Positions 1 to 36,497 of a stretch of DNA of 36,497 nucleotides are shown here, one piece after another. The notes under the pieces were generated by a model. That model did not search any database and was not told the DNA's origin. It saw nothing but the letters and a program-made list of their open reading frames with translations. Location of the stretch: assembly GCA_902565935.1 (NCBI GenBank), contig CACFGT010000014.1:1-36497 (forward strand), given 5' to 3'. Source of the DNA: an uncultured Pelagibacteraceae bacterium. GTDB taxonomy: Bacteria; Pseudomonadota; Alphaproteobacteria; Pelagibacterales; Pelagibacteraceae. Position 1 is the first letter of the stretch, and each line of letters begins with the position of its first letter. The position numbers and the translations under genes were made by a program.

Positions 1-883
1 TTGTTCCAGATCTTGGCATGCCAACTATAAAAATAATTTTTTCCTCTAAAGGTTTAATATTCTCCATTTTTATTGTTTCAAAAATTCTTTTTATTTCTAA
101 AAAAAGTTTTTTATCATTTTCAACATTGTATTGTATCTGCTTATCCGTTATTAAGTTTCCTAGACTTAAATATTTAAATGCTTCCTGAAATTCCTTGAAA
201 TCCTCACAAGCTTTTCCTAGACCAAAATACAATGATTTAAGATCGTTTTGATCCTCTATTTTATCTATCTTATTTTTCATTGATAAAAAATGAGGATCAT
301 TCGCATTTTCATATTTATGAATTGTGCTAATAGCCTTATCTGCAGAGGTGTTTTGTGGATTTAATTTATTGACAATTTTATAGTTTTCTAAAGCTGCATC
401 AAATTCCCCTATTTGTTGATTAAGGTTTCCTAAAGCCATATTTATTGTTTCATCTGCAGCAGATTGTTTACTAAGTTTTAATGCTTTAACATAATTTTCT
501 TTGGCTTGTTCTATTTTACCTTCTTTAAGATTTAAATTTCCTAAATTGAGTAATGCATCTACAAAATTTGTATTAATCGATATGGCTTTCTCCAAGTATT
601 CTCGTGAAATTTTATTCTTATTTAGATTTGAATTAATCAAACCAAGATTGTTTAGAACAAAAATATCATTTGGTCTCAGAATAAGTCCTTCTCTTAATAT
701 TCGGAGTGCTTCATCATTTTCACCTAAAGACGATAATGAAAGTGCGGTCGCATTGTAAAACATTAATTGGTTTGGAAATTTTTTTATTAAAATTTTCCCT
801 TTTTGGACTGCTTCATCAAATTTTTTCGAATTATAAAGATTAACTAGAATTGAAGCTTGATTTTCTAAATACTTTCTATCCAT
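1..883 (-). CDS. TPR-repeat sulfotransferase family protein (3' part beyond window)
   Basis: Only the first 294 codons are present; the frame runs off the window at base 1. The start is the ATG at 883-881, and the protein begins MDRKYLENQASILVNLYNSK. Most of the visible part is tetratricopeptide repeats: helix pairs with the A/G/Y/L/N pattern, for example near YNATALSLSSLGENDEALRI, LNNLGLINSNLNKN and ALLNLGNLNLKEGKIEQAKE. The last visible residues are IFIVGMPRSGT, which match the PAPS-phosphate-binding P-loop of sulfotransferases, so a sulfotransferase domain probably follows. TPR-sulfotransferase fusions are common in marine alphaproteobacteria and their substrates are mostly unknown. The gene diverges from mnmE across an 82-bp AT-rich gap. 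The domain call is solid for the TPRs and good for the sulfotransferase; the substrate cannot be assigned. Confidence 0.85.
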   Translation of the reverse strand, partial: MDRKYLENQASILVNLYNSKKFDEAVQKGKILIKKFPNQLMFYNATALSLSSLGENDEALRILREGLILRPNDIFVLNNLGLINSNLNKNKISREYLEKAISINTNFVDALLNLGNLNLKEGKIEQAKENYVKALKLSKQSAADETINMALGNLNQQIGEFDAALENYKIVNKLNPQNTSADKAISTIHKYENANDPHFLSMKNKIDKIEDQNDLKSLYFGLGKACEDFKEFQEAFKYLSLGNLITDKQIQYNVENDKKLFLEIKRIFETIKMENIKPLEEKIIFIVGMPRSGT

Positions 884-901
884 TTATTTTTTAGCAAAGA
901 A

Positions 902-929
902 TTGACTAAATTATCATCTAAATTTTAAT
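902..929 (+). promoter_or_regulatory. candidate sigma-70 promoter for mnmE
   Basis: TTGACT (902-907) is separated by 16 bases from TTTAAT (924-929), close to the -35/-10 consensus, with mnmE starting at 966. A second -10-like TATAAT lies at 954-959 but has no good -35 and would give a nearly leaderless transcript. This is from sequence only; AT-rich DNA produces such matches by chance. Confidence 0.4.
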
Positions 930-965
930 TATATCTAATAAAAAAATTCAAGATATAATAAATTA

Positions 966-2297
966 ATGACTATATATGCTCTCTCTAGCGGTTCTGGTGT
1001 ATCTGGTATAGCTGTAATAAGGATTTCTGGAGAAAATACTTCAAACCTGTTAAAATTGCTCACAAAAGGCGGTATTCCAAAGCCAAGAGTCGCTACCCTA
1101 AAAAAAATAAACAATATCAAGACATCTGAATTGATTGATCAAGGGATTATATTATGGTTTCCTGGGCCTCAGAGCTACACAGGAGAAGATATGGCAGAAA
1201 TTCATGTTCATGGTGGTAAGGCAGTAGTTCAATCGATTTTAGATAATCTTTCTACGTTAAAGGATTGTAGGCTAGCAGAGCCGGGTGAATTTACTAAACT
1301 TGCTTTTCAAAATGGAAAAATAGACTTGTTAAAAGCCGAAAGTATTTCTGATTTAATATCAGCAGAAACTGAAATTCAAAGATTGCAAGCATTAAGAGTA
1401 ATGCAGGGATCATTTTCAAAAACATTTAATGTTTTGAGAGAAAAATTATTAAAAATCTTATCATTTGTTGAAGCAAAAATTGATTTTCCTGATGAAGATT
1501 TACCAGATAGAGAGTTAAATGAAATTAAAAAAGTTTCAGCTAGTGTTTTATTAAAAATTGAAAAAATTTTGAGTGATCAAAAAGTTGGTGAAATAATTCG
1601 TGAAGGTTTTAAAATTGCAATTGTAGGTCCAACGAATGCTGGAAAATCTAGTTTGTTAAATTATTTATCTAAAAGAGAGGCTGCTATTGTTTCAGAAACA
1701 GCCGGAACAACAAGAGACGTAATTGAAGTTCATTTAAACTTAGATGGTTACCCAGTTATAATTTCAGATACAGCTGGAATAAGAGACTCAAAAGATGATA
1801 TCGAAAAAAAGGGTATAAAGTTAGCATTAAAAAAAGTGGAAAATGCTGATTTAAAATTAGTAGTTTTAGACGCAAAAAAGCCCAATTTAAGCGATTTTTT
1901 TAAAGATTTACTTAAAAAAGATGGGATCCTTGTAATTAACAAGTCAGATTTAATAGATAATAATTTAGATACTAGTTTTAAAAATATAAGCCATGTTTTG
2001 ATTTCTCTTAAAGAAAATCGAAACTTAGATGTACTTATATCAAATATTAAAAAACACCTGAAAAATAAGTTTACTGATCAGGATGATGTTTTAATAACAA
2101 GGGAAAGACATAGACAACATTTAATTCAATGTGCAAAACATTTAAGAGATTTTGAAAAGAAACACGAAGTACAAGATTTTGATAAAGCCGCAGAAGATCT
2201 TCGTTTAGCTATCAAACATTTGGGCATGATAGTCGGTAAAGTTGATGTAGAAGAGATTTTAGGAAGTATTTTCAATGATTTTTGTATAGGTAAATAA
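966..2297 (+). CDS. mnmE: tRNA uridine-5-carboxymethylaminomethyl(34) synthesis GTPase MnmE
   Basis: MnmE is a GTPase that works with MnmG to place the (carboxymethyl)aminomethyl group on C5 of the wobble uridine of tRNAs reading two-codon boxes. At 443 residues it is full length for the family. Visible parts are an N-terminal tetrahydrofolate-binding/dimerisation domain (MTIYALSSGSGVSGIAVIRIS), a helical domain, and an inserted Ras-like G domain with G1 GPTNAGKS at 221-228, G3 DTAG at 268-271 and G4 NKSD at 325-328. It ends in CIGK (440-443), the C-terminal CxGK motif with the essential cysteine. It is followed after 110 bp by mnmG, its partner. The ATG at 966 fits the conserved N-terminus. 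Confidence 0.97.
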   Translation: MTIYALSSGSGVSGIAVIRISGENTSNLLKLLTKGGIPKPRVATLKKINNIKTSELIDQGIILWFPGPQSYTGEDMAEIHVHGGKAVVQSILDNLSTLKDCRLAEPGEFTKLAFQNGKIDLLKAESISDLISAETEIQRLQALRVMQGSFSKTFNVLREKLLKILSFVEAKIDFPDEDLPDRELNEIKKVSASVLLKIEKILSDQKVGEIIREGFKIAIVGPTNAGKSSLLNYLSKREAAIVSETAGTTRDVIEVHLNLDGYPVIISDTAGIRDSKDDIEKKGIKLALKKVENADLKLVVLDAKKPNLSDFFKDLLKKDGILVINKSDLIDNNLDTSFKNISHVLISLKENRNLDVLISNIKKHLKNKFTDQDDVLITRERHRQHLIQCAKHLRDFEKKHEVQDFDKAAEDLRLAIKHLGMIVGKVDVEEILGSIFNDFCIGK

Positions 2298-2302
2298 TAA
2301 AA

Positions 2303-2322
2303 TTTATCGAATTTTATCGAAT
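2303..2322 (+). repeat. 10-bp tandem repeat, two copies, in the mnmE-mnmG gap
   Basis: TTTATCGAAT occurs twice back to back (2303-2312 and 2313-2322). The core ATCGAAT occurs a third time at 2388-2394, overlapping a perfect -10-like TATAAT at 2384-2389, about 19 bases before the mnmG start. Three copies of a 7-mer in a 110-bp gap ahead of the partition operon could be an operator, but no matching factor is recognised. No DnaA-box (TTATNCACA) was seen here. Confidence 0.5.
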
Positions 2323-2407
2323 AATTTTCTATTTTCTTAGGAAATTTTCACCTTAAATAGAGCAACTCAATTCTTGTAAATATTATAATCGAATATAGAT
2401 TTAGCTT

Positions 2408-4279
2408 ATGAAAAAAGATCTATCATTTGATGTAGTTGTAATTGGTGGCGGTCACGCAGGATGTGAAGCTGCGGCAGCATCCGCAAGATTAGGCGTTAAT
2501 ACAGCATTGTTTACACACAACAGCAAAACTATTGGTGAAATGTCTTGTAATCCCGCAATTGGAGGCTTGGGAAAAGGTCACCTTGTTAGAGAAATAGATG
2601 CTTTAGATGGAGTAATGGGTGAAGTTGCTGATAAGTCAGGTATTCAATTTAAGTTATTAAATAGAAGCAGAGGACCTGCTGTAAGAGGTCCTAGAACTCA
2701 ATCTGATAGATCACTTTATCGAAAATATATGCAAGAAAAACTTGTAAACTACTGTAATTTAAGCATTTTTTCTGATCCTGTAATAAAGTTTATTTTCAAA
2801 GAAAATCAAATAAATGGCTTGATTACTTTAAAAGGCAATAAAGTAAAATGTAATAAATTAATTTTAACAACGGGCACTTTTTTGAATGGTCTCATTCATA
2901 TCGGTGAACAAAGAACTCCTGCTGGTCGATTTAATGAAAAACCAAGCACAGGTTTAAGTGAACAATTAAGATTATATAAATTTAAAATGGGCAGATTAAA
3001 AACTGGAACACCTCCTAGATTAGATTCAAGGTCCATAAATTTTAAAAATTTGGAAAAACAATCTGCAGATGATGACCCATATTTTTTTTCCTTTTTAACA
3101 AAGAAAAATATTAATAAGCAAGTCACTTGCGCAATGACTTATACAAATGAAAGAGTTCACAAAATAATCGAAAAGAATTTATCTAAAAGTGCAATGTACT
3201 CAGGTAGCATTCAAGGTGTTGGCCCTAGGTATTGTCCATCAATTGAAGACAAAATAGTAAAATTTGCTGATAAGACTAGGCATCAGATATTTTTAGAGCC
3301 AGAAGGGCTTAATGACCATACAATTTACCCTAATGGCATATCTACTTCTCTACCTGAGGTAGTACAGTGTGAAATACTCAACAATATCAATGGTTTAGAA
3401 AATGTAAAAGTCTTAAGACCCGGATATGCAATTGAATATGACTATATAGACCCAAGAGAACTTTTCCTGACCCTCGAAACAAAAAAAATAAAAAATTTAT
3501 ATTTGGCTGGTCAGATTAATGGAACTACTGGATATGAAGAAGCTGCTGCCCAAGGTCTAATTGCTGGAATTAACGCTGCTCTAGCTATAAAAAAAATGGA
3601 ACCTTTCATTCTTGATAGATCAGATGCCTATATTGGAGTGATGATCGATGATTTGGTTACAAAAGGTGTTGCAGAGCCCTATAGAATGTTTACATCTAGA
3701 GCTGAATATAGACTCAGTTTGAGATCTGATAATGCGGATCTAAGGCTCACTCACAAAGGAATAAAGATCGGTCTTGTTTCAAATCAGAGAAAAGAGCTAT
3801 TTGAGGATAAATTTCAAAAATTGAGCAAAATTTCACTACAAATGGCAAATTCTAATATTTCACCATCTAAAGCTGAAACATTTGGAGTAAAAATTGCAAA
3901 GGATGGTATTTTTAGGTCAGCTGAGGAAGTTTTAACACAACAAGATGTTAATATGAGAAAAATTAGAGAAATATGGCCAGAAATTCCATTCTTTGGTAGT
4001 GAAATTGATGAACAAATTGAAATTAATTCACATTATAGAGGATATTTAAAAAAGCAAAGAGCTGATATTTTAGCATTTAAGAGGGATGAAAATCTATCGA
4101 TACCAGATGACATTAATTATGACCAATTTTCAGGATTATCTAATGAAGTTAAAGCTAAATTTAAAGAAATAAGGCCAAAAACCATGGGTCAAGCATTAAG
4201 AATTGATGGAATTACACCTGCTGCTGTATATATTTTGTTGTCACACGTTAAAAGAAAGTCTATTAAGCATATAGCTTAA
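2408..4279 (+). CDS. mnmG: tRNA uridine-5-carboxymethylaminomethyl(34) synthesis enzyme MnmG
   Basis: MnmG (GidA) is the FAD- and NADH-dependent partner of MnmE in wobble-uridine modification. The 623-residue length is normal. The N-terminus carries the dinucleotide-binding GGGHAG (13-18) followed by CEAA. The family signatures [16 protein letters not shown] and [13 protein letters not shown] are intact, as is the second GidA signature around [17 protein letters not shown]. The C-terminal tRNA-binding helical region ends near [17 protein letters not shown]. Its last base (4279) is the A of the rsmG ATG, so the TAATG overlap couples their translation. It heads the mnmG-rsmG-parA-parB unit. Confidence 0.97.
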
Positions 4280-4923
4280 TGGATAACGTAATTTTAGATT
4301 ATTACTCAAAAATCACAAACTTGAATGTTTCACGTGAAACTTGTAATGAGCTTGAAAGTTTAATCTCAATGATTTTAGAAAAAAACAAGCAAATTAACAT
4401 AATAAGCAAAAAAACATGTGAAAAAGATGCAGTAAGAGAACGTCATATAATTGATTCTGCACAAATTGTTGATTTTGTTGATTTAAATAGCGATACAACT
4501 ACAGATTTAGGAACTGGAGGTGGAATGCCTGGGTTAATAGTAGCTATTATTATGAAAAAATTAAAAAAAAGCATGAAAATTAATCTTTATGAAAAAAGCT
4601 ATCACAAATGCGTTTTTCTTAAAGAAGTCTCGAAAAAATTAAAACTTAATACAGAGGTAATTCAAAAAGATATTTTTAAATTAAATAATATTGAAACAGG
4701 AACAGTAATGTCAAGAGCGTTTAAACCAATGCCAATTATTTTAAACTTAGTGTGTCAAAATTTTAAAAAATATAAAAATGTAATTCTTTTCATGGGTGAT
4801 AAAGGAAGAAAAATTTTTAATGATGCACTTCAAGAGTGGGAATTAGATTATGAAGAAAAAAAAAGCTTAACAAACAACGACTCGTTTATACTAAATATTA
4901 AAAATATAAAAAAAAAAAAATTG
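4279..4923 (+). CDS. rsmG: 16S rRNA (guanine(527)-N(7))-methyltransferase RsmG, in frame with parA
   Basis: RsmG (GidB) methylates N7 of G527 of 16S rRNA using S-adenosylmethionine. The SAM-binding motif DLGTGGGMPG and the upstream RERHIIDSAQ segment are clear. The N-terminal NVSRETC (16-22) is the alphaproteobacterial RsmG signature and is encoded by DNA that is also a parS site. The RsmG-like part is about 210 residues, the usual length. No stop codon separates it from parA: the frame runs through A13 (4908-4920) and TTG into the parA ATG at 4924, giving a 479-residue open frame 4279-5718. With one A fewer, RsmG would end at a TGA overlapping the parA start as TGATG. The end given here is therefore the end of the RsmG portion, not a stop codon. 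Confidence 0.93.
4326..4341 (+). promoter_or_regulatory. parS: parS centromere site inside rsmG
   Basis: TGTTTCACGTGAAACT matches the bacterial chromosomal parS consensus TGTTTCACGTGAAACA at 15 of 16 bases and contains the perfect 14-bp palindrome GTTTCACGTGAAAC (4327-4340). ParB loads and spreads from such sites. It lies 1.4 kb upstream of parB, in the same operon, and codes for VSRET of RsmG. The ParB in this window is its expected ligand. It is the only site of this quality noticed in the window. Confidence 0.93.
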
Positions 4924-4924
4924 A
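4908..4924 (+). other. A13 homopolymer and TTGATG at the rsmG-parA junction
   Basis: Thirteen A's (4908-4920) are followed by TTGATG. In the sequence as given, frame is kept and RsmG continues into ParA through KKKKLM. With twelve A's the reading becomes AAT TGA, stopping RsmG at a TGA that overlaps the parA ATG, the usual coupled arrangement. No Shine-Dalgarno sequence precedes the parA ATG, as expected if it normally relies on coupling. The tract could be a slippage site, a real fusion or a one-base sequencing error. Confidence 0.75.
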
Positions 4925-5718
4925 TGAAAATTATTTCAATTATAAATCAAAAAGGTGGAGTTGGTAAAACAACAACAGTTATCAATTTAGCTTCTGCATT
5001 ATCACAACAAGGTAAAAAAATTTTAGTTATAGATTTAGATCCACAAGGAAATGCCACTACTGGTTTAGGGTTGTCTAATACCGAGCAATCAGATCAAACT
5101 ATTTACGGAATTCTAAATGGGACAATGTCGATTTCAAACGTAATTAAAAAAACAAAATTTGAAAATTTAGATTTAATTACATCAAATGTTGATCTGTCTG
5201 GACTAGAAGTCGAAACCGCAGGAGACAACGATAGAGCTTTTATTTTAAAGGCTAAATTAACCGCATATTTAAACGATTCTAGAGGAATATACGATTATAT
5301 CTTAATTGACTGTCCGCCTTCCTTAAGTTTACTAACTGTAATGGCGTTAGTATCTTCAAATTCTTTATTAGTACCTCTACAAACAGAATTTTTTGCTCTA
5401 GAGGGCTTAACTCAATTGATGAAAACTATTGAAAGAATAAAAGTTAACTTAAATCCGCAATTAGAAATTCAAGGAATACTTTTAACAATGTATGATCGAA
5501 GAAATAAGTTATCATCCCAAGTAGAACAAGAAGCTAGAGATTATTTTAAAGATAAAGTTTATCAAACTGTAATACCAAGAAATGTACGATTATCTGAAGC
5601 CCCATCACATGGTGTACCAGTTTTAATATATGATAAAAATTGTCCAGGAAGTAAATCTTATTATAGTTTTACAGATGAATTTATTTCTCAAGAAAATAAA
5701 ATTGGGAGTGCTGCATAA
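4924..5718 (+). CDS. parA: chromosome partitioning ATPase ParA
   Basis: ParA is the Walker-type ATPase that moves ParB-parS complexes during chromosome segregation. From the ATG at 4924 it is 264 residues, the normal size. The deviant Walker A KGGVGKTTT is at 10-18 and the A' motif DLDPQGNA follows; LIDCPPSLSLLT is the Walker B region. MKIISIINQKGGVGK is the typical family N-terminus, so this start is preferred even though the frame is open upstream into rsmG. Its last base is the first base of the parB start (TAATG overlap). If the junction is read as given, it could also be made as the C-terminal half of an RsmG-ParA fusion. Confidence 0.95.
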   Translation: MKIISIINQKGGVGKTTTVINLASALSQQGKKILVIDLDPQGNATTGLGLSNTEQSDQTIYGILNGTMSISNVIKKTKFENLDLITSNVDLSGLEVETAGDNDRAFILKAKLTAYLNDSRGIYDYILIDCPPSLSLLTVMALVSSNSLLVPLQTEFFALEGLTQLMKTIERIKVNLNPQLEIQGILLTMYDRRNKLSSQVEQEARDYFKDKVYQTVIPRNVRLSEAPSHGVPVLIYDKNCPGSKSYYSFTDEFISQENKIGSAA

Positions 5719-6557
5719 TGAACAAAATTAAAAAAGGCCTTGGACGAGGACTGTCTTCTTTGATTGGCGAAACAAAAGTAGAAACTAAAACAAATAAATT
5801 GCCACTAGGCGAAATTCAACCAAATAAATTTCAACCCAGAAAAAATTTTGACGAAGAAAGTTTAAATGATTTAACAAATTCGATCCGAGAAAGAGGAGTA
5901 ATTCAGCCTATAATTGTTAGAAAATTAAATAAAAATGACAAGTATGAAATAATTGCTGGTGAAAGAAGATGGTTGTCAGCAAGAAAAGCAGGACTTCATG
6001 AAATTCCAGTGGTTGTAACAGATGCAGATGACTTAAAATCTTTGGAGTTTGCCATTGTTGAAAATGTTCAAAGGAACGACCTGAATCCTTTAGAGGAAGC
6101 GTTAGGCTACAAAAGATTGATTGATGAGTTTTCTTACGACCAAGAAAAGGTATCAAAATTTATTGGTAAAAGCCGAAGCTATATTACTAATACATTGCGT
6201 TTGTTAAATTTACCATCAGATGTTCTGAAGTTCGTTGAAGAAAAAAAAATAACAGCTGGACATGCTAAAATTTTGGTTGGTTTGGATAATGCATCATTTA
6301 TAGCTAGTAAAATTATTGAAAAAAAATTATCTGTTCGACAAACAGAAAATTTTGTTAAAATTTTCAAAAAAAAGTCTTATAAAAAAACTATATCCAAAGA
6401 TCCTAATATTAAGCACCTAGAAGAGACTTTAATAAATAAAATTGGTCTTAATGTCTCTATAAAAAATGATAGAAGAAATAAAGGCACAATTACTTTTTCC
6501 TATCATGATATGGACCAACTTAATAAAATAATTGATATTATTAAGCTTAATTATTAA
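5718..6557 (+). CDS. parB: chromosome partitioning protein ParB (CTP-dependent parS clamp)
   Basis: ParB binds parS, slides along DNA in a CTP-dependent way and recruits ParA. At 279 residues it is close to the usual size. Visible parts are the N-terminal KKGLGRGLSSLIG segment, which interacts with ParA; the CTP-binding ParB/Srx fold with GERRW at 81-85 and ENVQRNDLNPLEEA; a helix-turn-helix near EKVSKFIGKSRSYITNTLRL; and a short C-terminal dimerisation domain ending DQLNKIIDIIKLNY. It is the last plus-strand gene of the unit, and its 3' end overlaps the convergent holA by 11 bp. The matching parS lies in rsmG upstream. Confidence 0.96.
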   Translation: MNKIKKGLGRGLSSLIGETKVETKTNKLPLGEIQPNKFQPRKNFDEESLNDLTNSIRERGVIQPIIVRKLNKNDKYEIIAGERRWLSARKAGLHEIPVVVTDADDLKSLEFAIVENVQRNDLNPLEEALGYKRLIDEFSYDQEKVSKFIGKSRSYITNTLRLLNLPSDVLKFVEEKKITAGHAKILVGLDNASFIASKIIEKKLSVRQTENFVKIFKKKSYKKTISKDPNIKHLEETLINKIGLNVSIKNDRRNKGTITFSYHDMDQLNKIIDIIKLNY

Positions 6558-7539
6558 AAGTTTTTGAACTTTCAAAGATAAAGTTTAAAAGTAAACTTTG
6601 AGAAATTTGACTATTTTTTTTTGAAAGTAGTTCAATTTCATTTATATCATTGATTAATTTTTTAAGTTCTGTGGCCGACCAATTAATTAGCTGTTTTTTA
6701 ACATAAGGCTTTTCTTTCCAAAATATTGGTGGTTTGAACTTAGATATTGCTTCATCAAAGTTTTTGTCTGGTTTGGAATTAATAGCAAGATTAAGTAATC
6801 TTTTAGTTTTTATTAAAAAAATTCTTAAAATTAGTATTACATCCTCATTTGAAAAATGATTTTCATTCATGATTTTTAATAACTTATTTTGATTTTTTGC
6901 AAGGCACGTTTCAACTAGCTCAGATATTTCATAGTTTTTGCCTAGATTGGTAAGTTTAATTATATCAACATCTTTAATCTCTTTTTTATTAAGTGCAAAA
7001 TTTTCAATTTTTTGTAATTCATTATTGAGATGCTGTCGACTTTGATTAGCTCTATCTATTATTAAGTTAATTGTTTGTTGAGAAATTTTAATATCTTTTT
7101 TTTTAAAAAAATTATTTGCGATCATATTCAAATCTTTGTGCTCATCTGGATAGAATGGAATACATATTACATTGTTTGTTTTTTCAAAAAAATTTCTCAG
7201 TTTCGATTTTTTATCTAATAAATCAGAAATTAAGATTACAGTTATATCTGGGTTTTGTAATTCATAAATGTCATTAATCATTTCTTTGAGTTTGTCTGTT
7301 GCATTTTTGATAACTATAATTTTTTCATTCTCAAAAAAAGATTTAGTTGAAATTGAGTTAAGAAAGTTTTCTGTGTTAGATAGAACTTCTTTTTCAAAGT
7401 ATAATGTTTTTTTTAAATCCTTTTGTTGGCAAACTTTTTCTACAATCTCGTCTTTAAAACCTTGATTGTCACCATAAAATAAGAATAAATTGAAATTTTT
7501 TATATTTATCTTATCAAGCTCGAAGTTTTTTATTATCAT
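6547..7539 (-). CDS. holA: DNA polymerase III subunit delta
   Basis: HolA is the delta subunit of the clamp loader, which opens the beta sliding clamp. The 330 residues are near the usual 340. The N-terminus, LFLFYGDNQGFKDEIVEKV, is the family signature (YG.d..l..e). The middle region, NLIIDRANQSRQHLNNELQKIENFA, matches the conserved helical segment before the C-terminal collar domain. It is the last gene of the leuS-lptE-holA run, starting 3 bases after the lptE stop, and overlaps the convergent parB 3' end by 11 bp. The family is divergent in sequence, but neighbourhood and motifs agree. Confidence 0.9.
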   Translation of the reverse strand: MIIKNFELDKINIKNFNLFLFYGDNQGFKDEIVEKVCQQKDLKKTLYFEKEVLSNTENFLNSISTKSFFENEKIIVIKNATDKLKEMINDIYELQNPDITVILISDLLDKKSKLRNFFEKTNNVICIPFYPDEHKDLNMIANNFFKKKDIKISQQTINLIIDRANQSRQHLNNELQKIENFALNKKEIKDVDIIKLTNLGKNYEISELVETCLAKNQNKLLKIMNENHFSNEDVILILRIFLIKTKRLLNLAINSKPDKNFDEAISKFKPPIFWKEKPYVKKQLINWSATELKKLINDINEIELLSKKNSQISQSLLLNFIFESSKTFNN

Positions 7540-7542
7540 TAA

Positions 7543-7992
7543 TTATATTGCTCTAAGTTCTAGAATTAAATTTTCAAATATTTTATTTATTAAATTTGTT
7601 TCCGTGTTTTTTTTGTATTGATTTAATTCAAATTTATTAGATTGGTTGTTAAAGGTAAAATTTTCCCTAAAATTTAACTTGTTAGTACCATCCTTTGTAA
7701 CAACATCCACATTTAGTTCAATTTTAATTTCGTAGCTAGCAGGGTCACCTTTTGCATCTTTCATAATTACATTTTCTTGTTTATTTAAATTTAATTTGAG
7801 AGTGATGCTTTGTTTTCCATTCTCTACTGAAAAAGGCTTAAGACTTTTAATAAGTTTTCTTACAAGTTTGTTATCATTCGATATTTCAATTTTCTCAATA
7901 TAAAAGTTAGTCTGATCAGAGGTAAATAATGGTTTGTAACCAGCACAATTATTTAAGAATATTATAAGAGTAATTAAGATTATTTTTTTCAT
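7543..7992 (-). CDS. lptE: LPS-assembly lipoprotein LptE
   Basis: LptE is the outer-membrane lipoprotein plug of the LptD translocon that inserts lipopolysaccharide. The 149-residue protein has a lipoprotein signal peptide ending LNNC with Cys16 as the modified residue, followed by AGYKPLF, the family's typical start of the mature protein. The Asn before the cysteine is not the usual Gly/Ala/Ser. The rest, with short beta-rich segments such as [16 protein letters not shown] and [18 protein letters not shown], fits the LptE fold. It sits between leuS (4-bp overlap) and holA, the standard alphaproteobacterial and gamma-proteobacterial order. Confidence 0.85.
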
Positions 7993-10547
7993 TTAATAAT
8001 ATAGTTAATAATTTTATTTTTAACATAAATATGCTTTATAATTTCTTTATTTTCAAAATATTTTTTTAGATCTTTATTTTCATTAACAATTTCAATTAAT
8101 TTGCTTTCTTCAATATCTTTTTTGCATTTGATCAAATTTCTTTTTTTCCCGTTAATTTGAATAACTATATTTACAAATTCTTCCTCTAAATATTTTTTAT
8201 TTATTTCTGGCCAAATATTTGTATTTTTTTCATTAAAATTAAATAAACATTCTGTTACTAAATGAGGTAACACAGGTTTCATTGCATATAAAATTTTTAT
8301 ATAATTTTTTCTTAAATTATCAGAGTTCCATGTATCAGTTTGATTTATCTTGCTAAAAAAATTATAAATTTCATGAAAATTTGCAATTATTACGTTGTAG
8401 TGAAAATTTTCTAAATTAGTTGTGATTTTATTAATTATTTGATTTGTAAAAATTGAAATTTTATTATCCGTCTCTTTTTCTTTTAATGTTGAAAATTTAT
8501 CCGACTTTATTTTTTCATTAAGCTCATGACTTAGACTCCAAAATTTTTGCACAAATTTAAATGAGGCTTGCATACCTTGGTCGGACCATTGAACATCTTT
8601 TTCAGGAGGACTATCAGATAAGATAAAAAAACGAACAGAATCAGCTCCATAATTTTCGATCATTTTCTCTGGATCTATAGTATTTTTTTTTGATTTTGAC
8701 ATAGACTCAGACGGTCCAACAGTTACTTTTTTCTTTAAGTCATTTTTTAAGAAAAAATCAGTACCGTTTTTTGTTATAACATCCTCGGGATTTAACCACT
8801 CTTTATCAAGCTTATAAGTCTCGTGACATACCATTCCTTGTGTAAACAATCCGCTGAAAGGCTCAGTGATTTTAAATTCATTATCCTTATAATTAAGCGC
8901 TTTTGTAAAAAATCTTGAATAAAGTAAATGTAATATCGCATGTTCAACACCACCAATATATTGATCAACTGGCATCCAATAATTTATATCTTCAATATCG
9001 AATCCTTCATTTTCATTTTTTGGAGAACAAAATCTTAAGAAATACCAAGAAGAGTCAACAAATGTATCTAATGTATCAGTCTCTAAAGTACATAACTCTC
9101 CATTAATTTCTATTTTCTTCCATTCTGTTTGATGGTCAAGAGGGTTTCCATTAACATCTAGATTTATTTTTTCAGGAAGTTTTATTGGTAAATTTGTGTA
9201 AGGAACTTTTATAATTTCATTTTTAGAATTATAAGCTATAGGTATTGGACAACCCCAATATCTTTGCCTTGAAACACCCCAATCCTTAAGTCTAAAATTA
9301 ATTTTCTTTTTCCCAATCTTTTTTTTTTCTAATATTTCAATAGTTTTAATTATTGACTCATCAGGTACTTTTAAATTGTCTAGGAATTTTGAATTATAGA
9401 TTACACCAGGACCGGTATAAGCAATTTTATCAATTTTAAAATCACCATTCTTTTCAGTTGGTTTAACTACTGGTTTTACTTTTAAACCATATTTTAAAGC
9501 AAAATCTAAATCTCTTTGATCATGGGCAGGACATCCAAATACTGCACCAAAACCATAGTCCATTAGAACAAAGTTTGCAAAATAAACGGGTACTTTAATT
9601 GTTTTGTCTAAAGGATTGACAGCTATTAAATTAGTTTTAAAACCTAACTTTTCAGCTTGTGCAATTGACTCTTCAGTTGTCCCCGTTTTTGAACAATCTT
9701 TTTTAAATTTTTCAAATTCTTTATTTTTTTTATAAAATTCAGCAATGGGGTGATCTACGGAGACGGCTAAAAAGGACATGCCAAATAATGTATCAGGTCT
9801 TGTTGTAAAACATTTTATTTTTTTTATTTCTTTGTTACCTGTAATTTCAAAATCTAGCTCACATCCAAAAGATTTACCTATCCAGTTCTTTTGCATAGTT
9901 TTTACTTTAGCTGGCCATTCTTTTAAATTCTCTAAATCTGAGAGAAGTTTATCAGCAAATTTATTAATATTGAAAAACCATTGACTTAATTTTTTTCTTT
10001 CAACAATTGCACCTGATCTCCAACCCTTGCCATTAATTACTTGTTCATTTGCCAAAACAGTTTCATCTACCGGATCCCAATTCACATAATTTTCTTTTCT
10101 ATAAACAAGTCCCTTATCATATAAATCTAAAAAAAATTTTTGTTGGTGTTTGTAATACTCTGGAGAACAAGTTGAAATTTCACGATCCCAGTCAATAGAA
10201 AGTCCCAATTTTTGAAGTTGACCCTTCATTACTGCAATATTTTTTTCTGTCCAAATTTTCGGATCTAATTTATTTTGTCTTGCAGCATTTTCAGCAGGCA
10301 TACCAAAAGAGTCCCAACCCATAGGATGAAGCACATTAAAGCCGTTTTGAATTTTATAACGAGACAATACATCTCCAATAGTATAATTTCTTACATGCCC
10401 CATATGAATTTTTCCTGATGGATAGGGAAACATTTCTAAACAGTAAAATTTTTTTTTATTTTTGTCTGTTTTGGCTGAAAAACTGTTATTTTTTTCCCAG
10501 AATTTTTGCCATTTTTCCTCAATTAGTTTGAAATTATATCTATTCAC
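7989..10547 (-). CDS. leuS: leucyl-tRNA synthetase
   Basis: This enzyme charges tRNA-Leu. It is 852 residues, full length, of the bacterial class Ia type. The HIGH motif appears as HMGH at 48-51 within [15 protein letters not shown]. An editing (CP1) domain includes [12 protein letters not shown] and the [12 protein letters not shown] region. The second signature is MSKSKKN from Met616; the residue before Met616 is Ser, where many homologues have Lys (KMSKS). The anticodon-binding domain and C-terminal extension follow. Upstream after 25 bp is the DUF3576 lipoprotein gene on the same strand; downstream, lptE overlaps by 4 bp, so transcription is probably joint. Confidence 0.97.
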
Positions 10548-10572
10548 TGGAGTCTTATTTTAATTTAAAGTT

Positions 10573-11145
10573 TTAAAATCGTTCGTTTGTAACGTCGCTT
10601 TTAAATTTTTTCTTTTTTTTCTTCTCTTCTGCCGTTTTAACTAAAACTGCAGCTTTTTTTAATATTTTTTCTCTAATATTTGAAGTTAAATCAGTATCAA
10701 TCTGCTTAACTACACAGTTTGAATTAACACAAGTTTTTTTATGAACTGAAATTTTTAAAGAGTCTACACGTACCTCATTTGCTAAAAATCTTACTGTAAT
10801 TTTTATTGCCTCATTTGGATTATTATCTGAATACCAATCAGAAATTATCAAACCACCTGCATAATCTACTGAAGATATAACCATAAAATCTAAAGTGTCT
10901 AAAGTTGCTCTCCACAATGGGTTTGATGTTGCAAACTCAAAGTTTGTATTACCACCTTGATTTTTAAAAAGGCCTCCACCTAACCCTTTTCCGTCTAAAA
11001 CATTTTGTCTAGCTCTTTTACGAGCTTCAGGCTCTATTGGTTCTTTTGGGTCAAAAGGATTTACTCCACAACTGTTCAAAAAGATTAGGATTAGTGCAAA
11101 AAAAGCAGTATTTTTGATATATGTGTTTAACTTAAAGTTATTCAT
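10573..11145 (-). CDS. DUF3576 domain lipoprotein
   Basis: This is a 190-residue alphaproteobacterial protein of unknown function usually encoded next to leuS. A lipoprotein signal peptide ends LNSC with Cys26 as the predicted lipid-modified residue. The conserved core NPLWRATLDTLDFMVISSVD, then GGLIISDWY and ITVRFLANEVRVDSLKISV, matches the DUF3576 family as I know it. The C-terminal tail is lysine-rich (EEKKKKKKFKSD). It is the first gene of a likely DUF3576-leuS-lptE-holA operon and diverges from the porin gene. An envelope role is suggested by the lipobox and by lptE nearby; nothing more specific can be read. Confidence 0.85.
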   Translation of the reverse strand: MNNFKLNTYIKNTAFFALILIFLNSCGVNPFDPKEPIEPEARKRARQNVLDGKGLGGGLFKNQGGNTNFEFATSNPLWRATLDTLDFMVISSVDYAGGLIISDWYSDNNPNEAIKITVRFLANEVRVDSLKISVHKKTCVNSNCVVKQIDTDLTSNIREKILKKAAVLVKTAEEKKKKKKFKSDVTNERF

Positions 11146-11194
11146 CTAAAATGTTTTATATTGGTAAAATAGATAAATAAAACCTTAATTTTTT

Positions 11195-11214
11195 GTGTTG
11201 CTATTTTGCAACAC
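11195..11214 (+). promoter_or_regulatory. inverted repeat in the porin leader region
   Basis: GTGTTGC (11195-11201) and GCAACAC (11208-11214) form perfect 7-base arms around TATTTT in the 170-bp gap between the divergent DUF3576 and porin genes. It could be an operator or an mRNA hairpin about 100 bases before the porin start. No T-run follows, so it is not an intrinsic terminator. No clear -35/-10 pair was identified in this gap. Confidence 0.45.
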
Positions 11215-11315
11215 TGATGAAAAAAAATCTTAAAAATTCGTTTAAAATAGCAATTTTAACAAAAAAAACGTTAAAAACTCATCATTCATATGAATATTTA
11301 AAAGAAAGGATAACT

Positions 11316-12347
11316 ATGAATAATTTAAGAAAAATAGGGTTATCAGCTTTAGCTGGTTCTATGGCTCTTGCAACTTCTGCACAAGCATTTGATGCATCAG
11401 TATCAGTAGAATCACAAGTTGTTTTCTCTTCTGCTCAAGGTAATGAAAATGCCACTGAAGCAGCTAACGGTAAAGGTATTGGTGTTGATAATGACATCGC
11501 TTTTTCTGGTTCAGGTGAGTTAGACAATGGGTTCACAGTTAGCGTTTCACATGTATTAGATACAAATGATAACGTAACTAACTCTTCAACTCAATTAGCA
11601 GTAGGTATGGGTTCTTTTGGAACTTTACAAGTTAACCAATCAGGTGGTGCATCAACTAACGGTATCGATGACGTATTACCATTTGCTTACGAGGAGCCAT
11701 GGGATGGAACTTCAGGAACTTCTGAATTTAACATCTTTGGATCTCAGTTACAAAATGGTTCACTTACATACAAGCTTCCAGCAATAGAAATGTTGGGTGC
11801 TACAGTAAGTGCTACAGTTGATTACGACCCACAAGCTAACGTTAACGCTCCAAGCCCAGGTGGTGTTGGAACTGACGGTGCTTCTGGTGAAGGTTTCACA
11901 ATTGCAATCGCTCATGAGAGTGGTGTAACAATTGGTGGTGGTGCTACTAAAGTAGGTAACACTAATGCTAGAACTGGTGAAAAAGGTGCTACTGGATACG
12001 TGAAATACTCAAATGGTCCATTAACAGTCGCTTACCAAGAGTTCTATCATAATGCTTCAAGAGCAACTGCTGGAACAACTACTAGAGGTCAAGACAGTGA
12101 TGGTGACGGTTATGCAATCGCTTATTCAGCGGGTGATATGACTTTCTCATACTCAGTACAAACTGAGCAAACAAACGCTGTTGGTGCAACTGCTGCATTA
12201 GAAGAAGAAGAAATGTCAGCTGTTCAAGCTGCCTATTCAATGGGTGGTATGACAATAGCTGCTTCTATGTATGAGTCAGACAACGTAGAAGGTGTTGCTG
12301 CTGTGAAATACGAAGAGACAGAGTTATCTGTATCTTTCGCGTTTTAA
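11316..12347 (+). CDS. outer-membrane porin (alphaproteobacterial type)
   Basis: This is a beta-barrel general porin for passive uptake of small solutes across the outer membrane. I place the start at the ATG at 11316, preceded by AAAGAAAGGA (about 11301-11310), a clear ribosome-binding site. The frame is open 41 codons further upstream but that part looks non-coding. The 343-residue product has a signal peptide with cleavage after AQA (residue 24), alternating beta strands, and a C-terminus ending SVSFAF, the terminal-Phe signal for the BAM complex. It is rich in Gly, Ala and Thr and prefers GGT/GCT/AAC codons, less AT-rich than its neighbours, which suggests high expression. A strong terminator follows directly. 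It is monocistronic. Confidence 0.9.
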   Translation: MNNLRKIGLSALAGSMALATSAQAFDASVSVESQVVFSSAQGNENATEAANGKGIGVDNDIAFSGSGELDNGFTVSVSHVLDTNDNVTNSSTQLAVGMGSFGTLQVNQSGGASTNGIDDVLPFAYEEPWDGTSGTSEFNIFGSQLQNGSLTYKLPAIEMLGATVSATVDYDPQANVNAPSPGGVGTDGASGEGFTIAIAHESGVTIGGGATKVGNTNARTGEKGATGYVKYSNGPLTVAYQEFYHNASRATAGTTTRGQDSDGDGYAIAYSAGDMTFSYSVQTEQTNAVGATAALEEEEMSAVQAAYSMGGMTIAASMYESDNVEGVAAVKYEETELSVSFAF

Positions 12348-12368
12348 TATAGCATAGTAATTTATTTA

Positions 12369-12401
12369 AACCGGCCTAATTATATTAGGCCGGTTTTTTT
12401 T
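12369..12401 (+). terminator. Rho-independent terminator of the porin gene
   Basis: AACCGGCCTAAT (12369-12380) and ATTAGGCCGGTT (12384-12395) form a perfect 12-bp stem around TAT, followed by a run of eight T's (12394-12401). It lies 21 bases after the porin stop. In the other direction only three T's follow, so it is mainly a plus-strand terminator. The convergent ThiE-like gene reads into it and stops inside the hairpin. It is the only convincing intrinsic terminator seen in the window. Confidence 0.93.
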
Positions 12402-12913
12402 ATGCCTGAAATACCGGCATATCCCTTAGATTTTGTACACAAAAGTCTTTTAATATTGTTTTGATTAATCCCCCCAAGAGCAATAATTTTTTGGTTTGAT
12501 GTTAAAGCTAAGTTGTTAAATCTTATGACACCTAAAAAGGATTTATTTTTTTTATTAAAGAAAATAGGACTTATAAAAATTTCCTCACACCCTTGTTTTT
12601 CTTTTATTAAAATTTCTTGATAGTTGTGTGCAGAACCAATTATTTTGAAATTAATTTTTTTTTTGAACTTTTGAGAATATTCAAACTTGTTGAAAGCAGG
12701 AATATATAGACCATCAAAATTATATTTAAAAGCTAAATTAACTTCATTTGAGATAAAAATTTTTCTGTTGTTTTTTTTACAGAACTTAACTAATTTTTTA
12801 ATTGTAAGTTCATGATTTCCCTTTGAATAATTTCTATAAATAATATGTATTTTTTTATTTAAACTTTGAATTTCACTTTTTTCAAATTTATCTGTAAAGT
12901 AATAAATATCCAT
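12380..12913 (-). CDS. ThiE/TenI-like (thiamine phosphate synthase family) protein, degenerate
   Basis: This 177-residue protein is shorter than usual ThiE (about 210) and has the TIM-barrel layout of the ThiE/TenI family: IYYFTDK at the start, NEVNLAFKYNFDGLYIP where ThiE has DG(V/I)HLGQ-D, then IGSAHNYQE, FISPIFFNKKNKSFLG in place of GPIFxTxTK, and ALGGINQNNI in place of AIGGI. The metal- and pyrophosphate-binding residues of the HLGQ-D motif are not conserved, so it may not be an active thiamine-phosphate synthase. Its last codons (KKTGLI and the stop) are the reverse strand of the porin terminator. Its start codon overlaps that of the divergent yggS. Family call good, function uncertain. 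Confidence 0.7.
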   Translation of the reverse strand: MDIYYFTDKFEKSEIQSLNKKIHIIYRNYSKGNHELTIKKLVKFCKKNNRKIFISNEVNLAFKYNFDGLYIPAFNKFEYSQKFKKKINFKIIGSAHNYQEILIKEKQGCEEIFISPIFFNKKNKSFLGVIRFNNLALTSNQKIIALGGINQNNIKRLLCTKSKGYAGISGIKKTGLI

Positions 12914-12917
12914 GGAT
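12908..12917. other. palindrome containing both divergent start codons
   Basis: ATCCATGGAT is a perfect 10-bp palindrome. The plus ATG at 12912-12914 starts the YggS-family gene and the minus ATG at 12913-12911 starts the ThiE-like gene, so the two starts share two bases. Both proteins begin Met-Asp as a direct result. Any ribosome-binding site or promoter of one gene must lie in the coding region of the other. Confidence 0.85.
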
Positions 12918-13562
12918 CAAAAAATAATAAATAATCTTAACATTATTAAAAGTGAAATTGAATCAAAGAAAAAAAAAGTAGATATAATTGCAGTTTCAAA
13001 AACTTTTCCATTAAATACAATTACTCCTTTAATAAATAACGGCCATGTACATTATGGAGAAAATAAAGTGCAGGAAGCAGTTGTGAAATGGAGCTCTATT
13101 AAAAATGACTTTAAACTGATTAAATTACATCTTATTGGTAAACTTCAAACAAATAAAGTGAAGCTTGTTTTACCATTGTTTGATTTCATTCACTCACTAG
13201 ATAGTATGAAATTAGCTGAAAAAATTTCTTTGGAGCAAAAAAAAAAGAATTTTAAACCAAAAATATTTGTACAGGTAAACATTGGAAACGAAGTTCAAAA
13301 AAATGGTATCGATAAAGAAAATTTAGCTCCCTTTTTGGCTTCATGTAAAAAGAATTTTGATTTAGATATTATTGGATTAATGTGCATACCCCCAAATGAT
13401 GATAAGACAGAGTTATATTTTAGAGAAATGCAAGAACTAAATAAAAAGTTTGGATTTAGTGATCTAAGTATGGGTATGTCATCCGACTATATTTCAGCTA
13501 TTGACCATGGAGCAACTTACATAAGAGTGGGTTCCAAGATTTTTGGTGAAAGATCTAAGTAA
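12912..13562 (+). CDS. YggS family pyridoxal phosphate-binding protein
   Basis: This is the PLP-binding homeostasis protein family (YggS/PROSC/PipY), which binds free pyridoxal 5'-phosphate without known catalysis and keeps vitamin B6 and amino-acid pools balanced. The 216-residue protein shows the PLP-lysine motif IIAVSKTFP, the GENKVQEA signature, the HLIGKLQTNK segment, and the C-terminal GMSSDYISAIDHGATYIRVGSKIFG loop that binds the PLP phosphate. Length and motifs are complete. The start ATG at 12912 lies in a palindrome shared with the divergent ThiE-like gene. The 3' end overlaps the convergent L,D-transpeptidase gene by 8 bp. Confidence 0.94.
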   Translation: MDQKIINNLNIIKSEIESKKKKVDIIAVSKTFPLNTITPLINNGHVHYGENKVQEAVVKWSSIKNDFKLIKLHLIGKLQTNKVKLVLPLFDFIHSLDSMKLAEKISLEQKKKNFKPKIFVQVNIGNEVQKNGIDKENLAPFLASCKKNFDLDIIGLMCIPPNDDKTELYFREMQELNKKFGFSDLSMGMSSDYISAIDHGATYIRVGSKIFGERSK

Positions 13563-14055
13563 TCTTAATTTTCGTATTCTTATTAATTAACTTTATTAAG
13601 ATTAATAAATCGCTTTTTTTCAGCGCAATACATCCTGCTGTGTGCTTGTAATTTTTTGTTAAGTGAATAAAAATTGCACTGCCTTTCCCTAGTTTTGTTT
13701 TTTTAAAATTAAATTTGATTGGAATTACCAAATCATAAATATTGTCTTTTCGGTACATTTTCTCATGCATTATTTTATTTTTCTTATTTATATTTATTAA
13801 TTTGTTATAATTTTTTTTATTATTAGTATCATCACACCATCCCATACTTTTTATTATTGGAGTACATTTTAGTTTTGTTTTAGGTCTTTTTAACCGGTCC
13901 TTTCGATAATATAATTTATCTAAATTAAATACACCTTTAGGTGTTTTTTTATCTCCCTCTTTTTTGTTGGAAGTAAGACCATTTTTACCTATAGCACATC
14001 TAAAAAAAAAATTTTTGTAGTGAAGAGTATCTTTATTTTTAAGAGTAATTATCAT
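13555..14055 (-). CDS. L,D-transpeptidase (YkuD) domain protein
   Basis: The 166-residue protein consists of one YkuD domain. The catalytic signature is GSAIFIHLTKNYKHTAGCIAL, with His in FIHL and the nucleophile Cys in AGC. Upstream parts typical of the alphaproteobacterial family are KEGDKKTPKGVF, SMGWCDDTNNKKNYN and HEKMYRKDNIYDLVI. YkuD enzymes form 3-3 peptidoglycan cross-links or attach proteins to the wall. No signal peptide is visible (MIITLKNKDTLHYKN), which is common in this subfamily, so its location and substrate are open. It converges on yggS (8-bp overlap) and diverges from the winged-helix regulator with only 12 bp between starts. Confidence 0.85.
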   Translation of the reverse strand: MIITLKNKDTLHYKNFFFRCAIGKNGLTSNKKEGDKKTPKGVFNLDKLYYRKDRLKRPKTKLKCTPIIKSMGWCDDTNNKKNYNKLININKKNKIMHEKMYRKDNIYDLVIPIKFNFKKTKLGKGSAIFIHLTKNYKHTAGCIALKKSDLLILIKLINKNTKIKIT

Positions 14056-14067
14056 ATCTTTAGTAGC

Positions 14068-14631
14068 ATGAGTCTAAAAAAATTAATTATTTTTGAACAT
14101 TCTTTATTATTTAACATTTTAAGTGAAATTAGTGAAGTTTTGAATTTTGATTTAATTCAAGCAGATCGAAATAATCTTAATGATATCAAAAAAAGATTGG
14201 CAGGAGATTTTTTAATAATTTCTAAAGATCAGAATGCAATTGAATCTCATTACTCGGTTTTAAAAAATTTACCTTTGAAAATATCTAAATTAATCGAAAC
14301 AATTAACATAGAATTTTTGAAAAAAAAATTTGACCTTCAGTCTGATTTAACTATTGGACCTTATAATTTGAATTTAAATTCAAGGCAAATTTCAAAGAAA
14401 AATGTGAAGCTAAATTTAACAGAAAGGGAAGGAAATTTGATTATTTTTTTAAACAAATCAACCTCACCTGTTTCAGTTGAAACACTTCAAAAAGAAGTTT
14501 GGGATTATGGATCGGAATTAGAAACTCATACTGTCGAAACGCATATTTATAGACTTAGAAAAAAAATTAAAGATAAATTTAATGATAATAGTTTTATTAT
14601 TAGTTCAAAGGAAGGTTACATTATTAATTGA
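14068..14631 (+). CDS. OmpR/PhoB-type winged-helix regulator with degenerate receiver
   Basis: I choose the ATG at 14068 (187 residues) over the one at 14020, which lies inside the divergent YkuD gene. The C-terminal domain is a clear OmpR-type winged helix: KLNLTEREGNLIIFLNKS, VSVETLQKEVWDYG, then the recognition helix ETHTVETHIYRLRKKIKDK and the wing FIISSKEGYIIN. The N-terminal half looks like a shrunken response-regulator receiver: LIIFEHSLL stands where the acidic pair should be and DFLIISKDQN where the phospho-accepting Asp should be, and the domain is about 90 rather than 120 residues. It probably acts without phosphorylation. The stop TGA overlaps the TTG start of the ArfA-like gene downstream. 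Target genes are unknown. Confidence 0.82.
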   Translation: MSLKKLIIFEHSLLFNILSEISEVLNFDLIQADRNNLNDIKKRLAGDFLIISKDQNAIESHYSVLKNLPLKISKLIETINIEFLKKKFDLQSDLTIGPYNLNLNSRQISKKNVKLNLTEREGNLIIFLNKSTSPVSVETLQKEVWDYGSELETHTVETHIYRLRKKIKDKFNDNSFIISSKEGYIIN

Positions 14632-14735
14632 AAAAAAAAAATGTAATAGCTAAAGATTTATTTACAAAAAAATATAAGCCTAGAATTATAAAACCTAAAA
14701 AAGGCAAAGGTAGTTTTAAAAGAAGAAAAAAATAA
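14628..14735 (+). CDS. arfA: ArfA-like alternative ribosome-rescue factor, 35 codons, TTG start
   Basis: A short frame starts at TTG 14628 (overlapping the regulator's TGA as TTGA) and ends at TAA 14733. The first ATG in the gap (14641) is followed at once by TAA in its own frame, so TTG is the only sensible start. The 35-residue product is highly basic. Its second half, YKPRIIKPKKGKGSFKRRKK, matches the core of ArfA, in which F-x-x-R-V-x-K-x-KKGKGS-(Y/F)-x-R binds the empty mRNA channel and recruits a release factor to stalled ribosomes. IAKDLF corresponds to the preceding helix. The C-terminal hydrophobic tail of enterobacterial ArfA is missing, as in the truncated active form. Alternative: a coincidental basic peptide, which I find unlikely given KKGKGS. 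Confidence 0.72.
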   Translation: MKKKNVIAKDLFTKKYKPRIIKPKKGKGSFKRRKK

Positions 14736-14738
14736 ATT

Positions 14739-15350
14739 TTATTTTTTACTAGGTAATATGCTCACATTAAAGCTTATTACAATTCTATCTTCATTTGATA
14801 AGCTCTTACCAACATCATGATAAAGGTAAGATGGAAATATTAATAAATTTCCCTCCTCTGGTTTAATACTAAAACCAGTACTGCTAAGCTCAGTCATTTT
14901 TTCAACCGGTGGAGTTTGAAATTTTTTAACTTCATTAGGTTCATAAAAATGAATATTTCCACAATTTTCTGGAGCTTTAACGTAATATGCAGCACTCAAG
15001 TATGATCCTGGATGATTGTGTGATTGATTAAATGTTCCTTTTTTATTTATGATTGCCCAGATTTCAGAAATACCAACTTTTTCAGGAATATATTTCCAAC
15101 CATAACCATCAACAATTACTTCTTTTACATGCTCATGTATTGCTTTAACGAAATTGTAAGGCACATTATCTTTTTCAATTATAAAATTTTTTGAGTGCCA
15201 ACCATTTACATTTGATCTTTGTATTCCTTTTTCATCATCTTTTTTAAGTCCATAGATATAATCAGAGAGCTGCTTATTAAGATTTTCAAAATTGTCTATT
15301 TTAAATTGAAACACTGGAGAAGGGAATAGTCTATGTATTATTTTGCTCAT
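14739..15350 (-). CDS. putative 2OG-Fe(II) oxygenase (TIGR02466-like)
   Basis: This 203-residue protein belongs to a family of putative 2-oxoglutarate/Fe(II)-dependent oxygenases frequent in marine bacteria and their phages. The N-terminus IHRLFPSPVFQFKID has the family FPSPV motif. A jelly-roll core follows: WAIINKKGTFNQSHNHPGSY, LSAAYYVKAPENCGNIHFYEP, then NLLIFPSYLYHDVGKSLSNE and DRIVISFNV. HNH/HxHP and the later YHDVG supply histidines for iron, and the Arg of EDRIVISFN would hold 2-oxoglutarate. The substrate is unknown. It sits 3 bp from the end of the ArfA-like gene and 4 bp downstream of the adenosine kinase gene on the same strand. Confidence 0.8.
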   Translation of the reverse strand: MSKIIHRLFPSPVFQFKIDNFENLNKQLSDYIYGLKKDDEKGIQRSNVNGWHSKNFIIEKDNVPYNFVKAIHEHVKEVIVDGYGWKYIPEKVGISEIWAIINKKGTFNQSHNHPGSYLSAAYYVKAPENCGNIHFYEPNEVKKFQTPPVEKMTELSSTGFSIKPEEGNLLIFPSYLYHDVGKSLSNEDRIVISFNVSILPSKK

Positions 15351-15354
15351 AACT

Positions 15355-16284
15355 TTAAAGTCTAGCTCCCATTTTTTGAATTATTTTTGAAGATAATTCA
15401 GTGCCCTTTTCTAAACTGTCTTTTGTTTGAAGTCCATTTATATATCCATGAAGAAAACCAGCAGCAAATAAATCACCCGCACCAGTTAAATCTATAATGT
15501 TTAAATTTTTTTTTACATTTACCTCTATGGTTTTTTCACCAAATATTGCAATTGCTCCTTTTTCACCTCTTGTAATTACAATTAATTTTTTTATCTGCTT
15601 TGCAAAAGTAACTACATCTTGAAAATTTTTAGCTTCTATTAAGGAAATCATCTCTTGCTCGTTTGCAAAAGTAATATCTAATTTATTTCTTACCAATTCT
15701 AAAAAATTTACTCTGTGTCTATCAACACAGAACTTATCAGATAAAGTCATGGCGATTTTGTTTGAGTATTTTATAGCTTTATTAAAGGCTTTTTGTGGTT
15801 CACCTTCATCCCATAAATAACCTTCTAAAAAAATCATATCGCTCTCTTGTAAAGTTTTTTCATTAATATCAATATCATTAATTTTCCCAGCTATCCCAAG
15901 ATAGGTAAACATAGTTCGTTCAGAGTCTGGAGTTATTAATATCAAGCAAGTTCCAGTAGGAAGTAATTCTTTTTTTTTAGAGTAAAAATAGGTTACTTTT
16001 TCTTTTTCTAGACCCTCCTGATATTTATTTCCAAGTTCATCATCATTAATTTTACCAATAAACCCAACTTTATTATTTAATTGTGAAAGACCTACAATAG
16101 AATTAGCTACTGAACCACCCGCAACAGTTTTTTCAATTTTCAGTTTTAAAAGCAAGGTTTTAAATTCATTTTCGTCAAAAGTAAGCTTCATTGTTCCTTT
16201 AGTAAGATTATTTTTAAAGAGAAAATCCTCGTTAACTTTACAGATCACATCTACAATTGCATTACCTATACCTATAATTTTCAT
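15355..16284 (-). CDS. adenosine kinase-like PfkB family sugar kinase
   Basis: A 309-residue ribokinase-fold kinase. The N-terminal MKIIGIGNAIVDVICKVNEDFL and GGSVANSIVGLSQL match bacterial adenosine kinases of alphaproteobacteria. The C-terminal signature DLTGAGDLFAAGFLHGYING holds the catalytic Asp of the GAGD anion hole. ITRGEKGAIAIFGEK is the preceding ATP-site strand. Adenosine kinase makes AMP from adenosine, salvaging nucleoside or the adenosine released by S-adenosylhomocysteine hydrolysis; another PfkB substrate cannot be excluded. It starts next to the nth stop with no gap and ends 4 bases before the oxygenase gene, so the minus-strand genes form one run. Confidence 0.85.
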   Translation of the reverse strand: MKIIGIGNAIVDVICKVNEDFLFKNNLTKGTMKLTFDENEFKTLLLKLKIEKTVAGGSVANSIVGLSQLNNKVGFIGKINDDELGNKYQEGLEKEKVTYFYSKKKELLPTGTCLILITPDSERTMFTYLGIAGKINDIDINEKTLQESDMIFLEGYLWDEGEPQKAFNKAIKYSNKIAMTLSDKFCVDRHRVNFLELVRNKLDITFANEQEMISLIEAKNFQDVVTFAKQIKKLIVITRGEKGAIAIFGEKTIEVNVKKNLNIIDLTGAGDLFAAGFLHGYINGLQTKDSLEKGTELSSKIIQKMGARL

Positions 16285-16938
16285 TTATGCTTTTTTTGTT
16301 TTTATTGGTTTTTTTCTATTAGGATAACAAGAGGTACAAATTTTACAAGTTATTCCAAAACAGTCTCTTGCTTTACAATATTCCCGGCCATAAAATATAA
16401 TTTGTAAGTGAAGTTTATTCCAATTTTTTTTTGGAAATATTCTTTTTAAATCTTTTTCTGTTTGTACAACGTTTTTACCATTAGTAAGTCCCCATCTTTG
16501 AGCAAGTCTGTGAATATGAGTATCAATTGGAAACGCTGGATGTCCGAAACCTTGAGACATAACAACACTAGCAGTTTTATGGCCTACACCTGGCAATTTT
16601 TCCAATTCCTCAAAAGTGTTGGGTACTTTGCCCTTATATTGATTTATTAAAATTTTCGATAAATTGTAAATACTTTTAGCCTTAATTCTAAAAATACCAA
16701 TTTTTTTAATTAATTTTTCAATTTTTTTTCTTCCTAATTTTACAAAGTGATAAGGTTTATAATATTTTGGATAAATATTTTTAGTTACATTATTTACATT
16801 TACATCGGTACACTGTGCAGATAACAGAACAGAGATTAAGAGTGTAAAAACATTTCGACTTTTTAGAGGAACTTTAATTTTTGGATATGTTTGATTTAAA
16901 ATTTTAGAAATTATTTTGCCTTTTTGAATTTCATTCAT
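16285..16938 (-). CDS. nth: endonuclease III (DNA glycosylase/AP lyase) with unusual Cys cluster spacing
   Basis: Nth removes oxidised pyrimidines and cuts abasic sites in base-excision repair. The 217-residue protein has VLLSAQCTDVNVN and the helix-hairpin-helix LEKLPGVGHKTASVV, with catalytic Lys in GHKTA, and the catalytic Asp in PIDTHIHRLAQRWGL. The C-terminal Fe-S region reads CKARDCFGITCKICTSC: five cysteines spaced C-x4-C-x4-C-x2-C-x2-C instead of the standard C-x6-C-x2-C-x5-C, so the 4Fe-4S ligands are rearranged or uncertain. A lysine-rich tail follows. Its first base overlaps the dapB stop, so it is translated right after dapB. Confidence 0.93.
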   Translation of the reverse strand: MNEIQKGKIISKILNQTYPKIKVPLKSRNVFTLLISVLLSAQCTDVNVNNVTKNIYPKYYKPYHFVKLGRKKIEKLIKKIGIFRIKAKSIYNLSKILINQYKGKVPNTFEELEKLPGVGHKTASVVMSQGFGHPAFPIDTHIHRLAQRWGLTNGKNVVQTEKDLKRIFPKKNWNKLHLQIIFYGREYCKARDCFGITCKICTSCYPNRKKPIKTKKA

Positions 16939-17714
16939 TATTTGAAATTCATTAAATCACGCATGGAATAAAGTCCTGATTTTTTTCTCATAATCCATTT
17001 TGCTGCTGATAGAGCTCCTTCAGAATATAATGCTCTGTCAAAAGCCTCATGATTCAAGGTAATAATCTCTTTTCCACTTGAAAACTTTACTTCATGTTCA
17101 CCAATAATTTCCCCTTTTCTAAGAGAATTAAAATTAATCTTATTAGAATATGGAAATGTTTTTTTATTCAAATATTTCTTTCCTAATAAACTATAAAAAT
17201 TTTTATTTCTTCCAACAGCTATACCTTTTCCTAACATAAGAGCAGTACCTGATGGAAAATCTTTTTTATGTTTATGATGAACTTCAAATACTTTACTTAA
17301 AAAATTTTTACCTAACGATTTTGACGCAATTTCAGTTAGATACATTAGTAGATTAATTCCTAAGCTCATATTCCCAGCTTTTAAAATTGAAATTTTCTTT
17401 GAAAATTTTTTTATTAAATTTTCCTCTTTTTTAGTAAAACCAGTTGTTCCAATTACAACTTTTTTATTTAATTTTGACGCAATTTTTAAAACTTCAAAAG
17501 TACATTTTGGTATTGAAAAATCTATTATTACATTTGCCTTTTTAAAGGTTTCAAGAGTATTTTGAGAAATTCTTACATTATTGATTTTTTTATTTGATTT
17601 CTTCATTTCTGTTAAAGCAACAATTCTAAAATTTTTATCAGATCTTACAGAAGAAATGATCTGCTTACCCATTCTACCCATACATCCAGTGATAGCTAAG
17701 TTTATTTTTTTCAT
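16938..17714 (-). CDS. dapB: 4-hydroxy-tetrahydrodipicolinate reductase
   Basis: DapB makes tetrahydrodipicolinate in the diaminopimelate/lysine pathway, feeding peptidoglycan and protein synthesis. I choose the ATG at 17714 (258 residues). The frame is open to 17765, but that part lies in the small membrane-protein gene in another frame and does not resemble DapB. The N-terminal MKKINLAITGCMGRMGK is the nucleotide-binding motif. VFEVHHKHKKDFPSGTA is the substrate and catalytic His/Lys signature. GTTGFTKKE and AGNMSLGINLL are also typical. The start overlaps the upstream stop as TAATG, indicating translational coupling; the 3' end touches nth. Confidence 0.95.
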   Translation of the reverse strand: MKKINLAITGCMGRMGKQIISSVRSDKNFRIVALTEMKKSNKKINNVRISQNTLETFKKANVIIDFSIPKCTFEVLKIASKLNKKVVIGTTGFTKKEENLIKKFSKKISILKAGNMSLGINLLMYLTEIASKSLGKNFLSKVFEVHHKHKKDFPSGTALMLGKGIAVGRNKNFYSLLGKKYLNKKTFPYSNKINFNSLRKGEIIGEHEVKFSSGKEIITLNHEAFDRALYSEGALSAAKWIMRKKSGLYSMRDLMNFK

Positions 17715-17881
17715 TAGAAGAGTAGATACAAAAGTATCACAAGAAATAAAACAATAATAGTCCAAATACTCAGATTTTTGAAAAATGTTTTTTTTTCTAA
17801 ATTAGTTTCAATAAAACTTGGTAGCACTAATATTAACACTGCAATTAAAGCAATCGCTGGAATTATTTGATCTAAATTCAT
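17714..17881 (-). CDS. small two-helix membrane protein between dnaJ and dapB
   Basis: A 55-residue frame starts at ATG 17881, 3 bases after the dnaJ stop, and ends at TAA 17714, whose last base is the A of the dapB ATG (TAATG). Two hydrophobic stretches are evident: IIPAIALIAVLILVLPSFI near residues 6-24 and IWTIIVLFLVILLYLLF near 39-55, with a charged linker ETNLEKKTFFKN between. The exact fit between dnaJ and dapB and the coupling overlap argue that it is a real gene. I do not recognise a family and propose no function beyond being a membrane peptide, perhaps mainly serving to couple dapB translation. Confidence 0.72.
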   Translation of the reverse strand: MNLDQIIPAIALIAVLILVLPSFIETNLEKKTFFKNLSIWTIIVLFLVILLYLLF

Positions 17882-17884
17882 TCA

Positions 17885-19021
17885 TTAGTTTTTCCAAAAG
17901 CTTTTAGCTTTTTGAAAAAATTTTTTTATACTAGGATTTGATCTTTCATTATCTATTTTTCTAAATTTTTCTAATAGTTCTTTTTGCTCTTTATTTAATG
18001 ATACAGGTATTTCAGTTTTTACTTGCACGTAAAGATCTCCAAAATCGCCTCTTCTCATAAAAGGCATTCCTTTCCCTTTTAACCTAAATTGTTTGCCATT
18101 TTGTGTGCCATCAGGTATTTTGATTTTTGCTTTTCCTCCATCAATAGTTGGTATTTCAATTGTTGTTCCTAGCGCAGCATCTGCAATAGAAATTGGAAAT
18201 TCATAAAATAAATTTACATCAGATCTTTTAAAAACATCATGAGATTCTACATTTATAAACAAATATAAATCTCCAGTAGTACCACCTCTTACACCTGCTT
18301 CTCCTTTACCGGCTAGTCTTATTCTTGTTCCATCGTCTACACCTTTAGGAATTGTAACAGATATTTTTTTAGAAGTTTGTTTGTTTCCCTGACCACTACA
18401 ATCACTACATGGATTTGTTATTTCTTCTCCACTACCAGCGCACTGAGGGCAAGTTTGTTGAACTGTAAAAAAACCTTGATTTGAACGAACTCTGCCATTT
18501 CCTCCACAATAAGTACACCTATCAGGACTATAACCAGGTTTCGATCCATTACCTTTACATGTGTTACATTTTTCAGTTGTAGAAAATTGAATATTTTGTT
18601 TTTTTCCTGTGTAAGCTTCTTCTAAAGATATTGATAAATCATATCTGAGGTCTGAACCTCTATTGTTAGAACTTTTTCTTGAACTTCGTCTACCCCCTCC
18701 ACCAAAATCACCAAAGAAGTCCTCAAATATATCAGAAAAATCAGAATTACTAAAACCACCAAAACCACCAAAACCACCTTTTCCACCACCGCCATTTTCA
18801 AATGCAGCATGACCAAAATTATCGTAATTTTCCTTTTTTGATTTATCAGAGAGTATACCGTAGGCCTCACTTGCTTCTTTAAATTTGTCTTCAGCAGCCT
18901 TATCTCCAGGATTTTTATCAGGATGATACTTTACAGCTAATTTTCTGTAAGCAGATTTTAACTCATCAGCAGAAGCATTTCTATTTACGCCGAGAACGTC
19001 GTAATAATCTCTTTTAGCCAT
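17885..19021 (-). CDS. dnaJ: molecular chaperone DnaJ (type I Hsp40)
   Basis: DnaJ delivers unfolded clients to DnaK and stimulates its ATPase. The 378-residue protein has all type I parts: a J domain starting [17 protein letters not shown] with the HPD motif in [10 protein letters not shown], a Gly/Phe-rich linker with GGFGGFGGF near residues 75-105, four CxxCxGxG zinc repeats ([32 protein letters not shown]), and two beta-sandwich client-binding domains. It lies 28 bp downstream of dnaK on the same strand and would be expressed from the dnaK heat-shock promoter. Confidence 0.98.
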
Positions 19022-19049
19022 TTATTTAACCTGGACAAATAGATGTCAG

Positions 19050-20975
19050 TTAAGCGCTTTTCTCTTTATTCTCGTCTTTTACTTCTTCAAAATCCGCATC
19101 AACAACATTATCGTCTTTTTTTTCCTTATTATCATTACCATCATCTTTATTTGAGTCTGGTTTTTTATTTTGTTGGGATTTATATATCGCTTCTCCAAGT
19201 TTCATTGATGACTGAACCAAAGCTTCTGTTTTCTTCTTTATGTCTTCAATGTTTTCACCTTTAAGAGCTTCTTTAAGTGCAGAAGAATTATCTTCAATAG
19301 CTTTTTTCTCCTCATCAGAAATTTTAGAACCATGTTCTTTAAGATTTTTATCAGTTGAATGAATTAAAGTATCTGCTTGATTTCTAACCTCTACGGCTTC
19401 TCTTTTCTTTTTATCAGCTTCTTTATTTGCTTCTGCATCCTTAACCATTTTTTCTATTTCCTCGTCACTTAGACCTCCAGATGCTTGAATTTGAATTTTT
19501 TGCTCTTTTCCAGTACCTTTATCCTTCGCAGATACATTTACGATACCATTTGCGTCTATATCGAACGTCACCTCGATTTGAGGGACCCCTCTAGGCGCAG
19601 GCGCTATACCTATAAGTTCAAAGTTACCTAATAATTTATTGTCTGTCGCCATTTCTCTTTCACCCTGAAGAACTCTAATGGATACAGCTGGCTGATTATC
19701 CTCTGCTGTTGAAAAAACCTGACTCTTTTTCGTAGGTATAGTAGTATTTTTTTCGATGAGCTTTGTTGATACTCCACCTAAAGTTTCTATACCAAGTGAT
19801 AATGGCGTTACATCAAGCAATAAAACATCTTTAACATCTCCTTGTAAAACACCAGCCTGAATTGCAGCCCCCATTGCTACCACTTCATCAGGATTGACAC
19901 TTTTATTTGGATCTTTACCAAAGAAATTTTTTACTTCCTCGATAACTTTTGGCATTCTGGTCATTCCTCCAACCATAACAACTTCATCAATTTCATTGGC
20001 TGTTATCCCTGCGTCTTTTAAAGCAGTTTTACATGGTGGTAAAGTTTTAGCGATTAAGTCTTCTACTAAAGCTTCAAGTTTTGCTCTAGTCATCTTTAAG
20101 TTTATGTGTTTAGGGCCAGTTTTATCAGCTGTGATAAAAGGTAAATTTATATCAGTTTGTTCTGCAGCAGACAGTTCGATCTTAGCTTTTTCTGCAGCTT
20201 CTTTTAATCTTTGTAGAGCAAGTTTATCTGATTTTAAATCTATTCCTGAATCTTTTTTAAATTCAGCAATTAAATACTCAACAATAGTATTATCAAAATC
20301 TTCACCACCTAAAAAAGTATCACCGTTAGTTGATTTTACCTCAAATACGCCATCACCCAATTCAAGTATTGATACGTCAAAAGTACCACCTCCTAAATCA
20401 TAGACTGCAATTTTTTTATTTTGTTTTTTATCTAAACCATATGCAAGTGATGCAGCAGTTGGTTCGTTAATAATTCTCAAAACTTCTAATCCTGCAATTT
20501 TACCAGCGTCCTTAGTCGCTTGTCTTTGTGCATCATTAAAATATGCGGGCACAGTTATAACTGCTTTTGTTACCGCTTGACCTAAATATTTTTCAGCTGT
20601 TTCTTTCATTTTTTGAAGTATAAAAGCAGAAATTTGAGACGGAGAGTACTTGTTTCCTTTAGCTTCAATCCAGGCATCACCTTTTTCAGAATTTACAATT
20701 TTGAATGGTGCAGCCTGAATATCTTTTTTTACAGTTGGATCTTCAAAATTTCTTCCAATTAATCTTTTTACGGCAAATATAGTATTTTCGGGGTTAGTGA
20801 CAGCCTGTCTTTTTGCAGGTTGGCCAATTAATTTTTCATTCTCCTCAGTAAAAGCTACAACGGATGGAGTTGTTCTTGCACCTTCCGCATTTTCTAAAAC
20901 TTTAGCTTGGCTACCATCCATAATGGCAACACAAGAATTAGTCGTTCCAAGGTCTATTCCAATTATTTTACTCAT
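19050..20975 (-). CDS. dnaK: molecular chaperone DnaK (Hsp70)
   Basis: DnaK is the ATP-driven Hsp70 chaperone. It is 641 residues, full length. The nucleotide-binding domain shows [30 protein letters not shown] and [13 protein letters not shown]. The substrate-binding domain follows the linker [16 protein letters not shown]. The helical lid ends in an acidic, lysine-rich disordered tail with [13 protein letters not shown], the conserved C-terminal segment. It is followed by dnaJ and preceded, after a 60-bp gap, by grpE on the same strand. The gap contains an RpoH-type promoter, so dnaKJ can be induced separately from grpE. Confidence 0.98.
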
Positions 20976-20995
20976 ATTGTTTTCTCTTAGCGTTC

Positions 20996-21023
20996 ATATA
21001 GGGGTTAAATTCGATTCTACAAG
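20996..21023 (-). promoter_or_regulatory. RpoH (sigma-32) type heat-shock promoter of dnaK
   Basis: On the minus strand CTTGTA (21023-21018), 13 bases, then CCCCTATAT (21004-20996) match the heat-shock sigma consensus CTTGAAA-N11-16-CCCCATNT with few changes. The predicted start of transcription is close to 20990, leaving a leader of about 15 bases before the dnaK ATG at 20975. No CIRCE inverted repeat (HrcA site) was seen here, so control is likely through RpoH alone. Confidence 0.7.
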
Positions 21024-21035
21024 CTGGTACAAACA

Positions 21036-21668
21036 TTATTTCTTATCTAAATTTTCTTTATTTTTCTCAGGTTTTTCCTCTTTATTTGAGGTTTTTTTTG
21101 ATACACCAACCAAAGAAGGTCTTAATAATCGATCTTTAATAGTGAAACCTTTTTGGATTTCTTGAACTATTGTTCCAGGTTCTTTGTTATCATCATCAAT
21201 TTCCATCATAGCTTGATGGAAATTAGGATCTAATTTTTTACCTAAACTTTCTATAGGTTTGATATTATTTTTTAAAAAAATGGAAATCAAATCTTTATCA
21301 ATTATTTCCAAATGTTCTAAAGTTTTCTTCAAAGCATCAGAATTTTTTAGACTTTCATCATTTTGTAAAATTTGTTTTGATCTCTCTAAATTGTCAATTA
21401 AAGATAAAGCTTCTTTGGCAAATGCAAACCCTCCATATTCATAAGCATCTTCTTTTTCTTTTTCATACCTTCGTCTTTGATTTTCCATTTCAGCAAAAGT
21501 TCTTGCTAATTTATCTTCAAGCTCAAGTATCTTTTGCTCTGGAGTTATTTCCGACTTCTCGTCAACTTTACTTTCTGTTTCACTCTCTGAATTTTTTGTC
21601 TCTTGTTCAGACGTGTTATCTTCATTTTGATTTTGAGAAGGTTTTGTGAAGTTTTCCTCTTTTTCCAT
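21036..21668 (-). CDS. grpE: nucleotide exchange factor GrpE
   Basis: GrpE releases ADP from DnaK. The 210-residue protein has an acidic, disordered N-terminus rich in Glu/Ser/Asn, a long coiled coil (ILELEDKLARTFAEMENQRRRYEKEKE), and the conserved beta domain with SLGKKLDPNFHQAMMEI and KGFTIKDRLLRPSLVGVSKK. The C-terminal tail is lysine-rich. It lies 60 bp upstream of dnaK and starts 36 bp from the divergent rdgB. The hrcA gene that often precedes grpE is not present here. Confidence 0.95.
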   Translation of the reverse strand: MEKEENFTKPSQNQNEDNTSEQETKNSESETESKVDEKSEITPEQKILELEDKLARTFAEMENQRRRYEKEKEDAYEYGGFAFAKEALSLIDNLERSKQILQNDESLKNSDALKKTLEHLEIIDKDLISIFLKNNIKPIESLGKKLDPNFHQAMMEIDDDNKEPGTIVQEIQKGFTIKDRLLRPSLVGVSKKTSNKEEKPEKNKENLDKK

Positions 21669-21704
21669 AAGAGGATATATGGTAAGAAAATTTTATATTT
21701 CTAG

Positions 21705-22307
21705 ATGGTAAAACAAAATATTAAGCAATTGCTAATAGGCACTAATAATAGTGGAAAACTTAAAGAAATAAGAGATTTATTACCTAAATACATAAAAACT
21801 TTTTCTACCCATGATTTTAAACTCAAAAGCCCAAAGGAAAACGGTAAAACTTTTGAGCAAAATTCACTTATCAAATCGAAATATTTTTCAAAAAGAACAG
21901 GCTTAATCTGTCTTGCTGACGACTCAGGTTTAGAAATAGATATTTTAAAAAAAAGACCTGGTATTTATTCTGCTCGATGGGGTGGTAAAAATGGAGATTT
22001 TAAGAAAGCTATCAAAAAAGTCTATATCGAATTAAAAAAAAAAAAGGTTAATTGGAAGAAAGACAAAATTAGAGCGAGATTTGTATGTGCATTATCTTTG
22101 AGCAATCTGAATAAAAAAATAGTTTGTGTTATTGGAAAAGTTGAAGGAACTATTTCTAGTAAACCAAAAGGATTAAATGGTTTTGGCTATGATCCAATTT
22201 TTATACCTTTAAAAAAAAATGAAACATTTGCTGAAATGAAGCCTTCAAAAAAATATAAATTAGATCACCGTTATAAAGCTTTTAAAAAAATTAAAAAATT
22301 TCTATAA
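21705..22307 (+). CDS. rdgB: RdgB/HAM1 family non-canonical purine NTP pyrophosphatase
   Basis: This enzyme hydrolyses dITP, ITP and XTP to monophosphates, keeping deaminated purines out of DNA and RNA. The 200-residue protein has the family signatures LLIGTNNSGKLKEIRDLL (substrate loop), GKTFEQNSLIKSKYF, LADDSGLEID with the metal-binding Asp pair, RPGIYSARWGG and the C-terminal GFGYDPIFIPLKKNETFAEM. All expected motifs are present. Its 3' end overlaps the convergent LppC-like gene by 17 bp; its start is 36 bp from divergent grpE. Confidence 0.95.
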   Translation: MVKQNIKQLLIGTNNSGKLKEIRDLLPKYIKTFSTHDFKLKSPKENGKTFEQNSLIKSKYFSKRTGLICLADDSGLEIDILKKRPGIYSARWGGKNGDFKKAIKKVYIELKKKKVNWKKDKIRARFVCALSLSNLNKKIVCVIGKVEGTISSKPKGLNGFGYDPIFIPLKKNETFAEMKPSKKYKLDHRYKAFKKIKKFL

Positions 22308-23445
22308 GATCACCATCTTTGATTTGGTAAAAGTTGAGTCTATGATAAATTTTATTATCTTTTATGTCAAAGATACCTATTTTTCCTTTAAATGAATTTT
22401 TCTTTTTAAAAAGTTTATTTAAATCTGTTATTTCATTATTTAAGGATAAGAAATATATAAGTCCCACTAAATCATAACTTAGAAGAGACAAATGATTTGG
22501 TTTTCTTTTAAACTCCTTAAAGAATTTATTTTCAAAATCTATCAAATTTTTATTACTTATCGATGGATAGCTTATGGGTTGTATGGCTTTTTCTTTGAAT
22601 AAACTTTCATCAAACCATTGATTAAATGTAATAATATATTTATCTTCTGGGGAAACATCTGTATATAAAAGAGAGGTAATTACACTTTTTAAACTTTCAC
22701 TAAAGTCAGATATTATTACAGAGTCAAAATTTACATTTCCAATAGTATATCTTTTTTCTAATTTTTCTAATTGCTTTTCTTTATCAACAAGATCTGACTC
22801 TTCTACCCTTTTTATTTCGTCTGCTAGATTTTGTTTTCTTATTTTATAATTTGTAATTTCTTCTATCTGTGCAGTTAATTTAGTTGGTTCTGTATCATAA
22901 ATATAATGTTTAAAGATTTTGATTTTTGACTCTCTCAATGCCTTTTTAATTTCTATTTTATAATCTATATTTGGTGTGAGTAAGATGGTTTTTTTAATCT
23001 CATTTTCCTCAATAAATTTTTTGATGGTATTTAATTGTGATGTAGCATTAACTCCAGTGCTTATAACGTTATTTGGCAAATTTAATGTTTTGTTTGTCAG
23101 TGATAAAAAAGTCATACTTTGTAATTCATTCAAATAGACTAAATTTTTATAAAAGATAGGCCCAATGACTATTTGTACTCCTAATTCTTTTAACTCTATT
23201 GCTGAAGCTAAAGTTTTTTTTGGGTCTGAGGCTGTGTCTCGAGGATAAATTTCCACTTTATCACTTCCAATGTCCTCAAGTGCTATTTGGGTTGATTGAA
23301 CTAATAGTTTACCTAAAAGTTTATCTTCCCCGGTTAATGGTATTAAAAGCCCTATTTTGATTTTTTCGTTTGAAGCATTAGATGTCTTGTAAATAGTTAA
23401 GAAACTTAAACACAATAATAAAACAATTTTAAAAATTTTATTCAT
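22291..23445 (-). CDS. LppC/penicillin-binding-protein-activator-like periplasmic protein
   Basis: This 384-residue protein has a signal peptide (hydrophobic LLLCLSFLTIYKT, likely cleavage near SNA at 23-25) and a periplasmic-binding-protein type I fold: IKIGLLIPLTGEDKLLGK, ALEDIG, DPKKTLASAIELKELGVQIVIGPIF, and SLLSYDLVGLIYFLS near the end. A charged helical insert (ADEIKRVEESDLVDKEKQLEKLEKRY) is present in this family. It diverges from rsmI, the arrangement of lpoA (yraM) and rsmI (yraL) in gamma-proteobacteria, so a role in activating cell-wall synthesis is plausible. No lipobox cysteine directly follows the signal, so it may be soluble. Alternative: an amino-acid ABC-transporter binding protein, but no transporter genes are nearby. 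Confidence 0.78.
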   Translation of the reverse strand: MNKIFKIVLLLCLSFLTIYKTSNASNEKIKIGLLIPLTGEDKLLGKLLVQSTQIALEDIGSDKVEIYPRDTASDPKKTLASAIELKELGVQIVIGPIFYKNLVYLNELQSMTFLSLTNKTLNLPNNVISTGVNATSQLNTIKKFIEENEIKKTILLTPNIDYKIEIKKALRESKIKIFKHYIYDTEPTKLTAQIEEITNYKIRKQNLADEIKRVEESDLVDKEKQLEKLEKRYTIGNVNFDSVIISDFSESLKSVITSLLYTDVSPEDKYIITFNQWFDESLFKEKAIQPISYPSISNKNLIDFENKFFKEFKRKPNHLSLLSYDLVGLIYFLSLNNEITDLNKLFKKKNSFKGKIGIFDIKDNKIYHRLNFYQIKDGDLIEIF

Positions 23446-23476
23446 ATTTATTATATTATATTATTAAACTAAAATT

Positions 23477-24340
23477 ATGTCTGAAAATGTGCCATCATCA
23501 AAAATAGATACAAAACAAGGACTATACTTAATATCTACTCCTATAGGAAATCTTAATGATATTACATTTAGAGCAATTGATGTTTTAAGGAAATCTAATT
23601 TTATACTTTGTGAGGATACCCGAGTATCAAAAAAATTACTTAATAAATATAAGATTCATGCAGAATTAATCTCAAATCACAAATTTAATGAAAAAAAAAA
23701 TCTTACTAAAATAATACAATTGTTAAAATCAGGGTCAGTCGTATCATTAGTTTCTGATGCTGGAACTCCGAACATATCTGATCCTGGAGCAATTTTAGTT
23801 GATGAATGTAGAAAAAACGAAATTGATATCATTCCTATTCCTGGCCCTTCAGCAGTTACAACAGCAATTTCAGTTAGTGGTTTTTCAAATGAATTTTATT
23901 TTTATGGTTTTTTTCCAGAAAAAATTAAAGATTTGAAACAAGATATGATTAATCTATTTCAATTAAACTGCTCAATAATTTTTTTTATTTCATCAAATAA
24001 ATTCAAAAAAATGATTTCAACTATTAAAGATATATTTCCAGGTAGACAAATTCTGATTTGTCGTGAAATGACAAAATTTTATGAGGAGTATATAAAAATT
24101 CCAGTTGAAAAATTAGATAAAATCAAAATAGAGATGAAAGGAGAATTAACAATAGTGATTTCTCCAAAAATTTTTAAAAAAAGTGCTTCACAAAAATTAG
24201 ATGAATCAGATAAAAGGATAATAGATTTAATAATTAACAAATTAAGCATGAAAGAAATATCTAATCTAATTAATATTAAACATAAAGTTTCAAAAAAAGA
24301 GATTTATAATTATTGTTTAAAACTTAAAAATGAAAAATAA
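23477..24340 (+). CDS. rsmI: 16S rRNA (cytidine(1402)-2'-O)-methyltransferase RsmI
   Basis: RsmI methylates the 2'-OH of C1402 in the 16S rRNA decoding centre. The 287-residue protein shows LYLISTPIGNLNDITFRAI, CEDTRVSKKLL, LVSDAGTPNISDPGAILV and IPIPGPSAVTTAISVSGF, all typical tetrapyrrole-methylase-fold motifs of RsmI. The C-terminal helical domain DESDKRIIDLIINKLSMKEISN is present. The 3' end overlaps the BON-domain gene by 11 bp, suggesting coupled translation. The yraN gene often next to rsmI is not here. Confidence 0.95.
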   Translation: MSENVPSSKIDTKQGLYLISTPIGNLNDITFRAIDVLRKSNFILCEDTRVSKKLLNKYKIHAELISNHKFNEKKNLTKIIQLLKSGSVVSLVSDAGTPNISDPGAILVDECRKNEIDIIPIPGPSAVTTAISVSGFSNEFYFYGFFPEKIKDLKQDMINLFQLNCSIIFFISSNKFKKMISTIKDIFPGRQILICREMTKFYEEYIKIPVEKLDKIKIEMKGELTIVISPKIFKKSASQKLDESDKRIIDLIINKLSMKEISNLINIKHKVSKKEIYNYCLKLKNEK

Positions 24341-24920
24341 ATTAATATTATTATTAATTGCAATAATTTTATCAGGTTGTGTTGGTGTTTCTTCTAGTGG
24401 CGTGTTTGGAACTGGGGTAAGTGTCGCTTTAGATCCAAGGTCTGTTGGAACCCAAATTGATGACTCAATTATGCAAAAAAACTTATCTGCAAGAATGATT
24501 TTATTAGATAAAAAATACCTATTGTCCGTAAAATCAAAAGTTTTAGATGGTAGAATTTTTTTAACTGGAAAAGTAGAAAACCCTGAGGACAAATTAAAAT
24601 TAACTAAGATGGCTTGGGAAACAGAGGGTGTAAGATCTGTAAGGAATGATATTAAAGTTAAAGAGGATTTTGACTTTAAGCAGTCTGCAAAAGATCTTCT
24701 AATTACATCACAATTAAGAACTGCACTAATTCTGGATAAAGAAATTAAATCAACAAACTATCAAATTGATACTTATAAAAAGAAAATTTATATCTATGGT
24801 ATCGCAATGACTTCAGATGAAAAAGATAAAGTTATTGATGAAGCAAAACAAGTTTTAGATGTAAAAGATGTTATTGCTAGCATTCTGCTTGTAGAAAATT
24901 TAAGAATACAAAAAAATTAA
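24330..24920 (+). CDS. BON-domain outer-membrane lipoprotein (DolP/YraP-like)
   Basis: A 196-residue lipoprotein: the signal peptide ends LSGC with Cys17 as the lipid-modified residue, and two BON domains follow (KYLLSVKSKVLDGRIFLTGKV.. and STNYQIDTYKKKIYIYGIA..). BON domains bind phospholipids. DolP (YraP) in E. coli acts at the outer membrane and division site and supports BAM and amidase activation. Position after rsmI and near the LppC-like gene matches the yraL/yraM/yraP neighbourhood. It overlaps rsmI by 11 bp, and its stop shares TTAA with the convergent maeB stop. Confidence 0.87.
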   Translation: MKNKLILLLIAIILSGCVGVSSSGVFGTGVSVALDPRSVGTQIDDSIMQKNLSARMILLDKKYLLSVKSKVLDGRIFLTGKVENPEDKLKLTKMAWETEGVRSVRNDIKVKEDFDFKQSAKDLLITSQLRTALILDKEIKSTNYQIDTYKKKIYIYGIAMTSDEKDKVIDEAKQVLDVKDVIASILLVENLRIQKN

Positions 24921-27202
24921 TTCTTTTTATATTGAATTACATCTGCTGAGTATGCTGCTATTGAAGCTAGATTGATAATATCTGATGTTGAACTTCTTAG
25001 AGGAGCTATCTCTATTGGTTGTCCCAATCCAACTAACAAAGGCCCAATAACTTTTGCCCTACTCATAGATTTAATCATTTTGTAAGATATAGCGGCACTA
25101 TGTTGACTTGGCATTATCAAAACGTTTGAACTTCCAACAATTTCAGAGAATGGATACAGTTCTTTATATACTTCTTCTAAGGCAACATCTGGCTGCATTT
25201 CACCATCAAATTTAAAATCTACATTATCTTTTTTTAAAATCTCAACAGCATCGCTTAATCTTTTTGTTCTATCGGTAGCTGGTTCACCAAAAGTAGAATG
25301 GGATAGGAATGCAATCTTAGGATCAAATCCAAAAAGTCTCACAACTCTAGCAGCAGATTTTGCCATCTCAGCTAATTGTTTTGCATCTGGATATTCTATA
25401 ACTGATGTGTCGCAAAGAAAAATTGTTTTACCTCTATTAACAATTAAATTTAGACCAAACATAATTTCTCCTTGTCTAGGATCCACAACTTTGATTATTT
25501 TCTCAAGTGAAGAAGAATATCTCCTAGTGTTACCAGTCACCATCGCGTCTGCATCTTCACACGCAACCATACAAGATGCCCATATTACTCTATCGTTCCT
25601 AACCAGTCTGTCACAATCCCACTCTAACATACCTTTTTCTCTTTGAAGTTTTTTAAAAAGATATTTGACGTATTTATCTCTTTTAACTTTGTCTTTGGAA
25701 TTCACAATTTCAATGTTAAAGTTTTCATTGAAACCAATTTTTTTTATTTGATTTTTAATTAACTCTTCTTTTCCAACCAATATAGGTATTCCTAATTTTG
25801 ACTTTTTAAATGCAATAGCAGCTTTCAGCATATTTTCGTCCTCACCATCCGCAAAAACAACTCTTTTTTGTTTTTTTTTGATATAAGAATTTACACCCTG
25901 CATGATAGTAACAGTGGGATCTAATCTTTGTTTAAGTTGATCTTTATAGACTTCAAAATCATTTATTTTAATTCTTGCAACTCCAGTATCCATTGCTGCT
26001 TTAGCAACTGCTGCAGGTATGACACTTATTAGTCTTGGATCAAATGTAGATGGTATAATATAATCTTTACCATAATAAGGTCTTTCACCACCCATCGCCG
26101 CAACAACTTCGTCGGGCACACTCTCTTTTGCTAGGTTAGCAATCGCATGTGCAGCTGCAATTTTCATTTCATCATTAATAGTTTTAGCTCTTATATCTAA
26201 TGCACCTCGAAAAATATAAGGAAAGCCAATTAAATTATTTACTTGATTTGGATAATCTGATCTTCCAGTTGCAATAATTGCATCATTTCTAACTTCTTCA
26301 ATTTCTTCAGGTGTAATTTCTGGATCTGGATTTGCACATGCAAAAATTATTGGATTCTTAGACATTTTTTTTACCATGTCTTTTGTTAAAGCTCCTTTTG
26401 CTGACAAACCTAAAAAAACATCTGCATCTTTAATCGCATCATTTAAACTTCGATCTTTAGTGTCAATAGCATGACTAGATTTCCATTGATTTAGATTTTC
26501 TCTTCCTCTGAAAATTACACCTGTACGGTCAACCATTGTGATATTTTTTTGAGGAACACCACTTTTTTTAAATAAATTAGTACAGGCCATTGCAGAGGCC
26601 CCAGCACCATTAACTACAATTTTGACCTCATCTATTTTTTTTTTACTTATATCTAGCGCATTTATTAAAGCTGCAGTAGTTATAATTGCTGTGCCATGTT
26701 GATCATCGTGAAAAACAGGTATATCTAAAATTTCTTTTAATTTATCTTCAATGATGAAGCAATCAGGCGCAGCAATATCTTCAAGATTAATTCCACCGAA
26801 GCTAGGAGCAAAATTTTTAATACTATTAATTATTTCGTCTGGGTCTGATGAGTCAATTTCAAGATCTATAGAGTCTATATCCGCAAATCTTTTAAACAAA
26901 ACTGCTTTACCCTCCATTACTGGTTTTGAAGCTAAAGCACCCAAGTTTCCCATACCGAGTATTGCTGAACCGTTACTAATCACTGCAACAAGATTTCCTT
27001 TGCTTGTATAATCAAATGCTGCTTCAGGATTTTCACTAATGGCTCGAACTGGAGCTGCTACACCTGGTGAATATGCTAAGGCAAGATCTCTTTTTGTTGT
27101 CATATTTTTTGAGGAAGATATTTCAATCTTGCCTGGTTTTTTATGACTATGAAATTCTAAAGCTTCTTTATCTGTATAATGATCAACTTTTGTTTTTTTC
27201 AT
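24917..27202 (-). CDS. maeB: NADP-dependent malic enzyme with phosphotransacetylase-like domain
   Basis: MaeB converts malate to pyruvate and CO2, yielding NADPH. At 761 residues it is the long, two-domain type: an N-terminal malic enzyme domain (AYSPGVAAPVRAI; ISNGSAILGMGNLGAL; PVFHDDQHGTAI; IVVNGAGASAMACTNL; ANPDPEITPEE) and, after about residue 430, a phosphotransacetylase-like domain (KRVVFADGEDENML; MVTGNTRRYSSSLEKI; VLIMPSQHSAAISYKMI) that acts as a regulatory and oligomerisation module. It is a single gene between convergent dolP-like (4-bp overlap) and divergent murJ (50-bp gap). Confidence 0.97.
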   Translation of the reverse strand: MKKTKVDHYTDKEALEFHSHKKPGKIEISSSKNMTTKRDLALAYSPGVAAPVRAISENPEAAFDYTSKGNLVAVISNGSAILGMGNLGALASKPVMEGKAVLFKRFADIDSIDLEIDSSDPDEIINSIKNFAPSFGGINLEDIAAPDCFIIEDKLKEILDIPVFHDDQHGTAIITTAALINALDISKKKIDEVKIVVNGAGASAMACTNLFKKSGVPQKNITMVDRTGVIFRGRENLNQWKSSHAIDTKDRSLNDAIKDADVFLGLSAKGALTKDMVKKMSKNPIIFACANPDPEITPEEIEEVRNDAIIATGRSDYPNQVNNLIGFPYIFRGALDIRAKTINDEMKIAAAHAIANLAKESVPDEVVAAMGGERPYYGKDYIIPSTFDPRLISVIPAAVAKAAMDTGVARIKINDFEVYKDQLKQRLDPTVTIMQGVNSYIKKKQKRVVFADGEDENMLKAAIAFKKSKLGIPILVGKEELIKNQIKKIGFNENFNIEIVNSKDKVKRDKYVKYLFKKLQREKGMLEWDCDRLVRNDRVIWASCMVACEDADAMVTGNTRRYSSSLEKIIKVVDPRQGEIMFGLNLIVNRGKTIFLCDTSVIEYPDAKQLAEMAKSAARVVRLFGFDPKIAFLSHSTFGEPATDRTKRLSDAVEILKKDNVDFKFDGEMQPDVALEEVYKELYPFSEIVGSSNVLIMPSQHSAAISYKMIKSMSRAKVIGPLLVGLGQPIEIAPLRSSTSDIINLASIAAYSADVIQYKKN

Positions 27203-27252
27203 TTTTATTAATTAGGTGTACAAATGGGGTAAAATTAAGACTAATATGATTT

Positions 27253-28782
27253 ATGAACTTAATTAAGTCAACAGGGACTTTTGGTTTTTATACTATTATA
27301 AGTAGATTACTTGGTTATTTAAGAGATATTTTAATCGCAATTTTTCTTGGAACTAGTTTTGTAGCAGATGCATTTTTTGTTGCTTTTAGAATACCTAACA
27401 CGTTTAGAAGATTGTTTGCAGAGGGAACATTTAATGCAGCTTTTGTACCAAGCTATACTTCTCAACTTGTTAAAGGAAAGACTAAATCCACAAATTTTGC
27501 TGGAGAAATTTTTAACTTATTATTTTTAGGCTTATTATTTCTAGTTTTTGTTATTGAGTTATTTATGCCAACATTTGTAGGTTTTATTGCGCCAGGATTT
27601 ATAAATGACATAAAAAAAATTGAATTAGCAACTGATTTAACAAGAATTACTTTTCCATTTTTATTGTTTGTTAGTCTGGCCTCATTTTTTGCCGCTATTT
27701 TAAATTCTCATAATAAGTTTGCAGCTGCATCTGCAGCTCCAATTATTCTTAATATAATTTTAATAGGAGTATTAATTTTTTCAAAAGTACTTAACGATCA
27801 ACTTGTGTATTATCTTTCATATGGTGTCTCTATTGCTGGTTTTTTACAATTAATTTTCTTATACAGATTTGTAAAAAAATTTTACAAAATACGTTTTAAG
27901 TTTAAATTTCAATTTACAAAAGAAGTAAAAACTTTTTTTAAAAAACTTTTACCAAGTATTTTTTCCTCTGGTGTAACCCAAATAAATATTCTTGTGGGAA
28001 CAATAATTGCCTCCTTTCAAGCTAGTGCAGTATCGTATTTGTATTATGCTGATAGAATTTATCAGATTAATCTTGCAATTGCAGGAATAGCTATTGGAAT
28101 TGTAATTCTCCCACAATTATCAAAATATGTTCATCTCAAAAAAAAAGACAAGATTGTTTTAATTCAAAATAAAGCACTAGAATTGAGTATGTTTTTAAGT
28201 GTACCAGCTACTATTGCTTTATTAATTGGATCACAAGAAATTATTTCAGCATTATTTGGCTACGGTTCTTTTTCAGAAGAAGGAGTATCAAATTCTGCAA
28301 AAGCCTTATATTATTTTGGATATGGTCTACCAGCTTTTGCGTTGATAAAAGTTTTTTCTAGTTTCTTTTTTGCAAATCATGATACGAAAACACCTTTTTA
28401 TATTTCATTTGCATCAGTTATTCTAAATATTTTTATCAGTGTTTATTATTTTAAAGATATCGGTTTTATAATCATACCTATCGCTACATCTATATCATCA
28501 TGGTTTAATGCAATTATTCTATTTATTTTTTTGAAAAATAAAAATTTATTCTCCTTTAATAATATATTTATAATTAAATTTATAAAAATTATTTTAACTT
28601 CAATTTTAATGGGAATATTATTTATGTATCTGATATCAATTTTTGAAAATCAATTAGTTTATGATTATAATTTAAAATCCTTTTTTATGATTTTTTCAGT
28701 GATTTTATGTATAATATTTTATTTAGTTGCATCCTATTTTATCAAAGCTTTTAATTATAATGATCTTAAATTAAAGTATTAG
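27253..28782 (+). CDS. murJ: lipid II flippase MurJ
   Basis: MurJ flips the peptidoglycan precursor lipid II across the inner membrane. The 509-residue protein is strongly hydrophobic, with about 14 membrane segments expected. The N-terminus STGTFGFYTIISRLLGYLRDILIA is the family start, RIPNTFRRLFAEGTFNAAFVPSY holds the conserved arginines of the cavity, and GSFSEEGVSNSAKALYYFGYGLPAFALIKV is the later signature. It starts a plus-strand run with trpS 3 bases behind, and diverges from maeB. Confidence 0.95.
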   Translation: MNLIKSTGTFGFYTIISRLLGYLRDILIAIFLGTSFVADAFFVAFRIPNTFRRLFAEGTFNAAFVPSYTSQLVKGKTKSTNFAGEIFNLLFLGLLFLVFVIELFMPTFVGFIAPGFINDIKKIELATDLTRITFPFLLFVSLASFFAAILNSHNKFAAASAAPIILNIILIGVLIFSKVLNDQLVYYLSYGVSIAGFLQLIFLYRFVKKFYKIRFKFKFQFTKEVKTFFKKLLPSIFSSGVTQINILVGTIIASFQASAVSYLYYADRIYQINLAIAGIAIGIVILPQLSKYVHLKKKDKIVLIQNKALELSMFLSVPATIALLIGSQEIISALFGYGSFSEEGVSNSAKALYYFGYGLPAFALIKVFSSFFFANHDTKTPFYISFASVILNIFISVYYFKDIGFIIIPIATSISSWFNAIILFIFLKNKNLFSFNNIFIIKFIKIILTSILMGILFMYLISIFENQLVYDYNLKSFFMIFSVILCIIFYLVASYFIKAFNYNDLKLKY

Positions 28783-28785
28783 ATT

Positions 28786-29787
28786 ATGAAAAAAATAATT
28801 TTTTCTGGCGTCCAACCTACTGGTAATTTACATTTAGGCAATTATCTTGGTGCTATAAAAAATTTTGTAAAACTAAATAACGATGTTAGTAATAATTGTA
28901 TATTTTGTGTTGTTGATCTTCATGCTATTACAACTAAACAAAACCCAAAAGAGTTAAAAGAAAATACTCTCGAAACTATAGCAACCTTTATTGCTTGTGG
29001 AATTGATCCAAAAAAAAGCATTTTATTTAATCAATCTCAAGTACCTGCTCATTCAGAAACTGCTTGGATTTTAAGTTGTGTTGCAAGGATGGGATGGTTA
29101 AATAGAATGACTCAATTTAAAGAAAAGGCTGGAAAGGATAAAGAAAAAGCTAGCATAGGATTATATTCTTATCCAATTTTAATGGCTGCAGATATATTAC
29201 TTTATGATGCATCTCATGTTCCAGTTGGAGACGATCAAAAGCAACATTTAGAACTTTGTAGGGATATAGCCCAAAAATTTAATAAAGATTTTAATGTTGA
29301 GGATTTTTTTAAAGTACCTGAACCTTTAATACAAAAAGAATTTTCAAGAATTATGAGTCTCAAAGATGGTCAAAAAAAAATGAGTAAATCAGAGTTATCA
29401 GATTTAAGCAGAATAAATTTAACAGACACAAAAGATCAGATTGTAAACAAAATTAAAAAAGCCAAAACAGATACTTTGCCAATGCCATCGAGTATTGATG
29501 AATTAAGAAAAAGGCCGGAAGTAAATAATTTGCTTGGAATATATTCGAGTTTGTCGGAAGAAAGTTTGGAAAAGATTATAAATACTTTTTCTGGAAAAAA
29601 TTTTTCTGAATTCAAAGATTTTTTGTCACAATTATTAGTTGATTGTTTAGATCCAATATCGAATGAAATTAAAAAATTAAAAAATGATAAAGAATATTTA
29701 AATCAAATACTTTTCGATGGATCTAAAAAAGCTAACGAAATAGCCAGTAAAAAAATTAAAAAAATTCATGAATTAGTGGGTTTTTGA
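28786..29787 (+). CDS. trpS: tryptophanyl-tRNA synthetase
   Basis: This class Ic synthetase charges tRNA-Trp. The 333-residue protein has [13 protein letters not shown] (HIGH-type HLGN at 16-19) and KMSKS at 198-202. The Trp pocket and dimer regions [34 protein letters not shown] and [13 protein letters not shown] are intact. It lies 3 bases after murJ, an arrangement also found in other alphaproteobacteria. Confidence 0.97.
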
Positions 29788-29836
29788 AAAAATATTATCT
29801 AGTTTAAATTTTTTAATTTTGAACTATATATTAATC

Positions 29837-30376
29837 ATGTTTGTTCAAACTGAAAATACACCTAATCCCAACTCGTTAAAATTTTTGCCAGGAAAGACTG
29901 TTTCAAATCAAGGGTCATTTGAAATAACTAGTAAAGATGAGACTAATAATGAATTAGTAAGAAACTTATTATCTGTAAACGGAGTTGAGGGAATTTTTTT
30001 AGGCAAAGATTTTATTTCGATAAACAAATATGACGATGTCTCATGGGATGAAATCAAACATATAGTAATTTCTTTAATTAATGACTTTTATTCAAGTGGT
30101 AAAGAATATGTAATTAATAAAAGCCTTAATGAAGATAAAAAAGATTTAAAAGAAATAGAAAAAAAAATTATTCAAATTTTAGATCAGAAAATTAGACCAG
30201 CTGTTGCAAAGGATGGAGGAGACATTAAATTTAAAAATTTTGAAAATGGTGTTGTGAGAGTTCAGTTACAAGGAAGTTGTTCTGGTTGTCCAAGTTCAAA
30301 AATGACACTAAAACAAGGTGTAGAAAATTTATTATGTCATTATATTCCTGAAATAAAGCAGGTTGAGGCAGAATAA
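29837..30376 (+). CDS. Nfu-type iron-sulfur cluster carrier protein
   Basis: I choose the ATG at 29837 (179 residues), giving MFVQTENTPNPNSLKFLPG, the exact family start; an in-frame TTG at 29819 is less likely. The N-terminal half is the Nfu N domain (NELVRNLLSVNGVEGIFLGKDFISINK). The C-terminal half is the NifU-like domain with VAKDGGDIKFKNF and the Fe-S ligands Cys148 and Cys151 in CSGCPSS. Such proteins deliver 4Fe-4S clusters to client enzymes; MiaB encoded in this window is the kind of client served. It is followed 4 bases later by the Bax-like gene. Confidence 0.93.
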   Translation: MFVQTENTPNPNSLKFLPGKTVSNQGSFEITSKDETNNELVRNLLSVNGVEGIFLGKDFISINKYDDVSWDEIKHIVISLINDFYSSGKEYVINKSLNEDKKDLKEIEKKIIQILDQKIRPAVAKDGGDIKFKNFENGVVRVQLQGSCSGCPSSKMTLKQGVENLLCHYIPEIKQVEAE

Positions 30377-30380
30377 GATT

Positions 30381-31457
30381 ATGAAGAGAAGATTATATAA
30401 TAGTCGCAATATTAAATTTCTAAGATTTTTTGATCAAAGAAATTTAGGTTCTCTTCCTAGGGTTTTAATTTGCTCAATTATTTTAATATCTTTTTTTTAT
30501 TCGATACCACAGATTATAGATTTTACTAAAAATGAAAATGTAGAATATCAAAATAATTCAAAAACAATTTTAGCTTACACTCTAAACAATAAAATTGTTA
30601 ACCAAGATAGTGACCAAGTTTTAAACGAAAATGATTTATTGGTTGATATTTTTAGTTTAAATGAACTTGAAACTGATACTGTAAGACTAAATGCAGCCAC
30701 TATTAAGCAGCTTTTTGAGGATACCAATTATACTCTTGAGGATGTGAGAAAAAAAAAATTAGTAAAACCTGTTGCATTAACTTTATTACCCAATGAAATT
30801 AAAAAAATTGAAAATTCAAAAAAAAGAAAAGAATTTTTTATTCAAATAGTTTTACCTCTTATTCTAAAAGAAAATAATAACATCAGATTAGACCGTAAGA
30901 GATTATTTTCTATTATTAATAAAAGTAATAATACAAATTTAGAGAAAAAATGGCTTGAAAAAAAATATAAACAATACGGAATCCCATCAAAAGACTTATC
31001 TGTTTTAAAAATAAGAATGGATGAAGTGCCTGTTTCATTAGCATTAGCACAAGCAGCAAAGGAGACAGGATGGGGTACATCAAGGTTTGCTCAAGAGGGT
31101 AATGCTTTATTTGGTCAATGGACTTGGTCAGGTGAAGGGTTAAAACCTAAAGACTCAGATAAAAATGAAGGACACAAAGTTATGAAATTTAATGTTTTAC
31201 AAGCTTCAGTAAGAGCTTATCAGAGAAATTTAAATACTCATTCTTCTTATAAAGCTTTTAGAAAAGCAAGAGCAAAATTAAGAGATGCAGGAAAAAATTT
31301 AGATAGTCTTATTTTATCAAAATTCTTAGACGAATATGCCCAAACGGGTGAAAAATATGTCGAAGTTCTTCAACAAATTATCAAACAAAATAATCTAAAA
31401 GATTTTGATGATGCTAAGCTTTTACCATCTAGTATAGAGTTAGAAAGTTTGATTTAA
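30381..31457 (+). CDS. Bax-like glucosaminidase-domain protein (peptidoglycan hydrolase)
   Basis: I choose the ATG at 30381 (358 residues) over an in-frame TTG at 30363 inside the nfu gene. A single membrane anchor, VLICSIILISFFYSIPQIIDF near residues 31-51, precedes a largely polar region. The glucosaminidase domain (PF01832) is clear: VSLALAQAAKETGWGTSRF, with the catalytic Glu, then QEGNALFGQWTW and YQRNLNTHSSYKAFRKARAKL, ending DEYAQTGEKYVEVLQQII. The Bax family probably cuts glycan strands at the inner-membrane face of the wall. The stop shares TTAA with the convergent deacetylase stop. Confidence 0.9.
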   Translation: MKRRLYNSRNIKFLRFFDQRNLGSLPRVLICSIILISFFYSIPQIIDFTKNENVEYQNNSKTILAYTLNNKIVNQDSDQVLNENDLLVDIFSLNELETDTVRLNAATIKQLFEDTNYTLEDVRKKKLVKPVALTLLPNEIKKIENSKKRKEFFIQIVLPLILKENNNIRLDRKRLFSIINKSNNTNLEKKWLEKKYKQYGIPSKDLSVLKIRMDEVPVSLALAQAAKETGWGTSRFAQEGNALFGQWTWSGEGLKPKDSDKNEGHKVMKFNVLQASVRAYQRNLNTHSSYKAFRKARAKLRDAGKNLDSLILSKFLDEYAQTGEKYVEVLQQIIKQNNLKDFDDAKLLPSSIELESLI

Positions 31458-32509
31458 TTATTAACTATTGTAAACTGAGTTCCAAACCATCGCCATTTTC
31501 CTTTGTCATTAAGAGAACAATTTATTCTACCTCGTCTTGGAACAAAAGGTTCTCTAAATTCAATAGATAAAATATTATTTTTAAAAGTTGTTTTGGATTT
31601 TTCCCATCTATCACCTTCGTTCGAATAACAATTAATATTTTCGATATTTTCTTGTTCAGGAAAAAATTCTACAGAAAACTTTGGTGGATTGATTTTTTTA
31701 TTTAATTTTTTTTCTTCAGGATTTAAATTCTTATATTGCAAGGGATAATAGTTAATAAGTGATTTAAACCTTTTTAGATCACCATATTTTTCATTAATTG
31801 GGAATCTTGGTAGTTCAAACTTATCTTTATTTAAATCTATAATTCCCGAATGCTGTCCAAATCCTAATTCAAAATTTTTTGAAATATAATTTTTCATAAA
31901 TAATGAATATTCCCCAAATGGGTATGAAAAAATTGATGGCACATAGCCTAGCTCATTTTTAAAAATTTTAGTTGCCGTTTCAATATCTTTGATAAAGTTT
32001 TTATTATTCATTTCTATGAGATATTCATGAGTGTGAGAATGATGCCCCACATATCCAAAACTAGATTTATCAATCTCCTTTATTTCATCCCAAGACATAT
32101 ATCCTCTTTTACCGACAGGCTCTGTTGAAATAAAAAGTATGAATGGTATTTTGTTTTTTTTCAAAAAAGGCCATGCCTCATTGTAAAAAGATTTAAATCC
32201 ATCATCGATTGTAATTAAGATTTTTTTAGTGTTTTTTGGTTTATCATACTCTTCAATTAAATTTTTTGGATCTAAAAAGTCGTACCCTAAATTTTTGATT
32301 GTTTCCATTTGCTTTTTGAAAATTTCCATTCTTATATTTGTTGATGGATACTTATTTTCATTAAATCTATGATACATTAAAGATAAAATACCATTATCGT
32401 TTGGATAATATTTGCTATTATTGGTTTGTGAATTAGAATTAGTTAAAAAATAAAATTGTAAAATGACTAAGCTAATAATAGATGCCACAAAGGATAAAAT
32501 TTTACTCAT
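31454..32509 (-). CDS. polysaccharide deacetylase (NodB-homology) family protein
   Basis: The 351-residue protein starts with a signal/anchor (ILSFVASIISLVILQFYFL). The NodB domain is visible: LMYHRFNEN, ITIDDGFKSFYNEAWPFL with the catalytic/metal Asp pair, SFGYVGHHSHTHEYL with metal His residues, and SIFSYPFGEYS. Family members remove N-acetyl groups from peptidoglycan, chitin-like or exopolysaccharides; the target here is unknown. A C-terminal beta-rich region with two cysteines follows. Its 5' end overlaps the divergent tsaB by 47 bp, and its 3' end overlaps the Bax-like gene by 4 bp. Confidence 0.87.
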   Translation of the reverse strand: MSKILSFVASIISLVILQFYFLTNSNSQTNNSKYYPNDNGILSLMYHRFNENKYPSTNIRMEIFKKQMETIKNLGYDFLDPKNLIEEYDKPKNTKKILITIDDGFKSFYNEAWPFLKKNKIPFILFISTEPVGKRGYMSWDEIKEIDKSSFGYVGHHSHTHEYLIEMNNKNFIKDIETATKIFKNELGYVPSIFSYPFGEYSLFMKNYISKNFELGFGQHSGIIDLNKDKFELPRFPINEKYGDLKRFKSLINYYPLQYKNLNPEEKKLNKKINPPKFSVEFFPEQENIENINCYSNEGDRWEKSKTTFKNNILSIEFREPFVPRRGRINCSLNDKGKWRWFGTQFTIVNN

Positions 32510-32849
32510 GATAATTGATTATAATACCAATTATAATATTACATATGAAAATAGTAAAAGTAATTATGAAAAATTAGCTTTATACATTAATAAATTTTTA
32601 TTTTCGAAAAATTTAGATCTTAGTAAAGTCTTAGAAATTTATGTTAATAGAGGCCCTGGTAGCTTTGCTGGAATAAGGAATTCACTTTCAGTTGTTAAGG
32701 CAGTTCATTTAGTCAATAAAACTGATTATTATTGTTTTAGTTTTGAGGATTTTGAGCAAAAAAATGATTGTAAATATGAAAATATACCTGATCTTTGTAA
32801 AAAATTTAAAATTAAAAAAAATTTGATTAATCCTCTTTATTTGAGTTAA
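32463..32849 (+). CDS. tsaB: miniature TsaB (t6A tRNA modification), internally deleted
   Basis: TsaB partners with TsaD and TsaE to make threonylcarbamoyladenosine at position 37 of ANN-reading tRNAs. The 128-residue protein is much shorter than the usual 210-230. The N-terminal lobe is complete: LIIDATKDKILLMIID aligns with the ASKHA start, and NRGPGSFAGIRNSLSVVKAVHL is the GPGSFTG-(L/V)R signature used in TsaD pairing. After about residue 95 the family's C-terminal lobe is missing, yet the last residues DLCKKFKIKKNLINPLYLS still resemble the normal TsaB end (P-x-YLR). This points to an internal deletion rather than loss of the end. The start at 32463 is supported by homology and lies 47 bp inside the divergent deacetylase gene. 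rimI, often next, is absent. Confidence 0.82.
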   Translation: MTKLIIDATKDKILLMIIDYNTNYNITYENSKSNYEKLALYINKFLFSKNLDLSKVLEIYVNRGPGSFAGIRNSLSVVKAVHLVNKTDYYCFSFEDFEQKNDCKYENIPDLCKKFKIKKNLINPLYLS

Positions 32850-32857
32850 AATTAGTT

Positions 32858-33277
32858 ATGTCAGAAACAATAGAACAAAAGTGTTTAAACAAGGGTGTAA
32901 AGCTTACTGATCAAAGACGTATAATTGCAAAAGTCATGTCAGAGTCAAATGATCATCCAGATGTTGATGAGCTTTATAAAAGGGTATCAAAAATCGATCC
33001 AAAAATCAGTATTGCTACAGTTTACAGAACAGTGAAGTTATTTGAAGAGTCTGGAATTCTGACAAAGCATGAATTCAAAGGAGGAAAAGCAAGATATGAA
33101 GAATTGAATGAGGGTCACCATGATCATTTAATTGATATTAAAACTGGTGAAATTATAGAATTCGTAGACGATGAAATAGAAAAACTCCAAAAAAAGGTTG
33201 CTGAAAAACATGGGTATAAATTAGTAGATCATAAACTTGAATTATATGGTGTAAAGATTAACTCAAACAATGAGTAA
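32858..33277 (+). CDS. fur: Fur family metal-responsive transcriptional regulator
   Basis: A 139-residue Fur-family repressor. The N-terminal winged helix is clear: KLTDQRRIIAKVM, HPDVDELYKRV and the recognition helix ISIATVYRTVKLFEESGILTKHEF. The dimerisation domain has EGHHDHLIDIKTGEIIEF, the metal-binding His cluster of Fur; the Cys that follows HLI in many Fur proteins is Asp here, and the C-terminal CxxC pairs are absent, so no structural zinc of the Cys4 type is likely. In alphaproteobacteria such proteins may respond to iron or manganese (Mur); I cannot tell which. It overlaps miaB by 8 bp. Start ATG at 32858, 8 bases after tsaB. Confidence 0.93.
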   Translation: MSETIEQKCLNKGVKLTDQRRIIAKVMSESNDHPDVDELYKRVSKIDPKISIATVYRTVKLFEESGILTKHEFKGGKARYEELNEGHHDHLIDIKTGEIIEFVDDEIEKLQKKVAEKHGYKLVDHKLELYGVKINSNNE

Positions 33278-34598
33278 AAAAATATTTATTAAAACTTTTG
33301 GTTGTCAAATGAATGAATACGATTCAAATCGTATTTTTGATACTGTTAAAAAAATTGGTTTTGCAAAAACACATAACATTGATGAAGCAAACTGTTATTT
33401 ATTAAACACATGTCACATCAGAGATAAAGCTAAAGAAAAAGTTTATCATGAGATTGGAAGGGTAAAAAAAAAATTTAAATCAAAACAAAAGCCCATGGTT
33501 ATAGTTGCTGGTTGTGTTGCTCAAGCAGAAAATGAGGAAATGCTAAAAAGAGAGCCATATATTGATTTAGTTATTGGTCCTCAAGCCTATCACAAGATAA
33601 ATAATAAGATTGAAGAATTTTTAGAAAATCAAAAAAGACTAGATGAAACTGAATTTGACGCCATTTCAAAATTTAATTTTTTTGAAAAAATTAAAAACTC
33701 TTCACAAAAAATATCATCTTTTTTAACCATCCAAGAAGGTTGTGATAAATTTTGTCATTTTTGCGTTGTTCCTTACACACGTGGGCCAGAATATTCAAGA
33801 CCGTTCGAAAAAATTATGAGTGAAGCAAAAATATTAGCAAATAATGGAGTTAAAGAAATTATTCTTCTTGGACAAAATGTAAATGCATACAACAATAAAA
33901 ATTACAGATTATCAGACTTAATTATTGAAATTGAAAAAATTCCAGAAATTTTAAGAATTAGATATACTACATCACATCCAAGAGATATGACAGATGACCT
34001 AATTAAAACATATGGGAAATCTAAAAAATTAATGCCATTAGTTCATTTACCAGTTCAAAGTGGTTCTAATAGAGTTTTGGAATTAATGAATAGAAAGCAT
34101 ATTATCGAGGATTACATAGAAGTTTACCATAAGCTAAAAGAAATTAATTCCTCAATAAAATTTTCAAGTGATTTTATTATTGGTTATCCAGGAGAAAATG
34201 AAAATGATTTTTATGACACACTTAATTTAATTAAAAGAATGAAATTTATAAATTCTTATTCTTTTATATTTAGTCCTAGACCAGGAACTACCGCCTCAAA
34301 ATTAAAATTAATCGACAGAAAAATATCTTTAAAGAGACTTGAGACAATTCAAAAAGAATTATTTTGTCAACAAATTGAAATGAATAAATCATTAGAGAAT
34401 AGTATTATTGATGTTTTAGTTGAAAATAAAACCGAAGAAAATGGTAAATTTTTCGGTAGATCAGAATATATGACTTCAGTTATATTTAATGCTAATGATG
34501 ACGATGTGGGTAAGATCGTGAAAGTAAAAATAAACAAAAGTAACCAAAATACACTTTTTGGTGAGATTATAAGAAATATAAAATTGAAAGTAGCTTAA
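33270..34598 (+). CDS. miaB: tRNA-2-methylthio-N6-dimethylallyladenosine synthase MiaB
   Basis: MiaB is a radical-SAM methylthiotransferase acting on i6A37 of tRNAs. The 442-residue protein has the N-terminal UPF0004 domain with three cluster cysteines (FGCQMNEYDS, LLNTCHIRDKA, VAGCVAQAE), the radical-SAM CxxxCxxC in EGCDKFCHFCVVPYTRG, and HLPVQSGSNRVLELMNR typical of the family. A C-terminal TRAM domain (about 380-442) binds tRNA. It is full length. The miaB-phoH-ybeY-lnt order is standard. It overlaps fur by 8 bp and ends 2 bases before phoH. Confidence 0.97.
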   Translation: MSKKIFIKTFGCQMNEYDSNRIFDTVKKIGFAKTHNIDEANCYLLNTCHIRDKAKEKVYHEIGRVKKKFKSKQKPMVIVAGCVAQAENEEMLKREPYIDLVIGPQAYHKINNKIEEFLENQKRLDETEFDAISKFNFFEKIKNSSQKISSFLTIQEGCDKFCHFCVVPYTRGPEYSRPFEKIMSEAKILANNGVKEIILLGQNVNAYNNKNYRLSDLIIEIEKIPEILRIRYTTSHPRDMTDDLIKTYGKSKKLMPLVHLPVQSGSNRVLELMNRKHIIEDYIEVYHKLKEINSSIKFSSDFIIGYPGENENDFYDTLNLIKRMKFINSYSFIFSPRPGTTASKLKLIDRKISLKRLETIQKELFCQQIEMNKSLENSIIDVLVENKTEENGKFFGRSEYMTSVIFNANDDDVGKIVKVKINKSNQNTLFGEIIRNIKLKVA

Positions 34599-34600
34599 AT

Positions 34601-35605
34601 TTGAGTGGTACAGTAAAAAAAAATATTCAAACAAGCTTAAAATTTGTTTATTCGGAAAATAATACTTTAAGTGTCATATTTCATGATAATAATTTATTAA
34701 TGGGAATTGTAGGAGAGTTTAATAAAAATCTGAAAGAGTTAGAGAAAATTACTGGTGCTAGTCTTTATTCTAGAGGAAATTCAATTTTAATTAAATCTAC
34801 GACTGAAAAAAATGAAATTGTGAAAAATGCAATTCAATTTTTAGTCAATCAATTTTTAAATAATGGTAGTATAGAAAATAAGGATGTTCTCTCATCGATT
34901 GATCAATTTATGATAAATGAAAAAGTAAAAAATACAAATGTTACAGATATCATTAAAACTCCAAAAAAATCTATTATACCAAGATCTGAAAAACAGAAAG
35001 AATATGTCAGAGCTTTAAGAGAAAAAGAGATTATCATTTCAGCAGGACCCGCAGGAACGGGCAAAACTTTTCTGGCTGTTGCAATTGGTCTAACAATGTT
35101 ACTTGAAAAAAAAATAGAAAGAATAATTTTATCTAGACCTGCAGTGGAAGCTGGTGAGAGACTAGGTTTTCTTCCAGGTGATATGAAAGAAAAAGTTGAT
35201 CCATATTTAAGACCTTTGTACGACTCATTGTATGATTTATTTCACTTTGAAAAAATTCAAAGGATGATTGAAATTGGTGATATTGAAATTGCTCCTCTGG
35301 CATTTATGAGAGGTAGAACTTTAAAGAATTCATTTGCAATTCTTGACGAAGCTCAAAACGCTACAGATACCCAAATTAAGATGTTTTTAACAAGAATTGG
35401 AGAAAACTCTAAAATTGTGGTGAATGGTGATCCTTCCCAAATTGATTTACCTAATAAAAATGCATCAGGTTTAGAAAGAGCAAAAAAACTACTTGCTCAT
35501 TTAAATGAAATTTCAGTTGTAGACTTTGACCATTCAGATGTTGTTAGACATCCTTTAGTATCAAAAATCGTCAAAGCATATTCTAACAGTAATGATCAAA
35601 ATTAA
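34601..35605 (+). CDS. ybeZ: PhoH family ATPase (YbeZ)
   Basis: A 334-residue PhoH-like P-loop ATPase of the YbeZ type, encoded beside its usual partner ybeY and thought to work in RNA processing or ribosome maturation. The start is TTG at 34601, 2 bases after the miaB stop; no ATG is available near. A KH-like N-terminal region (LMGIVGEFNKNLKELEKITGA) precedes the PhoH domain: Walker A GPAGTGKTF, RPAVEAGERLGFLPGD and Walker B FAILDEAQNATDTQ. The signature GDPSQIDLP is present. It overlaps ybeY by 14 bp. Confidence 0.95.
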   Translation: MSGTVKKNIQTSLKFVYSENNTLSVIFHDNNLLMGIVGEFNKNLKELEKITGASLYSRGNSILIKSTTEKNEIVKNAIQFLVNQFLNNGSIENKDVLSSIDQFMINEKVKNTNVTDIIKTPKKSIIPRSEKQKEYVRALREKEIIISAGPAGTGKTFLAVAIGLTMLLEKKIERIILSRPAVEAGERLGFLPGDMKEKVDPYLRPLYDSLYDLFHFEKIQRMIEIGDIEIAPLAFMRGRTLKNSFAILDEAQNATDTQIKMFLTRIGENSKIVVNGDPSQIDLPNKNASGLERAKKLLAHLNEISVVDFDHSDVVRHPLVSKIVKAYSNSNDQN

Positions 35606-36050
35606 TGTACTTTCAGAGGATAATTCTTGGTCAAAGAAATTAAAAAAAAAAGAAATTTTTTTTAATCAAATCTGTAAATATTTTCCTAAAAAGTTTCAAT
35701 TTATTAATAAAAAAGTTTATTTAACTCTCTTACTTTCCAATAATATGAATATTAAAAGACTGAACAGAATATTTAGAAATAAGAATAATCATACAGATAT
35801 TTTATCATTTCCATTTCATCAAAAAAAAAAAGCTAAGGAGATTTATTTAGGAGATATTATAATTAGTTATAATTATATGAATAAACCCAAAAAATTAAGC
35901 ACATATCTTTTTAAAGAGAAAGTTATTAAAATTTTTATTCATGGTTTTTTACACTTATTAGATTTTGATCATATCAAAAAAAATGATTATATAAAAATGC
36001 AAAATGAAGAACAAAAAATTTTTAAATCTGTTCAAAAGTTTATAAATTAA
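35592..36050 (+). CDS. ybeY: endoribonuclease YbeY (16S rRNA maturation)
   Basis: YbeY is a zinc-dependent endoribonuclease needed for 16S rRNA 3'-end maturation and 70S quality control. The 152-residue protein has HTDILSFPF and LGDIIISYN, and the metal motif HGFLHLLDFDH, in which three His coordinate zinc; the family's usual HGxLHLxGYDH has FD instead of GY-D here but keeps all metal ligands. It overlaps the 3' end of ybeZ by 14 bp and is followed one base later by lnt. The corC/tlyC gene that often sits between ybeY and lnt is absent. Confidence 0.93.
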   Translation: MIKINVLSEDNSWSKKLKKKEIFFNQICKYFPKKFQFINKKVYLTLLLSNNMNIKRLNRIFRNKNNHTDILSFPFHQKKKAKEIYLGDIIISYNYMNKPKKLSTYLFKEKVIKIFIHGFLHLLDFDHIKKNDYIKMQNEEQKIFKSVQKFIN

Positions 36051-36051
36051 A

Positions 36052-36497
36052 TTGAAGAAAAAATTTATATTTGATGTTTTAATATTATCTTCTCTGGGAG
36101 CATTAAGCTCCTTGAGTCTTCCTCCATTAAATTTTTTTATAATTAATTTCTTTACATTTAGCATTTTTTTTATTTTTTTATTTAAAAGATCAGTTATTAA
36201 AAATAGAAAAAAATTTTTTTTCTTATATGGATGGTTGTTTGGTTTTGGATATTTTCTAACAAATGTATATTGGATAACTATTTCTTTGACATTTGATGAA
36301 AATTTCAATTTTTTAATACCAATTGCACTTATAGTAATTCCTGTTTTTTTAGGGTTATTTTATGGGCTAGTTACACTTGTTTTTTATATTTTTAATTTTA
36401 GAGATGTAACAAGCGCCTTCTTTCTTTTTTCACTTTTATTTGGATTGACTGAGTATGCTAGAGGAAATGTATTAACTGGTTTTCCTTGGAATTTAAT
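36052..36497 (+). CDS. lnt: apolipoprotein N-acyltransferase (5' part, runs past window end)
   Basis: Lnt adds the third acyl chain to the N-terminal Cys of lipoproteins; lptE, the DUF3576 gene and the BON gene in this window encode likely substrates. The frame starts at TTG 36052, one base after the ybeY stop, and stays open for 148 codons to the window edge. It opens with a hydrophobic stretch (FDVLILSSLGALSSLSLPPL) and shows the family pattern GWLFGFGYFLTNVYWITISL, and near the end EYARGNVLTGFPWNL, which matches the Lnt E-x-(L)RG-x-x-x-TGFPW signature. The catalytic nitrilase domain lies beyond the window. Confidence 0.92.
   Translation, partial: MKKKFIFDVLILSSLGALSSLSLPPLNFFIINFFTFSIFFIFLFKRSVIKNRKKFFFLYGWLFGFGYFLTNVYWITISLTFDENFNFLIPIALIVIPVFLGLFYGLVTLVFYIFNFRDVTSAFFLFSLLFGLTEYARGNVLTGFPWNL

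Follow-up and report, generated by a model that had tools for sequence, protein, structure and literature searches.

A divergent minimal ArfA-type ribosome-rescue gene predicted in SAR11 bacteria, with no visible E. coli-type switch

The window, that is, the whole stretch of 36,497 nucleotides of DNA analysed here, comes from an uncultured Pelagibacteraceae bacterium (SAR11) and contains, on its forward strand, a frame of 35 codons followed by TAA that translates as LKKKNVIAKDLFTKKYKPRIIKPKKGKGSFKRRKK (Table 1). As the initial annotation had proposed, this frame begins at a TTG that overlaps the stop codon of a regulator gene, both codons being read from a shared TTGA. The regulator is of the OmpR/PhoB winged-helix type, and no receiver domain was found in it above a Pfam cut-off. 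Two convergent genes lie to the right, the second of which is sugar-kinase-like and presumably pfkB; it is called pfkB-like below.

Table 1. Features of the locus, in coordinates of the window
Feature	Position	Strand	Remarks
Predicted arfA-type gene	14628..14735	+	35 aa; TTG start, TAA stop; PF03889, PDB, profile comparison, dN/dS
Start codon TTG of the arfA frame	14628-14630	+	
TTGA overlap of arfA start and winged-helix stop	14628..14631	+	4 nt shared
Winged-helix stop codon TGA	14629-14631	+	winged-helix ATG at 14068
Run of 11 A	14631..14641	+	lysine codons and start of the next codon
N-terminal core NVIAKDLFTKKYKPRIIKP, predicted release-factor contact part	14640..14696	+	ungapped alignment with E. 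coli ArfA chains
Y16 codon	14673-14675	+	aligned with E. coli F25
KKGKGSF motif, predicted mRNA-channel tail	14697..14717	+	
OmpR/PhoB-type winged-helix regulator	14068..14631	+	Trans_reg_C, 48.5 bits
2OG-Fe(II) oxygenase-like gene (TIGR02466)	14739..15350	-	convergent
Sugar-kinase-like gene	15355..16284	-	convergent; conserved right-hand neighbour
YkuD-domain gene	13555..14055	-	conserved left-hand neighbour

The proposal that this short, TTG-initiated frame is a real gene related to arfA is borne out by profile searches. The 35-aa protein matches the Pfam ArfA family (PF03889) at 23.8 bits (E 3e-5), under the gathering cut-off of 25.5 and over profile positions 23-42 only, and it is the single match at E ≤ 0.001 in the source genome (E 1.4e-4; 1.1 Mb, assembly completeness 95.8%). 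Among 297 genomes of the order, PF03889 matches at E ≤ 0.001 in 196, all of them in the window's own family, and finds no match in 101; its cut-off is exceeded in 114, a relative from genus g2 reaching 32.8 bits. When the single 35-mer was searched against the PDB sequences, all six hits were E. coli ArfA, with weak E values (0.06-0.18) and gap-free alignments across query residues 3-34. In a comparison of profiles, hhalign gives 97.3% (E 2.2e-11) between 23 SAR11 sequences and 14 ArfA sequences from other classes of the phylum, presumably gamma and beta. By contrast, NCBIfam is uninformative here, since no ArfA model of that collection matches the 35-aa protein or two ArfA proteins of other classes. 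The KGKGS motif also stands in register with the homologous N-terminal core. We consider it very probable, from sequence comparison, that positions 14628-14735 encode a minimal ArfA-type alternative ribosome-rescue factor.

Conservation among relatives points in the same direction. The 140 loci compared are the best-scoring ones rather than a random sample; all have the core, and they provide 124 unique sequences. KKGKGS is invariant in 124/124 and a stop codon is found at every locus (TAA 91, TAG 28, TGA 5), as expected from the claim that frame and motif are conserved in other SAR11 bacteria, but this invariance proves little by itself, because the motif was also the pattern by which many of the loci were fetched. 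More informative are the N-terminal 20 codons, which lie outside that pattern: their median dN/dS is 0.32, and 98.6% of 1521 close pairs (mutually non-independent) fall below 1. The frame is thus under purifying selection. An asparagine and a leucine never vary, and the residue opposite E. coli F25 is Y in 117 sequences and F in seven. Start codons, as picked by rule, are ATG in 99 loci, TTG in 13 and GTG in 10, with two unassigned. The run of 11 A's noted at the beginning of the frame is where it was said to be, but it is not conserved as a run, since at least 11 A's occur in the lysine-codon stretch of only 37 of the 124 loci and the others are broken, often by AAG. Consequently, the run was rejected as a slippage or regulatory element and is read as lysine codons.

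A scan of a genome collection confirmed at least 419 loci; each of the 80 among the matches listed bears the name Pelagibacteraceae, Pelagibacterales or Candidatus Pelagibacter and so belongs to SAR11. The neighbourhood is also conserved. In a first set of 31 loci, 29 have the winged-helix gene upstream and 29 the pfkB-like gene downstream; in the two exceptions (G001 and G007) the winged-helix gene is still on the strand of arfA, which follows it at a distance of approximately 1.5 kb. Among the 124 unique loci, some of which are clipped by contig ends, the winged-helix gene is found in 113 and the pfkB-like gene in 115. Where the offset could be assigned (111 loci), arfA overlaps the winged-helix stop in 97, abuts it in six and lies further off in eight. 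The coupling to a regulator suggested by the initial annotation therefore holds as a matter of position (overlap or abutment in 103/111 loci), and only in that sense. As a separate observation, the TIGR02466 oxygenase-like gene is found between arfA and the pfkB-like gene only in some relatives, which indicates that this junction takes inserts.

The frame is conserved, as the initial annotation expected, but some SAR11 genomes do not have the gene. Ten arfA-less genomes of the same genus were examined, and in nine of them arfA is cleanly missing, with the winged-helix and pfkB-like genes directly adjoining; in the tenth, the locus was not found. These nine cases show that arfA is dispensable in places and that the winged-helix gene is independent of it. 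On a tree of the pfkB-like protein with 108 rows, 11 of which lack arfA, the state of arfA has to change four times, and well-supported branches force two of these changes; some rows, among them the window's own, are on long branches. An early gain followed by several losses is the simplest reading of this pattern, although it is not a proof.

Ten genomes gave only weak matches to the SAR11 profile. One of these is a chance match inside a long frame and was discarded, while the other nine (G009, G054, G263, G004, G018, G027, G077, G085 and G089) hold a frame of 41-47 codons (L287-L295) that has a similar N-terminal core and lacks KKGKGS; a KKGKGS-ArfA was not found in these SAR11 relatives. 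One of the frames reaches 27.1 with the Pfam family DUF7230 (PF23876, cut-off 27) in its genome, and the remainder are at or below that cut-off, two of them without any score. When the DUF7230 model was run over 46 genomes it matched in three, all from one SAR11 genus without KKGKGS-ArfA, and in none of 14 controls; in a second set, it gave no match in three genomes of family f2 (G004, G018 and G027). Because the model missed the latter, the label “DUF7230-like” rests on profile comparison and, for f2, on sub-threshold scores. With hhalign, the nine frames give 96.3% against SAR11 ArfA and 15.5% against ArfA of other classes, and, given the latter value, the link of DUF7230 to ArfA proper must be considered a lead, not a result. 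No mention of DUF7230 was found in the literature searched, which mostly did not cover subscription papers.

With regard to other rescue routes, the initial annotation had pointed to ssrA and arfB as genes to look for elsewhere in the genome. The former is present, as an alpha-type tmRNA (229 bits), together with SmpB (188 bits), and the tmRNA model matches in 269 of the 297 genomes of the order. In many SAR11 genomes this alpha model gives two to four matches. ArfB, by contrast, was not found: the only two genes with an RF-1 domain in the source genome are those of RF2 and RF1, and the ArfB model (NF006718, cut-off 100 bits) exceeds its cut-off in 0/297 genomes of the order and in 2/14 control genomes. 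Sub-cut-off matches occur in 294/297 genomes and, among the matches listed, are mostly frames of release-factor size. Most Alphaproteobacteria do have ArfB, which the table in the available part of PMC11633108 lists for 2,022 of 2,376 genomes, so ArfA appears to fill in SAR11 the back-up place that ArfB holds in most members of the class. A trade-off between tmRNA and ArfA was also considered and rejected, since 14 of the 16 listed tmRNA-negative genomes of the window's family have ArfA (a hand count; there are eight more negatives), which is close to the family-wide rate of about four in five (also counted by hand).

How such a protein might work can be considered from what is known in E. coli, where, according to the available text of the relevant papers, the ArfA tail sits in the empty mRNA channel and residues 15-31 touch RF2 (PMC5378476, PMC6299226, PMC8012679), the KGKGS motif having its role in that channel (PMC6299226). 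The same papers, as far as available, place F25 in a pocket formed by V198 and F217 of RF2 and describe L19, L24 and F25 as meeting Trp319 (PMC5378476, PMC6299226, PMC8012679), while the change A18T inactivates the protein (PMC5378476). In our alignment and numbering, W319 and F217 are retained in RF2 of the source genome, and V198 is replaced by Ile. On the side of ArfA, the N-terminal RF2-contact patch differs from that of E. coli, which qualifies the initial annotation: among L19, L24 and F25 only the aromatic residue is kept in SAR11, and, in the 124 sequences, position 18 is K/R in 121, position 19 is D/E in 115 and position 24 is K in 120. Given these charged residues the contact must differ from that of E. 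coli, and, judging from the alignments, SAR11 ArfA likely recruits RF2 through a contact that differs in detail.

By analogy with E. coli, we propose that, when a ribosome has stalled where a truncated message ends, the tail KKGKGSFKRRKK would lie in its empty mRNA channel, and that the N-terminal core would recruit and open a release factor, most likely RF2, leading to peptide release. In this way, ArfA would back up trans-translation, the sole other rescue route found in the source genome, in place of ArfB. The protein would be made from an ordinary message containing a stop codon, in a unit where arfA comes second and its start overlaps the stop of the winged-helix gene, and its production would not depend on whether tmRNA is working or not.

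On the latter point, SAR11 and E. coli seem to differ. In E. coli, according to the available part of PMC8012679, arfA contains a stem-loop that leads to a non-stop message, a target of trans-translation, and the end of the full-length protein is hydrophobic and unstable. Starting at the KKGKGS codons, we folded stretches of 120 nt, compared them with dinucleotide shuffles and counted z values below -2. In SAR11 no hairpin was found downstream of KKGKGS (mean z 0.06; below -2 in 2% of 111 loci), while a control set of enterobacterial or Pasteurella-like loci, so assigned by their look (L257-L272), gave a mean z of -5.27 with 12/12 located loci below -2, and a second control set from other classes (L273-L286) a mean z of -3.34 with 7/9. 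Viral arfA-type loci fall below -2 in 12% of 78 cases and other alphaproteobacterial loci in 3/5, so the missing hairpin is not general to Alphaproteobacteria. Several of the ArfA proteins of other classes (L273-L281) end in -AA (SKAA, RQAA, LLLAA; 7 of the 21 located), which we take to resemble an encoded ssrA-like degradation end. SAR11 ArfA terminates at the KKGKGS tail or shortly after it and has no hydrophobic C-terminus, in agreement with the initial annotation. With the hairpin not found and the protein ending near KKGKGS, we see neither of the two arms of the E. coli switch. Consequently, the SAR11 genes seem to form a subfamily of ArfA that does without the tmRNA-dependent switch, and, as tail and in-gene hairpin are both missing, the earlier suggestion that the protein would constitutively be the short form is a fair inference. 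From the overlap of stop and start, we further infer that arfA production follows the translation of the winged-helix gene.

The family also occurs outside SAR11. A sample of the class gave PF03889 matches in 10 of 385 genomes, three of them SAR11; among the other seven, five have a similar core and motif and two are off-pattern. In a sample of the phylum, matches were obtained in 37 of 349 genomes. Viral contigs of IMG/VR gave at least 207 confirmed matches, and the 80 contigs among the matches listed provided 76 readable frames, 53 of them distinct once trimmed. In annotated phages, a longer viral query matched 12 of the 50,697 records with E ≤ 1, although several of these matches are weak. 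Pelagibacter phage HTVC027P, whose host is HTCC1062, is among them with 65% identity, as are four roseophages, a single cyanophage and two records of Caulobacter phage Cr30; two of the 12 records are already annotated as alternative ribosome-rescue factor, and most as hypothetical only. Judging from these sequences, the phages that encode putative ArfA relatives are mostly phages of Alphaproteobacteria. A tblastn search of phages with the window peptide gave no match, possibly because its low-complexity filter masks the query, and PHROGs gave one weak match, to a family of unknown function. Phage ArfA is mentioned in the available text of two papers, for HTVC027P gp30 (PMC12753301) and for Citromicrobium phage RXM (PMC8953757).

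The published picture is narrower. ArfA has been described as restricted to some beta- and gammaproteobacteria (PMC8012679, as available), and in the accessible part of a survey that covered over 15,000 genomes it is confined to Gamma- and some Betaproteobacteria and to 10 species of the Bacillus subtilis group (PMC11633108). In the table of that survey, arfA is found in 0 of 2,376 Alphaproteobacteria, to be compared with 196 of the 297 SAR11-order genomes sampled here. No report of chromosomal ArfA in SAR11 was found in the literature on ArfA, Alphaproteobacteria or Pelagibacter and SAR11 trans-translation, including the available text of PMC11633108, PMC12753301 and PMC9004378, subscription papers being mostly outside this coverage. 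The gene is a divergent minimal ArfA, new in distribution and regulation and of a kind already known.

Other explanations of the gene have to be weighed against this reading. As the hydrophobic patch that gives E. coli ArfA its RF2-specificity is mostly gone, with positions 19 and 24 charged in nearly all 124 sequences, the protein could be derived from ArfA but work in the manner of ArfT, bringing in RF1 or both release factors; ArfT, of 40 aa, recruits RF1 or RF2 and has a non-hydrophobic residue at the F25 position (PMC6299226, in the part available). We regard this as unlikely, because the aromatic residue at that position is retained in 124/124 sequences, the RF2 pocket residues are kept, and KKGKGS is intact.

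It is still harder to see the protein as a small basic peptide that associates with the ribosome or binds RNA through its KKGKGS tail and has no rescue activity. The Pfam match is dominated by the tail, and basic residues match easily, but the N-terminal core aligns gap-free with E. coli ArfA and is under selection, and the gene sits in genomes where ArfB was not found, all of which makes this a quite improbable explanation. A short, A-rich, TTG-initiated frame could be a chance open frame in an A-rich genome; with matches in 196/297 genomes, synteny at 29/31 loci and purifying selection, the probability of this is practically negligible. The identification as an ArfA that most likely works with RF2 is consequently preferred.

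A broader proposal, which we find doubtful and offer only tentatively, would be that a distinct subfamily of ArfA, which meets the release factor through an altered interface, is common to SAR11, to other Alphaproteobacteria here and there and to their phages, that it is switch-free in SAR11, and that the uncharacterised DUF7230-like proteins of SAR11 relatives without it form a second, KGKGS-less branch of this family that may also act on stalled ribosomes. Apart from this, the SAR11 gene lacks the hairpin and tail on which the tmRNA feedback of E. coli rests, provides a natural minimal ArfA of 35 residues for structural work, and is linked to copies carried by phages, including a phage with a SAR11 host.

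Among known systems, ArfB (YaeJ) has the alternative rescue role in common with SAR11 ArfA and has a hydrolase domain of its own. BrfA has two N-terminal helices that touch 23S rRNA (PMC6881298, in the available text). The domain of unknown function DUF7230 (PF23876) has an N-terminal core, KNPxAxxLRTxKFKxxV, like that of SAR11 ArfA, without KKGKGS. The phage genes (HTVC027P gp30 and RXM g10) and the IMG/VR frames have a similar core, often NPxAK[DE][LV]RTPKYKxRVVKPKKGKGS, but some are N-terminally extended, unlike SAR11 ArfA, and gp30 overlaps the start of the small terminase gene, whereas SAR11 arfA overlaps the winged-helix stop. ArfT of Francisella is similar in size and basic tail, although, in its published description (PMC6299226, as available), it has KKGGSTNKK for KKGKGS and a non-hydrophobic F25 position, neither of which applies to SAR11 ArfA. 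Finally, E. coli-type ArfA (PF03889) and SAR11 ArfA have in common the ungapped core with its invariant N, the aromatic residue at the F25 position, the basic KKGKGS tail and the presence of tmRNA and RF2 in the same genome; in contrast to that of E. coli, the SAR11 protein is some 10 residues shorter at its N-terminus, has no hydrophobic C-terminus and no hairpin within its gene, is charged at positions 18, 19 and 24, and is encoded by a gene whose start overlaps the upstream regulator gene.
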